Assembly (NCBI RefSeq): GCF_029222925.1
Contig: NZ_JARHUI010000006.1
Span: 248,001 to 312,000 of the forward strand
Reading direction: 5' to 3'
DNA from: Algoriphagus sp. CAU 1675
GTDB lineage: Bacteria > Bacteroidota > Bacteroidia > Cytophagales > Cyclobacteriaceae
DNA length: 64,000 nucleotides
In this document: positions 1-64,000 of the stretch, piece by piece
How the letters are laid out: every line of letters starts with the position of its first letter
Numbering within the stretch: position 1 is the first letter of the stretch
The notes under the pieces: generated by a model
Database searches by the model: none
What the model was told of the DNA's origin: nothing
The model's input: only the letters and a program-made list of their open reading frames with translations
Program-made: the position numbers and the translations under genes

Positions 1-2
1 AG

Positions 3-470
3 GACGCAGACCGTGCGATCAAGGTATTCAATGAAGGTGGAAAAGTACTGAGGGAGAATGGAATCACCTTCAAATACCATGTCCATGGGTACGAGTTTCA
101 GCCCTATGGAAACGAGACCCTATTTGACTATTTGGTAAAAAACACGGATCCTAAATATGTATCCCTACAAATGGACGTGATGTGGACGCATTTTGGTGGA
201 GGAGATCCGGCGGCTCTGTTGAAAAAATACGGCAAACGATGGGTGTCTTTGCATCTCAAAGATTTCAAAAAGGGAGCTCCTAAGGATATGACCGGACTCA
301 CAGGACCTGAAAACGATGTGCCTTTGGGTGAGGGAGAATTGGATTTTCCGGCCATTCTAAGAGAAGCCAATAAAATCGGCATCAAGCACATGTTTATCGA
401 AGATGAAAGCGACCACGAACTGGAGGCTTTGCCCAAAAGTATTGCGTATCTAAGAAGTCTAAAGTATTAA
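3..470 (+). CDS. Sugar phosphate isomerase/epimerase-like TIM-barrel protein, C-terminal part
   Basis: The reading frame is open from the window edge, so the N-terminus is missing. The visible 155 residues look like the second half of an AP-endonuclease-2/xylose-isomerase-like TIM barrel: YHVHGYEF, then LQMDVMWTHFGGGDP, SLHLKDF and GEGELDFPAILREA, with acidic and His residues at the usual metal-binding strand ends. Family members isomerise or epimerise sugars or related polyols, often after export. No signal peptide can be judged because the start is outside. A hairpin terminator follows directly. The exact substrate cannot be read from the sequence. Confidence 0.8.
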   Translation, partial: DADRAIKVFNEGGKVLRENGITFKYHVHGYEFQPYGNETLFDYLVKNTDPKYVSLQMDVMWTHFGGGDPAALLKKYGKRWVSLHLKDFKKGAPKDMTGLTGPENDVPLGEGELDFPAILREANKIGIKHMFIEDESDHELEALPKSIAYLRSLKY

Positions 471-474
471 TTTG

Positions 475-502
475 AAGTCCGGTTTTCCGGACTTTTTCTT
501 TT
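475..502 (+). terminator. Rho-independent terminator after the isomerase-like gene
   Basis: An 8-bp perfect stem (AAGTCCGG / CCGGACTT) with a TTTT loop is followed by a T-rich tail. It begins five bases after the stop codon and ends about 10 nt before the sulfatase start, so the sulfatase ribosome site lies almost on it. Confidence 0.75.
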
Positions 503-511
503 ATTGTCCCT

Positions 512-1926
512 ATGAAATGTTCATTACTATGTTTGGCTTTGGTTTTTCTTGTCAACCAGGCTTTTTCACAGGAAAATAAAAAACTGAATGTACTCCTGAT
601 CCATGTGGATGATTTGGGGGCTACGGATCTGGGTATTTTTGGAAGTGATTTTTATGAAACACCCAATTTGGATCAATTGGCAAAAGAGGGGATGAGGTTT
701 ACGCAATCTTATGCGGCAGCCTCGATTTGTTCTCCTTCCAGAGCGGCTTTGATGACCGGGAAATATCCAGCTAGAATCGGGATTACCGATTGGATTCGGG
801 CAAAATTTCAGGGGTATTCCACTTCTGGATTACCCGGGGAATACGAGGAGTTTAAAGATAAACCGTTGAAGACTCCAAAGATTCAAGGTTTTCTGCCCTT
901 GGAAGAAAAAACGATTCCTGAACGACTGAAACCTTTGGGATATACCAGTCTTCATGTCGGTAAGTGGCATTTGGGTGAGGAAGGAATCCATCCAGAGGAC
1001 CAGGGTTTTGATGTGAATATTGGAGAAATGATCTGGGGCAACCTCCCAGCTATTTTGATCCTTACATCCCTCAAACCCCACGAGAATTTTACCAAATCAA
1101 AAATTTACCCCCTCGGAAAACCGATGAATTCTTGACCGATCGGGAATCTGACGAAATCATCGGATTTTTGAAGAGCAATTCCAAAAAGCCTTTTTTTGTG
1201 CATTGGGCGCCCTATGCGGTGCATACTCCGATCATGGGGCCTGAGGGATTGGTGGAAAAATACCGTCAAAAAACTCCCGGACAACAAAGAAACCCGGTGT
1301 ACGCAGCTTTGATTGAAAACCTGGATAGTAATGTTGGAAAGCTACTGGATTACCTAAATCAAACAGGATTAAGAGAAAATACCTTGGTGATTTTCACCTC
1401 AGATAATGGGGGGCTTATTGGAAACAAGAACAATCCTGTAACCTGGAATATCGGCTTAAGGGAGTATAAAGGATATCCTTATGAAGGGGGGATTCGCATT
1501 CCGACTATTGTCAGTCTTCCCAATCAAATTCCATCCAATGTTTCCTCCTCAATGCCTACCATCTCCATGGATTGGATCTCCACGATCTTGGATGCCTTGG
1601 GTGAAAATCCAAACCAAGCTGGTTTTGAGGGAAGTAGTCTTTGGCCAATTTTGATCGGGGAAAAAGAGGAGTTGAATCGAGATTTATTCTGGCACTTTCC
1701 ACATTATCGGGAACCGGATGTGACTCCCCACACCATCGTTAGATCTGGAGATTTCAAGATGATTTATTATTTCGAAGGGGAAAAGGTTGAGCTTTTTGAC
1801 TTGAAGAATGACCCGATGGAAGAAAATAATCTCTCTGGAAAAATGCCTGAAATGGTTTCTGGATTAAAAGCAAAGATCGAATCTTGGTGGGAAGAAACTG
1901 GGGCCAGATTGCCGGTAGAAAAGTGA
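512..1926 (+). pseudogene. Secreted type I sulfatase, frameshifted
   Basis: The first frame (512-1135) gives a signal peptide ending AFSQ, then the metal-binding HVDDLG motif and the sulfatase signature SICSPSRAALMTG, in which Cys73 would be matured to formylglycine. Around position 1025 the frame changes. Restoring one G in the run at 1022-1026 gives IGGNDLGQPPSYFDPY and joins smoothly to the second frame, which ends at 1926. The second frame carries TSDNGG and the usual C-terminal sulfatase region. The reconstructed protein would be about 471 residues, normal for the family, and would remove sulfate esters from polysaccharides or similar substrates in the periplasm. As read, the gene makes a truncated product without the C-terminal active-site residues. 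It could be a real pseudogene or a one-base sequencing error. Confidence 0.9.
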
Positions 1927-1967
1927 GTTCTAAATTCTAGATCATATTTTATTGATTAATTTTCTCT

Positions 1968-2552
1968 ATGATTAACCAGGATTTGATTCAGTATTTGGAA
2001 GGATTCATGCCGTTTTCCTCAAAGGAAAGGGAATTGATCGATGCCAAATTTTTTCCAAAGAAAATCAAGCGTAAGGAAAAACTCCTGAAAGCTGGAGAGG
2101 TGTGCAAAGTCTACACCTTTGTGGTGAAAGGCTGCTTTCGGATGTATGGGGTTGATGACAAAGGTTTTGAGCACAATATTCAGTTTGCGGCAGAGAATGA
2201 TTGGATTGCTGATATTTCCAGTTTTTACACCCAGAAAACTAGCCAACTGAATATCGAAGCGCTGGAGGTCTCAGAAATCCTTCAGGTTCAGCAGCAGGAT
2301 CTATTCTTTCTTTTTATCGAGGTGCCCAAGCTTAACCGGATTTTTAAAGTGATGATAGAGCACAAGTACATCGAGCTTCAGAATCGGGTCCTGCAAAACT
2401 TCAGTTCCACTGCTGAGCAGCGGTATTTGGACTTCTTGGAACAGTATTCCCATTTAAGTAATCGACTACCCAATACCCAAATTGCCTCGTACTTGGGAAT
2501 CACCCCTGAGTTTCTGAGCAAAATCCGGAAGAATATCCAAATCAAAGGCTGA
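1968..2552 (+). CDS. Crp/Fnr-family transcriptional regulator
   Basis: This 194-residue protein has the layout of the Bacteroidota Crp/Fnr group. A cyclic-nucleotide-binding-like beta roll spans about residues 20-115 (KLLKAGEVCKVYTFVVKGCF is typical). A long dimer helix follows, and a C-terminal helix-turn-helix lies around residues 165-190 (TQIASYLGITPEFLSKIRK). It probably acts as a dimeric DNA-binding regulator. The ligand is unknown, and the Fnr-type cysteine cluster is absent. It stands alone between two damaged genes on the same strand. Many relatives are annotated only as 'cyclic nucleotide-binding protein'. Confidence 0.88.
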   Translation: MINQDLIQYLEGFMPFSSKERELIDAKFFPKKIKRKEKLLKAGEVCKVYTFVVKGCFRMYGVDDKGFEHNIQFAAENDWIADISSFYTQKTSQLNIEALEVSEILQVQQQDLFFLFIEVPKLNRIFKVMIEHKYIELQNRVLQNFSSTAEQRYLDFLEQYSHLSNRLPNTQIASYLGITPEFLSKIRKNIQIKG

Positions 2553-2624
2553 TTTCTTAATCTAGGTTAAGGGTAGGGATGAGCCCTTTTTAGGAATTTT
2601 GTGGCATCAGTTAAATAAAATGAC

Positions 2625-3365
2625 ATGAAAATTCTAAATACATTTTTGCTGACCTTGGGAATAGGATTTCTTGCAAATGCCTAAGTACTCAAACTCAAAA
2701 ACCAAGAGTTTGAACTTCACAATGTCACCGGCGAGATCGTTAAATTCCAAGGCAAAAAAGTACTAAAGATAGAACGCGATCTTAATGCAATTCCTTTTGA
2801 TTCTACACGAGTCGAAGCAACGGTCGATGAGCCTCACTATGCCCGATTGATTGGCTTGGAGGATTTTGAGAATGGTACAATCGAAGTAAAAATGTACAGC
2901 CAATTGAAAGACCCAGCTCCATATTCCGGAATCGCAGGATTTATTGGTCTATTTTTCAGAGTTGCACCTGATGATTCTGCTTTTGAAAGCATTTATGTAC
3001 GGCCAAAGGTTGGAAGGTCCTCCAATCAGCGATTTAGAAACCATGCAGTGCAGTATTTTTCCTATCCGGATTACAAGTTTGATACGTTAAGAAAGATCGC
3101 TCCCTATCAATATGAAGGATCTGCTCCTGTGGCCTTGAACGAGTGGATCACCATGCGAATTGAAGTTAATGGAGAAACTGCTGAGCTTTTTATCAACGAC
3201 CTGAAGTATTCTTCCTTTATCGTGGACAAAATGGTGGGCAAAACCAAGAAAGGCTTTGTAGGTCTCTATGTCGATATCGGAACGATCGGGTATTTCCGGG
3301 ATTTGAAAGTAACCAAGCGAGCTTTACAGGTGAAGAAGGCAGGGGAAAAGGAGATTGCGATCTAA
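2625..3365 (+). pseudogene. Secreted LamG/DUF1080-like protein with a premature stop
   Basis: An ATG at 2625 opens a clear signal peptide (MKILNTFLLTLGIGFLANA). The next codon, 2682-2684, is TAA. The same frame then continues without a stop to 3365. A CAA codon there would restore a natural export junction (ANA-Q) and a 246-residue protein. The body has ERDLNAIPFD, IAGFIGLFFRV and NEWITMRIEVNGETAELFIND, which resemble concanavalin/LamG-like folds of the DUF1080 type often linked to glycan handling. As read, translation would stop after 19 residues, or restart at 2847 without a signal peptide. Family assignment is tentative, but the interrupted frame is plain. Confidence 0.8.
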
Positions 3366-3393
3366 AAAGGTCTACTCATTAAATTTATATTTT

Positions 3394-3433
3394 GAGCCTT
3401 TCCAAAGCTTCGTGTTTTGGAAAGGCTTTCTTG
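3394..3433. terminator. Hairpin terminator between convergent genes
   Basis: An 11-bp perfect stem (GCCTTTCCAAA / TTTGGAAAGGC) with a 9-nt loop lies between the end of the LamG-like gene and the end of the response regulator gene on the other strand. It probably serves both directions, although the T-runs are short. Confidence 0.6.
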
Positions 3434-4114
3434 TTAACACACCAACTTAAACCCATACCCCCGCACATTCAGGATCTGGATATTTGGGTCGTCCTGGAGT
3501 TTTTTGCGGAGCTTGGTGATAAAGACATCCATGCTGCGGGCATTGAAAAAGTCGTCTGAACCCCAGATTTGATTTAGAATCAGCGTCCGATCAGTGATGT
3601 CATTTGCATTTTCCAAAAGCATTTGAAGCAGTTGGCTTTCCCGAGCGGTAAGGGGTGTTTCAGTTTCTTCCAATTTGAGCAGTTGACGAGTGGGATGAAA
3701 TTCATACTTGCCCACTCCAATCCAGTCGCTTTGATTTTGTCGGGTTCGGAGTCGATCCAAATGGGCCTTGATCCGTACGATCAGTTCCTCCATGCTGAAA
3801 GGCTTGCGCACGTAGTCATTGGCTCCCAAGCCAAAGCCTTTGACCACATCCTCGGTCTGACTCTTGGAAGTCAGGAATATGATCGGAGTATGGGGATCGA
3901 TTTTGCGGATTTCGGCAGCCAGAGTAAATCCGTCCTTTTTGGGCATCATCACATCGAGAACCAAAATATCTGGCTTTTGGGCCTGATAGGATTCCCAGGC
4001 TTTTTGCCCGTCGGGACATAGGCGGACTTTGAAATCCCGGCTTTCCAGACTTTCCTGAATGATCATTCCGAGGGCCAGTTCGTCTTCTGCCAGCAGTACG
4101 TTGATTTTGCTCAT
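3434..4114 (-). CDS. OmpR-family response regulator
   Basis: This 226-residue protein has an N-terminal receiver domain with an acidic pocket (AEDE), phospho-acceptor Asp54 (LVLDVMMP), the conserved Thr (FLTSK) and Lys (VRKPFS). A C-terminal winged-helix Trans_reg_C domain follows, ending VRGYGFKL. I chose the ATG at 4114 over the upstream TTG at 4120. It overlaps the stop of the kinase gene as ATGA, the usual sign of translational coupling. The protein should be phosphorylated by the kinase encoded just upstream and then bind promoter DNA. Its targets are unknown. The divergent GLPGLI/TonB-type pair is an obvious guess. Confidence 0.95.
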   Translation of the reverse strand: MSKINVLLAEDELALGMIIQESLESRDFKVRLCPDGQKAWESYQAQKPDILVLDVMMPKKDGFTLAAEIRKIDPHTPIIFLTSKSQTEDVVKGFGLGANDYVRKPFSMEELIVRIKAHLDRLRTRQNQSDWIGVGKYEFHPTRQLLKLEETETPLTARESQLLQMLLENANDITDRTLILNQIWGSDDFFNARSMDVFITKLRKKLQDDPNIQILNVRGYGFKLVC

Positions 4115-5655
4115 GGCCAATAAGTGATAAAGGTGGTGGAGTTTTTCCCGGTTTCGAGTTCGATTTTGCCTTCGTGCTTCTCCAGGATTTTTTTCACGTA
4201 GTACAATCCGATTCCAAAGCCTTTGACATCATGGATATCGCCTTTCGGTATTCGGTAAAACTGCTCAAAAACCCGCTCCTTTTGCTCAGAACTGATATTT
4301 CCTCCGTTATCATGGATTCGGATTTTGTTCAGCCCATTCTGATCCAAGCAAATTCTGATTTCATTTCCCCCATATTTATTGGCATTATCCAGAAGGTTGG
4401 AGAGAGCATTTTCAAAATGGAAAGGATCAGCGTAAATAGGCTTGCAATTCGCCGGAAGAATCAGGTCAATTTGCTTCTCCGGTGCCAAAGTCTGAAACTT
4501 CTGGACGAGTTGGCGTAAGAGAGGTTCCGGATCAATCGCCTCTTTTTTCAATACCAATTGATCGGTATCTAAGGTTGCCGTTTCCAAAAGCTTTTCCACC
4601 ATCTGGTTGAGTTTGTGCATTTGTGACTTGGAAATCCCAAGATATCTCAAGGTTTTTTGTGGGTCATTTCCGGGATTAAACTGCTCAATTCCCTCAATAG
4701 CAGAAAGGGTCGTGGCAATCGGAGTTTTAAACTCGTGAGTAATATTGGCGATCAAGTCCTGCTTGATTTCAGCGATTTCCTTCTGGTTTTTGATGGTTTG
4801 GTAGAGGTAATAGAAGGCAAAAGCTATGATGGCCAAAAATGCCAATGAGGTTAGCAATTCCACCAGACCTCTCTTCAAAATTGTGGCGGCGGTATTTTCA
4901 AAATACATCATCAAACTCTGACCAGCAGGAAGGAAAGTTGATCTCGAAACAGTCTTAAATGGCATTTTCGGAGTATTGGCAAGGAGCGTGCTGTCTTCTT
5001 TGGAATTTCCTCCTAACTGAACCAATCGGTAATTAATATGGATTCCTCGCCGTTCCAGTTCCTGGAAAAGGAAGCCATTGATTCTGTCAAAATCCAAGCT
5101 ATCTCGTGTGATGGAAATAATGATTTTACTGGTTAGGAATTTGAGTTGATCGATGCTATCCGTTTGATTTTTTCCAAAGAAAATTTGAAGATCATTTTTC
5201 CTGTCTACCGCTATTCGTTTGGTAGAGTCCACGATGATTAATTTGGAGGAAGTATCAGATTTTATTTCGGACCAAAAAATGGAATCGAACCCTTTTCCGT
5301 TCGATTTACTTAAAGTTTCAAAAATTTTATTGTGTTCCGTTACCCTATTCAAGAATCCCCCCAAGGTGTCCACATGATCAATTTTAACCTTTGTGATCCG
5401 ACCGGAATTTGAAAGGCTATCTAGATTCTGAAAGTCTTCCGGTCCGGAAAAATCAGTAATGGCCACAAAGTCAGTTTTTGCCAAGTCCGCATAGTAATTC
5501 TCCACCGCATTGTCCAAGCTTTCCTGAATGTCACTGGTTAATTGGGACTGAATGACCTTAAACTGGGAAACCATGCGCCACGCCTGAATGCCAATCGCAA
5601 AGAGTAAGGTCACTCCGATCAGAATACCAATTCGCTTGAATTCCAGCCTTTTCAT
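4111..5655 (-). CDS. Membrane sensor histidine kinase
   Basis: This 514-residue protein has an N-terminal membrane segment (about residues 9-25), a periplasmic sensor region of about 240 residues with no family I recognise, and a second membrane segment (about 266-288). The cytoplasmic kinase follows directly, with no clear HAMP domain. The H-box is NITHEFKTPIATTL. The ATP-binding domain has NLLDNANKYG (N box), IHDNGGNIS and GFGIGLYYVK (G boxes). The stop codon overlaps the start of the response regulator gene, so the two form a two-component operon. The gene is divergent from the GLPGLI gene about 115 bp away, which may share its regulatory region. Confidence 0.93.
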   Translation of the reverse strand: MKRLEFKRIGILIGVTLLFAIGIQAWRMVSQFKVIQSQLTSDIQESLDNAVENYYADLAKTDFVAITDFSGPEDFQNLDSLSNSGRITKVKIDHVDTLGGFLNRVTEHNKIFETLSKSNGKGFDSIFWSEIKSDTSSKLIIVDSTKRIAVDRKNDLQIFFGKNQTDSIDQLKFLTSKIIISITRDSLDFDRINGFLFQELERRGIHINYRLVQLGGNSKEDSTLLANTPKMPFKTVSRSTFLPAGQSLMMYFENTAATILKRGLVELLTSLAFLAIIAFAFYYLYQTIKNQKEIAEIKQDLIANITHEFKTPIATTLSAIEGIEQFNPGNDPQKTLRYLGISKSQMHKLNQMVEKLLETATLDTDQLVLKKEAIDPEPLLRQLVQKFQTLAPEKQIDLILPANCKPIYADPFHFENALSNLLDNANKYGGNEIRICLDQNGLNKIRIHDNGGNISSEQKERVFEQFYRIPKGDIHDVKGFGIGLYYVKKILEKHEGKIELETGKNSTTFITYWP

Positions 5656-5770
5656 TTTGCTAAATTAGGGGCATTATTAAAGGGATAAAACCCACCTTAA
5701 CACACGTTAACAGTGCTTAACGCAGTGTTTTGGAATGCTTATATTGATTTGCATGGTAAACGAAACAAGT

Positions 5771-6610
5771 ATGAAAGTAAAATTTATTCTATTTATCTCC
5801 CTTTTCGCCGCTGTCACCTTGACATCAGAAGGATTTGCACAAGGGATTACGGGAAGAGCCTATTATAAGTCCTCCTCTACTTTCAAATTTTCGTTGGACT
5901 CCACTCAGATGGCTCCGGAGCAAATGGCAGAAATCCAGGCCCAGCTTAAAAAGCAGATGGAGCGGGAATACGTATTGTCATTCAATCCAATCGAATCCAA
6001 CTGGAAGCAAGTTGAAAGTTTGGGGGGAGGCCCGGCAACAGCTTCTTCAGGAGGGATGCAAATTGTGATCAATACAGGTAGCCAGGATCGGGTATTGTAT
6101 AAAAACATCGCTGACCAAACTTTTGAACAGGAGCAGGAAATCATGGGAAAGGAATTTCTGATCAAGGACGCTCTGGAGAATGCCGAATGGGAATTGACCG
6201 GGGAGACCAAACAAATTGGGAATTATTCTGCCCAAAAGGCCACGTATACACGGATTGTGGATTCCCAGCGATTTTCCACCGGAATGACGGAAATGGAAAA
6301 TGTGAAGGATACCATCCAAGTGACGGCTTGGTTTACACCCGAAATTCCGGTTCCACATGGCCCTGAAAATTATTTTGGATTGCCAGGATTGATTCTGGAA
6401 TTGCAAAACTCCGGCAGAACGCTCATCTGCGAAAAAATCGAGTTGAATCCTTCCGCCGAACCTGTGGCCATTGTCAGACCCAAAAGAGGAAAAGAGGTGA
6501 CCCGGGAAGAATTTAGAGAGGTTCAGGAAGAAAGTATGAAGCAGATGATGAACCGTTACCAGGGTAAACCAGGAGAAGGAAATCAGTTCACGATCAGAAT
6601 TGGCAACTAA
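5771..6610 (+). CDS. GLPGLI family protein
   Basis: The protein carries the signature YFGLPGLILELQ that names this Bacteroidota family. I place the start at ATG 5771 rather than 5735, because it gives a normal signal peptide (MKVKFILFISLFAAV to GFAQ) and a 279-residue protein. After export it would sit in the periplasm or at the outer membrane. The family's molecular role is not established. GLPGLI genes usually sit beside large TonB-type barrel genes, and here the next gene, 21 nt downstream, is one. A shared role in outer-membrane transport or peptide handling is inferred from this pairing. Confidence 0.9.
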   Translation: MKVKFILFISLFAAVTLTSEGFAQGITGRAYYKSSSTFKFSLDSTQMAPEQMAEIQAQLKKQMEREYVLSFNPIESNWKQVESLGGGPATASSGGMQIVINTGSQDRVLYKNIADQTFEQEQEIMGKEFLIKDALENAEWELTGETKQIGNYSAQKATYTRIVDSQRFSTGMTEMENVKDTIQVTAWFTPEIPVPHGPENYFGLPGLILELQNSGRTLICEKIELNPSAEPVAIVRPKRGKEVTREEFREVQEESMKQMMNRYQGKPGEGNQFTIRIGN

Positions 6611-6631
6611 TACCAAAAAGCAAAACCAACT

Positions 6632-9307
6632 ATGCCTTTTTTGAACCGGTTTTTTGTGATTCTCTTTTTTACGGGAATTACCTTTTCTGCTTTTGCCCAA
6701 AATAAGCCCCTTGTGGGTCAGGTTTTGGATTCGCTTAACCGTCCCATTGCCTATGCCAATGTGGTCGCCATCAACCAAAGCACTCAAAAGATCGGAGGCT
6801 TTGGTATTTCTAATGACGAAGGACGATTCAAAATCACCTTGGCTCCAGGCAATGAATATTTGTTGCGGGTATCTTTTGTGGGTTATCGACAATTTGAAAT
6901 GCCTGTAAAGGAATGGGATTCTGAAGTCCCCATGTTGATCGTTTTGGAGCAGGCCGATACCGAGTTGGGTTTGGTGGAGGTGGTTTCGGAATTGCCTGTC
7001 ACTATGAAAGGGGATACGCTGACCTACAAAACGGATGCTTTTACAACAGGAAATGAGCGGAAACTGGAAGATGTTTTAGAAAAGCTACCGGGCTTTCAAG
7101 TGGACGAAAACGGGGAAGTAAAAGTTCAGGGTAAAAAGGTGGATAAAGTGCTTGTGGATGGCAAAACTTTCTTTGATGGAGATACCAAATTGGCCACCAA
7201 AAACCTGCCTGCAAATGCTGTCGATAGAGTCCAGGTATTAAAAAACTTCAATGAAATCGCTCCTGTTCGAGGTTTGGACAATGACGAGACTTTAGCCTTG
7301 AATATTCAGTTGAAGGATGGGAAAAAGAACATGGTTTTCGGTGATTTGACCGCCGGGGCAGGACCTAAGGAAAGATACCTTGGACATGCAAATACCTTCT
7401 ACTATGCTCCAAAATTGAATATAAACCTCATCGGAGGAACCAACAATGTAGGCGAGCAAACCTTCACCTTGCAGGATTATTTCCGATTTAGTGGAGGAAT
7501 GGCTGGTCTTGGTGGAAGATCAGGCTCCAGAGTTCAGTTCAACAGCGATGATTTGGGTATTCCCATGGCCACTCGCACCAATGCCTTTGATCTGAAAACT
7601 ACCTTGGGTGCCTTGAATTTTAATTTTTCACCCAGCAAAAAGTGGAGACATTCCGGTTTTTTGATTGCATCCACTTCAGATAATCAACTTGGAAGTTCTT
7701 CCCTTCGGACCTACCTAAATTCCGAAGAGAATACCCAGGAGGTTTTGAATTCTGCAAGTCGGGTCAATAATAAATCGGGTTTGGGGAAATATTCCTTGAC
7801 CTATACCCCAAAAGAAGAAACCTACCTGAAGTACAGCTTCTTTGGAAAACTGTCTGATATTGAAAACAGCAACTGGTTGAACTCTACAGTTGGTCAAAAT
7901 CAGCAAAATATCGGAGCAGTAAATACCAGAAATCCATACAGCTGGCAGCATCGGTTGGATTGGTTTCATGCTCCCAATGAAAGCCATGTTTTTTCCATGG
8001 AATTTAACGCGGAAAGGAAATTCAACGATCCTCTTTTTGATTTAACCTCCAACCTAAAGCCTTTGGCAGGAATGTATCCGATTCAGGATTCGGAATCTTA
8101 CCGATTTTTCCAAAATCAGGAAATTAGTAGCCATACCTTGGAAGGAGCTTTGAATTACTATTACATCTTAAACCCTACCAATCATTTGAACTGGTCTTTG
8201 GGATATCAAAACCTTTTTCAATCCCTTACCGGTAATTTGAATCAGGAGGGAAGTCAGGAAAATTTCGAGGAATTTGACAATGACAATGAATTTGGCCTTC
8301 AGGACTTTTATCTGGGGATGACTTGGAAGACCAAGTGGGGAAAATGGATTATCAGTCCTTCCGCATATTTACATCGATACGCTTGGAGAGACCTTCAATT
8401 TACCGATGAAATGAATTTTGATAAGACTCTGATTCTTCCGGGACTTTATACGAAGTGGAATATTAAATCCAACAAATCCCTGACCTATCGATTCCAAACA
8501 GAAGCCAATTTCATGGATATCCAAAAGCTTGCTCAGGGGTATGTTTTACAGGATTACAATGCCATTTTCCAGGGAAACCGAGCGCTTGACAATGGACTGT
8601 TTTCCAACCATAGTTTGAGTTATAATCACTTTGACATGTTTTCCGGACTGACTCTTTTTGGAAATATGAATTACCAAAGAAAGCGAAATGAAATCACCAC
8701 CATCACTGATTTCTCCGGAATTAACAGGCTGTTGAGTCTGATCAATGTGGAACCGATCAATGAAACTTTGAATGGAGATATTCGACTGGATAAATCCCTC
8801 AATAAAATGAAGTTTGAGGTTGGAGGAAGATGGAATGCCTATAAAACCAATTTGTTTCTTGGGAATCTTCCCACTGAAAACAGACAGTTTTCACAAACTT
8901 ATGATACCAAGTTGACAACGACTTTTTTCAAAGTTTTGGAGGTGGATTTGGGATATGCGATTACTGCCAACAATTACAATTCAGGAAATATTCAGAACAC
9001 CTTTACCACCCATAGCCCAAAGCTGGAAATCGACTTGGATATCTTCAAAGGGTTAAAGCTCAAGTCTGATTATACCTATAATGCCTACCTCAACAAGGCT
9101 ACCGGAACTCAAAGCGATTTTGATTTTCTAAATGCTTTTTTGATTTACCAAGGGAAAAAGAGTCCATGGGAATTCCAACTTTCTGTTTGGAATATCCTGG
9201 ATACCCGATCCATTCGTAGAGATAGCTTTAGCGAAAGCCTGATCAGTACCTATTCTTACTTAGTGCAGCCTAGGTATGGGCTGTTCACTATCAAATGGGA
9301 TATTTAA
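6632..9307 (+). CDS. TonB-dependent-receptor-type outer-membrane barrel
   Basis: This 891-residue protein begins with a signal peptide (ending AFAQ). A carboxypeptidase-regulatory-like domain follows at about residues 25-110 (GQVLDSLNRPIAYANVVAIN...). A plug-like region comes next (LEDVLEKLPGFQVDENGEVKV, VDRVQVLKNF). The remaining 600 residues are rich in aromatic alternating strands, as expected for a C-terminal barrel, ending GLFTIKWDI. It would be an outer-membrane transporter or barrel energised from the inner membrane. No clear N-terminal TonB box can be named. It forms an operon with the GLPGLI gene and overlaps the 3' end of the convergent GlcG-like gene by four bases. Confidence 0.9.
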   Translation: MPFLNRFFVILFFTGITFSAFAQNKPLVGQVLDSLNRPIAYANVVAINQSTQKIGGFGISNDEGRFKITLAPGNEYLLRVSFVGYRQFEMPVKEWDSEVPMLIVLEQADTELGLVEVVSELPVTMKGDTLTYKTDAFTTGNERKLEDVLEKLPGFQVDENGEVKVQGKKVDKVLVDGKTFFDGDTKLATKNLPANAVDRVQVLKNFNEIAPVRGLDNDETLALNIQLKDGKKNMVFGDLTAGAGPKERYLGHANTFYYAPKLNINLIGGTNNVGEQTFTLQDYFRFSGGMAGLGGRSGSRVQFNSDDLGIPMATRTNAFDLKTTLGALNFNFSPSKKWRHSGFLIASTSDNQLGSSSLRTYLNSEENTQEVLNSASRVNNKSGLGKYSLTYTPKEETYLKYSFFGKLSDIENSNWLNSTVGQNQQNIGAVNTRNPYSWQHRLDWFHAPNESHVFSMEFNAERKFNDPLFDLTSNLKPLAGMYPIQDSESYRFFQNQEISSHTLEGALNYYYILNPTNHLNWSLGYQNLFQSLTGNLNQEGSQENFEEFDNDNEFGLQDFYLGMTWKTKWGKWIISPSAYLHRYAWRDLQFTDEMNFDKTLILPGLYTKWNIKSNKSLTYRFQTEANFMDIQKLAQGYVLQDYNAIFQGNRALDNGLFSNHSLSYNHFDMFSGLTLFGNMNYQRKRNEITTITDFSGINRLLSLINVEPINETLNGDIRLDKSLNKMKFEVGGRWNAYKTNLFLGNLPTENRQFSQTYDTKLTTTFFKVLEVDLGYAITANNYNSGNIQNTFTTHSPKLEIDLDIFKGLKLKSDYTYNAYLNKATGTQSDFDFLNAFLIYQGKKSPWEFQLSVWNILDTRSIRRDSFSESLISTYSYLVQPRYGLFTIKWDI

Positions 9308-9762
9308 TAAGCTGCCAATCCAGCTGCAGCGATGATTCCATCTTGTGCAGAAGTGACACCGGATACGCCAATTGATCCGACGATTATCCCGTCTTTGAAA
9401 ATTGGAAGTCCTCCTTCCACACCTACAGCGCCAGGAAGTCCACCTATTCTGGCGCTGCCTTCACCTTTCATAGCATCTTCAAAGACTTTTGTGGGCCTTT
9501 TGAAATAGACAGCGGATTTCGCTTTGGCCTGGGCTACATCCACGCTGCCGATTTGTACGCCATCCATTCGGATCAGGGAAAGCAAATGGCCTCCATCATC
9601 CAAGATGGCAATGACTACGTTCCGGCCTTCTGCCTTGGCTTTTTCCTCAGCGGCGGCAGTAATCCTACGGGCATCTTCAAGATTGAGATAGGGTTTGGTT
9701 TGGTTTTGGGCGGCTGTAACAAAAGGCAGGCTCAGAAAGAAAAGAAGGAGTAGGTGCTTCAT
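9304..9762 (-). CDS. GlcG/HbpS-like heme-binding family protein, secreted
   Basis: The 152-residue product has a signal peptide (residues 1-18) followed by one GlcG/HbpS domain: LEDARRITAAAEEKAKAEG, VVIAILDDGGHLLSLIRMDG, AQAKAKSAVYFKRPT and GSIGVSGV. The family has a small profilin-like fold. Some members bind heme or degradation products, while others (GlcG, PduO C-terminal domain) have unclear roles. The export signal suggests a periplasmic location. It stands alone, convergent to the TonB-type barrel gene. Confidence 0.88.
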   Translation of the reverse strand: MKHLLLLFFLSLPFVTAAQNQTKPYLNLEDARRITAAAEEKAKAEGRNVVIAILDDGGHLLSLIRMDGVQIGSVDVAQAKAKSAVYFKRPTKVFEDAMKGEGSARIGGLPGAVGVEGGLPIFKDGIIVGSIGVSGVTSAQDGIIAAAGLAAY

Positions 9763-9896
9763 GTGATTGTTGGAATAAGTAGAAACGGAAATTACTGAAA
9801 TTCCCTGATAGCCCCTTACATTTCTTTTTTAAGGCTTTGACAGATTCTTTTTTTTGACTTTCTGAACTTTCCCTAAATTCTGAACAAATCCTGGTT

Positions 9897-11264
9897 ATGA
9901 TGAAAAAAATATTACTGAGTCTAATCTTATTGCCCAATCTGGTGTGGTCGCAATCCCATGAGGAAAATATCAAACTCATTTTTGATACGGAGCTTTCCAA
10001 TGGGCATACCTATGAAAACCTGAGGTATCTATGCAAAGAAATTGGCAATAGAATATCTGGATCTCCTCAAGCCGCCGCTGCTGTGGAGTATACCAAGCAG
10101 CTAATGGAAAGTTATGGATTTGATACCGTTTACCTGCAACCAGTGATGGTACCCAAATGGGTGAGGGGCAAAAAGGATGAGGTGAAAGTCCTTAATTCCG
10201 ATAAACTGGGGTCTGTTGAGTTGAGTGCTCTTGCGCTGGGGAATACCGAGGGAACGGGGACAGGGGGCTTGGTTGGAGAGGTAGTGGAAGTCAAAGGGTT
10301 GGATGGTTTGAAAGCCGCTGGTGATCTGGTGAAAGGAAAGATTGTTTTCCTCAATGGTCCTATGGACCCTACTTTGGTCAATACCTTTCAGGCCTATAGC
10401 GGAGCAGTGGGACAGCGTGGTTCCGGAGCGGCAGAAGCAGCAAAATTGGGAGCCAAAGCAGTCTTGGTACGATCCATGAGCAACAGAATAGACGATATCC
10501 CTCATACCGGAAATCAGCGATATAATCCGGATTATCCCAAAATTCCGGCGTTGGCGATCAGTACCCAGGATTCTGAACTTCTTTCGAGTTTATTGAAGGA
10601 CCAGAAGGATTTGAAAGTCTATTTGGAGTCCCATGGTAAGATGCATGAAGAAGTGCTTTCCTATAATGTGATAGGGGAAATCCGGGGAAGTGAGAGACCG
10701 GATGAGATTATTGCAGTAGGGGGGCATTTGGATTCCTGGGATGTTGGAGAAGGAGCTCATGATGACGGAGCAGGTTGTATGCAGGGAATAGAGGTGTTGA
10801 GGTTGTACCGTGAACTGGGTTGGAAACCAAAACGGACGCTTCGTGCAGTGATGTGGATGAATGAGGAAAATGGATTGCGGGGAGGTACTGAATATGCCCG
10901 TGTGGCAAAGGAAAAAGGTGAAAATCACATTGCGGCCATTGAGTCTGATTCAGGAGGTTTTTTACCAATTGGATTCTCTTCAACCGGTACAGACAAGCAG
11001 CGTCAAAAACTTCAATCCTGGAAGTCGTATTTTACGCCGTATAATATCTGGAAATTGGATGTGCCGGGAGGAGGAGCAGATATTGGACCTCTTCGAGATC
11101 AGGGACCTTTGCTCGTTGGTTTACATCCGGACTCCCAGCGTTATTTTATGTATCACCACACTGCTGCAGATGTGTTTGAGGCAGTGGATCAAAGGGAGTT
11201 GGAGTTAGGAGCCGCAGCAATGACAGCTTTGGTTTATCTTTTGGATAGGGAAGGTTTGGAATAA
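9897..11264 (+). CDS. Secreted M28 metallopeptidase, carboxypeptidase Q-like
   Basis: This 455-residue protein has a signal peptide (MMKKILLSLILLPNLVWSQ). A protease-associated (PA) insertion lies at about residues 90-220, within a di-zinc M28 aminopeptidase/carboxypeptidase core. The metal and catalytic residues are visible in order: GGHLDSWD, GAHDDGAG, MNEENGLRGG (catalytic/metal Glu pair), ESDSGG and the late YHHTAAD. The layout matches plasma glutamate carboxypeptidase (CPQ) relatives, which release amino acids from short peptides. ATG 9897 and 9900 are equally possible starts. It is monocistronic and followed by a hairpin terminator. Confidence 0.92.
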   Translation: MMKKILLSLILLPNLVWSQSHEENIKLIFDTELSNGHTYENLRYLCKEIGNRISGSPQAAAAVEYTKQLMESYGFDTVYLQPVMVPKWVRGKKDEVKVLNSDKLGSVELSALALGNTEGTGTGGLVGEVVEVKGLDGLKAAGDLVKGKIVFLNGPMDPTLVNTFQAYSGAVGQRGSGAAEAAKLGAKAVLVRSMSNRIDDIPHTGNQRYNPDYPKIPALAISTQDSELLSSLLKDQKDLKVYLESHGKMHEEVLSYNVIGEIRGSERPDEIIAVGGHLDSWDVGEGAHDDGAGCMQGIEVLRLYRELGWKPKRTLRAVMWMNEENGLRGGTEYARVAKEKGENHIAAIESDSGGFLPIGFSSTGTDKQRQKLQSWKSYFTPYNIWKLDVPGGGADIGPLRDQGPLLVGLHPDSQRYFMYHHTAADVFEAVDQRELELGAAAMTALVYLLDREGLE

Positions 11265-11280
11265 GAATGGTATATAGCAT

Positions 11281-11322
11281 AAAAATAGCCCCGGAAATTT
11301 CCAGGGCTATTTTTCTTTTTTG
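11281..11322. terminator. Bidirectional hairpin terminator
   Basis: AAAAATAGCCCC and GGGCTATTTTT arms form a long stem with one mismatch. T-runs lie on both sides, so it can end the M28 peptidase transcript on the plus strand and the Hsp20 transcript on the minus strand. Confidence 0.8.
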
Positions 11323-11336
11323 CCAACAAACTGCTT

Positions 11337-11783
11337 TTAACCCACTTTGATTTCTTTGGCAGGTTTTTTTGTCATAACCTCCATTTTAGGGAGAACAATT
11401 TTTAAAATACCATTTTCATACTTGGCGTCAATCTTATCCTCCTTCACATTTTCGGGAAGGGTGAAAGATCTCCTGATGCTGGAATAGGAAAATTCTTTTT
11501 TACGGTAATTTTCTTTTTCCTCTTCGGAAGATTTTTCTTTTTCTGCTGAGATGCATAAAACTCCATCTTCAACGTCTACTTTAAAATCTTCTTTTCCAAA
11601 ACCCGGAGCAGACAATTCCAATTTGAATTCCTTTTCATTTTCGATTACGTTGGCAGAGGGAACCTCCACTGAGTTTTCCGGTAACCAAAACTTATCAGTC
11701 CAATCAAATGGATTTTCTGCACCAAAGAAGTCTTTAACCATTTTTGGCCAAAGTCCTCTGTCTTTTCTTGCTACTGTGCCCAT
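11337..11783 (-). CDS. Hsp20/alpha-crystallin small heat-shock protein
   Basis: The 148-residue product is the usual length for a bacterial small heat-shock protein. An alpha-crystallin domain spans about residues 40-135. It starts with VIENEKEFKLELSAPGF, has the central VLCISAEKE, and the closing YENGILKIVLPK with the A-x-x-x-G-V/I-L type motif. The short tail contains the basic PAKEIKV, similar to the I-x-I oligomer anchor. It would be an ATP-independent holdase in the cytoplasm. No promoter of the TAnnTTTG type was recognised upstream. Confidence 0.95.
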   Translation of the reverse strand: MGTVARKDRGLWPKMVKDFFGAENPFDWTDKFWLPENSVEVPSANVIENEKEFKLELSAPGFGKEDFKVDVEDGVLCISAEKEKSSEEEKENYRKKEFSYSSIRRSFTLPENVKEDKIDAKYENGILKIVLPKMEVMTKKPAKEIKVG

Positions 11784-11903
11784 GGTTGTAATTTTTTAGT
11801 TTTAAAACCTATTTTAATCTTGATTAAAACTCAAAAATCCTTACCGTCAATCCAATGATATAAATCAGGAAACCAATATTTTAGAGTCATTTAGAAAGCA
11901 CTT

Positions 11904-13013
11904 TTATCTGCTGAGAAAAATGGTTTTCCCTTCATAAGCACTTATTCGGGCTGCTTCCAAAATTTCCATTACTACCATGTTGTTTTTGAGCCCGTACAAG
12001 TCGTATTCGGGCAGTTCCAGCTCATTTCGGACTACTGCCTTCAGCAATAAAAATGGATCAGGGTAGGGAGGATCCATTTCGGGAAGCTTGAAAATCTGTT
12101 CATCAAAACCGTCGTATCTCTGGGCAATCCGAACTCTCAGTTGGTTTCTGTTGTCTGCAAATATTGCCCCGGTCATCCCATAGATTTCCATATCTTTTCT
12201 TCCAATAGGCCAGTCCCAGGATGCCTGAATGATTACTTGGGCATGTGCATAATTGACAATAATCGTAGCATCGTCTTCTACCTTCGGGTTGTTTTCTGGT
12301 TGAAGTTGCTGGGTAACTGCTGTGACTGATATCGGAACTTCCCCATTCATCAGCCAGGTCATGAGGTTGGCTCCATAGCATCCAAAATCCATCAAAGCTC
12401 CCCCGCCATTTAAGGTGGGGTCCGAGAGCCATTCCAGAAATTCCGGACTGACCCCGATTTTTTTTGGTCCCCGGTGACCGTCTCGAACGATGACTTTTTG
12501 GATTTCACCTACTGTTCCGGTTCGAACCAGCTCATAGGCTTTATGGTTGCTGGGATACCAACTCGTTTCATAATTGGTCAACAAGTGGATTTGATGTCTG
12601 TCTGCCAGTTCTTTCATTTTCATGGCATGCTCCAGGCTTACAGCAAGGGGTTTTTCCACCATCACATGGATACCTCGCGGGGCAGCCGATTCTACTACAG
12701 CCAAGTGGTCAAAGGTGTTTCCAAAAGCTGCAACTGCCTCCGGTTGGGTTTTTTCAAGCATTTGCTGGAGATCTTCGTGAACCAAATCCATGGAAAAACC
12801 ATATTGATTGGCCAGTTTTTGGGCAAGCTGGGTGTTTTTCTCCGCAATACCGACAATTTCATAATCGCCTCTATTCATACTTTGGAGTACCCAGCCCACA
12901 TGCCCATGGGTAAGTCCGGCAATAGCTAGTCGGAGTTTCTTTTCCTGGGAAAATCCATGAATGTGGACAAATAGAAATAATAGGAGTATTAGGTTTTTGG
13001 ATGAGGGTTTCAT
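11904..13013 (-). CDS. Secreted Gfo/Idh/MocA family oxidoreductase
   Basis: This 369-residue protein has an N-terminal signal peptide (ending GFSQ), then a Rossmann domain opening with LRLAIAGLTHGHVGW. The hallmark EKPLAVSLEHAM comes at about residue 140. The C-terminal substrate domain includes GGGALMDFGCYGANL. Family members use NAD(P) to oxidise or reduce sugars and polyols. Exported versions are common in Cytophagales and presumably need an exported or tightly bound cofactor. The glycine motif is unusual (GLTHGH rather than GxGxxG). The gene is divergent from the M28 gene at 13118. Confidence 0.88.
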   Translation of the reverse strand: MKPSSKNLILLLFLFVHIHGFSQEKKLRLAIAGLTHGHVGWVLQSMNRGDYEIVGIAEKNTQLAQKLANQYGFSMDLVHEDLQQMLEKTQPEAVAAFGNTFDHLAVVESAAPRGIHVMVEKPLAVSLEHAMKMKELADRHQIHLLTNYETSWYPSNHKAYELVRTGTVGEIQKVIVRDGHRGPKKIGVSPEFLEWLSDPTLNGGGALMDFGCYGANLMTWLMNGEVPISVTAVTQQLQPENNPKVEDDATIIVNYAHAQVIIQASWDWPIGRKDMEIYGMTGAIFADNRNQLRVRIAQRYDGFDEQIFKLPEMDPPYPDPFLLLKAVVRNELELPEYDLYGLKNNMVVMEILEAARISAYEGKTIFLSR

Positions 13014-13117
13014 GCTTGACTTTTGATAGATTTGAAGAACTTAAATTCAGGAAAGTCTATGGGAATCCCAAAACCCTTTATTTTGTGAGTAGTATAAGCT
13101 GAAAAATCACCAATTCT

Positions 13118-14749
13118 ATGAAAAATCAATTGATCGCAGCAGTCCTTATTGGAGCTACTCTTTGGAGTTGTGGGACAAAAGAACCCTATCAATTCAAGGT
13201 GGCTGACTTGGAGCCCAGTATCCAAAAACTTGCTTCTGATGAATTTATGGGAAGAATGCCTTTTACAGAAGGAGAGGAAATCACCGTAAACTATCTGGAG
13301 GCAGAGTTTAAAAATATGGGTTTGGAACCAGGAAATGGAGATTCTTACTTCCAAGATGTACCAATGGTATCCATCCAAACAATTCCTGCTTCTACCATGA
13401 CAATCCAGTCAGGTACTGAAAGTCTGGAATTGGAAGGTTTGAAGGACTATGTCATCTGGACTCAAAGGACAGACCCTGAGCTTAGTTTTGAAGATGCGGA
13501 AATGGTTTTTGCCGGATTCGGAATAGTCGCTCCTGAATATGGTTGGGATGATTATAAGAATATCGACGTCACAGGAAAAATTGTGGTTGTTTTGGTCAAT
13601 GATCCTGGCTTTGGAACAGAGGATGTTTCCCTTTTCAAAGGGAATACCATGACCTACTATGGACGATGGACCTATAAATATGAGGAAGCAATCCGTCAAG
13701 GAGCTTTAGGTTGTTTGATCGTTCACAATACCATACCGGCTGGATATGGATTCAATGTGGTGCAGAATAACTGGAATTCTCCTAAGCTTTTCCTAGATGA
13801 TAGAGGTAAAGAAGGATATAAGCTTGCATTTGAGGGATGGGTTACCCTTCCGGTAGCCAATAAGCTTTTTGAAATGGCAGGAATGAATGAGCGTGAAATG
13901 CTTGCAAAGGCAAGAAAAGCAGATTTTCAGCCTGTTCCTATGAATATGAAGGCAAGTTCATCTATGAAGGTCAATGCTACCTACAGTACATCCAAAAATG
14001 TGGTGGCGAAATTGACAGGTGCAGAACAACCGGATGAATACATTATTTATACTGCGCATTGGGATCATCTCGGAATTGGTAAACCTGATGAAACAGGAGA
14101 TAGTATTTACAATGGTGCCCTGGATAATGCATCAGGTACTGCAGCTTTGTTGGCTTTGGCCAATGCCTTTAAAACCGATCCGACACCGAAGCGGTCGGTG
14201 GTTTTTCTTTCTGTGACAGCTGAGGAGCAAGGGCTTTGGGGTTCTGCGTATTATGCCCAAAATCCGATTTATCCCAAGGAGAAAACCGTAGCCAATATCA
14301 ATATGGATGGGATCAATCCTTATGGTAAAATGAAGGATGTGTCCATCATTGGTGTGGGACAGTCAGAGATGGAAGATCTGCTGAATCAGGAATTGGAAAA
14401 ACTGGGACGATATAGTGCTCCGGAGCCTAATCCAGTTGCTGGGTATTATTTCCGCTCAGACCATTTCAACTTTGCCAAAATTGGAATTCCAGCCCTGTAT
14501 TTTGGTACCGGGATTGACCATTTTGAAAAAGGGCCAGAGTATGGAAAAGAACTCCAGAGCAACTATACAGCACAGTATTATCACAAGCCTTCAGATGAAT
14601 ACGATCCTTCAAGATGGAATCTGGACGGGGCTGTTGATGATGTACAGTTACTTTATAATGTGGGAAAATATCTTGCAAACAGTTCCTTGTGGCCGGGTTG
14701 GAAAGCAACTTCCGAGTTTAAGTCTATCCGGGATAGTTATATGAACTAA
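13118..14749 (+). CDS. M28 family metallopeptidase lipoprotein with PA domain
   Basis: This 543-residue protein starts with a lipoprotein signal (lipobox LWSC, Cys18). A PA-like domain at about residues 115-245 is inserted before and into the M28 catalytic core. Zinc and catalytic residues can be seen in order: AHWDHLG, GALDNASGTAA, TAEEQGLWGS, NMDG and a late YYHKPSDEYD His. Such proteins are membrane-anchored aminopeptidases that trim peptides in the periplasm. The gene is monocistronic and ends before a strong terminator. It is clearly different in sequence from the M28 peptidase at 9897. Confidence 0.92.
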   Translation: MKNQLIAAVLIGATLWSCGTKEPYQFKVADLEPSIQKLASDEFMGRMPFTEGEEITVNYLEAEFKNMGLEPGNGDSYFQDVPMVSIQTIPASTMTIQSGTESLELEGLKDYVIWTQRTDPELSFEDAEMVFAGFGIVAPEYGWDDYKNIDVTGKIVVVLVNDPGFGTEDVSLFKGNTMTYYGRWTYKYEEAIRQGALGCLIVHNTIPAGYGFNVVQNNWNSPKLFLDDRGKEGYKLAFEGWVTLPVANKLFEMAGMNEREMLAKARKADFQPVPMNMKASSSMKVNATYSTSKNVVAKLTGAEQPDEYIIYTAHWDHLGIGKPDETGDSIYNGALDNASGTAALLALANAFKTDPTPKRSVVFLSVTAEEQGLWGSAYYAQNPIYPKEKTVANINMDGINPYGKMKDVSIIGVGQSEMEDLLNQELEKLGRYSAPEPNPVAGYYFRSDHFNFAKIGIPALYFGTGIDHFEKGPEYGKELQSNYTAQYYHKPSDEYDPSRWNLDGAVDDVQLLYNVGKYLANSSLWPGWKATSEFKSIRDSYMN

Positions 14750-14790
14750 TCGGAAAATGTTTTTTTTCGCATTTGAAAAAAGAAAGAAGC

Positions 14791-14823
14791 AAAAGCCGGG
14801 AGTAAGATTCCGGCTTTTGATTT
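14791..14823 (+). terminator. Rho-independent terminator after the M28 lipoprotein gene
   Basis: AAAAGCCGG and CCGGCTTTT form a 9-bp perfect stem with a 10-nt loop, followed by a T-rich stretch. Confidence 0.8.
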
Positions 14824-14918
14824 TAGGATTTTTCGGATTTATCCCTTTATTCTGGGATATAAAAATTGATCTATGTGGTTAAATACCCTTTCTTCCCTCA
14901 GGGGATGGAAAAAAACTT

Positions 14919-14926
14919 TAATTTTG
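14919..14926 (+). promoter_or_regulatory. Bacteroidota -7 element for the CBS-domain synthase gene
   Basis: TAATTTTG matches the TAnnTTTG -7 consensus and lies 22 nt before the start codon. No good TTTG -33 box was seen at the expected distance, so this is a partial match. Confidence 0.5.
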
Positions 14927-14948
14927 ACTGACCCAAATTATAACTACC

Positions 14949-16316
14949 ATGATTTATAATTCTATCATTGAAACCATCGGGAATACCCCGATGATCCGGT
15001 TGAATAAACTTGCCAAAGACATCAAAGGTGAAGTTTTGGTGAAAGTAGAATACTTCAATCCTGGAAATTCTATGAAGGACCGGATGGCTTTGAAAATGGT
15101 GGAGGATGCAGAAAAAGCAGGATTGCTGAAGCCCGGGGGGACGATTATCGAAGGGACAAGCGGGAATACAGGAATGGGTTTGGCCTTGGCGGCAGTGGCT
15201 AAAGGCTACAAGTGTATTTTCACCATGGCGGATAAGCAGTCCAAGGAAAAGATAGATATTTTGAAGGCTGTGGGGGCAGAGGTGATTGTTTGTCCAACCA
15301 ATGTCACACCGGACGACCCCAGATCCTATTATTCGGTTGCCAAAAAACTGAACCGGGATATTCCCAACTCTTTTTATCCGAACCAGTACGACAATATGTC
15401 CAATTCTGCAGCTCATTATGAAACTACAGGGCCTGAAATCTGGGGAGATACAGACGGAAAGATCACCCATTATGCAGCGGGTGTGGGAACAGGCGGATCC
15501 ATGTGCGGAACGGCCAAATTTCTAAAGGAACAAAACCCTGAGATCGTAACTGTTGGGATTGATACCTATGGTTCGGTTTTCAAAAAGTACAAGGAGACCG
15601 GGATTTTTGATGAGAAGGAAATTTACCCTTATCTCACCGAGGGAATAGGGGAGGATATTCTTCCCAAGAATGTCAATTTTGATGTAATTGACCATTTTGT
15701 TAAGGTTACGGATAAGGATGCGGCCGTCATGACCCGAAGACTGGCGAGAGAAGAAGGCCTTTTTGTGGGCTGGTCATGTGGCTCCGCTGTTCATGGGGCT
15801 TTGGAATATGCCAAAGAAAACCTGAAAGAAGGGGATACAATGGTCATCATTCTTCCTGATCATGGTACCCGATATCTTGGAAAGGTGTACAATGATGACT
15901 GGATGAGGAACCATGGATTTTTGGAGGATAAAAACTTCTCTACCGCCAGGGATATCATTGCACAGCGACCTGCAAATTATCAGCTGATCGCTGTGAATAA
16001 ATCAGACTCAGTAAAAGCTGCAATTGCATTGATGAACCGTGCAAGTGTCTCCCAAATCCCAGTCGTAGATGGAGAGGAAGTAGTAGGTAGTCTGACAGAT
16101 ACCAAGTTGCTTTCCAAAATCATAGAAAGTCCCGAATTGAAGGATGGAAAAGTAGAGGAAATCATGGAGCCATCCATGCAGTTTGTGGCTTTGGATAGTA
16201 CTTTGGATGTGCTTTCTTCCATGATAGAAAAAGAAAAAGCCGTTTTGGTCCGTGATTCAAACGAAAAAATTCATATCATTACCAAGCACGATATATTAGA
16301 AGTATTCACCAAATAA
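14949..16316 (+). CDS. Cystathionine beta-synthase / PLP-dependent cysteine synthase with CBS pair
   Basis: The 455-residue protein has a fold-type II PLP domain (about 1-320) with the lysine at position 43 (NPGNSMKDRMAL), the phosphate-binding EGTSGNTGMGLAL, and the cofactor loop GVGTGGSMCGTAKFL. Two CBS motifs follow (about 335-455), the second ending HIITKHDILEVF. This domain order is that of cystathionine beta-synthase, which condenses serine (or O-acetylserine) with homocysteine (or sulfide). The CBS pair normally senses adenosyl ligands. Without comparison, a cysteine synthase role cannot be excluded. The next gene follows within 10 nt and may be co-transcribed. Confidence 0.9.
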   Translation: MIYNSIIETIGNTPMIRLNKLAKDIKGEVLVKVEYFNPGNSMKDRMALKMVEDAEKAGLLKPGGTIIEGTSGNTGMGLALAAVAKGYKCIFTMADKQSKEKIDILKAVGAEVIVCPTNVTPDDPRSYYSVAKKLNRDIPNSFYPNQYDNMSNSAAHYETTGPEIWGDTDGKITHYAAGVGTGGSMCGTAKFLKEQNPEIVTVGIDTYGSVFKKYKETGIFDEKEIYPYLTEGIGEDILPKNVNFDVIDHFVKVTDKDAAVMTRRLAREEGLFVGWSCGSAVHGALEYAKENLKEGDTMVIILPDHGTRYLGKVYNDDWMRNHGFLEDKNFSTARDIIAQRPANYQLIAVNKSDSVKAAIALMNRASVSQIPVVDGEEVVGSLTDTKLLSKIIESPELKDGKVEEIMEPSMQFVALDSTLDVLSSMIEKEKAVLVRDSNEKIHIITKHDILEVFTK

Positions 16317-16323
16317 TAAAGCA

Positions 16324-16986
16324 TTGGTCAATCCCAGAAAAGTAGAGCAATTGCTCAATTCACCGATTAATTTTGATATAGATCATACCCTCAAGAGGGG
16401 TTGGGAATTATTTAAAGCCCAGCCCCTGATTTTGATTTCCTTTTTTGTGCTGATTGTGGCAATTTCTGCGGGGTCTGCATTTTTTTTAGAGGACTTTTCC
16501 ACAATAATCAGTCTCTTGGTTAGTCCTCCACTTACGGCGGGGTTCTATTTGGTAGCCAACCGGATCAGTAGGGGAGAGGAAGTTCAATTTGGGAATTGCT
16601 TTGACGGCTTCAAGTTTTGGTTGCCTGTAGTTGGGGTAAATATCGTAGTGGGAATTATTACCGTTCTGGGAGCTTTAGCCTTGATTTTACCGGGAATTTA
16701 TCTGGGCGTTGCCTATAGCTTTGCCATGCCCTTTGTGCTTTTTGCAGGAACGGAGTTTTGGACTTCCATGGAGTTGAGCCGAAAGCTGATTACTAAAATA
16801 TGGTGGAGGTTTTTTGCCTTCCTCTTATTGCTTTTGGTGATTAATATTGTTGGATTACTCTTTTTGGGAGTTGGCCTGCTGATTACGGGACCTTTTTCTT
16901 ATATGGCGATATATGTGGCATTTGAGGATTTGACGGGGGATCTTTTGGTTGAAGAGCCCGAAGCACCTCAGATTATTCATGAGTAA
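16324..16986 (+). CDS. Uncharacterised multi-pass membrane protein
   Basis: The 220-residue protein has about five or six hydrophobic segments: ILISFFVLIVAISAG, IISLLVSPPLTAGFYLVA, LPVVGVNIVVGIITVLGALAL, IYLGVAYSFAMPFVLF and FFAFLLLLLVINIVGLLFLG. A charged amphipathic N-terminus (residues 1-30) comes first. No enzyme motif is visible. Related Bacteroidota proteins have sometimes been called 'carotene monooxygenase' without support. The likely start is TTG 16324, because no ATG lies nearby. It follows the synthase gene closely. Its stop codon sits inside the left 25-bp repeat of the insert and originally overlapped the 3' end of the acyltransferase gene. Confidence 0.75.
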   Translation: MVNPRKVEQLLNSPINFDIDHTLKRGWELFKAQPLILISFFVLIVAISAGSAFFLEDFSTIISLLVSPPLTAGFYLVANRISRGEEVQFGNCFDGFKFWLPVVGVNIVVGIITVLGALALILPGIYLGVAYSFAMPFVLFAGTEFWTSMELSRKLITKIWWRFFAFLLLLLVINIVGLLFLGVGLLITGPFSYMAIYVAFEDLTGDLLVEEPEAPQIIHE

Positions 16987-17001
16987 GAATCATTGCCTCC
17001 A
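16977..17001. repeat. Left 25-bp direct repeat of the insert
   Basis: This copy begins TCATGAGTAAGAATCATTGC and then has C at the only variable position. It spans the stop codon (TAA) of the membrane protein gene and, on the other strand, a relic of the acyltransferase 3' end ending in CAT GAA TAA. Confidence 0.85.
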
Positions 17002-17021
17002 TTGGCTTTTTACTCTAAATA

Positions 17022-17144
17022 TTAAGAAAATTCCTTGTTCAAGTATAAGGTGTCCTCCTCGGTGCAGGAAAATGAAAACAACCCAAGCAATAAAAATAGA
17101 TTGACAAATTTAACAAAAACGGGTTTTATTGATTTAGTAAACAT
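17022..17144 (-). pseudogene. Truncated paralogue of the insert lipoprotein gene
   Basis: An ATG at 17144 starts a 40-residue peptide with a lipoprotein signal: SFSCTEEDTLYLNKEF aligns with SFSCADEDTLYLSKEF of the intact gene at 17243-17923, and the lipid Cys is residue 27 in both. It ends early near the left repeat, so all of the mature protein is missing. Its start overlaps the end of the peptidase relic by 11 nt, the same overlap as in the intact pair. Confidence 0.85.
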
Positions 17145-17223
17145 AGCTCTGTACCAATTGATTTACCTGGGTGGATTGTAAATTATTATTTCTACCTAAA
17201 AGGTTAACTTTGAATTGGCTTAA
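17134..17223 (-). pseudogene. C-terminal relic of a second metallopeptidase-like gene
   Basis: Thirty codons, including the stop, encode LSQFKVNLLGRNNNLQSTQV followed by NQLVQSYVY. They match the very C-terminus of the intact gene (RNNNLQSTQVNQLVQSYGY). No further upstream coding sequence of this copy remains, since the intact lipoprotein gene ends 20 nt away. The relic shows that the peptidase-lipoprotein pair was once in tandem. Confidence 0.85.
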
Positions 17224-17242
17224 TATATACTTATTTATTATG

Positions 17243-17923
17243 TTATTCTTCAACCACAAAAGGGAAAAAGCTTCTAGCTTGCGAGCTTGAATTATCAGAT
17301 GTATCAAATTGGGAAGCTGTATATTTGGGAAATAAGTGATAATTAAATGGAATACCAGAATTTACCAAAGTGAAACTTGGACCAACACCAGCAACTATAT
17401 TTTTGTAGCCAGAGGGAGCATCTAATGCAATAGCAGGTTTTGAAAAGTCACATAAAAATGAAATATTAAATACTCCCGGTTTTTTCACGATCATTTTACC
17501 TGAGAAGACATAATTTTCGCCAGTAAAAACAAGTTCTAGTTCTCCTCCTCCAGATCCGAAAGGATAAATTCCTCCAATTTGATTAATAAACTGAAACGAT
17601 TCAATTGCACCTGGTTGTCCACCTAAGGGTTGAGATTTATCAATAAGCTCAACTATCCTTACGGAAGTACCAAAATCATATTCTTCAAAGAGGTATGTTA
17701 TAGTGTTTTCTCTATCCGATAAGATCTTGGAGAAATTTATATTAACAATGATGGTATCACCAACTTTGTAAATCTCTTTTTGGGGCATAACTTCCACTGG
17801 CAACTGAAATTCTTTGCTCAGATACAGTGTATCCTCATCTGCGCAAGAAAATGAAGCCAGCATTAATAAGGAAAGAAGCTGGGCAATTAGCCCAGCCTTT
17901 TTTATTATTTTGCTAGTACCCAT
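17243..17923 (-). CDS. Small lipoprotein paired with the metallopeptidase-like gene
   Basis: This 226-residue protein has a basic N-terminus, a hydrophobic stretch and a lipobox SFSC (Cys27), so it should be anchored to the periplasmic or outer surface of a membrane. The mature part is rich in predicted beta strands (KVGDTIIVNINFSKIL, GELELVFTGENYVFSGKMIV, VFNISFLCDF), like an immunoglobulin-like domain, but I do not recognise the family. The gene overlaps the stop of the upstream peptidase gene by 11 nt, which suggests coupled translation. A truncated paralogue lies just downstream. It may be a partner, anchor or inhibitor of the peptidase. That is inference from position only. Confidence 0.75.
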   Translation of the reverse strand: MGTSKIIKKAGLIAQLLSLLMLASFSCADEDTLYLSKEFQLPVEVMPQKEIYKVGDTIIVNINFSKILSDRENTITYLFEEYDFGTSVRIVELIDKSQPLGGQPGAIESFQFINQIGGIYPFGSGGGELELVFTGENYVFSGKMIVKKPGVFNISFLCDFSKPAIALDAPSGYKNIVAGVGPSFTLVNSGIPFNYHLFPKYTASQFDTSDNSSSQARSFFPFVVEE

Positions 17924-19831
17924 AGCTTTGTACTAATTGGTTTACCTGAGTGGATTGCAGATTATTGTTTCTACTCAAAAGGTCTGTTTTAAACTGTCCG
18001 ACTGAAAGCACTTCACTATTTAGACTTTGGAAAATCATAGCAGGAGTATAAAGATTGGCGTTGTCTACAACTCCTGTGCTTGAAGGTTCACCTGTGTCAG
18101 TGAGATCATAATACAACCCTCTAGGGATCCAATAGTTTGAGTTGGATGTGTCTGATGGTTTCTGTGATTCTAAGTTGTTTAGTAAATTATTATACACAAA
18201 CTGGGCATTACTATTTCCAGTAAAACTTCCATAATACATACTTCCATATAGCCCTCCAATATAAGCTCCCCAGGCTTCCGCAATAGCGATTCGGCCACTA
18301 CCTATTGAATTTTTGGTACCATATCCTCCATTGGATATAATGTAGGAAATATAATCTGTCCAATAACCGTTCCCAACAAGGGTATAATGGGTAGCATGAG
18401 CCATTTCATGGTATATGGTTTCTGTTATTTGGGCAGCAGATCTAGTTTGAGTTTCACTATCACCGTATCTTAAGGTGATATCAGGTAATAGGTTTTGCAG
18501 GATTTGTTTTGCAGCTACCCCCATTGATCCGCTTGTGCCCAACAAGAAAAAATCAATACCACTAGATATTAAGGAAGTATTGAATAAAGTTCTAAGCATA
18601 GGGGCTGAAGCCGAACTTGTAATTCGAGAAGAGATCCAGATATTTAAAGCATCAGTCGCATAGTTTATTCCAAATTGGCCGTTTTTGAGGCTGGCACCTC
18701 TAATTGTATTCCAAGTATGACCTGCTACCCACTGTGCAGCCGCGTTGCTATTGGGGTCGGAATTATATGGGAATGTATAAGAAACATTCTCCAGCTCTGC
18801 CGTACTGAATTCTCCCAAAGTCTTTTTAACAGGAATAGCAAACTGCCAAAATTTCCAGAGATTATTAAGCCCTCTAATTTTTTTGGACCCATCAGTAAAG
18901 TGAACTGAAACAATTGCTTTTTTTCGATAATTGACAGAGATTGAGTATTGCCCATTGGATCTAGTCAGCGCTCTTCGAAGTTTAAACCATCTTCTGGTTT
19001 TGACCAAAAGTCCTCCCAATGGTACATCTACATTAATTGAATTATCCCTGATTTTTATAGTTCCAGCAGCGGTATTGGTTGTATTAATTCTTGCTTTTAC
19101 TTCGGTTGGATCCAGGATTTCATCCTTGTTTCCAGACAGTTCCATCATTACATTGTAAAGTTCTATCCGGTCAATTCCCATGTTATCTAGTGCTTTTGTG
19201 GCTTCCAATGTGTTGTTGACTGATTTTTTCTTAGCTACAGCACAAGCAGGATCCGTGTCTGCAGGATCATAGCATCCTGGACCTGTTGGATCCCATGGAT
19301 CCGCATCCTGAATATCGCCATCGTCCTCATGATATAAATAAACATCAGAAATTATGTCGTATGGAACATTGACTGATATCGGGTATTGGAATGGTACTAA
19401 GGTGTAAAAATATGTGATGCCGTCCGGTCCGACCGCTGGGTCATGGTAATAATCCCCGATAAATTGCACGTCTTGATCTAATGGGTAATCCCATAAATCA
19501 TAATTAGTCAAATCTAAAGCAGCAAGCTGGTCATAATTTTGAGGCTTAAATTTGACATATCTGTGAGTTGGACTTAGACTTGATGAGCAATTGGAACAAT
19601 TAAGCCTCTTATTCTCTTTTTGGTATTCTTTTTCAAGAATTTCGATTGCAGCCTTTACATTCTCAATCGTAAATGGGTTTTCTTTTTTTTTTCCCTAAGA
19701 CCATAAGACTCTCAGGATCCCCTTTTCCGGTTACTTCTTCTCCGCTTGAAAAAGGGGGGGGGATTCTCTACCGTACAAGCGCTGATGAGAAAAAAAGAGA
19801 AAATTGCAAAGTGTTTTCTAATGTTTTTCAT
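17913..19831 (-). pseudogene. Secreted HExxH metallopeptidase-like lipoprotein, frame broken at two homopolymer tracts
   Basis: The long open frame runs from about 19694 to 17913 and contains the zinc motif HEMAH (18396-18410), with a later glutamate candidate in IAEAWGAYIGG, typical of gluzincin-like peptidases. It has no credible start. A lipoprotein signal (MKNIRKHFAIFSFFLISAC) begins at ATG 19831 in another frame. Removing one C from the C9 tract (19754-19762) and one A from the A10 tract (19683-19692, both read on the minus strand) joins signal and body into one protein of 638 residues. The middle frame is open between the tracts (GEEVTGKGDPESLMVLG). The gene is either off by slippage, decayed, or misread in the tracts. 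Substrate and family are unknown. The next gene overlaps its end by 11 nt. Confidence 0.75.
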
Positions 19832-19951
19832 AAAAATGATTTTGAGTAGATTAAATAATTGATCCTAAAGTAATAAAAGTTTTAAAATTTACTATTCTCT
19901 TAGTAAAAGGATGAAAATTTTTTTAATAAATCAAATCACTTGATAATCTGA

Positions 19952-20677
19952 TCACTCATGAGTAAGAATCATTGCTTCCAGCCGTGATCGGCAATTCATA
20001 GTAAAATCATTGACTGCGGAATCCGATGCTTTGGGTGGATTCATGGCCTTTGAAAAATAAATTCTGACTTTCCCAGGTCTCAACAATAGAGAACCTCTTT
20101 GCATGAGTTTATCAGCTCCTAGGACGATTAGAGGCATGATGGGAATTCCGGTCTCCACAGAGAGCCTGAAAGCTCCTTTTTGAAAAGGTAATAATTCGGC
20201 ATCCGTGTTGTTTCGGGTCCCTTCAGGTGCTACAACAATAGATATTCCTTTTTCCAGTATCCCTACCAGTTTCTTGACACTGTTTTTCCTGGACTCTGCA
20301 TCGGAGCGGTCTACCCATACCGCGAGGCGGCCAACTATTTGCCCAAAGACAGGAATTTTGGAAAGTTCCTTCTTTCCCAAAGCTCTAATTTCCTGAGGGA
20401 TCGCTATAGGAATAATAGGGGCATCCAAAAAAGAGCGGTGGTTGAATATATAGATATAGGGCTGGGAAGGATCGATATTTTCTTTTCCATATATCTCATA
20501 TCTTATCCCACATAGGAATGACCATATTCCAGCCCAATAGCGAATGAATTTTATGGAAAGTTTGCCACCCTTCGGACTGAGGAGAACCGGTAAGACGATG
20601 AATAACCCAAAAACCAGCATTAGGGCGACAAAGAGGATAGCGGCATAGCAGGTGTAAAGGATTCTCAGGATTTTCAT
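19952..20677 (-). CDS. 1-acyl-sn-glycerol-3-phosphate acyltransferase (PlsC-like)
   Basis: The 241-residue protein has one N-terminal membrane segment (about residues 9-33). The acyltransferase motifs follow: NHRSFLD (HX4D catalytic motif, near residue 80), the VDRSDAESR block, VAPEGTRNN (substrate-binding EGTR) and GIPIMPLIVLG. It transfers an acyl chain to lysophosphatidate or a similar lysolipid at the inner membrane. Its last codons lie in the right repeat of the insert, so its current 3' end seems to have been supplied by the duplication. The stop is now TGA, while the relic at the left repeat shows TAA. Confidence 0.93.
   Translation of the reverse strand: MKILRILYTCYAAILFVALMLVFGLFIVLPVLLSPKGGKLSIKFIRYWAGIWSFLCGIRYEIYGKENIDPSQPYIYIFNHRSFLDAPIIPIAIPQEIRALGKKELSKIPVFGQIVGRLAVWVDRSDAESRKNSVKKLVGILEKGISIVVAPEGTRNNTDAELLPFQKGAFRLSVETGIPIMPLIVLGADKLMQRGSLLLRPGKVRIYFSKAMNPPKASDSAVNDFTMNCRSRLEAMILTHE
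19956..19980. repeat. Right 25-bp direct repeat of the insert
   Basis: It matches 16977-17001 at 24 of 25 positions. Here it lies inside the acyltransferase gene and encodes its last codons. The single difference is a silent third-codon change (GAA against GAG). Confidence 0.85.
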
Positions 20678-20736
20678 TTGCTAAGAATATGGTGTAATTT
20701 TGGGTTTATAATTAATTCTTAACTCTTTGCTTGCAC

Positions 20737-20763
20737 AGGCCCCGAAGCGTTTCGGGGCTTTTT
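20737..20763 (+). terminator. Strong plus-strand hairpin with T-run upstream of rpsA
   Basis: GCCCCGAA and TTCGGGGC form an 8-bp stem with a GCGT-type loop, followed by five T. No plus-strand gene ends here. It may end a short transcript or read-through, and it insulates the S1 gene, whose promoter lies about 115 nt further on. Confidence 0.7.
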
Positions 20764-20876
20764 ATTTGAAATCAATTTTAAGCCATCTCTTTTTATTATC
20801 CAATTGTGGCCAGAAAGGTCCATGAAAAGAAATATTCATTTTTAAACAGGATGATTATGAAATGGCAGAAAATCAG

Positions 20877-20884
20877 TACCTTTG
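20877..20884 (+). promoter_or_regulatory. Bacteroidota -7 element for rpsA
   Basis: TACCTTTG followed by GCAG-like sequence matches TAnnTTTG. Transcription would start near 20890, leaving a leader of about 105 nt before the chosen ATG at 20996. The -33 region is weak. Confidence 0.65.
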
Positions 20885-20995
20885 CAGTCCGTTCGGGTGA
20901 GCGGGGCTTTTTGGCTTGTCCAAATGGCTAAATCCATAACTAAAAAACCTCAGCCTGATGACTCTAGGGCTGTTGAAATTCAGAGTTTTATTATT

Positions 20996-22756
20996 ATGTC
21001 TAACAAAGAAGAATTTAACTGGGAAAACTTCGAAACCAAAGGGTTCGGAGAAGGCTACTCCAAAGCTCAGCGTGAGCAGATGGCTGCAATGTACGAAGGT
21101 ACATTGAACGAGATCACTGAGAAAGAAGTGATCAAGGGGGTAGTTGTTGGTGTGAATGACAAGGATGTCATCATCAACATTGGTTTCAAATCTGACGGTT
21201 TGGTACCTGTGAACGAATTCCGTGACCTAGAGTCTATCAAGCCTGGTGACGAGGTGGAGGTATTCATCGAAGAGCAGGAAAATGCCTTGGGTCAGTTGAT
21301 CCTTTCCCGTAAGAAAGCGAAGATCGTTCGTGCTTGGCAGGACATCGAGAGTGCGCTTGAAAATGACAGCGTGATCGAAGGTCTTGTGAAGAGAAGAACC
21401 AAAGGTGGTTTGATCGTAGATATATACGGTGTAGAAGCCTTCTTGCCAGGTTCTCAGATTGACGTGAAGCCTATCAGAGACTTTGATGTTTATGTAGGTA
21501 AGAAGATGGAAGTGAAAGTGGTTAAGATCAACCACACCAACGATAACGTAGTTGTATCTCACAAAGTGTTGATCGAGAAGGATCTCGAGAAGCAAAAAGC
21601 AGAAATCCTGAACAACCTGGAGAAAGGTCAGGTATTGGAAGGTGTGATCAAGAACATGACCAATTTCGGTGTATTCATCGATTTGGGTGGTGTAGACGGA
21701 TTGCTTCACATTACCGATATTTCTTGGGGTCGTATCAACCATCCGGAAGAAGTATTGCAGCTTGATCAGAAAGTTCAGGTTGTGGTTCTTGACTTCGACG
21801 ATGACAAGAAGAGAATTTCTTTGGGTATGAAGCAGTTGACTGCTCATCCATGGGATTCTTTGGCTTCCAGCCTTGAAGTAGGTTCCAGAGTGAAGGGCAA
21901 GATTGTTAACGTAGCTGACTACGGAGCGTTCTTGGAGTTGGCTCCTGGAGTTGAAGGTTTGATCCACGTTTCTGAAATGAGCTGGTCTCAGCATTTGAGA
22001 AACCCTGCTGACTTCGTGAAAGTAGGAGATGAAATCGAAGCTGTAGTTCTTACTCTTGACAAAGAAGAAAGAAAAATGTCTTTGGGTATCAAGCAATTGA
22101 CTGAAGATCCTTGGACTAAGGAAGATATGGCTACCAAGTATGCCGTAGGTACCAAGCACAAAGGTGTGGTTCGTAATTTGACCAACTTCGGTTTGTTCCT
22201 TGAGTTGGAAGAAGGTATCGACGGATTGGTACACGTTTCTGACCTTTCTTGGACTAAGAAAATCAAGCATCCTTCTGAATTCGTGAAAGTAGGAGACGAG
22301 CTAGAAGTAGCTGTTTTGGAACTTGACGTAGAAAACAGAAGATTGGCTTTGGGTCACAAGCAGTTGGAAGAGAACCCTTGGGATACGTTCGAATCTGTTT
22401 TCCCTATCGGTTCTGTTCATAAGTGTACTGTTGTTTCCAAAAACGACAAAGGTGCAGTTCTTGAGCTTCCATATGGTCTAGAAGGTTTTGCTACTTCTAA
22501 AAACTTGGAGAAAGAAGACGGTTCTCAGGTTGAAGTTGGTGAATCTTTGGATTTCAAAGTGACTGAATTCTCCAAGGACGACAAGCGTATCGTTCTTTCT
22601 CACACGGCAATGTTCCGTGAGGAAGCAAAGCCTGCAAAGAAAGCTTCCAAGAAGAAGGAAGATGGCGTAGACATGCCAGCTCCAGCAGAAAAATCCACAC
22701 TAGGTGATTTGGATGCTTTGGCAGAGTTGAAAGAGAAAATGGAAGGAAAGAAGTAA
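20996..22756 (+). CDS. rpsA: 30S ribosomal protein S1
   Basis: The protein has six S1 RNA-binding repeats in a row: KGVVVGVNDKDVIINIG, EGLVKRRTKGGLIVDI, EGVIKNMTNFGVFIDLGG, KGKIVNVADYGAFLELAPG, KGVVRNLTNFGLFLELEEG and the divergent last one around KCTVVSKNDKGAVLEL. It binds mRNA leaders on the 30S subunit. I chose ATG 20996 (MSNKEEFNWENFE), giving 586 residues. An ATG at 20924 would add 24 weakly conserved-looking residues. The codon use is strongly biased, as for a highly expressed gene. A leader of about 105 nt could carry feedback control, as S1 mRNAs do elsewhere, but no specific structure was established. A hairpin terminator follows. Confidence 0.97.
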   Translation: MSNKEEFNWENFETKGFGEGYSKAQREQMAAMYEGTLNEITEKEVIKGVVVGVNDKDVIINIGFKSDGLVPVNEFRDLESIKPGDEVEVFIEEQENALGQLILSRKKAKIVRAWQDIESALENDSVIEGLVKRRTKGGLIVDIYGVEAFLPGSQIDVKPIRDFDVYVGKKMEVKVVKINHTNDNVVVSHKVLIEKDLEKQKAEILNNLEKGQVLEGVIKNMTNFGVFIDLGGVDGLLHITDISWGRINHPEEVLQLDQKVQVVVLDFDDDKKRISLGMKQLTAHPWDSLASSLEVGSRVKGKIVNVADYGAFLELAPGVEGLIHVSEMSWSQHLRNPADFVKVGDEIEAVVLTLDKEERKMSLGIKQLTEDPWTKEDMATKYAVGTKHKGVVRNLTNFGLFLELEEGIDGLVHVSDLSWTKKIKHPSEFVKVGDELEVAVLELDVENRRLALGHKQLEENPWDTFESVFPIGSVHKCTVVSKNDKGAVLELPYGLEGFATSKNLEKEDGSQVEVGESLDFKVTEFSKDDKRIVLSHTAMFREEAKPAKKASKKKEDGVDMPAPAEKSTLGDLDALAELKEKMEGKK

Positions 22757-22782
22757 TTCTAACCAACTCCCATTATAGATAG

Positions 22783-22813
22783 AAAACGCCGGCTAAAAAG
22801 TCGGCGTTTTTTT
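22783..22813 (+). terminator. Rho-independent terminator after rpsA
   Basis: AAAACGCCG and CGGCGTTTT arms with a short A-rich loop are followed by a run of seven T. Confidence 0.85.
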
Positions 22814-22865
22814 GTGCCTGTAGCGGAACTTGCAATTTTTTCGTGATTGTAAAAACGTAACTTCC

Positions 22866-23468
22866 ATGCGAATGAAGAAATATAATCTAATACTAATCTT
22901 TTTGATTACGGGATTTTCTGCAATTGCCCAATCAGGGCTTTCTGTCAAAGCCTTTTACGGCATCTCAGGATCGAGTGTAGCAAGAAAAGTGGATTTCATC
23001 GGAATAGGCTATGCGGAAATGAACCGGGTAGATGAATTTGGGATACTGGTTTCCAAATCCATCGGCACCAAGTTTAGGATCAGCTCAGGGATAGGTTATA
23101 CATACGGAGAGGTGAAATTTTCACCATCTTGCCCAGCTTGTTTTATGCCTCAAATTCTTTATCGACACGAAAAGAATTTTAAAATGATTTCAATACCCGT
23201 ATATCTGGAATACTCCATTGGCAAAGCCCTCTACTTTGCAGCAGGCCCTGTTTTGGATTTTCAGCAATCAGAATGGAATAATTTTTCGGATCAGAGTGGT
23301 ATAGGTTATCTCGCTGGAATAGGAGCAAAGGTGCCGGTGGGCGATTTTGTCTTTTCTCTGTTTCCGAATTATAAAAGGCATGGAGTTATTCCTTTTGAGG
23401 ATTCATTGACTTCAAATGAGGTTCTTCAGGAGTTTGGATTGCAGTTTGGGGTAGGATATAGCTTTTAA
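22866..23468 (+). CDS. Small outer-membrane beta-barrel protein
   Basis: With the ATG at 22866 the product is 200 residues with a signal peptide (MRMKKYNLILIFLITGFSAIAQ). The mature part has alternating strands and ends GLQFGVGYSF, a C-terminal aromatic signature of outer-membrane barrels. Its size and Gly/Tyr-rich strands resemble the porin-like 'PorT/OmpX' barrels of Bacteroidota. No function can be named. It is monocistronic, and a hairpin shared with the opposite tRNA gene ends it. Confidence 0.75.
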   Translation: MRMKKYNLILIFLITGFSAIAQSGLSVKAFYGISGSSVARKVDFIGIGYAEMNRVDEFGILVSKSIGTKFRISSGIGYTYGEVKFSPSCPACFMPQILYRHEKNFKMISIPVYLEYSIGKALYFAAGPVLDFQQSEWNNFSDQSGIGYLAGIGAKVPVGDFVFSLFPNYKRHGVIPFEDSLTSNEVLQEFGLQFGVGYSF

Positions 23469-23510
23469 GGTGCTCCGAGGTAATGTGAATTGTAAAAAAG
23501 ATAGTTGCTC

Positions 23511-23547
23511 AAAAAAAAAAGCATTCACCAAGGTGGATGCTTTTTTT
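23511..23547. terminator. Bidirectional terminator between outer-membrane gene and tRNA-Cys
   Basis: Arms around AAAGCATTCACC and GGTGGATGCTTT have one mismatch and a two-base loop. They are flanked by A10 and T7 runs, so the structure works in both directions. Confidence 0.75.
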
Positions 23548-23548
23548 G

Positions 23549-23622
23549 TGGAGGTCGCGAGCGGATTCGAACCGCTGTACAAGGTTTTGCAGACCTCTGC
23601 CTAGCCACTCGGCCACGCGACC
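23549..23622 (-). tRNA. tRNA-Cys (GCA)
   Basis: Read on the minus strand, the sequence folds as a cloverleaf. The acceptor stem GGTCGCG pairs with CGCGACC, the D arm starts GGCCGAGTGGCTAGGC, the anticodon loop has GCA (CTGCAAA), and the T arm carries GGTTCGAATCC. The discriminator is U, as expected for cysteine tRNA, and the CCA end is encoded. A matching promoter lies 18 nt upstream. Confidence 0.96.
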
Positions 23623-23639
23623 GTTTTTGAATCGGATTG

Positions 23640-23670
23640 CAAATGTAGAGATATTCTATTTTGAAGCAAA
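23640..23670 (-). promoter_or_regulatory. Promoter of tRNA-Cys
   Basis: On the minus strand a TTTG box (23667-23670), a 19-nt spacer and TACATTTG (23640-23647) match the Bacteroidota sigma-A consensus. Transcription would start around 23633, just before the tRNA. Confidence 0.75.
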
Positions 23671-23913
23671 AAAGTGAAGTTAATTTTTGCCCTATAGGCT
23701 TTATCTAGCTGATAATAAGGGGCTTTTTTTCTATTAAAATCCTAGGGTTTTTTAAAGGGATATGCTAGTCAACCCCATATAATTACCGTCTATTTATTTA
23801 TAAAGATTCTAAATTGAATTAATTGCATCTAATGGGGGCTAAGTTGTTGTAAATCAAAATTATAAAATAAATTAGGGGGAATTTAGCAGAAAGAAATCTG
23901 CCATAAACTCTTG
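23671..23913. other. A+T-rich intergenic stretch with no gene seen
   Basis: Between the tRNA-Cys promoter and the ActA promoter there is no open frame with coding character, no hairpin of note and no repeat that I could recognise. It is A+T-rich and may hold upstream control sites for the respiratory operon. Confidence 0.5.
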
Positions 23914-23944
23914 TTTGAAAAATTGGCTTCGCATACTACCTTTG
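23914..23944 (+). promoter_or_regulatory. Promoter of the alternative complex III / oxidase operon
   Basis: TTTG (23914-23917), a 19-nt spacer and TACCTTTG (23937-23944) form a textbook Bacteroidota promoter. The transcript would start near 23950, about 40 nt before the ActA start codon. Because this -7 box lies inside the longer upstream extension of the frame, it supports ATG 23989 as the start. Confidence 0.8.
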
Positions 23945-23988
23945 CAGGGGTTATTGAAAACCGATTAAACTATTTAATTAGCTATAAT

Positions 23989-25242
23989 ATGTTATCCAAA
24001 CGCTCGTTAGTAGGGGTTCGATCGAAATTCCACACACTGGCAGTGCTGTTTTTTATGCTGATTGGAACACAGGCTTTTGCTGTGGATCCTTCTCTTGCAC
24101 AAACCGATGATGCAATTGCGGCAGGTAAAACAGTATTTAATTCAAACTGTAAGCAGTGTCATAAGCTGGACCAAAAATATACCGGTCCTGCTCTAAGAGG
24201 AATTACAGACAGACAGTCTTTAGATTGGGCTAAAAGTTTCATTAAAAATTCACAAGCTGTAATAGCTTCCGGCGATTCCTATGCGAACTCCCTTTTCAAG
24301 GAGTACAATAATATAGTGATGCCGTCTCATGAATTTTTGAGTGATGATGATTTAAACAACTTGCTCTCCTACATCGAGTATGGTGACAAGGTAGATCCTG
24401 CAGCAGCTGCTGCCACTGAAGGTGCCGCCGCTGGTGGAGGAGGGGGAATTCCAAGTGAATACCTTACCATCATTGTAGTTGTTTTGGTTGTAGTTCTATT
24501 GTTGATCTTGGTGGTTTTGGGACTGATCATTTCGGTTTTGACCAAATATGTCAACAAACAAGACTTGGACGAAGATGACCGTGAATTTGTTTCACAAAAA
24601 TTCCAATTTGGTAAAATCTTGAAGAGTGATGGTTTTGTGATCATCGTAACAGCTCTTGTTGTTGCGTTGGTTGCCAAAACTGCAATTGATGGATTGTACT
24701 CAGTAGGTGTGCAGCAGGGCTATGCTCCGTCTCAGCCAATTGCATATTCCCACGCTCTGCATGCAGGCCAGTTGGAAATTGCATGTCAGTATTGCCATAC
24801 CGGAGTTGAAATCGGTAAATCAGCCAACATTCCATCTGCTAACATTTGTATGAACTGCCACATGCACGTTCAAAACGTAGGCGGTAAGGATGGTATCTCT
24901 CCTGAAATTCAGAAAATCTACGATGCTGTTGAGCAAAATAAGCCTATTGAGTGGGTCAGAGTTCACAACTTGCCTGACTTGGCTTACTTCAATCACTCAC
25001 AGCACGTGAAGGTAGGAGGTATTGAGTGTCAAACATGTCACGGACCTATCCAGGAAATGGAAGTGGTATCCCAACATTCTTCCCTAACCATGGGCTGGTG
25101 TATTGATTGCCACAGACAAACTGAGATTGCCGCTGATGGCAATGCTTACTACGATAAATTGGTTCAACTTCACTCTGATTCCAAAGATGCTTTGAAAGTA
25201 AAAGACATCGGAGGTCTAGAGTGTGCTAAGTGCCACTATTAA
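23989..25242 (+). CDS. actA: Alternative complex III subunit ActA, multiheme cytochrome c
   Basis: The 417-residue protein has a signal-like N-terminus (about 14-31). A mono-heme cytochrome c domain follows (CKQCH at 54-58). A Gly/Ala-rich linker leads to two membrane segments (about 157-184 and 208-232), then a periplasmic part with five more CxxCH sites at residues 266, 287, 347, 371 and 412. The last five match the pentaheme ActA/Cyc2-like core that takes electrons from ActB in ACIII. The extra N-terminal domain makes six heme sites and may pass electrons to the oxidase. It is the first gene of the operon. The next gene starts 35 nt on. Confidence 0.93.
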   Translation: MLSKRSLVGVRSKFHTLAVLFFMLIGTQAFAVDPSLAQTDDAIAAGKTVFNSNCKQCHKLDQKYTGPALRGITDRQSLDWAKSFIKNSQAVIASGDSYANSLFKEYNNIVMPSHEFLSDDDLNNLLSYIEYGDKVDPAAAAATEGAAAGGGGGIPSEYLTIIVVVLVVVLLLILVVLGLIISVLTKYVNKQDLDEDDREFVSQKFQFGKILKSDGFVIIVTALVVALVAKTAIDGLYSVGVQQGYAPSQPIAYSHALHAGQLEIACQYCHTGVEIGKSANIPSANICMNCHMHVQNVGGKDGISPEIQKIYDAVEQNKPIEWVRVHNLPDLAYFNHSQHVKVGGIECQTCHGPIQEMEVVSQHSSLTMGWCIDCHRQTEIAADGNAYYDKLVQLHSDSKDALKVKDIGGLECAKCHY

Positions 25243-25276
25243 TTCATCAATTGCTAATTCATTCCTATATCATAAA

Positions 25277-28200
25277 ATGAAGGAAACTAAAAAAACGTAC
25301 TGGAAAGGGCTTGAGCAGCTCAAAAACGATCCAGAGTTTGTAAAGCAAGCCGACAGGGAATTCCCTGAGCTTCCTTCCGCTTTGAGCGAGGATGGCAGTG
25401 CTTCCAGAAGAGATTTTCTTAAATTGATGGGATTCAGCTTAGCCGCAGCATCTTTGGCAGCATGTGAAGCTCCGGTTAGAAAGGCTATTCCTTATGTGAA
25501 TAAGCCTGTTGACATCAACCCTTCAATTCCAAACTATTACGCATCAACCTTCGCATCAGGAGGAGATTATGCTTCTGTGGTAGTAAAAACCAGAGAAGGC
25601 CGTCCGATCAAAATTGACGGTAACGAATTGTCTCCTATAAATAAAGGCAAAGTCAATGCAATTGTAGAAGCTTCCGTACTTTCCTTGTACGACAAGCAGC
25701 GATTGGCCGGACCTTATGTAAATGGTGAAAAATCTGACTGGGCTACAGTTGATTCCCAGGTAAAATCAAAACTTGCTGCTGCAGGTTCGATTAAGATTGT
25801 TGCAAATACCATCCTTTCTCCATCCACAGAGAAGGCTATTCAGCAATTTGCTGATGCTTTTGGTGGAGCTGAGGTGATCATGTATGATGCACTTTCCAAT
25901 TATGGTATCACCAAGGCAGCAGAAACCTATTATGGTGCTGCTGTACTTCCTTCTTATTCTTTTGACAAGGCAAAGACCATCGTTTCTTTTGGTGCTGATT
26001 TCCTAGGAACCTGGATTTCTCCTATTGAATTTGCTGGTCAATATGCCAAAACCAGAAAAATTAGCAAGGATAAGCCGGAAATGTCCCGTCATTATCAGTT
26101 TGAGTCCAATCTATCTTTGACTGGGGCCAATGCTGATTACAGAACACCAATCAAGGCTTCTCAAAGTGGATTGGCTGTTTTGGCATTGTATAATGCAATC
26201 GCAAAGAAGGCGGGCGCAGCAACTGTATCGGCTCCAGCTGTGGAAGTTGCTAATATTGATAAAGCAGCAAATGATCTTTGGGCTTCTAAAGGAGCTTCTT
26301 TGGTTGTTTCCGGATCCAATGATCCAAACGTTCAGGTTGTGATAAACGCAATCAACGAATTGCTCGGAAATAATGGTTCAACTGTTGACTTCTCGACTCC
26401 TGCTTATTACAGAAAAGGGGATGATGCTAGAATGAACCAGTTTGTAAACGAACTTAAAGGTGGTCAAGTAGGTGCAGTTATCTTCTATAACTGTAATCCG
26501 GTTTATGATCACGCTAGAGGAACTGAAATTGCCGAAGGTATTTCCAAGGCGAAATTCAGCTTGGCGACGAACGGAACTATGGATGAAACTGCTTCCCATG
26601 TACAAGTGGTTGCTCCTGATCACCATTTCCTTGAGTCCTGGAATGATTTCCAGCCAAAGCAAGGATATTATTCATTGGCTCAGCCTGCGATCTCTCCGCT
26701 TTTTGATACAAGACAGGCTCAGGATTCTTTCCTGACTTGGGCTGGAGCTTCAACCAACTACTACGACTTCCTTCAGGCTAACTGGAATAGCACTTTGTAT
26801 TCCGCTATTGGCAATGGAGTTTCTTTCCAGGAGTTCTGGGATAGATCTCTTTACAACGGGGTTGTTGCTGTAGAAACCTCTTCTACTACTCCTTCACCAG
26901 TTGGTGATGTAGCTGCTGCAGCTTCCGCTGTTGCAAAAGCATACAAGACAGACAATGCCGGAGCTGAATTGGTTGTTTATGCAAAAGTAGGTATCGGTAA
27001 CGGTACATTTGCCAATAACCCTTGGCTTCAGGAAATGCCTGATCCAATCACCAAAGCAACTTGGGATAACTATCTGACAGTTTCTCAAAAATGGGCTTCT
27101 GAAAATGGAGTGACCATGGTTGAGGAGAATACCCAAAAAGCTTCCATCACTGTAAATGGAAAATCGCTTATTGTTCCAATCCTAATTCAGCCAGGTCAAG
27201 CAGATGGTACTTTCGGTTTGGCTTTGGGTTATGGTAGAACCAAAGCTGGTAGAGTTGCTGACGGTGTAGGTGTAAACGCATTTGACCTTCTTGATGCTTC
27301 AAATGGCTTTGTGAATTTTGACATCACTTCAGGAGTTGAAATTGCAGTAACTGGTGATTCCTACAAGATTGCAAGAACTCAGACTCACCAAACCTTCATG
27401 GGACGTGAGAATGTGATTCAGGAAGCTACCTTGGCAGAATATCAAATAGATCCTTCTGCAGGACGCAGCCATCCTAAAATTTATAAAGACGGTGAATTTG
27501 TAAAACCTTCCAAAATTTCCCTTTGGAAAGGCCATCAATACTCTCAGCATCACTGGGGTCTTGCTATCGATATGAACTCCTGTATTGGATGTTCTGCTTG
27601 TTCGGTTGCTTGTCAGGTTGAAAACAACGTGGCGGTAGTTGGAAAGCAAGAAGTATTGAACAGAAGAGAAATGGCCTGGATAAGAATTGACAGGTACTAT
27701 TCTTCGGATGCACCAGCAGATGACTTGAGCGGAATGGAAGTAGCTGCAGAAAATCCTGAGGTTACCTTCCAGCCTATGATGTGTCAGCAGTGTAACAACG
27801 CTCCTTGTGAGACTGTATGTCCTGTTGCCGCTACTACTCACTCCTCTGAAGGCTTGAACCAGATGACTTACAACAGATGTATCGGTACAAGATATTGTGC
27901 CAACAACTGTCCGTATAAAGTACGTCGTTTCAATTGGTTCAAATATCATGACAACAAAGACTTCGCTGGAGTCAACGTAGCTCAAAACGATGATTTGGGT
28001 AAGATGGTATTGAACCCGGATGTAACGGTTCGAGTACGTGGAGTAATGGAAAAATGCTCTATGTGTGTGCAGAGAATCCAGGCCGGTAAACTGGCAGCTA
28101 AGCGTGAGAAGCGTAAGGTTCAGGATGGAGAAATCAATGTGGCTTGTGCTACAGCATGTCCTACCGATGCTTTGGTATTCGGAGATATGAACGATCCAGG

Positions 28201-28360
28201 TAGCCGAGTTTCTCAGTTGTTGCAGATTCAAGAGAACACTACCTCAGCTTTGAAAGAAGTGAATGAGGAAAGAGCCTACCACGTATTGGAGGAGATCAAC
28301 GTTAGTCCTAACGTTTGGTACTTCACCAAAATCAGAAATAAAGACAAAAACGAAGCGTAA
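25277..28360 (+). CDS. actB: Alternative complex III subunit ActB, molybdopterin-like and iron-sulfur protein
   Basis: This 1027-residue protein starts at ATG 25277. It has a Tat-like motif SRRDFLK (residues 43-49) followed by LAAC with Cys63 as a possible lipid site. The large N-terminal part (about 60-740) has the molybdopterin-oxidoreductase fold. In known ACIII this part has lost the cofactor. The C-terminal part (from about 769) has ferredoxin-type cysteines: CIGCSACSVAC, CQQCNNAPCETVCP, CIGTRYCANNCPY, CSMCV and CATACP. Together these suit three [4Fe-4S] and one [3Fe-4S] clusters. It carries electrons from the quinol site towards ActA. It is in one operon with actA and actC. Confidence 0.94.
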   Translation: MKETKKTYWKGLEQLKNDPEFVKQADREFPELPSALSEDGSASRRDFLKLMGFSLAAASLAACEAPVRKAIPYVNKPVDINPSIPNYYASTFASGGDYASVVVKTREGRPIKIDGNELSPINKGKVNAIVEASVLSLYDKQRLAGPYVNGEKSDWATVDSQVKSKLAAAGSIKIVANTILSPSTEKAIQQFADAFGGAEVIMYDALSNYGITKAAETYYGAAVLPSYSFDKAKTIVSFGADFLGTWISPIEFAGQYAKTRKISKDKPEMSRHYQFESNLSLTGANADYRTPIKASQSGLAVLALYNAIAKKAGAATVSAPAVEVANIDKAANDLWASKGASLVVSGSNDPNVQVVINAINELLGNNGSTVDFSTPAYYRKGDDARMNQFVNELKGGQVGAVIFYNCNPVYDHARGTEIAEGISKAKFSLATNGTMDETASHVQVVAPDHHFLESWNDFQPKQGYYSLAQPAISPLFDTRQAQDSFLTWAGASTNYYDFLQANWNSTLYSAIGNGVSFQEFWDRSLYNGVVAVETSSTTPSPVGDVAAAASAVAKAYKTDNAGAELVVYAKVGIGNGTFANNPWLQEMPDPITKATWDNYLTVSQKWASENGVTMVEENTQKASITVNGKSLIVPILIQPGQADGTFGLALGYGRTKAGRVADGVGVNAFDLLDASNGFVNFDITSGVEIAVTGDSYKIARTQTHQTFMGRENVIQEATLAEYQIDPSAGRSHPKIYKDGEFVKPSKISLWKGHQYSQHHWGLAIDMNSCIGCSACSVACQVENNVAVVGKQEVLNRREMAWIRIDRYYSSDAPADDLSGMEVAAENPEVTFQPMMCQQCNNAPCETVCPVAATTHSSEGLNQMTYNRCIGTRYCANNCPYKVRRFNWFKYHDNKDFAGVNVAQNDDLGKMVLNPDVTVRVRGVMEKCSMCVQRIQAGKLAAKREKRKVQDGEINVACATACPTDALVFGDMNDPGSRVSQLLQIQENTTSALKEVNEERAYHVLEEINVSPNVWYFTKIRNKDKNEA

Positions 28361-28377
28361 TCATAATTTTATAAACT

Positions 28378-29742
28378 ATGCAGGTTACTTCATCCGTACG
28401 TCAGCCGTTAGTTACCGGTGGTAAAACCTACCATGACGTAACACATGACGTGTCCCGACAGGTAGAAGGCAAGCCAACGATGGCTTGGTTTCTGGCCTTT
28501 CTAACAGCAGTTGGTGTTTTGGTCCTTGGGTCCATTGCATTGATTGCAACACTTTGGGAAGGAATTGGAATGTGGGGTCTAAATAAAACAATTGGCTGGG
28601 CTTGGGATATCACCAACTTCGTGTGGTGGGTTGGTATCGGTCACGCTGGTACATTGATCTCAGCGGTACTGTTGCTCTTCAGACAAAAATGGAGAACATC
28701 TATCAACCGTGCAGCTGAAGCGATGACCATCTTCGCCGTTATCTGTGCAGCCATGTTCCCGGTAATTCACATGGGTCGCCCTTGGTTGGGTGCATACTGG
28801 GCTTTACCACTTCCAAACACATTTGGTTCGCTTTGGGTTAACTTTAACTCACCTCTTCTTTGGGACGTGTTTGCGATTTCTACTTATTTCTCTGTTTCTC
28901 TTGTATTCTGGTACATCGGTTTGATCCCTGATTTTGCTACCATTCGTGATAGAGCGACGGGTTTGAGAAAGAAAATATATGGTGCGCTTTCTTTTGGATG
29001 GGATGGTGCTGCAAAAACTTGGATGAGATACGAATCAGTTTCGCTGATTTTGGCAGGTTTGGCTACTCCACTTGTACTTTCTGTACACACAATCGTATCC
29101 TTTGACTTTGCTACTTCGGTTATTCCAGGTTGGCATACTACGATTTTCCCTCCATACTTCGTTGCCGGAGCGATTTTCTCTGGATTTGCGATGGTATTGA
29201 CCTTGATGATTATCACCCGTAAGGTCTTCAAATTGGAGGATTACATTACCATGGGACACATTGAATTGATGAATATTGTAATCATCATCACTGGGTCAAT
29301 TGTAGGTATCGCTTACATTACTGAATTCTTTATCGCCTGGTATTCAGGAGTAGAAGCAGAGCAATATGCATTCATCAATAGAGCTACTGGTCCTTATTGG
29401 TGGGCCTATTGGTCTATGATGACTTGTAACGTGATTTCTCCTCAGTTATTCTGGATTAAGAAAATCAGGACTTCTATCGCGGCTACCTTTATTCTTTCCT
29501 TGGTAGTAAACACAGGAATGTGGTTCGAGCGATTTGTAATTATCGTAACCTCACTTCACAGAGATTTCCTTCCTTCATCTTGGGCTATGTTCTATCCAAC
29601 CTGGGCTGATGTTGGGGTATATCTGTTCACCTTCGGTCTTTTCTTTACCCTGTTCTTCTTGTTTGCGAAGTTCTTCCCGGTAATCAACATGGCTGAAGTA
29701 AAATCTGTATTGAAGTCTTCATCTGAAAAAGCAGCTAAATAA
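28378..29742 (+). CDS. actC: Alternative complex III subunit ActC, NrfD-like quinol-binding membrane protein
   Basis: The 454-residue integral membrane protein has about ten hydrophobic helices, for example [20 protein letters not shown] and [19 protein letters not shown]. It has the NrfD/PsrC features [20 protein letters not shown] and [16 protein letters not shown]. In ACIII this subunit holds the quinol site next to the [3Fe-4S] cluster of ActB and is implicated in proton translocation. It lies 17 nt after actB and three bases before actD. Confidence 0.95.
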
Positions 29743-29744
29743 TC

Positions 29745-30275
29745 ATGGAAAGAGATACTCATTTTATTCTTGGAGTGTACGAGGACGAAGATGTCCTGCT
29801 TCATGCTGTGAAGGACGTAAGAACAAGTGGTGTAAAAATCCATGAAGTTTATTCTCCTTATCCTGTGCACGGCCTTGAGCATGCTTTGGGATATAAGAGA
29901 AGCCGTCTGCCTATTGCGGCGTTCTTGTTTGGTTTGTTGGGAACAACTCTCGCATTGACCATGCAGCTTTACATGATGAAGTTTGATTGGCCAATGATTA
30001 TTGGTGGTAAAGATTTCGCAGCTATTCCTGATTTTATTCCTGTTTCTTTCGAATTGACTGTTCTTTTGGCTGCTTTCGGAATGGTGGGAGTGTTTATGAT
30101 CAGTTCAGATCTGAAGCCTTGGGCTCAGCCGAGAATCTTTGATTTGAGAATCACGGATGACAAGCATGTGATGGCTATCGATATCGCAAATAACAGTACC
30201 CTGGAAGTCGAAAAAATCAAAGAGATTTTGAAGTCTTCTGGAGCTACAGAGGTTAATAATAAAAGTTTTGAATAG
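29745..30275 (+). CDS. actD: Alternative complex III subunit ActD (DUF3341)
   Basis: The 176-residue protein starts with a soluble ferredoxin-like region (ILGVYEDEDVLLHAVKDVR, VYSPYPVHGLEHALG). A hairpin of two membrane helices follows at about residues 60-80 and 100-118. The tail is a soluble alpha/beta stretch. This is the DUF3341 layout of ActD, a structural subunit with no cofactor. It starts two bases after the actC stop and is followed at once by actE. Confidence 0.93.
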   Translation: MERDTHFILGVYEDEDVLLHAVKDVRTSGVKIHEVYSPYPVHGLEHALGYKRSRLPIAAFLFGLLGTTLALTMQLYMMKFDWPMIIGGKDFAAIPDFIPVSFELTVLLAAFGMVGVFMISSDLKPWAQPRIFDLRITDDKHVMAIDIANNSTLEVEKIKEILKSSGATEVNNKSFE

Positions 30276-30288
30276 TAATTCCGGAGAT

Positions 30289-30912
30289 ATGAAGATTGCT
30301 AAAACACTTAGTATTCTGGGTATTGCCGCTTTTGGTGTTGCTTTGCTAGGCTGTAGAGCCGGAGGCGAAAACCAAGGGTTGGAATATTCCCCTCAAATGT
30401 ACCACTCTGTAGCCTATGAGCCTTTGACTCAAATTACAGACGAAACCCAAGGAGACTGGCTGTCCAACAGAGAAGATGGTAAAGGTGAGTTTTATAACAG
30501 TAACATTTATAACCCTCACAATATGAATATGCGTGAACCTGTAGCCAATACGGTCCCACGTAATAAAAATGGTTATCTTCCTTATCGTTTGAAGGCTTTT
30601 GAATTGGAAGAAGCTGCTCTTGTAGAAAATCCAATTGAACTTTCTGATGCTGTTTTGGAAGAAGGAGCAGTTTTGTTTCAGCAGTATTGTTCAACCTGTC
30701 ACGGTAAAAACGGTGAAGGTGATGGCAAGGCCGGTGAAGTTATTGGAGGTGTAGCTAACCTAAAAGGTGGTGCTTACCTTACTCTTCCAGAAGGTCATAT
30801 TTTCCACGTGATTAGCAAAGGAAAAGGTAGAATGGGTGCTCATGGCTCTCAAATTACTCCTGAGAATCGATGGAAGATTGTTCACTATGTTAAACAAGTA
30901 ATTCAGAAGTAA
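30289..30912 (+). CDS. actE: Alternative complex III subunit ActE, mono-heme cytochrome c lipoprotein
   Basis: I chose the ATG at 30289, which has a GGAG ribosome site. The 207-residue product then has a clean lipobox LLGC (Cys22). A single cytochrome c domain follows, with CSTCH at residues 134-138 and a late axial Met candidate in GRMGAHG. ActE accepts electrons in ACIII and may hand them to the oxidase or a soluble carrier. An in-frame TTG at 30268 would spoil the signal peptide. Confidence 0.93.
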   Translation: MKIAKTLSILGIAAFGVALLGCRAGGENQGLEYSPQMYHSVAYEPLTQITDETQGDWLSNREDGKGEFYNSNIYNPHNMNMREPVANTVPRNKNGYLPYRLKAFELEEAALVENPIELSDAVLEEGAVLFQQYCSTCHGKNGEGDGKAGEVIGGVANLKGGAYLTLPEGHIFHVISKGKGRMGAHGSQITPENRWKIVHYVKQVIQK

Positions 30913-30917
30913 TAATC

Positions 30918-32213
30918 ATGGCTCACGACGCACAACATTATAATTTGGATCAAAAATTTGATTTCAACGCGGGCATCAAAAAGTCTATCATGACTGTATT
31001 GATTATTGGTGCTGCTTTACTTGCTATTGGTATTGTGATGGCTATGCTCGGTGGTGGGCATCATGAAGAAGGCGGAGAAGCTGCCGGTCATGCCTTCCAT
31101 TGGTATGAAAGACTGTATGCCAACCTTTGGATCAACAATGTTTATTTCACAGGTATTGCAATTATCGGTGTATTCTTTTTTGCAATTCAATATGCTGCTC
31201 AGGCAGGTTGGTCTACACCAATTCTAAGAGTAATGCTTTCTTTGGGAAGCTGGCTTCCTTATGCTGCTGTATTGATGATTGTAACTTTCTTTATTGCCAA
31301 TCACGATATTTTCCACTGGACTCATAGCTATCTTTTTGACAAAAATTCTCCTGAGTACGATTCCATCATTGATGGTAAGGGAGCGTTTTTCTATTGGCCA
31401 ATGGAAAAGGGATCCTTCCCCGTTTTCTATATCTTGAGAATGGTATTGTTCTTTGGTTTTTGGGTGTTCTTCTTCAATAAGTTGAAGTCATTTTCCTATG
31501 CTGAAGATATTCAGGGAGGAACCGGTTATTGGTACAAAATGAGAAGCTGGTCAGCTTATTTCTTGATCTTCTTTGCAGTTTCATCTTCTGTAAGTGCATG
31601 GGATTGGGTGATGTCTATTGATACTCACTGGTTCTCCACTCTGTTTGGATGGTATGTTTTCTCATCTTGGTTTGTAGCAGGTTTATCTGCCATCACTCTG
31701 ATCACTATTTTCCTTAAAGGAAAAGGATATCTAGAAATGGTAAATGAGAACCATATTCATGATCTTGGTAAATTCGTGTTTGGATTCTCTATTTTCTGGA
31801 CATATCTGTGGTTTTCCCAGTTCCTATTGATCTACTATGCAAATATCCCTGAAGAGACGGTCTACTTCATCGAGAGACTAAGCAGTGATGTTTATGGATC
31901 TTTTATTTTTGTAAATATTGGAATGAACTTCTTCCTGCCTTTCTTGGTATTAATGACTAGAGATGCTAAAAGACATGGAGTTTTCTTGAAATTGGTTTGT
32001 ACCCTACTATTAGTTGGACATTGGGTTGATTTCTTCCTGATGGTTCAGCCAGGTACTTTGGGGCATAACGGAGGTATTGGTTTGATGGAAGTTGGAATGT
32101 TCCTTGTATTTGGTTCAGCAGCTGCGATGGTAGTTTTGGGTGGATTGGCCAAGGGTAACTTGATTCCAAAGAATCACCCAATGTTGGAAGAGAGTTATCA
32201 TCATCACATTTAA
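30918..32213 (+). CDS. actF: Alternative complex III subunit ActF, second NrfD-like membrane subunit
   Basis: The 431-residue protein has about ten membrane helices and resembles ActC in fold. It contains IMTVLIIGAALLAIGIVMAM, WIPY-like helix ends and SAWDWVMSIDTHWFSTLFGWY, a typical ActF motif. Histidines are frequent in the first periplasmic loop (GGGHHEEGGEAAGH) and at the C-terminus (YHHHI). It is a structural membrane subunit that probably contributes to proton movement. It starts five bases after actE. Confidence 0.93.
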   Translation: MAHDAQHYNLDQKFDFNAGIKKSIMTVLIIGAALLAIGIVMAMLGGGHHEEGGEAAGHAFHWYERLYANLWINNVYFTGIAIIGVFFFAIQYAAQAGWSTPILRVMLSLGSWLPYAAVLMIVTFFIANHDIFHWTHSYLFDKNSPEYDSIIDGKGAFFYWPMEKGSFPVFYILRMVLFFGFWVFFFNKLKSFSYAEDIQGGTGYWYKMRSWSAYFLIFFAVSSSVSAWDWVMSIDTHWFSTLFGWYVFSSWFVAGLSAITLITIFLKGKGYLEMVNENHIHDLGKFVFGFSIFWTYLWFSQFLLIYYANIPEETVYFIERLSSDVYGSFIFVNIGMNFFLPFLVLMTRDAKRHGVFLKLVCTLLLVGHWVDFFLMVQPGTLGHNGGIGLMEVGMFLVFGSAAAMVVLGGLAKGNLIPKNHPMLEESYHHHI

Positions 32214-32235
32214 TTAAAGGCGAAAAGTTTAAGAT

Positions 32236-33255
32236 ATGTACGGATTTCTAATTGCAGTTGGGGTTCTTTTGCTTCTGTCCATCATTTGGATGGTATACCG
32301 AATCCAAACCTTGGTTTCAGTAGTAAAAGGTTCAGACAAGAAAATCGCTACGGGAAGCAATAAGGTTAATGCTATTTTGTTTATCGTTTTCCTTGTGGCT
32401 ATTGGTGCTTTGATGTTCTGGTATTCTATCAAAGAATTCCACAATTATCATTTGCCAATCGGTTCTGAGCACGGGGTTGTTACTGACCGTTTGTTTTGGA
32501 TCACCATGGCGGTTACCGGAGTGGTGTTTCTTATTACTCATGTCCTTCTTTTCATTTTCCCTTATAAGTACCAGTATAAGGAAGGAAGAAAAGCATCTTT
32601 CTACCCTGATAACAACAAACTAGAAGTGATCTGGACTGCTGTTCCAGGGGTTGTGCTTGCTGGTTTGGTTATTTCCGGTTGGATGGCATGGTCTGATATT
32701 ACTGCACCAGCTCCTGAAAAGGCCCATGTGATTGAAATCATGGGATATCAATTTGCCTGGGATGTTCGCTATGCTGGAAAAGACAATGTTTTGGGAGATC
32801 ATGATTATAGATTGATCACGGCTTCCAATGGACATGGTATTGATTTCACAGATAAAAACTCACTGGATGATTTCCCTGCTCCGAAAATTGTAATCCCTAA
32901 AGGAGAACCTGTCTTGTTTAAGATCAGAGCGAGAGATGTATTGCATTCTGTTTTCGCTCCACACATGAGGTTGAAAATGGATGCAGTTCCTGGTATGCCA
33001 ACGCGCTTCTGGTTTGTTCCTACCAAGACGACTGAAGAGATGAGGGCTGAATTGGATGATCCGGAATTCGAATATGAAATTGCTTGTACTGAAATCTGTG
33101 GTCGTGGACACTTCTCTATGAAGAAAGTGATTGAAGTGGTAGAGCCTGCGGCTTACCAAAAGTGGTTGACGGAACAGAAATCCTTTATTCAAATGAACCC
33201 TGCCCTTGCAAAGGGAGGAGAGGTTGAATCCAAGGAACTGGCAGAGATTAAATAA
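32236..33255 (+). CDS. coxB: Cytochrome c oxidase subunit II
   Basis: The 339-residue protein has an extra N-terminal membrane helix (residues 3-22), then the usual two helices. The cupredoxin domain carries the CuA ligands: His in RDVLHSVFAPHM, and CTEICGRGHFSM (Cys, Glu, Cys, His, Met). The aromatic YQFAWDVRYAG region matches the electron-entry site. It receives electrons from cytochrome c or ACIII and passes them to subunit I. No C-terminal cytochrome c domain is present, so electrons likely come from ActA or ActE hemes. It is in the operon after actF. Confidence 0.95.
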   Translation: MYGFLIAVGVLLLLSIIWMVYRIQTLVSVVKGSDKKIATGSNKVNAILFIVFLVAIGALMFWYSIKEFHNYHLPIGSEHGVVTDRLFWITMAVTGVVFLITHVLLFIFPYKYQYKEGRKASFYPDNNKLEVIWTAVPGVVLAGLVISGWMAWSDITAPAPEKAHVIEIMGYQFAWDVRYAGKDNVLGDHDYRLITASNGHGIDFTDKNSLDDFPAPKIVIPKGEPVLFKIRARDVLHSVFAPHMRLKMDAVPGMPTRFWFVPTKTTEEMRAELDDPEFEYEIACTEICGRGHFSMKKVIEVVEPAAYQKWLTEQKSFIQMNPALAKGGEVESKELAEIK

Positions 33256-33284
33256 GGCGAAAGCAAAAAACAAAATTATAAACT

Positions 33285-35171
33285 ATGGCAACAGCAACTG
33301 TCGCAAATCATGACGCAGCAGCTCACGATCACCACGATCACGAGCATCATGATAATTTTGTAACCAAATACATTTTCAGTATCGATCACAAAATGATTGC
33401 CAAGCAATATCTGGTAACAGGTATCTTCTGGGCAGTTATTGGTGGTTTCCTTTCCATTCTTTTCAGATTGCAACTGGGTTTCCCAGATATGGATCTTGAA
33501 TTCCTGCGTCCTCTTCTTGGAGGTTGGATTGATGAGAGTGGTAAGCTTGATCCTACCTTTTATCTTGCTTTGGTGACAATGCATGGTACCATCATGGTAT
33601 TCTTTGTATTGACAGCTGGTTTGAGCGGTACTTTCTCAAACTTCCTTATTCCATTGCAAATTGGAGCACGGGACATGGCATCTGGCTTTATGAACATGCT
33701 ATCCTATTGGCTGTTCTTCATTTCGGGTGTAATCATGTTCATTTCCCTATTTATCAAGACAGGACCTGCAGCAGGTGGATGGGTAGTTTATCCTCCTCTT
33801 TCAGCTCTTGAACAAGCGATTCCTGGATCTGGTCTTGGTATGACCCTTTGGTTAATTGCGATGACTTTCTTTATTGCATCGTCTTTGATGGGGGGTATCA
33901 ATTACATTACCACTGTTATCAACTTGCGTACAAAAGGGATGTCTTTCTCCAGACTTCCTTTGACAATCTGGGCCTTTTTCTTGACAGCTGTTATCGGATT
34001 GCTTTCTTTCCCGGTTTTGTTTGCAGCTGCTTTGCTTTTGGTCTTTGACAGAAGTTTTGGAACTTCATTCTATCTAGCAGATATCTACATTGGAGGTGAA
34101 GCTCTTCCAAATACCGGAGGTAGCCCTGTATTGTACCAGCACTTGTTCTGGTTCCTTGGACACCCAGAAGTATATATTGTATTGTTACCAGCTTTGGGTA
34201 TTACTTCTGAGGTAATTGCCACTAATTCCAGAAAGCCAATTTTCGGTTATAAGGCGATGATTATTTCCATGTTGGGTATCACTATCCTTTCATTTATCGT
34301 ATGGGCGCACCATATGTTCGTGTCAGGTATGAACCCATTCTTGGGATCGATCTTCATGTTCTTGACATTGATTATTGCTATTCCATCTGCTGTAAAAGTA
34401 TTTAACTACCTGACCACGCTTTGGAGAGGTAACTTGGTGTTTACGCCAGCTATGCTTTTCTCAATTGGTTTGGTGTCATTCTTTATTTCTGGTGGTCTGA
34501 CCGGTATTTTCCTTGGAAACTCAGCTATCGATATACAATTGCATGATACCTATTTCGTAGTTGCACACTTCCACTTGGTAATGGGTTCAGCTTCCTTCTT
34601 TGGTATGTTGGCTGGTATTTACCACTGGTTCCCTAAGATGTTTGGAAGAATGATGGATGCAAGATTGGGTTACGTTCATTTCTGGATAAGTTTTGTGGGT
34701 GTTTATATGGTATTCTTCCCAATGCACTACATTGGAATTGCAGGTTTCCCAAGAAGATATTATTCCTGGACAAACTTTGCCTTTACAGATATGTATACTG
34801 ATTTGAACATGTTTGTATCTGCAGCCGCCATCATCACCTTCGCAGCGCAGTTCATCTTTGTGTTCAATTTCTTCTACAGCATGTTCAAAGGAAGAAAAGC
34901 ATCTGCAAACCCATGGAGATCTACTACTTTGGAATGGACTACTCCAATCAACCCTGGTCATGGAAACTGGCCTGGAGAAATTCCAACTGTTTACAGATGG
35001 CCTTACGATTACTCCAAACCAGGAGCTGAAGAGGATTTCATTCCACAGACTGTTCCTCTTTCCGCTACTCCTGAATCCAACCTACCACATGAGCAAGAGC
35101 AAGTGAAGTTGGAATTGGAAATCATGAAAGAAGAGGCTGATCTTCTGGAAGCAAATGAATCAAAAGCGTGA
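33285..35171 (+). CDS. ctaD: Cytochrome c oxidase subunit I
   Basis: The 628-residue protein has twelve or more membrane helices. The metal ligands are visible: TMHGTIMVFF (low-spin heme His), FWFLGHPEVYIVLLPALG (CuB His with cross-linked Tyr), VWAHHMFVSGM (CuB His pair) and HDTYFVVAHFHLVMGS (heme a and a3 His). It reduces oxygen to water and pumps protons. The N-terminus has a His/Asp-rich stretch of about 20 residues, which is unusual. The end overlaps the heme A synthase gene by 17 nt, suggesting translational coupling. Confidence 0.97.
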   Translation: MATATVANHDAAAHDHHDHEHHDNFVTKYIFSIDHKMIAKQYLVTGIFWAVIGGFLSILFRLQLGFPDMDLEFLRPLLGGWIDESGKLDPTFYLALVTMHGTIMVFFVLTAGLSGTFSNFLIPLQIGARDMASGFMNMLSYWLFFISGVIMFISLFIKTGPAAGGWVVYPPLSALEQAIPGSGLGMTLWLIAMTFFIASSLMGGINYITTVINLRTKGMSFSRLPLTIWAFFLTAVIGLLSFPVLFAAALLLVFDRSFGTSFYLADIYIGGEALPNTGGSPVLYQHLFWFLGHPEVYIVLLPALGITSEVIATNSRKPIFGYKAMIISMLGITILSFIVWAHHMFVSGMNPFLGSIFMFLTLIIAIPSAVKVFNYLTTLWRGNLVFTPAMLFSIGLVSFFISGGLTGIFLGNSAIDIQLHDTYFVVAHFHLVMGSASFFGMLAGIYHWFPKMFGRMMDARLGYVHFWISFVGVYMVFFPMHYIGIAGFPRRYYSWTNFAFTDMYTDLNMFVSAAAIITFAAQFIFVFNFFYSMFKGRKASANPWRSTTLEWTTPINPGHGNWPGEIPTVYRWPYDYSKPGAEEDFIPQTVPLSATPESNLPHEQEQVKLELEIMKEEADLLEANESKA

Positions 35172-36231
35172 TACTACTATAAACAGCTTTCGCCGTACCT
35201 CTATGGTGACGGTGATAGCTGTTTATTTTCTTATTCTAGTCGGTGGAATAGTTCGAAGTACCGGATCCGGTATGGGCTGTCCTGACTGGCCAAAATGTTT
35301 TGGGAGTGTGGTTCCGCCAACGAGTGTGGATCAGCTCCCAAAAAATTATCAAGAAATTTATCTTGAGAAAAGATTAGCTAAGAACGAAAGGTTCGTAGCC
35401 ACACTTGAAAAAATGGGTTTTGAGAAAACAGCTAACGAAATAGCCAATGACAAATCCATTTTGGTAGAAGAGGAATTCAATGCTACCAAAACTTGGATTG
35501 AATATATCAATAGGCTTGTAGGTGTGGCTATAGGATTACTGATTCTCCTGACGGTTTGGAAATCCTTCAAATTGGCAAAATTTGACAAATCCATCCCGGT
35601 ACTATCCATTGCTTCTTTGATAGTGGTCTTGTTTACCGGCTGGATTGGCTCTTTGGTTGTTTCAACCAATCTATTGCCTTGGATGATTACATTCCATATG
35701 GTTTTAGCTCTTCTTCTGGTGGGGCTTCTATTGTATGTGAATCACCGTTCTGTAAAACTCCTTTCATCAGGGGAAACCTCTGAAGTGATTCCTTTCAAAG
35801 TTCAAGGTATCCTTTTCCTTGGGTTCGTACTGATGTTTGTTCAGGTTATTCTTGGTACTCAAGTTAGGGAGCAGATAGATCAGATTTCCTTTTCACTTGG
35901 AAATCTCCTGAGAGAAGAATGGATAGGAAGAGTAGGTATGGATTTTCTGATCCATAGATCATTTTCCTTGGTTCTTCTTGTGCTTCATGTACTGTATTTC
36001 TTTTGGGCATTTAGGTTTAGCGACCGCAGATCAAAAGTAAACTTGTGGTCTCAGGTTTTGTTGCTATTGATCCTATTGGAAATAACAACTGGAGTTGGGA
36101 TGGCCTATTTTGGTATTCCTGCATTTCTCCAACCCATACATTTATTACTTGGATCTCTGATCTTAGGAATTCAATTTGGATTGATTCTTCAGCTCAGGGA
36201 CCGTGTTCAGTTTAAGATTAATTCAAATTGA
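35155..36231 (+). CDS. ctaA: Heme A synthase (COX15/CtaA)
   Basis: The 358-residue membrane protein has the start motif GGIVRSTGSGMGCPDWPKCF. Paired heme-ligand histidines follow in helices: ITFHMVLALLLVGLLLYVNH, IHRSFSLVLLVLHVLYF and QPIHLLLGSLILG. It oxidises the C8 methyl group of heme O to form heme A for subunit I. It overlaps the end of the subunit I gene, and its stop lies three bases before the heme O synthase start. A later ATG (35203) is a less likely start. Confidence 0.94.
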   Translation: MNQKRDTTINSFRRTSMVTVIAVYFLILVGGIVRSTGSGMGCPDWPKCFGSVVPPTSVDQLPKNYQEIYLEKRLAKNERFVATLEKMGFEKTANEIANDKSILVEEEFNATKTWIEYINRLVGVAIGLLILLTVWKSFKLAKFDKSIPVLSIASLIVVLFTGWIGSLVVSTNLLPWMITFHMVLALLLVGLLLYVNHRSVKLLSSGETSEVIPFKVQGILFLGFVLMFVQVILGTQVREQIDQISFSLGNLLREEWIGRVGMDFLIHRSFSLVLLVLHVLYFFWAFRFSDRRSKVNLWSQVLLLLILLEITTGVGMAYFGIPAFLQPIHLLLGSLILGIQFGLILQLRDRVQFKINSN

Positions 36232-36233
36232 CA

Positions 36234-37139
36234 ATGAGTGCAGTTGGAATAACTGGCCATAACATAATTAACCTTGTTACCGGGAGAATCAAAGCCTATT
36301 CAGATCTCCTGAAGCTTAGATTGTCAGCCTTGGTTACATTCTCAGCAGTCTTTGGTTATATACTCGGGGATCGTGGGGCAAGCTTTGGCTGGTCTGGTTT
36401 CTTAGGTTTAGCCTTGGGAGGGTTTTTGATTTCCGGTGCATCTGGTGCCGCAAATGAAATCATGGAGCGTGATTTAGATAAGTTGATGAAGCGTACCCAA
36501 AACCGTCCTCTTCCTCTTCATATTATATCTCTTTCTGAAGCTTATTGGTTCACCACCTTTGTTGCTATTTTAGGAATTGTACTTCTCTGGATTTTTACCA
36601 ACCCATTGACTACAGGACTTGGAATTCTGAGCATGCTCCTGTATGTTTTCGCGTACACTCCTCTTAAGAGAGTCGGTCCGGTTGCTGTTTTTGTTGGTGC
36701 AATTCCCGGAGCTATGCCACCTTTATTGGGTTGGACAGCTGCAACTGGTGCCATTACTTATGAAGCTTTAATCATCTTTGGAATCCAGTTTATTTGGCAG
36801 TTTCCCCATTTCTGGGCTATTGCCTGGGTAAGTGATGAGGATTATAAACGTGCAGGATTCAAATTGCTTCCGAGTGGTGGTGGACAGGATCTCAATACAG
36901 CCATTCAGATAATGATATATACCCTATTCCTTCTTCCCTTGGGTTTATTGCCAAGTTATTTCGGATTGACGGGGTTGAATTCTGGTGTGGTGGCAACTGT
37001 CTGCGGGGTTTTGTTTCTAGCTCAGACATTCTCTTTGATGAGAGATTGTTCGCGCAAGTCAGCCTTGAAAATCATGTTTGGTTCATTCCTTTATTTGCCA
37101 ATCGTCCAAATTGCTTATTTACTGGACAAAATGCCTTAA
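36234..37139 (+). CDS. ctaB: Protoheme IX farnesyltransferase (heme O synthase)
   Basis: The 301-residue UbiA-family prenyltransferase has about nine helices. The prenyl-diphosphate binding motif is NEIMERDLDKLMKRTQNRP, and the second acidic loop is SDEDYKRAGFKLLP. It adds a farnesyl group to protoheme, making heme O, the substrate of the upstream heme A synthase. I chose ATG 36234 rather than TTG 36228, which overlaps the preceding stop. The next gene starts two bases after its stop. Confidence 0.95.
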   Translation: MSAVGITGHNIINLVTGRIKAYSDLLKLRLSALVTFSAVFGYILGDRGASFGWSGFLGLALGGFLISGASGAANEIMERDLDKLMKRTQNRPLPLHIISLSEAYWFTTFVAILGIVLLWIFTNPLTTGLGILSMLLYVFAYTPLKRVGPVAVFVGAIPGAMPPLLGWTAATGAITYEALIIFGIQFIWQFPHFWAIAWVSDEDYKRAGFKLLPSGGGQDLNTAIQIMIYTLFLLPLGLLPSYFGLTGLNSGVVATVCGVLFLAQTFSLMRDCSRKSALKIMFGSFLYLPIVQIAYLLDKMP

Positions 37140-37140
37140 T

Positions 37141-37722
37141 ATGGAGAAAGAGCTTAAATACGTTGATATAGTTGAACAGCCCATTTCAATGCATCCTAAG
37201 AAGTTTGCGATGTGGCTTTTCATGGTGACTGTTGTAATGATCTTTGCGGCACTTACCAGTGCTTATATTGTCCGCCAGGCAGAAGGTAATTGGTTGGATT
37301 ATGAGTTGCCAGAAATCTTTTGGTTTACGTCAGGAGTTGTAGTGCTTAGTTCAATAGCTCTACATTGGGCCTACTTATCTGCTAAAAAAGACAACTTTGC
37401 CCAACTCAGGACAGGGATGGTTTTGGCCGTAATATTAGGATTGGTGTTTTTGGTAGGCCAATGGTACAGTTGGGTAGCTTTGGTAGACAGAGAGGTTTTC
37501 TTTGTTGGAAACCCAGCCGGCTCATTCCTTTACGTTTTCACCGGATTGCATGCTTTACACCTAATCAGCGGTGTGATATTTCTGATTATTGTGTTAATTT
37601 CGACTTTCAGATATAAAGTCCATTCTAAAGCTTTGGATACAATGGAAATGGCTACAACCTATTGGCATTTTCTAGGCGGCTTATGGATTTATCTGTTCAT
37701 GTTTTTGCTTCTGAATCATTAA
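37141..37722 (+). CDS. Cytochrome c oxidase subunit III-like protein (short)
   Basis: The 193-residue membrane protein has about five helices with subunit III features: MWLFMVTVVMIFAALTSAYI, a periplasmic loop with LPEIFWFTSGVV, and FTGLHALHLISGVIFLI with the conserved His pair. The closing YWHFLGGLWIYLF is typical. It supports the stability and proton uptake of subunit I. The start is ATG 37141, directly after heme O synthase. A second, longer subunit III follows, so this may be one of two partners rather than a copy. Confidence 0.9.
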   Translation: MEKELKYVDIVEQPISMHPKKFAMWLFMVTVVMIFAALTSAYIVRQAEGNWLDYELPEIFWFTSGVVVLSSIALHWAYLSAKKDNFAQLRTGMVLAVILGLVFLVGQWYSWVALVDREVFFVGNPAGSFLYVFTGLHALHLISGVIFLIIVLISTFRYKVHSKALDTMEMATTYWHFLGGLWIYLFMFLLLNH

Positions 37723-37749
37723 AATAAACCTAGTACAAATCAATAATTT

Positions 37750-38526
37750 ATGTCTGCGCATTCTACTGCTATAGGAGTCAGCTCAAAAAGAGGAGTTTGG
37801 GGAGGTGGTAATGAACCTCTAAAAGCAAGCTACGGAAAACTCATGATGTGGTTTTTCTTGCTTTCCGACATCTTCACCTTCGCTGCGTTTTTGATCAGCT
37901 ATCTTGCAATTCGCGTCAGCTATCCGGCATATGCTGGTCCTGCTGATTCTTTTGTGGGATCAAACGAATACTGGCCTATACCTGAATTGGTATTTGAGGC
38001 AGTGCCTTTCTTACATGGGGTACATGCTCCGTTGGTGTTTGTTGGGATCATGACTTTCATCTTGATTTCAAGTTCTGTTACCATGGTGCTTGCAGTGGAA
38101 GCCGGTCACAGAAACGATAGAAATGACGTTGTAAAATGGATGCTCTGGACTATGGTCGGAGGAATCACCTTCCTAGGTTGTCAGGCTTGGGAATGGTCCC
38201 ACTTTATCCATGGTACAGACGGAGGCTCTGTTTTAACTTATATCAATAGCTTAAATAGAGAGGTAACCGAAACTGTATTCGGAGCTAATCTTACCGTGAA
38301 TGAATACGGACCGGCAGCCTTTGCACAGCTATTCTTCTTCATTACCGGTTTCCACGGTTTCCACGTGACAATCGGGGTAGTGTTGTTGTTCCTTTGCTTC
38401 TATCAAGCTGCTGTCGGAGTTTACGACAAAAGAGGACATTATGAAATGGTTGAAAAGATCGGTCTTTACTGGCACTTTGTAGACTTGGTTTGGGTATTCG
38501 TATTTACCTTGTTCTATTTGATCTAA
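37750..38526 (+). CDS. ctaE: Cytochrome c oxidase subunit III (long)
   Basis: The 258-residue protein has about seven helices. Motifs include MMWFFLLSDIFTFAAFLISY, QAWEWSHFIHGTDGG, ITGFHGFHVTIGVVLLFLCF and the end HYEMVEKIGLYWHFVDLVWVF, which is strongly typical of heme-copper oxidase subunit III. It associates with subunit I in the cytoplasmic membrane. It is 27 nt after the short subunit III gene and 19 nt before subunit IV. Confidence 0.94.
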   Translation: MSAHSTAIGVSSKRGVWGGGNEPLKASYGKLMMWFFLLSDIFTFAAFLISYLAIRVSYPAYAGPADSFVGSNEYWPIPELVFEAVPFLHGVHAPLVFVGIMTFILISSSVTMVLAVEAGHRNDRNDVVKWMLWTMVGGITFLGCQAWEWSHFIHGTDGGSVLTYINSLNREVTETVFGANLTVNEYGPAAFAQLFFFITGFHGFHVTIGVVLLFLCFYQAAVGVYDKRGHYEMVEKIGLYWHFVDLVWVFVFTLFYLI

Positions 38527-38545
38527 GCATTTAAAATCTTGTAAT

Positions 38546-38875
38546 ATGGAAATTCAGGAAAACAAGTCGACCCTAGAGGTAATCCCTAGAAACAACGAGA
38601 AAATCAAAAAAATCTGGAAAACTGCAGGAATTCTACTTGCAATTACCGTTGCCGAATTTATCATGGCATTCACCATGGACAGAGGATTGTTGCTATACTT
38701 CCTGTTCATTGCTTTGACTATTTGGAAAGCTAAGTACATCATGATGGAATTCATGCATTTGGGCGATGAAGTAAAGCCTTTGTTTTATTCCATTATTGTT
38801 CCCTTGATTTTCTTGGTGTGGTTGGTAATCGCACTAGTAAAAGAAGGTACCGACATCTTTATGATGCGTTGGTAG
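38546..38875 (+). CDS. Cytochrome c oxidase subunit IV-like protein
   Basis: The 109-residue protein has three predicted helices (about 27-45, 50-70 and 80-100) and the CyoD-like region AKYIMMEFMHLGDE. This is the usual small fourth subunit of heme-copper oxidases, needed for assembly. It is the last structural gene before a hairpin that may end or weaken transcription. Confidence 0.9.
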   Translation: MEIQENKSTLEVIPRNNEKIKKIWKTAGILLAITVAEFIMAFTMDRGLLLYFLFIALTIWKAKYIMMEFMHLGDEVKPLFYSIIVPLIFLVWLVIALVKEGTDIFMMRW

Positions 38876-38890
38876 AATTAAAAATATTTC

Positions 38891-38933
38891 AAAAAAAAAG
38901 AGGTTGAGGTGTGACACTTCAACCTTCTTTTTT
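38891..38933 (+). terminator. Hairpin inside the respiratory gene cluster
   Basis: Arms around AAGAGGTTGAGGT and ACTTCAACCTTCTT with a 5-nt loop are followed by a T-run. It lies only 13 nt before the SCO gene, so it may attenuate rather than stop read-through, lowering the level of the assembly genes. Confidence 0.7.
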
Positions 38934-38945
38934 GTTGTGTAAGTC

Positions 38946-39614
38946 ATGAGAGGCATAAGAATACTTCAGGGGTTGGTACTAGTTTGTATTTTATTAATCC
39001 CGATTTTGATCATCCTTTTTTTAAAGGGGTTTGGGACCAATAATTACGACCTACCCATTTATTTTGAGCACGGTGTGGATAATCCTTTTCAGGAATGTCC
39101 TGTTACAGACACCACACAGCATTTTATTCCAGAATTCACCTTTACCAACCAGGAAGGCAATCCTGTAGGAAGGGCTCAAATGGAAGGGAAAATCACTATT
39201 GTTGATTTCTTCTTTACTTCTTGTCCCAGCATTTGTCCGGTTATGTCCAAAGAGATGGAACGTGTGAATGATATGTTTCGGGACGAACCAATGGTGCAAA
39301 TTATGTCCATAAGTATTGATCCTGAATATGATACAACAAAAATCCTGATGGACTATGCCAATGAACATGGGGCTCAAGCAGGAAAGTGGGATTTTCTAAC
39401 AGGTCCTAAGGAGGAAACCTATCAATTGGCCAGGTGTGGCTTTGTTTTGCCTACCTTGGATGGCTTCGGAGTACCGGATGATTTTGTGCATAGTGATAAA
39501 TTTGTCCTTATCGATGAGTTGGGCAGAATCCGTGGATATTACAGCGGAACGAACAGAGAGGATGTGGATTTGTTAATGCTGGAAACAAAAGTATTATTAC
39601 ATGGAAAAAACTAA
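38946..39614 (+). CDS. SCO family copper chaperone (SenC/PrrC-like)
   Basis: The 222-residue protein has one N-terminal membrane anchor (about residues 7-27) and a thioredoxin-like domain with the copper motif FFTSCPSICPVMSKEM (Cys93, Cys97) and the later ligand His in DDFVHSDKFVLID. SCO proteins deliver copper to, or keep reduced, the CuA cysteines of subunit II. Here the gene lies right after the oxidase subunits, which fits. Its end overlaps the DUF420 gene by 14 nt. Confidence 0.93.
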   Translation: MRGIRILQGLVLVCILLIPILIILFLKGFGTNNYDLPIYFEHGVDNPFQECPVTDTTQHFIPEFTFTNQEGNPVGRAQMEGKITIVDFFFTSCPSICPVMSKEMERVNDMFRDEPMVQIMSISIDPEYDTTKILMDYANEHGAQAGKWDFLTGPKEETYQLARCGFVLPTLDGFGVPDDFVHSDKFVLIDELGRIRGYYSGTNREDVDLLMLETKVLLHGKN

Positions 39615-40155
39615 CACAAGCTTGCTTCAGAATGAAGCCAAAGTAAAAAATTGGATCATTGCTATTTCAGTGATTATCCCATTAGCAGTAGCTGTCCTAT
39701 TGTTTATGCCTGCCAAAATTGATGTCGGAGCTGAGTGGGTGTATTTTCTTCCTCATCTCAATGCGGTTATTAACACAGCTGCAAGTCTGGCACTACTACT
39801 AGCCTTGTATTTTGTTAAAAATAAAATGTACAGTTACCACGGTGCTACGATGACTGTTGCCTTTACGCTTGGGGCTATTTTTCTGGTTTCCTATGTGATA
39901 TACCACGGTGCCGCAGAGAGCACTCCATTTGGAGGTCAAGGCTGGATTCGTTCTGTTTATTATTTTCTTTTGATCACGCATATTGTTTTCGCAGCAGTGG
40001 CACTGTTTCCCATTTTGTTTGCGTACTATTATGGCTACACCGATCAGCGGACAAAGCATAGAAAAGTTGTTAAATTTGCATATCCGATTTGGTTGTATGT
40101 TTCGGTAACGGGCGTGATTGTCTATTTTATGATTAGTCCTTATTACGTTCATTAA
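39601..40155 (+). CDS. DUF420 family membrane protein
   Basis: The 184-residue protein has five helices (about residues 15-32, 45-65, 77-97, 115-140 and 158-180), with the conserved short loops FLPHLNAVINTAASLALLLA and YHGAAESTPFGGQG. DUF420 proteins sit beside oxidase genes in many bacteria and have been linked to oxidase assembly (CtaM-like). The role here is inferred from that. It overlaps the SCO gene. Confidence 0.88.
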   Translation: MEKTNTSLLQNEAKVKNWIIAISVIIPLAVAVLLFMPAKIDVGAEWVYFLPHLNAVINTAASLALLLALYFVKNKMYSYHGATMTVAFTLGAIFLVSYVIYHGAAESTPFGGQGWIRSVYYFLLITHIVFAAVALFPILFAYYYGYTDQRTKHRKVVKFAYPIWLYVSVTGVIVYFMISPYYVH

Positions 40156-40201
40156 ACTGGGGTTGGTCCTAATATTTATTGAAAAGATAGGAGGGATTGA
40201 A

Positions 40202-40453
40202 ATGAAAAGAATTACTCGAATAGTTTTGACGATTGGACTCTTACTTCTTGTTCAGGGAATGAGTTTCGCCCAGTGTGCCATGTGCAGGGCTTCGGTAGAG
40301 AATAATGTGAGCAATGGAGACACCAGCATAGGTGCTGGCTTGAATAATGGCATTCTTTACCTCTTTGCGATGCCGTATCTGATTGCTACTGTTATTGGAG
40401 TGCTTTGGTACAGGGCTGCAAAAAAAAGAAAGGCCAAAATGGCTATTCGTTAA
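40202..40453 (+). CDS. Small exported membrane protein with CxxC motif
   Basis: This 83-residue protein starts at ATG 40202, behind a good AGGAGG-like ribosome site. It has a signal peptide (ending SFAQ), then CAMCRASVE and one membrane helix (about residues 52-74) followed by a basic tail. I know of similar short genes at this position in Bacteroidota oxidase loci, but no function. The CxxC could bind copper or form a disulfide during oxidase assembly. A terminator follows. Confidence 0.75.
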   Translation: MKRITRIVLTIGLLLLVQGMSFAQCAMCRASVENNVSNGDTSIGAGLNNGILYLFAMPYLIATVIGVLWYRAAKKRKAKMAIR

Positions 40454-40463
40454 AGCATTCAAG

Positions 40464-40500
40464 AAGCAAAGTTTGATAGCGGACTTTGCTTTTTTTATTT
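40464..40500 (+). terminator. Terminator at the end of the respiratory cluster
   Basis: AGCAAAGT and ACTTTGCT arms with a 10-nt loop are followed by seven T. This is the clearest end of the ACIII-oxidase transcript. Confidence 0.8.
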
Positions 40501-40509
40501 TTAAGGTAA

Positions 40510-43500
40510 ATGAACCAAGACCATCGGCGCCTGATTATCTTGATCAGTGCATTTTCTCTCCTGGCAGTATTGATCCTTAATTTCTTTTTCTTTCAGAAAA
40601 GTGATGAGGAATCATACTTTGAAGAAATCCAGGAGACTGTTCGGGAAATTGACAAAGAGTTTGATGAGGATTACATCCAGCTTCTTATGGCGGTCTCGCC
40701 TGAAGAATCAGTGACTTTTGAAACGGTTTCATCCAACCAATTCCGTCATCCTTTTTTTATTCTGGATTCTGAGAAAAGATTGATCATTTGGTCAGATTTC
40801 ACGCTGTCCTTTGATTTTTCCACCATTGAGGGAGGAAAAGAATATCAATTACTCACTGATCCCTATGGTACCTTTCTTGTCAAAAATCGAAAAATCAGCC
40901 GGAATGGAAAGACATTTTGGATGGTTCATGCTTTTCGTCTGATCTGGCCTGGATCAATAGAGAATGATTTTTTGGAAACAGGGGCCAATCCACTGGTTTT
41001 TGGCAATAATCTTTTCGAGCTGAAAGCTCCAGAGGAGGAAGCCTCCTTTGTGGTGAAAAACCCGGCAGGAATCCCGCTTTTCGGAATTGATTTCAAGCTG
41101 GGGTATTTACCTTCCGGTAGAATTGCCAATCCTGCAATTTTGATATTCTTCACCTCTGTCTTTTTATTGTACTTTATTTTGAGTTCAGGATTTGTTCTTA
41201 AAAAATGGAGAAAAGGTAGACGGTGGCAGGCCATAGGCTATGGAGCTTTGGTTCTATTGGGCTTCAGATTGGTTATGCTGGTGCTCAATTTTCCAGGGAC
41301 CTATTTTAATTTTCCTCTTTTTGATCCGGCAAATTATGCCTCTTCTTGGTTGAACCCAAGTCTGGGAGATCTCTTGATCAACTCCATATGTGGAGTCTTC
41401 ATTTTTGGGATGATAATTTTCCAACTTGCTTCCCCTAAGACCCATAAGAAGATTAAGATTTTTGATAAGGACCAGGAGTTTAAAATCATTTCTGGAGCGG
41501 CTTTCCTGATTTCTTCTCTTGGCTTTGGGCTTATTTGGTATTTACCAGGGGATTTAGTCAGAAATTCCCAATGGCCTTTGGACATCAGCGCCATCCCTAC
41601 ATTTGGTTTTTTTGAGGGGATAAGTTTCACTGTCGTTTTTCTGTGGGCAGCAGTTTATGTCCTTCTGGGCATTACTTTGAGTAGCCTTTTGCTGGAAGTC
41701 AGAGCGGACAAAAAGGAGTACTTCAAAGGGTTGGCAGTATTGGGTTTTCCGGTATTGATTTTATTTTTATTGGTTGACACTTGGCTAGGAATTGCCTGGT
41801 TTCTTCATGTTGTGTTTCTGGCTCTCACAATTAAGTTTAGCCTTTTCAAGAATGTGTTTAGGTTGGGATTGAATACTTTTTTGACCTTTTTCTTTGCAGG
41901 TCTGATCACAGCCGGAATTTCAGGCATGGCAATTTTCCAAACTGAAAAAGAACAACTCATACAGGCCAAGACCCGCTTTGCCAATCAAAACCTCATCGAA
42001 AGCGATGTAATGACTGAGTTTTTCTTGGGAGAAATTTTCACCAGGATCAAAAGTGACCTATTCATCCAGAACAGGATGGCCGATCCTCTTCTTTCCAAAG
42101 ATCCTATAGATGCCAAAATCAGGAGAATTTATTTGGATAATTATTTTGATCAGTTTGAAGTGAAAGTCAGTCTCTTTTCTCCAACAGGGCAGGATTATCT
42201 CAATGCCATGAGTGGTGCCGGTCTAAAGGAACTCAGGGACAAATACATCAAATCCGATTACCTCACTGGAGTGAAGGATTTGTATTTTATCCGAGGTCGG
42301 GAAGGGAATATTGGAAACAAGTTTATTGCTTTTATCAATCTGACAAAGGATGGGAGTTCCTTGGGAACCTTGTTTTTAGAGTTGAACCAATTGAGGATTC
42401 AGCCCGGCAGTGTGTATCCTAAGCTTTTACTTGATAAGAAATACAGCGAGAAGCTGAACCCTATCCAATTTGATTATGCAATTTTCAAGGATGAAGAACT
42501 CATCCGCAATTCCGGTACTTTTAATTATCTCAGTGCTGGACTGAAGGGAAGACTTGCCGAGAAAAAACTTCTCACTGAAGGGATCCACGCGAATGGGTTT
42601 CATCATTTTGGAATCCAAAATGAAGGAGATATTATTGTGATTTCTTCTGAAAACAGGCCCTTTTCCTATTTCTTCGGGAATATCTCCCTGTTTTTTGTGG
42701 TATTTGTATTCCTAACATTTATTTCAATTTTGCTCCATACCCTTTTGAAGGGCTATCAAAATTTTGAGTTCAACTATTCAACCAAGCTTCAGTTGTACCT
42801 CAATTTTGCTTTTTTCTTTCCAATCATCATTATCAGTATCATTACGGTTGGACTTCTGGCCAATAGCTACAGGGAAGACTTGGACAGGCAGTATATCCAA
42901 AAAGCCGCCTTGATTCGAGGAAACTTAGCTAGCTTTTTAGGGAATAGGGGAGCTGAGGAAGTGGATCAAGATGCCCTAAATGAGGAGGTGTCCAACCTTG
43001 CCAATACCATCGGCTCGGATATTTATTTGTATTCTGCCTCCGGCAAACTTGAGTCCACCAACCGACCTAATATTTTTGACAAGAAAATTCTATCGGAATG
43101 GATCAACCCTGAAGCTTTGTCGGAATTGGTTGAAAAAAACCAGATTCAGTTCTTGGCTGATGAAACCGTGGGTAAGCTTCATTATAAATCCGTTTATTTA
43201 TCCATCCCTTCCGCAAATGGACAGCAGAACAGTGCTATTCTTTCTGTTCCGTTTTTTGAATCCGAAACAGAACTAAATACCTTGATTGCGGATGTGCTAA
43301 GCAATATTTTCAATGCGTTTGTGGTCATTTTTATTCTCTTTTTGGTGGTTTCCTATTTTGTCTCCCAAAACCTGACCTTCCCATTCAGGCTTTTGACACA
43401 AAAGTTGAAAACTACCAATCTGGAAAACAACGAGCCCATGTATTGGGACTCCAAGGATGAGATTGGATTGCTGGTCAATGAATACAATAACATGTTGTAC

Positions 43501-44214
43501 AAGCTTGAGGCTAGTAAGAAGGTCTTGGCTTCTACAGAGAAAGAGTCGGCTTGGAGGGAAATGGCAAAGCAGGTAGCCCATGAAATCAAAAATCCTCTGA
43601 CTCCCATGAAACTGACCTTGCAGCATCTTTTGAGATTGCAGGAGGCAGGAAGGCTGGACGATCTGGAAAAGCTGAAAAAATCTCTGGAAACGCTCATTCA
43701 TCAAGTGGACGCTTTGAGTGGGATTGCTTCCTCTTTTTCCACTTTTGCAAAAATGCCTCTCCCTAAAAATGAGTTGATGAATTTCAAGGAGGTATTGGGG
43801 AAGGTTTTGGATTTGTTTAAAAATGACCAAAGACTGGATCTGTCTTTTCAAGACGACTCCTATACTGATAACATCCCAATTTTTGGAGACGATAAATTGT
43901 TTGGCCGGGTGATCTCCAATTTGATCATCAATGGAGTGCAGGCAGTTGCCCCCGGTGTGCGGCCATCGATCAAGGTTTGGTTGTGGTTGACCGAAAAAGC
44001 TGTTTTCCTGGAAATCACCGATAATGGAAAAGGTATTCCCCCCGAATTGAGGGACAAGATTTTTGTTCCAAATTTCAGTACCAAATCAACCGGGTCTGGG
44101 TTGGGTTTGGCTATTGCCAAAAGTGGTGTGGAAACTGCAGGAGGAAAGATCTGGTTTGAGACGGAGCTCGGCAAAGGCACCACCTTTTACTTGACTTTTC
44201 CTTTGGCTGAATGA
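40510..44214 (+). CDS. Large NtrY-like membrane sensor histidine kinase
   Basis: The 1234-residue protein begins with a membrane helix and a periplasmic region (about 30-205). A set of several helices follows (about 210-480), then a second extracytoplasmic region, a further helix pair (about 710-735 and 760-785) and another long sensor region. A final helix (about 935-955) leads into a HAMP-like linker and the kinase. The H-box is AHEIKNPLTPMKLTLQHLL, as in the NtrY group. The ATP site has NLIINGVQA, DNGKGIP and GSGLGLAIAKSGV. No NtrX-type regulator lies beside it, so its partner must be elsewhere. The signal is unknown. Confidence 0.88.
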   Translation: MNQDHRRLIILISAFSLLAVLILNFFFFQKSDEESYFEEIQETVREIDKEFDEDYIQLLMAVSPEESVTFETVSSNQFRHPFFILDSEKRLIIWSDFTLSFDFSTIEGGKEYQLLTDPYGTFLVKNRKISRNGKTFWMVHAFRLIWPGSIENDFLETGANPLVFGNNLFELKAPEEEASFVVKNPAGIPLFGIDFKLGYLPSGRIANPAILIFFTSVFLLYFILSSGFVLKKWRKGRRWQAIGYGALVLLGFRLVMLVLNFPGTYFNFPLFDPANYASSWLNPSLGDLLINSICGVFIFGMIIFQLASPKTHKKIKIFDKDQEFKIISGAAFLISSLGFGLIWYLPGDLVRNSQWPLDISAIPTFGFFEGISFTVVFLWAAVYVLLGITLSSLLLEVRADKKEYFKGLAVLGFPVLILFLLVDTWLGIAWFLHVVFLALTIKFSLFKNVFRLGLNTFLTFFFAGLITAGISGMAIFQTEKEQLIQAKTRFANQNLIESDVMTEFFLGEIFTRIKSDLFIQNRMADPLLSKDPIDAKIRRIYLDNYFDQFEVKVSLFSPTGQDYLNAMSGAGLKELRDKYIKSDYLTGVKDLYFIRGREGNIGNKFIAFINLTKDGSSLGTLFLELNQLRIQPGSVYPKLLLDKKYSEKLNPIQFDYAIFKDEELIRNSGTFNYLSAGLKGRLAEKKLLTEGIHANGFHHFGIQNEGDIIVISSENRPFSYFFGNISLFFVVFVFLTFISILLHTLLKGYQNFEFNYSTKLQLYLNFAFFFPIIIISIITVGLLANSYREDLDRQYIQKAALIRGNLASFLGNRGAEEVDQDALNEEVSNLANTIGSDIYLYSASGKLESTNRPNIFDKKILSEWINPEALSELVEKNQIQFLADETVGKLHYKSVYLSIPSANGQQNSAILSVPFFESETELNTLIADVLSNIFNAFVVIFILFLVVSYFVSQNLTFPFRLLTQKLKTTNLENNEPMYWDSKDEIGLLVNEYNNMLYKLEASKKVLASTEKESAWREMAKQVAHEIKNPLTPMKLTLQHLLRLQEAGRLDDLEKLKKSLETLIHQVDALSGIASSFSTFAKMPLPKNELMNFKEVLGKVLDLFKNDQRLDLSFQDDSYTDNIPIFGDDKLFGRVISNLIINGVQAVAPGVRPSIKVWLWLTEKAVFLEITDNGKGIPPELRDKIFVPNFSTKSTGSGLGLAIAKSGVETAGGKIWFETELGKGTTFYLTFPLAE

Positions 44215-44254
44215 CAGCTCTTTTTAGTACCTTGTTTTGAAAAGAGGGATCGCT

Positions 44255-47200
44255 TTGAAAATACGCGTAATTTTTATTTCCTGTTTTTTATTGCTCCTTA
44301 GCCTCACTAGCTTACAGGCACAGGAGAAATGCCGTTGGGTAAGAGCGGATTTTTTTAAGGAGAATAGAGAACTCGATTCCCTTTCTGTGATTGAAGAAAG
44401 TATCCGGGTAAAGGATCAAGCAGGAAAAACTTACTCTTATGAATTCAACCTGAACGGGAATACACTTAGAATTTTGGATCAGGGGGAAAAAATGCCTGAT
44501 TCATTGCAGGTATGCTATCGGACATTTGGGATCCGGTTTGACAAGAGTATTTCCAGAAGGACTCTTGTTGAGAATTATGATTCTACTGCCCGGTTTAGGG
44601 ACAACAGACTTGTTGAAACTCCCTCCTTTGATTACAGGGAAGAATTGTTTCCATCGACCAATCTGTATAAATCTGGAAGTCTGACTAGGGGGGTATCTTT
44701 TGGGAATACCCAAAATGTCTTTGTCAACTCGGCACTCAACCTTCAGTTGGAGGGAGAAATAGCCGAAAATCTTAATATTCGGGCAAGTATCACCGACCAG
44801 AATGTGCCCTTTCAACCGGAAGGGAACACCCAACAGATTCAGGATTTTGACAATGTGTTGATCGAACTTTATAATGATGATTTCAAGCTGGCAGCTGGGG
44901 ATATAGTCTTGCAGCAAAGGCAGTCGGAATTTTTGCGCTATTACAAGAATGTCCAAGGGCTTCAAATTACTTCCAATTACAAGATGAAAGGTAATTGGAG
45001 TGCCAGTTCCCAGGGATTTGCTTCGGTGGCAAAAGGAAAATTCGCATCCATTCAGGTTCCCATACTTGAGGGAGTTTTAGGGCCTTACAGACTGAGTGGT
45101 CCTAATAATGAACGGTTTGTAATCATTATGGCAAATTCAGAACGTGTGTTTTTGGATGGAAAACTTCTTCAAAGGGGCTTCAATGCAGACTATGTGATTG
45201 ATTACAATCAGGCTGAGATCACCTTTACTCCCAAGGTGCTCATTACCCAATATTCCCGTGTCCGTGTTGATTTTGAGTATGCCGAGCGAAACTATTCCCG
45301 GTCTATTTTGGGAGCAAATCATTTGCAAAGCAATGGGAAAGTAGATGTCTATTTGAATTTTTATCAAGAAAAGGATAACAGGAACCGCCCTTTGTTTACT
45401 GATTTTACCCAAGAAGAATTGGCCTTGCTTGCCTCAGTTGGAGATCAAGTCGATAATGCCAGAATTCCCAGAATTGATAGCGTTGCCTATGATCCCAATA
45501 GAATTCTTTATAAAAGGGTTACCGAGATGGATTCCCAAGGCAATTCTGTCGTCTATTACGAATATTCCACTGATCCCGAAAGAGCACACTTTGCACTTTC
45601 ATTTACTCAAGTTGGGGCAGGTCAGGGAGATTATAGAAGGTTGAACCAGCTTTCCAACGGAACAGTCTATGAATATGTCCCCAGGGTGGATGGACAAGCA
45701 CAGGGGGATTATTCGATTTTGACCCGCTTGCCTACTCCTGATAGCAAAAGAATGCTCACGGCAGGAACAAGGGTAAAGTTGGGGGAGTATGAAAAAGTAT
45801 ATACAGAATTTGCCCTTTCCTCCAAGGATCAAAATCTCTTTTCAGAAATCGGAGATGAAAACAACGAGGGGTTTGGTTGGAAAATAGGTCTTCAATCTGA
45901 AAAAAGGGCTGTTGGCTTTTTGGAAGGCTATGAGTTTAAAGGCTTGACTGAGTTCGAATTTAATTCCACCAATTTCAATTTTATAGACCGCTTCCGGTAC
46001 ATAGAGTTTGACCGGGATTGGGGATTGACAGCCCAGGAATTGGGGCAGGCTGCGGCAGAGCGATTTTTTAAAGCCGGCTTGGGTATGGAAAAGGATGAAA
46101 AAAACCGCTTGGATTATCAACTGTATTTAAGAAATCGGGCGGAAGTTTTGGACGGGGCGCAGCATACTGCCAACTGGAATGTGGAGCTTGGAAAAAGATG
46201 GAGGGTTCGACAGCAGTTTTTCCGAATGAACAGTGGGCGCGATTCTCTAGACTCGGATTGGACCCGGTATTTGGGCAATCTTTCCTTTCAATCCAAAATT
46301 CTGGTTCCCGGTTACCAGTTTTCATTGGATAGGAATATCCTAAAAAGGGCAAGGACCGACTCAGTCATCAGTACAGCTATGAATTTTCAGGAGCATTTAG
46401 TGTTTCTCCAAAGTAATGACACACTTGGGTTGAAATTTAGAGCAGATGCGGCTTGGAGAGAGGATAAGGCTCCTTATGATGGAAAGTTGGAAAATGACAC
46501 GAGAGCATTTACTTCAAATTTCACTTTTCAAAAGAGGTGGAGTCAACACAGTTTAACCAGCACTTTTACTTATCGTGAAATGGAATATATCATGCGGGAT
46601 TTGCCCAACGAGTTGACGGTCATGGGAAAGTTGGATTATTCGGGAACTTTGGGGAAAAATCTCATCCGAAATGAATTAAGCTATGCCATTGGGAACGGGA
46701 GGGAGCTCCGGCGGGAATTTGTTTTTTTACCTGCCCCAAACGGAGATGGTACCCATACTTGGAGGGATGATAATGAGGATGGTATTCAACAACTGAACGA
46801 ATTTTATCTTGCAATCAATCCAGAGGAGAAGCAATACATCAAGATTTTTGTTCCTACTGATACCTACATTCAAGCTTACAGTTCCTTGCTGAATTACCGG
46901 ATTCAGGCACAACTTCCAGAGACTTGGAGAGAGTCGGGAGGGCTGAAGGCATTTCTGTCCAAATTTTCAAACACCAGCAGTTTGAGTGTGGAGAAAAAAG
47001 TGACTTCGGAGGATTTCAAAGACAGAATCAATCCCTTCGTAAGCGGGATTAGTAGGGACGATATTCTTTCGGTAAGACAGGTGATCCGAAGTAGCTTTTT
47101 CTTCAACCGGGCATCAGCAAATTATGGATTTGACCTTTCTCTTTTTGATTCCCAGTTGAAGCAGTTGCTGTCGGGAGGTTTTGAAGACTTGATCCAAAAA

Positions 47201-47725
47201 GATTGGAAATTGAACGCTCGATATAACTTCAGTTCTCAAACTACCTTGAGAATTCTGGCGGGAACCGGTGAACGGGAGTCCGCCTCTGATTTTTTCGAAA
47301 ACAGGAATTATACCATTCAGCAGAGTTCCCTGGGACCTGAATTTGCTTGGCAACCCAGTCCTTTTTTTAGAACCACAGCAACCTACTCTTTTACAGGTAA
47401 GGAAAATATAGCTAATGAAGAATTTAAAGAGTTGGCAAGTATCCATCAGGTTGGAATAGAGATACGCTATGCCAAGGCAATCCGAACAACGCTTAACGGG
47501 AACGTGAAATGGATCCAGATTGATTACAATGGAAAGAGCAATTCTCCAGTAGGTTACGAAATGCTCCAGGCACTAACTCCCGGAAGTAATGTCACATGGA
47601 CTGTGAATTGGCTGCAAAAGATCGGAGAAGGACTTCAGTTGAATTTGGTATACGAAGGAAGGAATTCCCAAGGATTGGATAGAATAGTACATATCGGAAG
47701 GATGCAGGTTTCAGCACCGTTTTGA
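44255..47725 (+). CDS. Large uncharacterised outer-membrane protein
   Basis: With TTG 44255 as start (behind AAGAGGGA) the product is about 1156 residues and has a clean signal peptide (MKIRVIFISCFLLLLSLTSLQAQ). The rest has many alternating aromatic strands and repeated barrel-like segments, and conserved-looking pieces such as SLTRGVSFGNTQNVFVNS and VDFEYAERNYSRSILGA. No TonB box, plug or carboxypeptidase-like domain is seen. The length and strand pattern suggest an outer-membrane barrel, and it might be related to cell-surface assembly proteins. That is inference only. It follows the NtrY-like kinase by about 40 nt. Confidence 0.7.
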   Translation: MKIRVIFISCFLLLLSLTSLQAQEKCRWVRADFFKENRELDSLSVIEESIRVKDQAGKTYSYEFNLNGNTLRILDQGEKMPDSLQVCYRTFGIRFDKSISRRTLVENYDSTARFRDNRLVETPSFDYREELFPSTNLYKSGSLTRGVSFGNTQNVFVNSALNLQLEGEIAENLNIRASITDQNVPFQPEGNTQQIQDFDNVLIELYNDDFKLAAGDIVLQQRQSEFLRYYKNVQGLQITSNYKMKGNWSASSQGFASVAKGKFASIQVPILEGVLGPYRLSGPNNERFVIIMANSERVFLDGKLLQRGFNADYVIDYNQAEITFTPKVLITQYSRVRVDFEYAERNYSRSILGANHLQSNGKVDVYLNFYQEKDNRNRPLFTDFTQEELALLASVGDQVDNARIPRIDSVAYDPNRILYKRVTEMDSQGNSVVYYEYSTDPERAHFALSFTQVGAGQGDYRRLNQLSNGTVYEYVPRVDGQAQGDYSILTRLPTPDSKRMLTAGTRVKLGEYEKVYTEFALSSKDQNLFSEIGDENNEGFGWKIGLQSEKRAVGFLEGYEFKGLTEFEFNSTNFNFIDRFRYIEFDRDWGLTAQELGQAAAERFFKAGLGMEKDEKNRLDYQLYLRNRAEVLDGAQHTANWNVELGKRWRVRQQFFRMNSGRDSLDSDWTRYLGNLSFQSKILVPGYQFSLDRNILKRARTDSVISTAMNFQEHLVFLQSNDTLGLKFRADAAWREDKAPYDGKLENDTRAFTSNFTFQKRWSQHSLTSTFTYREMEYIMRDLPNELTVMGKLDYSGTLGKNLIRNELSYAIGNGRELRREFVFLPAPNGDGTHTWRDDNEDGIQQLNEFYLAINPEEKQYIKIFVPTDTYIQAYSSLLNYRIQAQLPETWRESGGLKAFLSKFSNTSSLSVEKKVTSEDFKDRINPFVSGISRDDILSVRQVIRSSFFFNRASANYGFDLSLFDSQLKQLLSGGFEDLIQKDWKLNARYNFSSQTTLRILAGTGERESASDFFENRNYTIQQSSLGPEFAWQPSPFFRTTATYSFTGKENIANEEFKELASIHQVGIEIRYAKAIRTTLNGNVKWIQIDYNGKSNSPVGYEMLQALTPGSNVTWTVNWLQKIGEGLQLNLVYEGRNSQGLDRIVHIGRMQVSAPF

Positions 47726-47735
47726 TAAAAAAATG

Positions 47736-47743
47736 TAACTTTG
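47736..47743 (+). promoter_or_regulatory. Bacteroidota -7 element before the SDR gene
   Basis: TAACTTTG matches TAnnTTTG and lies 47 nt before the start codon. The -33 box is not evident. Confidence 0.5.
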
Positions 47744-47789
47744 TCCAAGCTAGATAGTTGTCATACTAACTATTAAAACACGAACAAAA

Positions 47790-48494
47790 ATGCGGAAATG
47801 CATCCTTGTCTCAGGAGGGACAAAAGGAATTGGAAGAGCTATAATTAAGCGCTTTGCCAAGGAAGGGTTTGATATTGCGACCTGCTCCAGAAATGGAGAG
47901 GAACTTCAAGAACTGAAGGCAGAATTGGAGGCTCATTATCCGGGTATTCAGGTATTGGCTGAAGTTGCTGACCTATCCAAAAAAGAGGAGGTTTATGCTT
48001 TTGCCGAAAAAGTAAAGGGCTTTTCCAACCCAGATGTATTGGTGAACAATACCGGCATTTTTCTTCCAGGAGCTATACACGATGAGCCCGAGGGAAACTT
48101 TGAGTTTATCATGCATACCAATTTGTTTTCTGCCTATTATTTGTCCCGTTGTTTTGTCAAAGAAATGATCCAACGGAAATCCGGGCATATCTTTAGTATG
48201 GGATCTGTTGCAGGTACAAAAGCGTATCCAAACGGAGGTAGCTATGCAATTTCAAAGTGGGCTATGTTGGGGATGACCAAATGCCTGCGAGAGGAACTGA
48301 AGCCTCATGGAGTCAAAGTCACATCTATTTTGGCGGGAGCTACCTTCACGGCAAGCTGGGAGGGTATAGATCTGCCTGAAGAGCGATTTATGCGTGCAGA
48401 TGACGTGGCAGAATCTGTTTGGGCTGCTTATAACCTTTCCCCCCAATCTGTTGTTGAAGAATTAATTGTCCGTCCCCAATTAGGAGATATTTAA
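47790..48494 (+). CDS. Short-chain dehydrogenase/reductase
   Basis: The 234-residue protein is of classical SDR type. It has the cofactor motif SGGTKGIGRAI, NNTG at about residue 87, the catalytic Ser in FSMGSVAG and the YAISK pair. The Arg-Asn in CSRNGEE suggests NADP preference. It reduces or oxidises an unknown carbonyl or alcohol. The ispG gene starts four bases after its stop, so the two are co-transcribed, but a direct link in the pathway is not shown. Confidence 0.92.
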   Translation: MRKCILVSGGTKGIGRAIIKRFAKEGFDIATCSRNGEELQELKAELEAHYPGIQVLAEVADLSKKEEVYAFAEKVKGFSNPDVLVNNTGIFLPGAIHDEPEGNFEFIMHTNLFSAYYLSRCFVKEMIQRKSGHIFSMGSVAGTKAYPNGGSYAISKWAMLGMTKCLREELKPHGVKVTSILAGATFTASWEGIDLPEERFMRADDVAESVWAAYNLSPQSVVEELIVRPQLGDI

Positions 48495-48498
48495 GTTC

Positions 48499-50481
48499 AT
48501 GGAGCCAATAATCAAATCAGCTGACTCTTTTTATTGCGATAGCCTTACGCGTTATTCCCGCCGAAAAACCATTCCCGTGAAAGTGGGAGATGTCATTATT
48601 GGAGGGGATAATCCAATTGTGGTTCAATCTATGACTACGGTTGACACTATGGATACCATGGGGTCTGTAGAGCAGTGCATCCGAATGATCAATAGCGGAT
48701 GTGAGCTGATACGTATTACGGCTCCAAGTATAAAAGAGGCGGAAAACCTAAGAAACATCAAGGCTGAGCTCCGAAAAAGAGGGTATAATACGCCCTTGGT
48801 GGCAGATATTCACTTTACTCCCAATGCGGCCGAAATCGCAGCGGGAATTGTGGAAAAGGTTCGTATCAATCCCGGGAATTATGCCGATAAGAAAAAGTTC
48901 GAGGTAATTGAGTACACGGACCAAAGCTATCAGGAGGAACTCGAACGGATCCGAGAGCGCTTTCTTCCCTTGGTGAAAATCTGCAAGGAGAATGGTACTG
49001 CCATGCGTATTGGGACCAACCACGGTTCGCTTTCTGACAGGATCATGAGCCGCTATGGGGACACACCCCTTGGAATGGTAGAATCTGCCTTGGAATTTTT
49101 GAGGATTTGTGAAGCTGAGAACTTCCACGACATCGTGATTTCGATGAAGTCCTCCAATACACAAGTGATGGTTCAGGCTTATAGGTTGTTGGTTCAAAAA
49201 CTAGATGAAGGAGGATTCAAGCCTTATCCTCTTCATTTGGGAGTCACAGAAGCCGGTGAGGCAGAAGACGGTAGAATCAAATCTGCTGTTGGGATCGGGA
49301 CACTATTGGAAGATGGATTAGGAGATACAGTTAGGGTATCACTGACAGAAGATCCAGAGTTTGAAGCACCTGTTGCCAAGGCATTGATTGATCGCTATCT
49401 CCACAGGGCTGGCCATGAGTCCATACCTGAAATCTCCAATTACCCGATTAATCCCTTTGAGTACAGCAAAAGGCCAGCGGCAGAAGTATATAATTTCGGA
49501 GATCACAATGTGCCCCGAGTGATTACGGATATTTCCAGAATCCAACAAATATCGGAGAAGGAAATGAAAGCGGTAGGGCATTTCTATTTGCCAGAGCTGG
49601 ATAAATGGAAAATGAATGACCAGGGATGTGATTTTGTTTATTCTGGGTCAAACCCTATTCCTTTCATGCTTCCCAATGGTATGAAGGAAATCCAAGACTC
49701 TGAAATCTGGAGACAGGCCCCAGATCAGTTGAATAAGTTCCCTCTGTTTACACTTTCGGATTACAAAGAAGCCAATAAGCTTCATTCTGAATTGAATTTT
49801 TTAGAGATTTTCGATACTGAAATTGAGCAAGCTATTCCTTTGGTGAAGGATAGAAAAGATACCGTGCTGATCTTAAAAACAGCCAATCAACATGCAATGC
49901 CGGCTGTCAGAAGATCATTCGTGAGATTGTTGGAATCAGACTGTATCATCCCGGTTGTGGTGAAGGTGAGTTATCCTGATCAATCGGAAGACCTGACTAT
50001 GCTCTATGCCGCAACGGACGTTGGAGGATTGTTGGTTGATGGTTTGGGAGACGGAATCTTTATTTCCCTCGAGAAGGAGGGAGAGCACAGCCGCGCCGAG
50101 CTTTTGGATCAAATCAAACTGCATAATTCCGTTTCCTTTGGAGTCTTGCAAGCCGCTCGCACCCGAATGTCTAAAACAGAGTATATATCCTGTCCTTCCT
50201 GTGGAAGAACCCTGTTTGATCTTCAGGAAACTACTGCTATGATCCGAAAGAGAACCGATCATTTGAAAGGAGTTAAAATCGGTATAATGGGCTGTATTGT
50301 TAATGGCCCTGGAGAAATGGCAGATGCGGATTATGGATATGTGGGTTCAGGAAAGGGTAAGATTACCTTGTATAAAGGAAAAGAGGTTATGAAAAGATCG
50401 GTCCCTTCAGAAAAAGCGGTTGATGAGCTGATCAATATCATCAGGGAAGACGGAATGTGGATCGAACCGGAAACCATTTGA
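48499..50481 (+). CDS. ispG: 4-hydroxy-3-methylbut-2-en-1-yl diphosphate synthase (IspG), long form
   Basis: The 660-residue enzyme of the MEP isoprenoid pathway converts MEcPP to HMBPP with a [4Fe-4S] cluster. The N-terminal TIM barrel includes VQSMTTVDTMD and VADIHFTPNAAEIAA. A central insert of roughly 250 residues (about 310-560) is the feature of the long type found in Bacteroidota, Chlamydiae and plants. The C-terminal domain carries CPSCGRTLFDLQ and GIMGCIVNGPGEM, with the cluster cysteines. It follows the SDR gene in an operon. Confidence 0.96.
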   Translation: MEPIIKSADSFYCDSLTRYSRRKTIPVKVGDVIIGGDNPIVVQSMTTVDTMDTMGSVEQCIRMINSGCELIRITAPSIKEAENLRNIKAELRKRGYNTPLVADIHFTPNAAEIAAGIVEKVRINPGNYADKKKFEVIEYTDQSYQEELERIRERFLPLVKICKENGTAMRIGTNHGSLSDRIMSRYGDTPLGMVESALEFLRICEAENFHDIVISMKSSNTQVMVQAYRLLVQKLDEGGFKPYPLHLGVTEAGEAEDGRIKSAVGIGTLLEDGLGDTVRVSLTEDPEFEAPVAKALIDRYLHRAGHESIPEISNYPINPFEYSKRPAAEVYNFGDHNVPRVITDISRIQQISEKEMKAVGHFYLPELDKWKMNDQGCDFVYSGSNPIPFMLPNGMKEIQDSEIWRQAPDQLNKFPLFTLSDYKEANKLHSELNFLEIFDTEIEQAIPLVKDRKDTVLILKTANQHAMPAVRRSFVRLLESDCIIPVVVKVSYPDQSEDLTMLYAATDVGGLLVDGLGDGIFISLEKEGEHSRAELLDQIKLHNSVSFGVLQAARTRMSKTEYISCPSCGRTLFDLQETTAMIRKRTDHLKGVKIGIMGCIVNGPGEMADADYGYVGSGKGKITLYKGKEVMKRSVPSEKAVDELINIIREDGMWIEPETI

Positions 50482-50564
50482 TTAAATTCAATGAATAGGA
50501 GGAATTGGATTAAGGTGGTAAACTTATTTTCCTGAGTCTCTGTTCTAAAGCAAATTCAGATACT

Positions 50565-50759
50565 ATGGCATCAGAAAATAAATTAAAGGAATTCTTCAAA
50601 CTCGGTGAGGTTGGTGGATATTTCATCCGGGTATTTCAAAAGCCCGACCCAAATAAAAAGACAAATCTCAATCTTAGGATGATGCATGGAATCAATAAGA
50701 TTTCCATCATTGTTTTTCTACTAGCCCTGATCATTTGGACGGTCAAACGCTTGATCTAA
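50565..50759 (+). CDS. Small membrane protein (DUF6728-like)
   Basis: This 64-residue protein has a charged front half (MASENKLKEFFKLGEVGGYF), the Lys/Asn-rich KPDPNKKTNLNLRMMHG segment and a C-terminal membrane helix (residues 46-61). I believe it belongs to a short Bacteroidota family of unknown function (DUF6728), but that is from memory. It stands alone between ispG and a terminator. Confidence 0.75.
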   Translation: MASENKLKEFFKLGEVGGYFIRVFQKPDPNKKTNLNLRMMHGINKISIIVFLLALIIWTVKRLI

Positions 50760-50776
50760 TAGTTCCTATTTAAACT

Positions 50777-50823
50777 AAAGAGCCTGCTTCTGGTTTCCAT
50801 GCCGTAAGCAGGCTTTATTTTTT
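50777..50823 (+). terminator. Terminator after the small membrane protein gene
   Basis: AGCCTGCTT and AAGCAGGCT arms with a 16-nt loop are followed by TTATTTTTT. Confidence 0.75.
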
Positions 50824-50911
50824 AGCTCCCCTTTTTCATAAAAAGTATAGGAATTGATTTTTATCCGGTATTTTAAGTGTTAAAATTTCACTTAAAACCT
50901 AAAATCAACCT

Positions 50912-51649
50912 ATGAAGAAATTATTTAACCTTCTTGTTGCTTTAATTCTTGCTCTTCCCTCTTTGGGCCAGCAACAGTCTACCTATTTCGAAATGCGGAC
51001 CTATACCGCTCACGAAGGGAAAATGCCAGACCTGATCAAACGATTTCAGAATCATACTGCGGGCATATTTGAAAGAATTGGGATGGAAAATGTAGGCTAT
51101 TTTCTGCCAGTGGATGAGACGGATAATACACTGACCTATATTTTAGGCTATCCAGATCAAGCTTCCAGAGATGCGATGTGGGAGGTGTTTTTGAACGATC
51201 CGGAATGGAAAAAAGTATACCAGGAGTCTATCAAGGACGGAAATTTGGTAAAAAGCATCGAGGAGGTCTTTATGACTTTGGCTCCGGGCCTGAATAATAG
51301 ACCGAAGCCCTCTCCAAGCGGCGTTTTTCAACTCCGTGTTTATCATTGCTTTGAGGGTAGGGTTGATAATTTGGTAGCGAGGTTTAGAGACCATACTCAG
51401 GCACTTTTTGAAAAGCAAGGATTGAGAAATTATCCATATTTTCTGACGGTTGAGAAGGATGGAGCCCAATCAAAATTGGTTTATTTACTGGGAGCCGAAA
51501 ACCAAGCGGAGTTTGAGGAAGCATTCCAGGCATTCATCAAAGACCCAGAATGGATCAAAGCTAGAGATGCTTCAGAGGCAGATGGGAAAATCGTTGAAAA
51601 AGTAGATGCCAAATTCCTGAAGACTCTTCCTTTTTCACCTATGAAATGA
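50912..51649 (+). CDS. Secreted NIPSNAP-family protein
   Basis: The 245-residue protein has a signal peptide (ending SLGQ), then two NIPSNAP-type ferredoxin-like domains in tandem, at about residues 24-120 and 138-240. Each has the pattern of an EMRTY/QLRVY strand followed by a helix with F-x-x-H (FQNHTAG and FRDHTQA), and each ends with a PEW-containing helix. The role of exported NIPSNAP proteins is unknown. It is monocistronic. Confidence 0.88.
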   Translation: MKKLFNLLVALILALPSLGQQQSTYFEMRTYTAHEGKMPDLIKRFQNHTAGIFERIGMENVGYFLPVDETDNTLTYILGYPDQASRDAMWEVFLNDPEWKKVYQESIKDGNLVKSIEEVFMTLAPGLNNRPKPSPSGVFQLRVYHCFEGRVDNLVARFRDHTQALFEKQGLRNYPYFLTVEKDGAQSKLVYLLGAENQAEFEEAFQAFIKDPEWIKARDASEADGKIVEKVDAKFLKTLPFSPMK

Positions 51650-51663
51650 GAAAGCATTGCAAG

Positions 51664-51696
51664 AAAAAATCCCGGTTATTTGCCGGGATTTTTCAT
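51664..51696. terminator. Bidirectional terminator between NIPSNAP and ABC-F genes
   Basis: AAAAAATCCCGG and CCGGGATTTTT form a long perfect stem, with A and T runs on both sides. Confidence 0.85.
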
Positions 51697-51725
51697 TTTG
51701 ACCAATTCTAAAAAAAATGGTGGGT

Positions 51726-53357
51726 TTATCTTTCCACTTCTTTTAAGCTTTCCATTTTTTTGTTTCTGAGGAATCCATTGATGTCCTCAAAATGTTCCTT
51801 CACCCGTTTATTGCCAAATTCAAAAACCTTGGTCACCAAACCATCCAGGAAGTCCCGGTCGTGTGAAACCACAATTAAGGTCCCGTCGAAATCTTTCAGC
51901 GCATCCTTGATGATGTCCTTGGTTTTCATGTCCAAGTGGTTGGTAGGTTCGTCAAGGATCAAAAGGTTTACAGGTTCCAATAGTAATTTGATCATAGCGA
52001 GACGGGTTTTTTCTCCTCCGGAAAGGACCTTGACTTTTTTGTTGATGTCATCTCCCTTAAACATGAAGGCTCCCAATAAATCCTTGATTTTAGTTCGGAT
52101 TTCGCCTACTGCGATCTGATCAATTGTTTCAAAAATGCTCAGGCTTTCATCCAGTAGCGAGGCTTGGTTTTGGGCGAAGTAACCAATCATGGCATTGTGT
52201 CCCAATTCACATTTTCCATTGAAGTCAATTTCTCCCATGATAGCCTTGATCATGGTGGATTTGCCTTCCCCGTTCTTTCCTACGAAAGCTACTTTTTGTC
52301 CTTGCTCAATGGTCATGGATGCATCTTTGAAAACCACATGATCTCCGTAAGATTTACTCATCTCATCGACGATCACCGGGTATTTTCCTGATCTAGGAGA
52401 GGGAGGGAATCGGAGTTTTAAAGCGGAGGTATCCACTTCATCCACTTCGACGATTTCCAATTTTTCGAGCATTTTGACACGGGATTGTACCTGGAGAGTT
52501 TTGGAATAGGTCCCTTTGAACCGCTCAATAAACTGGGTGGTTTCGGCGATGAACTTTTGCTGTTCCTCGTATTGCTTCTGCTGCTGTTCCCTGCGCTCTT
52601 TTCGAAGTTCTAGATAATGGGAATACTTTGCCTTATAATCATAGATCCTCCCCATGGTGACCTCAATGGTCCGGGTGGTAATATTGTCCACAAATGCTCG
52701 GTCGTGAGAGATGACCACTACTGCCTTTGCTTTATTCATCAAGAACTCTTCAAGCCATTGGATAGATTCAATATCCAGATGGTTGGTTGGTTCGTCCAAG
52801 AGGATCAAGTCTGGTTTTTGAAGAAGGATTTTGGCCAGCTCGATTCGCATTCTCCAGCCCCCTGAAAATTCAGAAGTGGATCTTTGAAAATCATCCCGTA
52901 CGAAACCCAAGCCCAGAAGAACTTTCTCAACTTCTGCCTCGTAGTTGATTTCCTCAATAGCGTAAAATTTTTCGCTGAGTTCAGAGACCTTTTCGATCAG
53001 TTTGTAATAATCTTCTGATTCGTAATCAGTTCGGACAGTCAGTTCTTCGTTGATCCGTTCAATTTCTTCTTTCATGCCCAGATAGCTGGAAAAGGCCTTG
53101 GCGGTTTCCTCAAATACAGTACAGTCATCTGCAGTCAGCAAATGCTGAGGAAGGTAAGCGACCACATAGCCTTTAGGAGCGGAAACCGCCCCGGAGGTAG
53201 GTTTGCTCTGTCCGGCAATGATTTTGAGCAAGGTGGATTTTCCTGCTCCGTTTTTTCCCATCAAGGCGATTTTGTCATTGTCATTGATGGCAAAGGAAAT
53301 ATTACTGAATAGGGCCGTGCCGCCATGTTGAACGGTCACATTATCAACTGAAATCAT
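51726..53357 (-). CDS. ABC-F family ATPase (ribosome-associated type)
   Basis: The 543-residue protein starts at ATG 53357 and has two ABC domains. The first has GKNGAGKST, SGGWRMRIELAKILL and LLLDEPTNHLD. The second has GKNGEGKST, SGGEKTRLAMIKLLL and LILDEPTNHLD. A charged linker of about 80 residues (rich in RREQQQKQYEEQQKF-type residues) joins them. No membrane domain is present. Such proteins act on the ribosome as translation factors, like EttA/Uup. An upstream in-frame start at 53405 is ruled out because the promoter lies inside that stretch. Confidence 0.94.
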   Translation of the reverse strand: MISVDNVTVQHGGTALFSNISFAINDNDKIALMGKNGAGKSTLLKIIAGQSKPTSGAVSAPKGYVVAYLPQHLLTADDCTVFEETAKAFSSYLGMKEEIERINEELTVRTDYESEDYYKLIEKVSELSEKFYAIEEINYEAEVEKVLLGLGFVRDDFQRSTSEFSGGWRMRIELAKILLQKPDLILLDEPTNHLDIESIQWLEEFLMNKAKAVVVISHDRAFVDNITTRTIEVTMGRIYDYKAKYSHYLELRKERREQQQKQYEEQQKFIAETTQFIERFKGTYSKTLQVQSRVKMLEKLEIVEVDEVDTSALKLRFPPSPRSGKYPVIVDEMSKSYGDHVVFKDASMTIEQGQKVAFVGKNGEGKSTMIKAIMGEIDFNGKCELGHNAMIGYFAQNQASLLDESLSIFETIDQIAVGEIRTKIKDLLGAFMFKGDDINKKVKVLSGGEKTRLAMIKLLLEPVNLLILDEPTNHLDMKTKDIIKDALKDFDGTLIVVSHDRDFLDGLVTKVFEFGNKRVKEHFEDINGFLRNKKMESLKEVER

Positions 53358-53377
53358 GAATTGGTCTTTTGAAGGCG

Positions 53378-53406
53378 CAAAGGTAGGATATCGGATTGGA
53401 ATCAAA
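53378..53406 (-). promoter_or_regulatory. Promoter of the ABC-F gene
   Basis: On the minus strand TACCTTTG (53378-53385) lies 17 nt after a TTTG box (53403-53406). The -33 box overlaps the terminator of sucD. The start point near 53372 would give a very short leader. Confidence 0.6.
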
Positions 53407-53438
53407 AAAGCCGTCCCGAATTTCGGGACGGCTTTTGA
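53403..53438 (-). terminator. Terminator of sucD
   Basis: AAAAGCCGTCCCG and CGGGACGGCTTTT form a 13-bp perfect stem. It lies 18 nt after the sucD stop on the minus strand and is followed by TTTTTGAT on that strand. Confidence 0.85.
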
Positions 53439-53456
53439 AATATATTGAATGGAGAA

Positions 53457-54338
53457 TTAGGCTTCGATACCCAGGGCCTTAGCCATTGTAGCTCCGATTT
53501 CTGCAGGAGATTCTGCGACATGGATGCCATTTTCTCTCATAATTCTCATTTTGGCAGCAGCCGTATCATCTGCACCACCGATGATAGCACCGGCATGACC
53601 CATTCTACGACCGGCAGGAGCAGTTTGTCCTGCAATAAAACCTACAACTGGCTTTTTGTTTCCGGTTTCTTTGATCCAGCGTGCAGCTTCGGCTTCGTAG
53701 TTTCCTCCGATTTCACCGATCATTACAATTGCATCAGTTTCAGGGTCTTCCATTAGCATTTGTACAGCTTGCTTGGTGGATGTTCCGATGATAGGATCTC
53801 CTCCGATACCGATCGCAGTAGACACGCCCAAGCCAGCTTTTGCTACCTGGTCGGCTGCTTCATAAGTCAAGGTTCCGGATTTGGATACGATACCGATTCT
53901 TCCTTTTTTGAAGACAAAGCCAGGCATGATACCCACTTTTGCTTCTCCCGGAGTGATCACCCCTGGGCAGTTTGGTCCGATCAAGATGGCTCCTCTTTCC
54001 TTGATGTAAGGCTTGGCTTTCATCATATCGGCTACAGGGATACCCTCAGTGATAGCAATGATCACTTTAATTCCCGCATCGGCAGCTTCCATTATCGCGT
54101 CAGCTGCAAAAGCAGGTGGTACGAAGATGATTGAAGTGTCTGCACCAGTCTTTTGAACGGCTTCTTCTACAGAATTAAAAACTGGCTTTTCCAGATGAGT
54201 TGATCCCCCTTTTCCTGGAGTTACACCACCCACAACATTGGTTCCATATTCAATCATTTGTTGTGCGTGAAAAGAGCCTTCAGATCCGGTGAAACCCTGT
54301 ACGATCACCTTTGAATTTTTATTGACTAGTACACTCAT
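53457..54338 (-). CDS. sucD: Succinyl-CoA synthetase alpha subunit
   Basis: The 293-residue protein has the CoA-binding Rossmann domain at the N-terminus ([18 protein letters not shown], then GGVTPGKGG). The ligase domain carries the phospho-histidine in [11 protein letters not shown]. It forms succinyl-CoA from succinate, CoA and a nucleoside triphosphate (or the reverse, in the TCA cycle). The length is normal. The beta-subunit gene sucC is not in this window, so the subunits are encoded apart. The start is ATG 54338, supported by the promoter position. Confidence 0.97.
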
Positions 54339-54361
54339 GCTTCGGTTTTTAAAGTTTGCCA

Positions 54362-54391
54362 CAAAAATAAGAGAAACCCACCGCTGACAAA
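54362..54391 (-). promoter_or_regulatory. Promoter of sucD
   Basis: On the minus strand TTTG (54388-54391), an 18-nt spacer and TATTTTTG (54362-54369) fit the Bacteroidota consensus. Transcription would start near 54356. Confidence 0.65.
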
Positions 54392-54451
54392 AGAATTGAT
54401 TAACATTATACTCGGAATTTGACATGTAGTTTCTTTTTCTATATTCGTTTT

Positions 54452-57400
54452 ATGGGATTTCGATTGGGGTTCATCTTAGGGGTGTGGCTGGGTAGTTTGT
54501 TCATATTCAATGCTTCAGCTCAAAATTTCAAAGTAAATACAAAACCCAAGGGGATAAAGCTTCCTGTTCAGACAATTGTTGAAATTGAGCAGGATACTTT
54601 GGGTAGAATGTGGTTTTCCACTCCAAGAGGAGTGTATTACTCTGATGGAATACAAACTTTTTCCTTGCCGGATTCCCTTTTTTCAGAGTTTGATTTTCAG
54701 GTTTCTATTCTAAAGGATCCGGATGGAAGCATTTGGCTTTATAATGATAGAGGCTTGCCCAAAATGTTTAAGGGTGGCTATGGCTCCTGGGAAGAGGTAG
54801 AGTTAAATCTTAAAATAGACCCCCGATATAGCTCAGGGATCAAATTGTTTGTGGACGGTACAGGTGCTGAGAAGCAATATTTTTTGGATACCCGATTCCA
54901 GCTTTTTAGCTGGAGTAATGATGAGCTTCCTTTTGAAATAGATAGGGATTCTGAATCCACAGGTCCTCTCAATTCCATTACGCCTTTGGAAGAAGGTGTT
55001 TTGTTGAATTTCACATATGAGGTCAAGTTATGGAAAGGCAAGGGGTTAGAGGATGTGAATTTTGAAGGGATTAAACTTCCCTCTCTACCCGTTTTGATTA
55101 GGAAATCCCCAGAAACTGGGGACTATTATTTTTTAGGTAAAAATTATCTGGCAAGGGGGAAGGCTGCACTAAAACCCAGTGAAATAATAGCTACTGGTTT
55201 TGAAAAGGAATTCTTCTTTGCCAATGACGAATTTGGCCTGGATTTCTTTGGTGGCAATGTTTTTTACCATTTCAATTCTTCACTTCAGAAACTTCCCTAT
55301 TCAGGGAATTTGCCATTGGAAATCGACTTGGAATATGTTTTCAATTCATTTTCAATCTTATCATTTTTGATTGATAGGGAAGGGATTTTGTGGATTGGCA
55401 CCGTTCGCGGTCTGGCAAATCTAAACAGCCTGAAGTTTCAAAATTATGGAGTTTGGCAATCTGAATTTCTTCTTGAGGAAATTACCGCAATCCATAAGCT
55501 TCCGGATGGTACATTTTTGTTTGGCTTTAACAATGGAGTGCAGAAGTCCAGCCGAAACAACATAAAAACCATTTACAATGATCAGAGTCCGGGAGGTATT
55601 CCGACTCAGAGAATTGTCAATTTTTCTGCAGGAAAGGCCAATGATGTATGGTTGTCTGCCACCTATGGAGGGGTAGGACGATTTGATGTGGAGACTGAAA
55701 AATTGGAATTCTACAAAGCTCCTCCTGAAATCAACATTTCTTCGGTGGTGGTTCAGGATAGTATTTACATCACCAGTCCAAAAACATTGTTTGTGGCACC
55801 TGTGACAGCTAGAGGGGATCAGCTTTATCAAAAAAACCTAGACCAAGAAATTCAGGATTTATTGGGGGGCTCATTTTATTACCTTAGGAAAGCTGCAAAA
55901 CTCAGTGATGGAAGAATTATCGTGATTCAAGCCAGTAAGCTGGAAAACCAACAGCCGGTATTGGAGAATGAGCGGATGATTATTGTAGAAGGCTATGATT
56001 ATCTGGAAACTGAAAATGGTATTTTGTTGGGGGCCGAATCCGGTTTCAAAATCATCAAAGACGGAAAGCTCTCGCCATACCTAATCAATGACCGTGAAAT
56101 TGACCGCCCCGTTTACGCGATACTGGAGGATAGTAAAGATCGGATTTGGTTGGGAACAGATGATGGGGTTTTTGTCATTGAAAAGGGTCAACTCACACAT
56201 TACAATGAAACAAGTGGGCTAGTTGGGAATGAAGTCAATAGAGGCGCCTTGGTTGAAGGGAATCATGGTAGGATCATGATTGGCACCATGAAGGGTTTTT
56301 CCATTTTTCTCGAGGACGAGGGCTTTGAAGCCTTTGGCAGCCCCAATGTTTTTATTAAGTCTGCCAGCGTGGGAGGAGAGTCCTTGGTGAAAAATCCGGG
56401 ATTGGAAGCTCCCTTTACGAAAAACTTCCTGGAAGTGGATTATTCAGCTATTGGCTTTAATGAGGAAGAGGAGCTTTGGGTTCACTACAGGCTGAAAGGG
56501 TATTCCAATGATTGGGAGATTGTCAAAGACCCTCATTCCACACGGATCTTTTATGGAAATCTTCCACCGGGATCCTATCAGTTTGAACTGAAAGCATCCT
56601 ATGGGGGAAAAGTGTTCTCATCCACTGTTTTACTTTCCGGATTTAAGATTGCCAAACCTTTTTACCTACAGTTCTGGTTTTTGGCCTTGACGGTCATTCT
56701 GTTGATTGGCGCTGGAATTTTGATTAATATTTTTTACCGCCAATTACGAAAAGTAGGAGTGCTGGAAACTGCCTTTGATAAGAAAAACCAGGAAAAACTC
56801 ATTGCCGAACAGCAGTTTAAAAACGTGTGGGATAGCTCTAAAGACGGTTTGGTCCTGAGTTTTGACGGAGAAGAACTGATTGCTGCGAATCCTGCATTTG
56901 CAAAATTGCTGAAAATGAAGCCGGAAGATCTCGTGGGAAGGAACGTCACCACTCTCATCGTGAATAAAGAATTTGAGGAATCCTTTTTTCCGGTTTTTAG
57001 AGAAAAGATCAGTGAAATAGACGAGGAGGGGTTTTCATTTGAGGCCACCGTTCCATGGCCTTCCGGAACATTTGAAGTGGAGATTTTCAACCGGATTATT
57101 CAAAAGGATAGTGAAGGAAGAAAAATTATTTTGAGTGTGGTACGAGATATTTCATCCGAAAAAGCAATTGAAAATAAATTACGTGACGCCAAAGAAAAAG
57201 CCGAGCAGGCCAACAGATTCAAGACCAGTTTACTTTCAAACATCAGTCATGAAATCCGGACTCCACTCAATGGTATACTGGGCGGAACCGAGCATATCAT
57301 GATGACGAGACAGGATGATGCAAAGCTCATCTCCCAGTTGGACATCATCCTGCAAAGTGGGGAACGACTTTTGAAAACCATCAACTCCATTTTGGACATG

Positions 57401-57895
57401 GCTAAAATTGAGGCCAATAAAATGGAGGTAGTATATTCCGATACGGATATTCTCGCGTTTTTCAGGGAAATCATGTCGCCGCTTCGATCTATGGCAGAGA
57501 GAAAGGGTTTGAAACTCCGGGAGGAGTACCCAGCCCAGGATATTCATGGAAATATTGACAAGAGGTTTATGGAGATGATCATCAATAACTTGGTGAGCAA
57601 TGCGATCAAATATTCCGAAAAGGGAGAAATCAGACTTTCTGTAGCGCTTCAGAACTCCAGTCTTGTAATTGAACTTGAAGATCAGGGAGTGGGTATGTCG
57701 GAGGAGTTTTTAAGAAAGGTTTTTAGTCCCTTTGAGCAAGAAAGTACCGGTAACAAAAGATTATATGAAGGAACTGGATTGGGAATGACTATCACTAAAA
57801 ACCTGGTGGATCTATTGAACGGTGAGATTCGGGTAGAGACAGAAAAAAACAAAGGGACTTTGGTTGTTGTAAAGATTCCATTGCCGGAATCATAA
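54452..57895 (+). CDS. Propeller-type sensor histidine kinase
   Basis: The 1147-residue protein has a signal/anchor region at the N-terminus (ending NASAQ). A long periplasmic part follows with two-component-regulator propeller repeats, such as LGRMWFSTPRGVYY, IWLGTDDGVFVIEKG and ILWIGTVRGLANLNS. Next comes a Y_Y_Y domain (LWVHYRLKGYSNDWE to PGSYQFELKA), a membrane helix (about 755-775), a PAS domain (about 800-905) and the kinase. The H-box is SNISHEIRTPLNGILGG. The ATP site has NNLVSNAIKYS, LEDQGVGM and GTGLGMTIT. Unlike many hybrid systems it has no receiver or HTH domain; the next gene may supply the receiver. Confidence 0.93.
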   Translation: MGFRLGFILGVWLGSLFIFNASAQNFKVNTKPKGIKLPVQTIVEIEQDTLGRMWFSTPRGVYYSDGIQTFSLPDSLFSEFDFQVSILKDPDGSIWLYNDRGLPKMFKGGYGSWEEVELNLKIDPRYSSGIKLFVDGTGAEKQYFLDTRFQLFSWSNDELPFEIDRDSESTGPLNSITPLEEGVLLNFTYEVKLWKGKGLEDVNFEGIKLPSLPVLIRKSPETGDYYFLGKNYLARGKAALKPSEIIATGFEKEFFFANDEFGLDFFGGNVFYHFNSSLQKLPYSGNLPLEIDLEYVFNSFSILSFLIDREGILWIGTVRGLANLNSLKFQNYGVWQSEFLLEEITAIHKLPDGTFLFGFNNGVQKSSRNNIKTIYNDQSPGGIPTQRIVNFSAGKANDVWLSATYGGVGRFDVETEKLEFYKAPPEINISSVVVQDSIYITSPKTLFVAPVTARGDQLYQKNLDQEIQDLLGGSFYYLRKAAKLSDGRIIVIQASKLENQQPVLENERMIIVEGYDYLETENGILLGAESGFKIIKDGKLSPYLINDREIDRPVYAILEDSKDRIWLGTDDGVFVIEKGQLTHYNETSGLVGNEVNRGALVEGNHGRIMIGTMKGFSIFLEDEGFEAFGSPNVFIKSASVGGESLVKNPGLEAPFTKNFLEVDYSAIGFNEEEELWVHYRLKGYSNDWEIVKDPHSTRIFYGNLPPGSYQFELKASYGGKVFSSTVLLSGFKIAKPFYLQFWFLALTVILLIGAGILINIFYRQLRKVGVLETAFDKKNQEKLIAEQQFKNVWDSSKDGLVLSFDGEELIAANPAFAKLLKMKPEDLVGRNVTTLIVNKEFEESFFPVFREKISEIDEEGFSFEATVPWPSGTFEVEIFNRIIQKDSEGRKIILSVVRDISSEKAIENKLRDAKEKAEQANRFKTSLLSNISHEIRTPLNGILGGTEHIMMTRQDDAKLISQLDIILQSGERLLKTINSILDMAKIEANKMEVVYSDTDILAFFREIMSPLRSMAERKGLKLREEYPAQDIHGNIDKRFMEMIINNLVSNAIKYSEKGEIRLSVALQNSSLVIELEDQGVGMSEEFLRKVFSPFEQESTGNKRLYEGTGLGMTITKNLVDLLNGEIRVETEKNKGTLVVVKIPLPES

Positions 57896-57941
57896 TTTTT
57901 GTATTTTCAGACCTTAATCTTTGCTAACCAGATTATTTTGC

Positions 57942-59117
57942 ATGTTTAGTCTCAAAATTCTCATCGTTGAAGATGACTCCGTTTCTGCACTTTTACTTCA
58001 GAGAGCCCTCGAAAAAAACAATCATGAAATCATAGGTATTGCCGATTCAGGGGAAAAGGCCTTGGACCTGTTAGAGGAAAATCATTCTGACATTGTCATG
58101 ATGGATATCAATCTAGCAGGTGAACTGGATGGAATAAAAACTACTGAAATCATCAATGAAAAATATGATATTCCTGTAGTCTACCTCAGTGCCAGCTCAG
58201 ATGCCGAGACCCTCAATAAGGTGGTGGGCACAAATCCCAGTGCATATGTGATCAAGCCATTCAATATCAGGGAGTTGAATATGGTGATCGAATTGGCCAT
58301 CTATAAGGATAGAAAGGAAAAGGAACTCCAAAAACTCAATAATGAGTTGGAGGAAAAGGTAAGAATCAGAACCGCTGAACTCTACGAAGCGAATAAAGAG
58401 CTGACCAAGGCACTTGAAAAGGAAAGAGAAATCAATGAGCTTAAATCCCGAATCGTGCTTAACGTTTCCCACGGATTCAAAACCCCTTTGACTTCTATAC
58501 TGAGTTCAGCACAACTTCTGCAGATGTATGCCGAGAAGGAGCACCCTTTTAAGCAAAAGATCGCCAAGCATGCACTTAAAATTGAAAACTCCGTTCGTGC
58601 CCTGAACAATCTTCTTACCAGTGTATTGTTCTTTGGAAAAGCGGATGCAAATAAGATGGAGTACAAGCCCAAAAAAATGTTTTTGGGAGCTTTTCTTAAG
58701 GAGGTCTTGGACACGGTTAAAGCCGGTATAGAAAACGATGCCACCATCAAAACAAAGTTTGGCAACTTGCCGAAAACCATCACTTCAGATAGTGAACTTC
58801 TATATCAGGTTTTTGAAAACCTGCTATCCAATGCCGTGAAATACTCCAAGGATGGAGGGGAAGTGCTTTTTGAACTTGATTATGTTGACGGAAATCTTGT
58901 AGGAAAGGTAAGTGATCAAGGAATCGGAATACCCAAAAGTGAACAACCACAGCTTTTCGACCGTTTCTTTCGTGCCAAAAATGTGGGAATTGTAGAAGGC
59001 TCTGGTCTTGGCTTGTCAATCGTAAAAAAATGTTTGGATGTGCTCAAAGGTGATATCACTTTTGTGAGTGAGGTAGGCAAAGGTACTACCTTTGAAGTTA
59101 CCATCCCTGCTAAGTAA
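57942..59117 (+). CDS. Receiver-histidine kinase protein
   Basis: The 391-residue protein has an N-terminal receiver (acidic pocket VEDDS, Asp55 in VMMDINLAG, Lys in VIKPFN), a coiled-coil linker (about 125-170), and a C-terminal kinase with H-box NVSHGFKTPLTSIL. The residue after the catalytic His is Gly rather than the usual Glu or Asp. The ATP domain is intact (NLLSNAVKYS, SDQGIGIP, GSGLGLSIVKK). No membrane segment is present, so it is cytoplasmic. It lies 46 nt after the propeller kinase and may take phosphate from it. Confidence 0.9.
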   Translation: MFSLKILIVEDDSVSALLLQRALEKNNHEIIGIADSGEKALDLLEENHSDIVMMDINLAGELDGIKTTEIINEKYDIPVVYLSASSDAETLNKVVGTNPSAYVIKPFNIRELNMVIELAIYKDRKEKELQKLNNELEEKVRIRTAELYEANKELTKALEKEREINELKSRIVLNVSHGFKTPLTSILSSAQLLQMYAEKEHPFKQKIAKHALKIENSVRALNNLLTSVLFFGKADANKMEYKPKKMFLGAFLKEVLDTVKAGIENDATIKTKFGNLPKTITSDSELLYQVFENLLSNAVKYSKDGGEVLFELDYVDGNLVGKVSDQGIGIPKSEQPQLFDRFFRAKNVGIVEGSGLGLSIVKKCLDVLKGDITFVSEVGKGTTFEVTIPAK

Positions 59118-59118
59118 A

Positions 59119-59751
59119 ATGCTGTTTGAATCCCGAAATTTAAAATATTCCCATCCCGGACAAAATCCCCTGACTTTCCCTGATATCCGACTGGAGGGAG
59201 GGGAAGCTATTCTTGTGTTGGGGAAATCCGGAAGCGGAAAAACCACAATGCTCAATCTGCTTTCAGGTTTGCTTGTGCCAGAAGCAGGAGAGGTACTTCT
59301 GGATCAAGTAAATGTGGCTTCCCTGAAAGGTGCCGAGGCAGATCGGTTCCGTGGAAAAAACATTGGGATTGTATTTCAAAAGCCACATTTATTGGCTCCC
59401 CTGAATGTCAAAGAGAATCTTGAAGTTGCCAGTCATTTTTCTCATAATAAGGGACAGGATATTTTTCAATTGCTTCAGGAGTTGGGGATTGGAAAAAAGG
59501 CCAATTCAAGAGTTCAAACTCTAAGTGAAGGTGAGGCTCAGCGTGTTTCCATAGCCAGAGCAGTCATCACCAAGCCGAAACTCATTCTCGCTGATGAACC
59601 AACCTCAAGCTTGGATGATGAAAATACAGAAAAAGTCATCCAACTTCTTAAAAATCAGGCTGCAAAAATCGGTGCGGCTTTAATTATCGTAACCCACGAT
59701 CAGCGGGTAAAAAACCATATTTCCAATTTCATAGAAGTAAATACCTTATGA
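59119..59751 (+). CDS. ABC transporter ATP-binding protein, LolD/MacB type
   Basis: The 210-residue ATPase has Walker A GKSGSGKTTM, signature TLSEGEAQRVSIARAVI, Walker B LILADEPTSSLDDE and the switch His in IVTHDQRV. By sequence it falls near LolD/MacB ATPases, which power FtsX-type permeases. It overlaps the permease gene by four bases (ATGA), so the two form one transporter. The DUF3299 gene downstream suggests a metal-related role rather than lipoprotein sorting. The start is ATG 59119, one base after the kinase stop. Confidence 0.9.
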   Translation: MLFESRNLKYSHPGQNPLTFPDIRLEGGEAILVLGKSGSGKTTMLNLLSGLLVPEAGEVLLDQVNVASLKGAEADRFRGKNIGIVFQKPHLLAPLNVKENLEVASHFSHNKGQDIFQLLQELGIGKKANSRVQTLSEGEAQRVSIARAVITKPKLILADEPTSSLDDENTEKVIQLLKNQAAKIGAALIIVTHDQRVKNHISNFIEVNTL

Positions 59752-61001
59752 ATCTTTTTAGATTAAGCTGGAAATATTTGACATTCAGGCCTCTTTCCAC
59801 AGGCTTGAATGTGTTTTTACTTGCACTGGGGCTGGCTATTATTACTGTGCTAATATTGGTTCAGGATCAGTTTGAGAAAAAAATGACCCAGGATGCCGAA
59901 GGGATAGATTTGGTGGTCGGAGCCAAAGGGAGCCCCCTGCAACTCATCCTATCTGGTGTGTATCATATTGATTTTCCAACCGGTAATATTCCAATCGATG
60001 AGGCCAAAAAGCTATCCAGAAACCGTCTTGTCAAACGGGTGATTCCTCTGGCTTTGGGGGATAATTTCCAAGGCTACCGAATTGTAGGAGCCAATTACGA
60101 TTACCTGGATTTATATCAAGTCGAATTTTCAGAGGGGAAAATTTGGGAGCTCCCCTTTGAGGTGGTACTAGGTGCTGAGTTTGCAAAAAAGTCAGGGCTT
60201 CGGGTAGGAGATAAGTTTACAGGAAGCCACGGAATCAGTATTGGAAGTCATGAGCACGAGGTACATGCCTATCAGGTCACTGGAATACTTCAGCCAACGG
60301 GAACAGTGCTTGATCGCTTGATTATAACCAGTATAGAATCCGTTTGGTATATGCACGAGGATGAGGCTGAGGAGGATGCTGGTTTAGAGGCCAGTTCTCA
60401 TGAAGAAAAATACCATAGCCCTGTGGCTATTTCCGGATTCCCTGAAAATGGAGAAGGAAAGGAAATCACCACCCTTCTAGTTCAATACAGAAGCCCAATG
60501 GCAGCAGTTCAACTTCCAAGAATGATCAATTCCGGAACTTCCATGCAAGCGGCTTCCCCTTCATTCGAAATGTCACGCTTATTCGAACTGCTCGGTGTGG
60601 GCGTTAGCCTTTTACAGGGATTGGCCTTTGTACTGATTATTATTTCGGGATTGGGAATATTCATAGCCTTATATAATTCTTTAAAGGAGAGAAAATATGA
60701 TTTAGCGATTTTAAGAACGCTTGGCGCATCCAGATTTCAATTGTTGATCTTGGTGTTTCTGGAAGGGATCATGTTGACTTTTTTGGGAGCTGTTTTGGGA
60801 ATTTTATTGGGGCATACCTTTTTGTCAGTATTGATTTCCAATAATGATCAAGGGGTTGTATCCTCACTTCAGGCATGGATTTTCCTAAAGCAAGAACTTT
60901 GGATAGTGGTATATGCGTTATTAGTGGGTATTGTGGCCTCCCTTATCCCAGCTTGGTCAGCTTATCAAACAAGTATTGCAAAGCAGCTGACAAAGGCTTA
61001 A
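59748..61001 (+). CDS. FtsX/MacB-type ABC transporter permease
   Basis: The 417-residue protein has one N-terminal membrane helix (about 15-37), a periplasmic MacB-PCD-like domain (about 40-280) and three C-terminal helices (about 290-315, 340-365 and 385-405). It includes the FtsX motif ALYNSLKERKYDLAILRTLGASR. The periplasmic domain has an acidic/His-rich stretch near residue 205 (MHEDEAEEDAGLEASSHEE), which could bind metal ions. It starts inside the end of the ATPase gene. Relatives transport lipoproteins or peptides, or act as mechanical transmission systems. Confidence 0.88.
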   Translation: MNLFRLSWKYLTFRPLSTGLNVFLLALGLAIITVLILVQDQFEKKMTQDAEGIDLVVGAKGSPLQLILSGVYHIDFPTGNIPIDEAKKLSRNRLVKRVIPLALGDNFQGYRIVGANYDYLDLYQVEFSEGKIWELPFEVVLGAEFAKKSGLRVGDKFTGSHGISIGSHEHEVHAYQVTGILQPTGTVLDRLIITSIESVWYMHEDEAEEDAGLEASSHEEKYHSPVAISGFPENGEGKEITTLLVQYRSPMAAVQLPRMINSGTSMQAASPSFEMSRLFELLGVGVSLLQGLAFVLIIISGLGIFIALYNSLKERKYDLAILRTLGASRFQLLILVFLEGIMLTFLGAVLGILLGHTFLSVLISNNDQGVVSSLQAWIFLKQELWIVVYALLVGIVASLIPAWSAYQTSIAKQLTKA

Positions 61002-61025
61002 CTAGGGCCGAAATTTAATTAGCGT

Positions 61026-61469
61026 ATGAAAAGAATAAAATTCCTTGGCTTATTCCTGTTGATTTCTGTTTTGGGATCAGTTTCCCTTCAAGCACAGCAG
61101 ACCAATGTATGGAAAAGTCTCTCAGAAGTAAGCTATAAAATCAGCGAGGATAATTTTGGGGAATTGTATGTTCCGGTATTTTCTGAGAACATCAAGAAAC
61201 TGGAAGGAAAAGTGGTGGAGGCAGATGGCTATATCATTCCTTTTGAGGGGATGTTCAAGCCGGAGCATATTATCCTCTCCAGCTTGCCTCTGGCTGAATG
61301 TTTTTTTTGTGGGTCAGGAGGACCGGAAACCGTCATGGAAGTCATGCTTTCCAGTCCTATAAAATATACCTCTAAGCGGGTAAAAGTCAGAGGAAAACTT
61401 ACACTAAATTCCTCCGATCCGGAGAAGCTGATGTACATTTTAAAAGATGCCCAATTAGTGGATAATTAA
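61026..61469 (+). CDS. Secreted DUF3299-like protein
   Basis: The 147-residue protein has a signal peptide (ending LQAQ), then an OB-like domain: LEGKVVEADGYIIPFEG, ILSSLPLAECFFCGSGGP (Cys92 and Cys95) and SKRVKVRGKLTL. This pattern resembles DUF3299 proteins, which are found beside LolD/FtsX-like transporters in metal-regulated loci. It follows the permease by 24 nt and is probably in the same operon. The Cys pair may bind a metal. Function is inferred only. Confidence 0.8.
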   Translation: MKRIKFLGLFLLISVLGSVSLQAQQTNVWKSLSEVSYKISEDNFGELYVPVFSENIKKLEGKVVEADGYIIPFEGMFKPEHIILSSLPLAECFFCGSGGPETVMEVMLSSPIKYTSKRVKVRGKLTLNSSDPEKLMYILKDAQLVDN

Positions 61470-61513
61470 AAACAAAACCCGGTCTCAGCCGGGTTTTGTT
61501 TTTAATTATCCAC
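61458..61513. terminator. Perfect 25-bp inverted repeat shared by two convergent gene ends
   Basis: Two 25-nt arms (61458-61482 and 61489-61513) are exact reverse complements around a 6-nt loop (TCTCAG). Each arm starts with GTGGATAATTAAAAAC and contains the stop codon of one convergent gene. The core CCCGG stem with A and T runs acts as a bidirectional terminator. The symmetry extends further than a terminator needs. Confidence 0.85.
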
Positions 61514-62336
61514 ATAGTTCTTTTTCCATTTTTTTGAACCTTTCCAGCAAGTCGAGAGAAACAGGCCCGGTTTTTCCATTTCCGATTTTAAGATCATCAA
61601 TCTGGGTTACCGGCAGTAAGACTTTGGTGGTGCTGGTTATAAAGGCTTCGTCAGCTGCCAAAGCTTCTTGCATGGTAATAGGGCGGACTTCTACATTTTC
61701 GGCCAATTCCAAAATGTGCTTTCTGGTAATCCCCATCAATATATGACGGTCAGGGGTACTTATGACTCCATCCTTTACGATGAAGAAATTACTTCTGGAG
61801 CTCTCACTGATGTATCCATTGAGATGGTAGATTACATCCTCGGCTCCCTGTTGTTTCCATTGTGCACTATGCCAAACCGCCAAAGCATAATTGGTGGTTT
61901 TGATTTCAGCGATGGGCCTGACGTATTCCAAGGAAAGTAACTTGACCCCTTGCTCATATTTTTGTTGGGAAGGGAAGATTAGGGATTCGGCAAAGATGTA
62001 TAGTTTGCCTTTTCCCGGAGAGAAATGATTTTCCGACATTCCTCCGCTCAAAACCATGCGAATTCCACCTTCCTTGAGGTCGTTCTTGTCTATAAGTTCC
62101 TGAATAATTCCCTTCAGTTCATCCCTTGAATAGTCCAGGGATAAGTAGGTCTTCTTTGCAGAGGCAATAAATCTATCTAGGTAATGATCCAGAAAAAGAG
62201 CCTTGTAATTGACTGTTCTAAAGAAATCGAAAATCCCATACCCCCGGATTAATCCCAGATCCATAGGATGTATGGTTGCAGATTCTGTTGGGATGATTTG
62301 GCCGTCCGCAAAGCAAAATGGTTTCATAAAGCGCAT
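61506..62336 (-). CDS. Aminotransferase class IV
   Basis: The 276-residue PLP enzyme has the pattern of branched-chain or D-amino-acid aminotransferases and aminodeoxychorismate lyase: GLIRGYGIFDFFRT, the PLP lysine in EIKTTNYALA, ISESSRSNFFIV (PLP-binding Glu), and GITRKHILELA. It could transaminate branched-chain amino acids or cleave aminodeoxychorismate. The sequence alone does not decide. ATG 62336 and ATG 62327 are both possible starts; MKPFCFADG (62327) aligns better with the usual family start. Confidence 0.9.
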   Translation of the reverse strand: MRFMKPFCFADGQIIPTESATIHPMDLGLIRGYGIFDFFRTVNYKALFLDHYLDRFIASAKKTYLSLDYSRDELKGIIQELIDKNDLKEGGIRMVLSGGMSENHFSPGKGKLYIFAESLIFPSQQKYEQGVKLLSLEYVRPIAEIKTTNYALAVWHSAQWKQQGAEDVIYHLNGYISESSRSNFFIVKDGVISTPDRHILMGITRKHILELAENVEVRPITMQEALAADEAFITSTTKVLLPVTQIDDLKIGNGKTGPVSLDLLERFKKMEKELCG

Positions 62337-62428
62337 TTTTAAGATGTGATAAAATTAAGAATGCATAGTTGAATTTTATACATCTACTTAAAAATACTAT
62401 TCAATAAGACTTAAAAAGGAAATAATAG

Positions 62429-62436
62429 TATCTTTG
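62429..62436 (+). promoter_or_regulatory. Bacteroidota -7 element before the small lipoprotein gene
   Basis: TATCTTTG matches TAnnTTTG, 20 nt before the start codon. A -33 box was not found. Confidence 0.5.
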
Positions 62437-62456
62437 ACAGACTAAATACAGTATTT

Positions 62457-62882
62457 ATGAAAAGATTACCTTCATTTTTAATTATTATAACAGCTTTATT
62501 TTTAAATGCTTGTGGTCCAAACCCAAGTTCAGAAAATCAAAAACTTAGAGATGATGTCATCGCTGTTCATGACGAGGTGATGCCTCTTATGGGAAAACTA
62601 AAGTCCTTGGAAAAGGCAGCGAATGAAAAAGTAAAAGAATTGGAATCTTCTCCAGAACCGGACTCTCTTCAAATCGAGGAGTTGAAAGCCGTAGCTTTGG
62701 AACTCAGTCAGGCCTACGAGGGGATGTTTGTTTGGATGAGGCAGTACAAAGTTGATGATGAAGATATGTCCCCTGAAGAACTCAAAACCTACCTTCAAGG
62801 CCAAATGGATCAGGTCAATCAGGTAAATGAGGACATCAAAAATGCCCTTGACAGGGCTTCAAAGGTACTGGAAGGTCAATAA
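62457..62882 (+). CDS. Uncharacterised coiled-coil lipoprotein
   Basis: The 141-residue protein has a lipobox FLNAC (Cys19). A mostly helical, charged body follows, with heptad-like patterns (LRDDVIAVHDEVMPLMGKLK, then the helix around VALELSQAYEGMFVWMRQYK). No catalytic motif is visible. It probably sits on a membrane surface in the periplasm. Its last seven bases overlap the end of the convergent cytochrome c gene. Confidence 0.75.
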   Translation: MKRLPSFLIIITALFLNACGPNPSSENQKLRDDVIAVHDEVMPLMGKLKSLEKAANEKVKELESSPEPDSLQIEELKAVALELSQAYEGMFVWMRQYKVDDEDMSPEELKTYLQGQMDQVNQVNEDIKNALDRASKVLEGQ

Positions 62883-63328
62883 CCTTCCGGCCTTTCTCCC
62901 AATAATTTTTCTACATCCGAGGAAGTGATAACCCCTTCTTCCATTCCCCAGATATTATACAGATATGTGCTGATTTGGGCTATATCCAATGGAGTCAATT
63001 GGGGATTGGCAGGCATAGGTTGGTTGTATAGTTGACCGTTTACCTCAATTTCTCCTGTTTGTCCATACTTCATGATCCAAACACTTCGGTGAAGACTTTC
63101 TTTGAAGTAGTCCGAATCCTTTAAAGGAGGGATGAGCTTTCCTAATCCCATCCCATCACTTTGATGACAGTTGCCACAGTAGTTTTCGTATAGGGTTTTT
63201 CCAGTGATGGCAAATTTCATCACCTCTGGGTCGGATATTCCGGCAAGGGTATTAGCTTCATTTGAAGATTTTGGTGCACAGGAATAGGCTGCAAGCAATA
63301 CGAAAATTAGGGTAATTACGCGCATCAT
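62876..63328 (-). CDS. Mono-heme cytochrome c lipoprotein
   Basis: The 150-residue protein has a lipobox AYSC (Cys17) and one class I cytochrome c domain: ENYCGNCHQSDGMGLG (heme Cys51, Cys54, His55) and a later Met ligand in YNQPMPANPQLT. It is probably an electron carrier attached to a membrane. It starts at or just before the stop of the SCO gene (ATGATG), so the two are translated together. Confidence 0.92.
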   Translation of the reverse strand: MMRVITLIFVLLAAYSCAPKSSNEANTLAGISDPEVMKFAITGKTLYENYCGNCHQSDGMGLGKLIPPLKDSDYFKESLHRSVWIMKYGQTGEIEVNGQLYNQPMPANPQLTPLDIAQISTYLYNIWGMEEGVITSSDVEKLLGERPEGY

Positions 63329-63978
63329 TTCAGAATCTTTGGAATGTCCCGAATCAAGCGGTCTACCTGATCAGCTTTGGTTCCGTCATATACTCCTCTT
63401 ATTCTGCCTTTTTGATCAACCAATACAAAGGCACCGCTGTGAAGAAATCCTCCAGGCTCGTTTTGGTCTTCCATGGCTGTGGTCAAATAGCTGGTTTGCC
63501 CGATTTCATAAATTTTCTCTGCTTCTCCTGTGAGGAAGTTCCAGGTGTCGGCATTGTCTACTCCCAGTTTTTCAGCATAATCCTTCAATACTTCCTGAGT
63601 ATCATGGCTGGGGTCTATGGAATGACTCAAAATCTTAAAATTAGGGTTGTCCTTGTAGGCATCGTATACCCGGAGCATTTCCTTCTTCATGATAGGACAA
63701 ATGGTCGGACAGGTTGTAAAGAAAAAGTCTGCCACATAAACCTTTCCTTCCACAACAGAATTGTCCACCGTCTCACCAAGCTGGTTAGTGAAAGAAAAGT
63801 CAGCGATTTTGTGGTATACTGTGTCCTTTAGAATCTTGCCTTCAATTTCGATCTCTTCGATATGCCAGTTTCCTAATATGGGTAAGGTTTCAGACTCTGC
63901 TTCGGAAGCTGGCTTGCAGTTCAATAAAAGAAGACCAGAGGCCAAAATGGTAATTAAGCTAGACTTGAGTTTAAACAT
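63325..63978 (-). CDS. SCO family copper protein, lipoprotein form
   Basis: The 217-residue protein has a lipobox LLNC (Cys21) and a thioredoxin-like domain with FFTTCPTICPIMKKEML (Cys90, Cys94) and the later ligand His in GGFLHSGAFVLVD. It is related to the SCO protein at 38946 but is lipid-anchored instead of helix-anchored. It would handle copper in the periplasm. It is paired with the cytochrome c lipoprotein gene, which could suggest a copper/heme electron-transfer role outside the main oxidase operon. Confidence 0.92.
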   Translation of the reverse strand: MFKLKSSLITILASGLLLLNCKPASEAESETLPILGNWHIEEIEIEGKILKDTVYHKIADFSFTNQLGETVDNSVVEGKVYVADFFFTTCPTICPIMKKEMLRVYDAYKDNPNFKILSHSIDPSHDTQEVLKDYAEKLGVDNADTWNFLTGEAEKIYEIGQTSYLTTAMEDQNEPGGFLHSGAFVLVDQKGRIRGVYDGTKADQVDRLIRDIPKILK

Positions 63979-64000
63979 TTGATTAGGATTTTGTTCTGTA

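What the first reader, a model, noticed from the sequence alone, without database searches (positions are those of the whole stretch)
16977..19980. A 3-kb segment entered exactly where two convergent genes end, duplicating 25 bp and rebuilding one gene end
Seen: a 25-bp direct repeat (one mismatch) flanks the segment. Both copies, read on the minus strand, encode EAMILTHE plus a stop, the end of the acyltransferase. The left copy also carries the stop of the membrane protein gene. Inference: the two genes once overlapped, and the element integrated there and supplied a replacement 3' end with a silent change, as integrative elements do at tRNA and gene ends. Yet there is no integrase or transposase in it. 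This could be a small satellite element mobilised by other factors, or a remnant.
Basis: partly seen in the sequence, partly recalled or inferred. Interest (0 to 1): 0.7.

Follow-up and report, generated by a model that had tools for sequence, protein, structure and literature searches.

The report
Foreign gene pair inserted between convergent genes
In one Algoriphagus bacterium, a 3-kb block of foreign DNA, carrying a broken protease gene and a partner lipoprotein gene, has landed exactly where two neighbouring genes overlap at their ends; about 34 bp of that overlap is now present twice, so neither gene was damaged, and no enzyme for moving DNA is present in the block.

Summary
The two copies are the only near-matches in the 3.8-Mb genome, and the repeat extends to 34 nt (4 mismatches). 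The insertion is now proven by comparison: in 56 of 69 congeneric loci the membrane-protein and acyltransferase genes overlap by 10-29 nt, with a single copy of this sequence. Each repeat copy carries a relic of the other gene, so it is a duplicated target. The satellite/integrative-element reading is not supported. There is no recombinase, no other genome copy of the site, and no conserved ends (the left end cuts through a lipoprotein gene fossil). Unrelated integrase-less DNA occupies the same junction in 8 other genomes, without a repeat. [quoted passage not shown] The acyltransferase is phylogenetically displaced (AU p 0.003), suggesting flanking homologous recombination. The cargo is a patchily distributed Bacteroidota pair: an uncharacterised HExxHxxH lipoprotein metalloprotease, broken here by two frameshifts at homopolymer tracts, and a lipoprotein. 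In Belliella the pair expands into arrays of up to five [protease C-tail + variant lipoprotein] cassettes. A fossil of such a cassette forms the left end here. That cargo is the more interesting part; its function (effector/immunity?) is untested.

The parts
16324..16986 (+). membrane protein gene ('mem', DUF2189/BPSS1780-like), left flank; its 3' end lies in the left repeat copy
   Evidence: orthologues in 70 of 72 genomes of the genus
16968..17001 (.). left copy of the 34-nt target duplication (25-bp core 16977-17001); carries a 15-nt relic of the acyltransferase 3' end after the mem stop
   Evidence: (38.5 bits to the profile of empty-site acyltransferase ends)
17013..17105 (-). fossil of a second lipoprotein gene (N-terminal 31 aa only, 58% identical, 1 stop), cut by the left border of the insertion
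17137..17229 (-). fossil second copy of the metalloprotease C-terminal tail (33 aa, 74% identical), directly downstream of the lipoprotein gene, as in the Belliella arrays
17243..17923 (-). intact lipoprotein gene (226 aa); its start overlaps the metalloprotease stop
   Evidence: 74% identical to its Echinicola pacifica counterpart
17913..19831 (-). secreted-lipoprotein metalloprotease gene, HExxHxxH...EAW (long open part 17913-19511, 532 aa); reading frame broken by two frameshifts at a C9 tract (19754-19762) and an A10 tract (19683-19692)
19947..19980 (.). right copy of the 34-nt target duplication (25-bp core 19956-19980); carries a relic of the mem 3' end beyond the acyltransferase stop
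19952..20677 (-). 1-acyl-glycerol-3-phosphate acyltransferase gene ('acy'), right flank; phylogenetically displaced relative to its neighbours

Best explanation
An integrase-less foreign DNA fragment inserted once into the overlap between the convergent mem and acy genes. It carried a metalloprotease-lipoprotein operon plus the torn start of the next cassette. About 34 bp of the overlap was duplicated, so each gene kept its own native end ('insertion with long target duplication'). The junction is a tolerant docking site that repeatedly takes up unrelated DNA in this genus. The likely route is uptake of DNA followed by repair or illegitimate joining at a staggered break, with further spread by homologous recombination in the flanking core genes. 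Shown: the insertion, its empty site, the duplication, the recurrence of the site and the absence of a recombinase. Inferred: the joining mechanism, and that acy replacement and insertion are linked.
For: Empty sites: the two genes overlap by 10-29 nt in 56 of 69 congeneric loci, with one copy of the sequence. Each repeat copy holds a relic of the other gene. The cargo is in only 3 of 72 genomes of the genus, at other loci in the other two, and is 76% identical over 2.66 kb of DNA to Echinicola pacifica. The block has lower GC: 36.6% versus 42.0%. The left end lies inside a lipoprotein gene fossil, so it is not a natural element end. Five congeners carry 0.6-2.4 kb of unrelated lipoprotein/OMP-type genes, and three have a SusC/SusD block with acy lost, at the same junction, none with a recombinase and none with the acy relic. 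mem and the CBS-domain gene place the genome in clade A (97-99% SH-aLRT) but acy does not (AU p 0.0027), as expected where flanking core genes recombine. Many hotspots lack mobile elements and show recombination at flanking core genes (PMC5635113). Insertion with long target duplication is a described pattern (Nobusato et al. 2000, cited in PMC1643837).
Against: The genome has no Ku, so canonical bacterial NHEJ is not available for joining staggered ends. The duplication is private to this genome among the occupied sites, so no second instance supports the mechanism. The acy displacement rests on one long-branched protein of 241 aa. No very close strain with and without the block was available: the nearest relatives are 77-78% identical in mem.
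Confidence: 0.62

Rival explanations
1. Site-specific integration of a small element at a gene 3' end, mobilised in trans by another element's tyrosine or serine recombinase; the 25-34 bp repeat is attL/attR.
For: Direct repeat at a gene 3' end that restores the gene; precise junction; several different inserts at the same junction in the genus.
Against: No recombinase in the block or among the ORFs examined in the other occupied sites; the 25-mer has no third copy in the genome; the other occupied sites have no repeat; the left border lies inside a gene fossil; the cargo is absent from the phage records and IMG/VR viral contigs searched and has only one distant (24%) plasmid relative.
Confidence: 0.1
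2. Import by homologous recombination: a donor already carrying the block beside its own acyltransferase gave block plus acy. The left repeat is the recipient's gene overlap and the right repeat is the donor's orthologous overlap.
For: acy is displaced from clade A while mem and the CBS-domain gene are not; the copies differ at 4 of 34 positions; the left copy matches several clade A sites slightly better than the right copy does, by one base.
Against: Both copies share GAGTAAGAATCATTGC, whereas the clade A empty sites have C and A (CAGAA...CATAG) at the two diagnostic positions. A native left copy would need parallel changes at both. It also only moves the original insertion into the donor.
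Confidence: 0.22
3. Ancestral arrangement: the block was there first and was lost with precise fusion of the two gene ends in the other species.
For: A 34-nt repeat could mediate RecA-dependent or slippage deletion (general knowledge; no tool result supports it).
Against: The overlap is present across all sub-clades of the genus, while the cargo is in 3 of 72 genomes and at different loci; the empty sites would need many independent identical deletions.
Confidence: 0.02

Closest known systems
Insertion with long target duplication (Nobusato et al. 2000, Helicobacter pylori; cited in PMC1643837 and PMC4978471)
   Same: Gene block present in one genome and absent in relatives, flanked by a direct repeat that is single-copy at the empty site; no linked transposase.
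   Different: The described cases are often restriction-modification genes in strains of one species; here it is a protease/lipoprotein pair, seen by comparison between species, inside a gene-gene overlap.
Hotspots lacking mobile elements (Oliveira et al. 2017, PMC5635113)
   Same: One core-gene interval holds unrelated accessory genes in different genomes, without integrases, and a flanking core gene shows phylogenetic conflict.
   Different: The inserts are small (0.6-5 kb) and the interval is empty in about 80% of species; formal hotspot statistics were not run here.
Integrative elements and satellites that integrate at gene 3' ends
   Same: Direct repeat that restores the 3' end of a gene.
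   Different: No integrase, no defined ends, no other use of the site.
Tandem immunity-gene arrays (EsaG/TipC, PMC9484751) and lipoprotein toxin/immunity pairs (SitA/SitI, PMC5562445)
   Same: In related loci the partner gene is tandemly repeated, with conserved blocks beside a variable middle; the larger protein is a lipoprotein with a partner gene directly downstream.
   Different: Each repeated unit also carries a copy of the protease's conserved, non-catalytic C-tail; toxicity and protection are untested; the variable part is in the partner, not in the large protein's C-terminus.

Membership tests
Insertion with long target duplication | Relatives have an empty site with one copy of the repeat | tested here: met
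   56 of 69 congeneric loci
Insertion with long target duplication | Both flanks carry duplicated resident sequence, longer than usual transposon duplications | tested here: met
   34 nt, each copy with a relic of the other gene
Insertion with long target duplication | No linked recombinase | tested here: met
Integrative or satellite element at a gene 3' end | Own integrase, or an att site shared with an element that has one | tested here: not met
   no integrase in the block; the site has no third copy in the genome. Integrases elsewhere in the genome were not surveyed
Integrative or satellite element at a gene 3' end | Defined, conserved element ends | tested here: not met
   left border inside a lipoprotein gene fossil; the related Echinicola, Algoriphagus AK58 and A. 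aquaeductus loci do not share the borders
Integrative or satellite element at a gene 3' end | Excised circular form | not testable with these tools
   needs PCR or reads
Hotspot lacking mobile elements | Unrelated accessory genes between the same two core genes in different genomes | tested here: met
   8 other genomes, at least six events
[quoted passage not shown]
   acy rejected from clade A (p 0.0027), mem and the CBS-domain gene not displaced; one long branch
Polymorphic toxin-immunity system (cargo) | Constant N-terminus with variable C-terminal toxin domain | tested here: not met
   the C-tail is conserved and the HExxHxxH core lies upstream of it
Polymorphic toxin-immunity system (cargo) | Diversified partner genes in tandem | tested here: met
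   five 713-bp units in Belliella kenyensis; lipoprotein middle 36-48% identical versus 88-92% for the conserved C-terminal blocks
Polymorphic toxin-immunity system (cargo) | Toxicity neutralised by the partner | not testable with these tools
   needs experiments

The most novel reading that the evidence does not exclude
The cargo belongs to an undescribed Bacteroidota competition (or surface-variation) system: a lipoprotein metalloprotease whose partner lipoprotein diversifies in tandem cassettes. Each cassette carries a copy of the protease's conserved C-tail as a recombination handle, so a new partner can be swapped in behind the protease. In this genome the protease may be switched on and off by slippage at its C9 and A10 tracts.
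Probability: 0.2. Interest if true: 0.7.

Novelty: new member of a known kind. Interest (0 to 1): 0.4.

Why it matters
It is a clean between-species example of DNA entering a genome at an overlap of two genes without damaging either and without a recombinase. It also shows that the same junction is used repeatedly by unrelated cargo, a testable model for how hotspots without mobile elements form. The cargo points to an uncharacterised protease-lipoprotein family with cassette arrays.

Tried and rejected
An att-like site elsewhere in the genome: none. The same repeat at other occupied junctions: the profile search found only this case, with a marginal score for G027. NHEJ: no Ku in this genome. 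Mobile vehicle for the cargo: no phage or viral match and one 24% match on a Chryseobacterium plasmid. Family assignment of the protease and lipoprotein: no Pfam, NCBIfam, PADLOC or PHROG family above cut-off, and no solved relative by sequence for the protease. AlphaFold model of the protease: mean pLDDT 62, too weak to rely on. Fold search and a lipoprotein model could not be run because the machine was busy. RNA families in the region: none. Neighbouring RHS-like genes near the Algoriphagus AK58 copy did not reach a Pfam cut-off, so that link stays a visual impression. My first ribosomal-protein S1 query (used) was in the wrong frame; it was corrected and no conclusion rests on the earlier hits.

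Full report
Check of the observation. The 25-bp repeat is present at the stated coordinates with one mismatch and extends to 34 nt with four mismatches (16968-17001 and 19947-19980). Nothing else within three mismatches exists in the window or in the whole 3.81-Mb, 17-contig genome. Both copies encode EAMILTHE plus a stop on the minus strand, and the left copy carries the stop of the membrane protein gene.

The insertion is real. The window lies in the genus Algoriphagus, inferred because congener contigs match the records of Algoriphagus sp. AK58 (G038) and A. aquaeductus (G004). I located the membrane protein gene in 70 of 72 genomes of the genus and read 69 loci from 68 genomes beyond the window's own. 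In 56 loci the membrane protein and acyltransferase genes are convergent and overlap by 10-29 nt. Typical sites read ACTCATGAGTAAGAATCATTGCTTCTAAT or ACTCATGAGTCAGAATCATAGCCTC, with a single copy. In 4 loci the genes abut within 3-8 nt and in one they are 107 nt apart. So the ancestral state is an overlap and the window's state is derived.

The duplication is resident sequence. The left copy continues 15 nt past the membrane-protein stop into what was acyltransferase coding sequence. The right copy continues past the acyltransferase stop into what was membrane-protein coding sequence. A profile built from the empty sites scores the window's left flank at 38.5 bits, far above random pieces of the same loci (95th percentile -8 bits). 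This is a long target duplication in which each gene keeps its own end.

The junction is used repeatedly, but not by one kind of element. Five congeners have 0.6-2.4 kb of unrelated DNA there, coding for a DUF4136 protein, TIG-domain and beta-barrel proteins, or proteins with no family. Three related genomes carry a SusC/SusD block in place of the acyltransferase, whose orthologue is absent from their genomes. None of the ORFs examined is a recombinase. None of these sites has the acyltransferase relic; G027 is marginal. The repeat is therefore private to the window, and the site recurs without it. That argues against a shared integrase. A published survey found that half of hotspots show no evidence of mobile elements, 27% lack integrases and transposases altogether, and flanking core genes recombine more than others (PMC5635113). 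The pattern of a flanking repeat without a transposase has been described as insertion with long target duplication (Nobusato et al. 2000, as cited in PMC1643837, and PMC3154945).

History of the flanks. Trees of the membrane protein and of the CBS-domain enzyme put this genome in a 16-genome clade (99% and 97% SH-aLRT), and ribosomal protein S1 puts it next to that clade. The acyltransferase does not follow: holding it with the clade is rejected (AU p 0.0027). Both repeat copies share GAGTAAGAATCATTGC, while the clade's empty sites read CAGAA...CATAG at the two diagnostic positions. The simplest reading is that the acyltransferase end was replaced by recombination and that the duplication arose from that one sequence. 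The order of events, and whether block and acyltransferase came together, cannot be settled here. This rests on one long-branched protein and is moderate evidence.

Mechanism. Shown: insertion, target duplication, no recombinase, arbitrary left end, recurrence of the site. Inferred: joining at a staggered break or during repair of incoming DNA. Ku is absent from this genome (present in 10 of 72 genomes of the genus), so if end-joining was used it was not the Ku pathway, unless Ku was lost later.

The cargo. The lipoprotein (17243-17923) and the metalloprotease (17913-19831) form a stop-start overlapping pair on the minus strand. The protease family has a lipobox-type start, a region weakly like a carboxypeptidase-regulatory domain, and an invariant HExxHxxH with a downstream E-x-W. 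It matches no Pfam or NCBIfam family above cut-off. It occurs patchily: 36 of 295 family genomes at E<=0.001, and in Cyclobacteriaceae, Flavobacteriaceae, Chitinophaga and Bacteroidales. The nearest lipoprotein is in Echinicola pacifica (74%), not in the two other Algoriphagus carriers (43-44%), which points to transfer between genera. In this genome the protease frame is broken by frameshifts at a C9 tract, the only G/C run of 7 or more in the window, and at an A10 tract. Related intact copies exist. Decay, phase variation and assembly error cannot be told apart here.

Cassette arrays. In Belliella kenyensis and B. calami the full protease gene is followed by tandem units, five of 713 bp in B. 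kenyensis. Each unit holds a copy of the protease's last 60-77 residues and a variant lipoprotein with a variable middle (36-48% pairwise identity) and conserved C-terminal blocks (88-92%). Shorter versions occur in Nitritalea, Shiella and a flavobacterial MAG. The window's left end is a fossil of such a unit: a 33-aa tail piece and a 31-aa lipoprotein start, cut by the insertion border. This resembles tandem immunity-gene clusters that evolve by recombination through conserved blocks (PMC9484751). The repeated tail is not the catalytic part, however, and no activity has been tested, so I do not file it as a polymorphic toxin system.

Verdict. The insertion is demonstrated. The element reading is not supported. 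The event is a new member of a known kind, and the cargo family deserves separate study.

Noticed in passing
L079 (Belliella calami) 6200-12100; L080 (Belliella kenyensis) 6500-11700: Arrays of up to five units, each a C-terminal protease tail plus a variant small lipoprotein, behind a full metalloprotease gene.
   Followed up: partly
window 19683-19692 and 19754-19762: A10 and C9 homopolymer tracts where the metalloprotease frame breaks; the C9 run is the only G/C run of 7 or more in the 64-kb window. Possible phase variation, decay or assembly error.
   Followed up: partly
L033, L034, L035 (G049, G071, G068): A SusC/SusD pair replaces the acyltransferase at the same junction, and the acyltransferase orthologue is absent from these genomes.
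   Followed up: partly
L076 21-5273 (Algoriphagus sp. AK58) and L081 2280-2456 (A. aquaeductus): The metalloprotease pair lies beside ORFs that look like RHS-repeat ends ('VHDPLAEK' motif); no Pfam cut-off was reached.
   Followed up: partly
L090 (G013), junction: A 107-nt spacer instead of an overlap between the same two genes; origin not studied.
   Followed up: no
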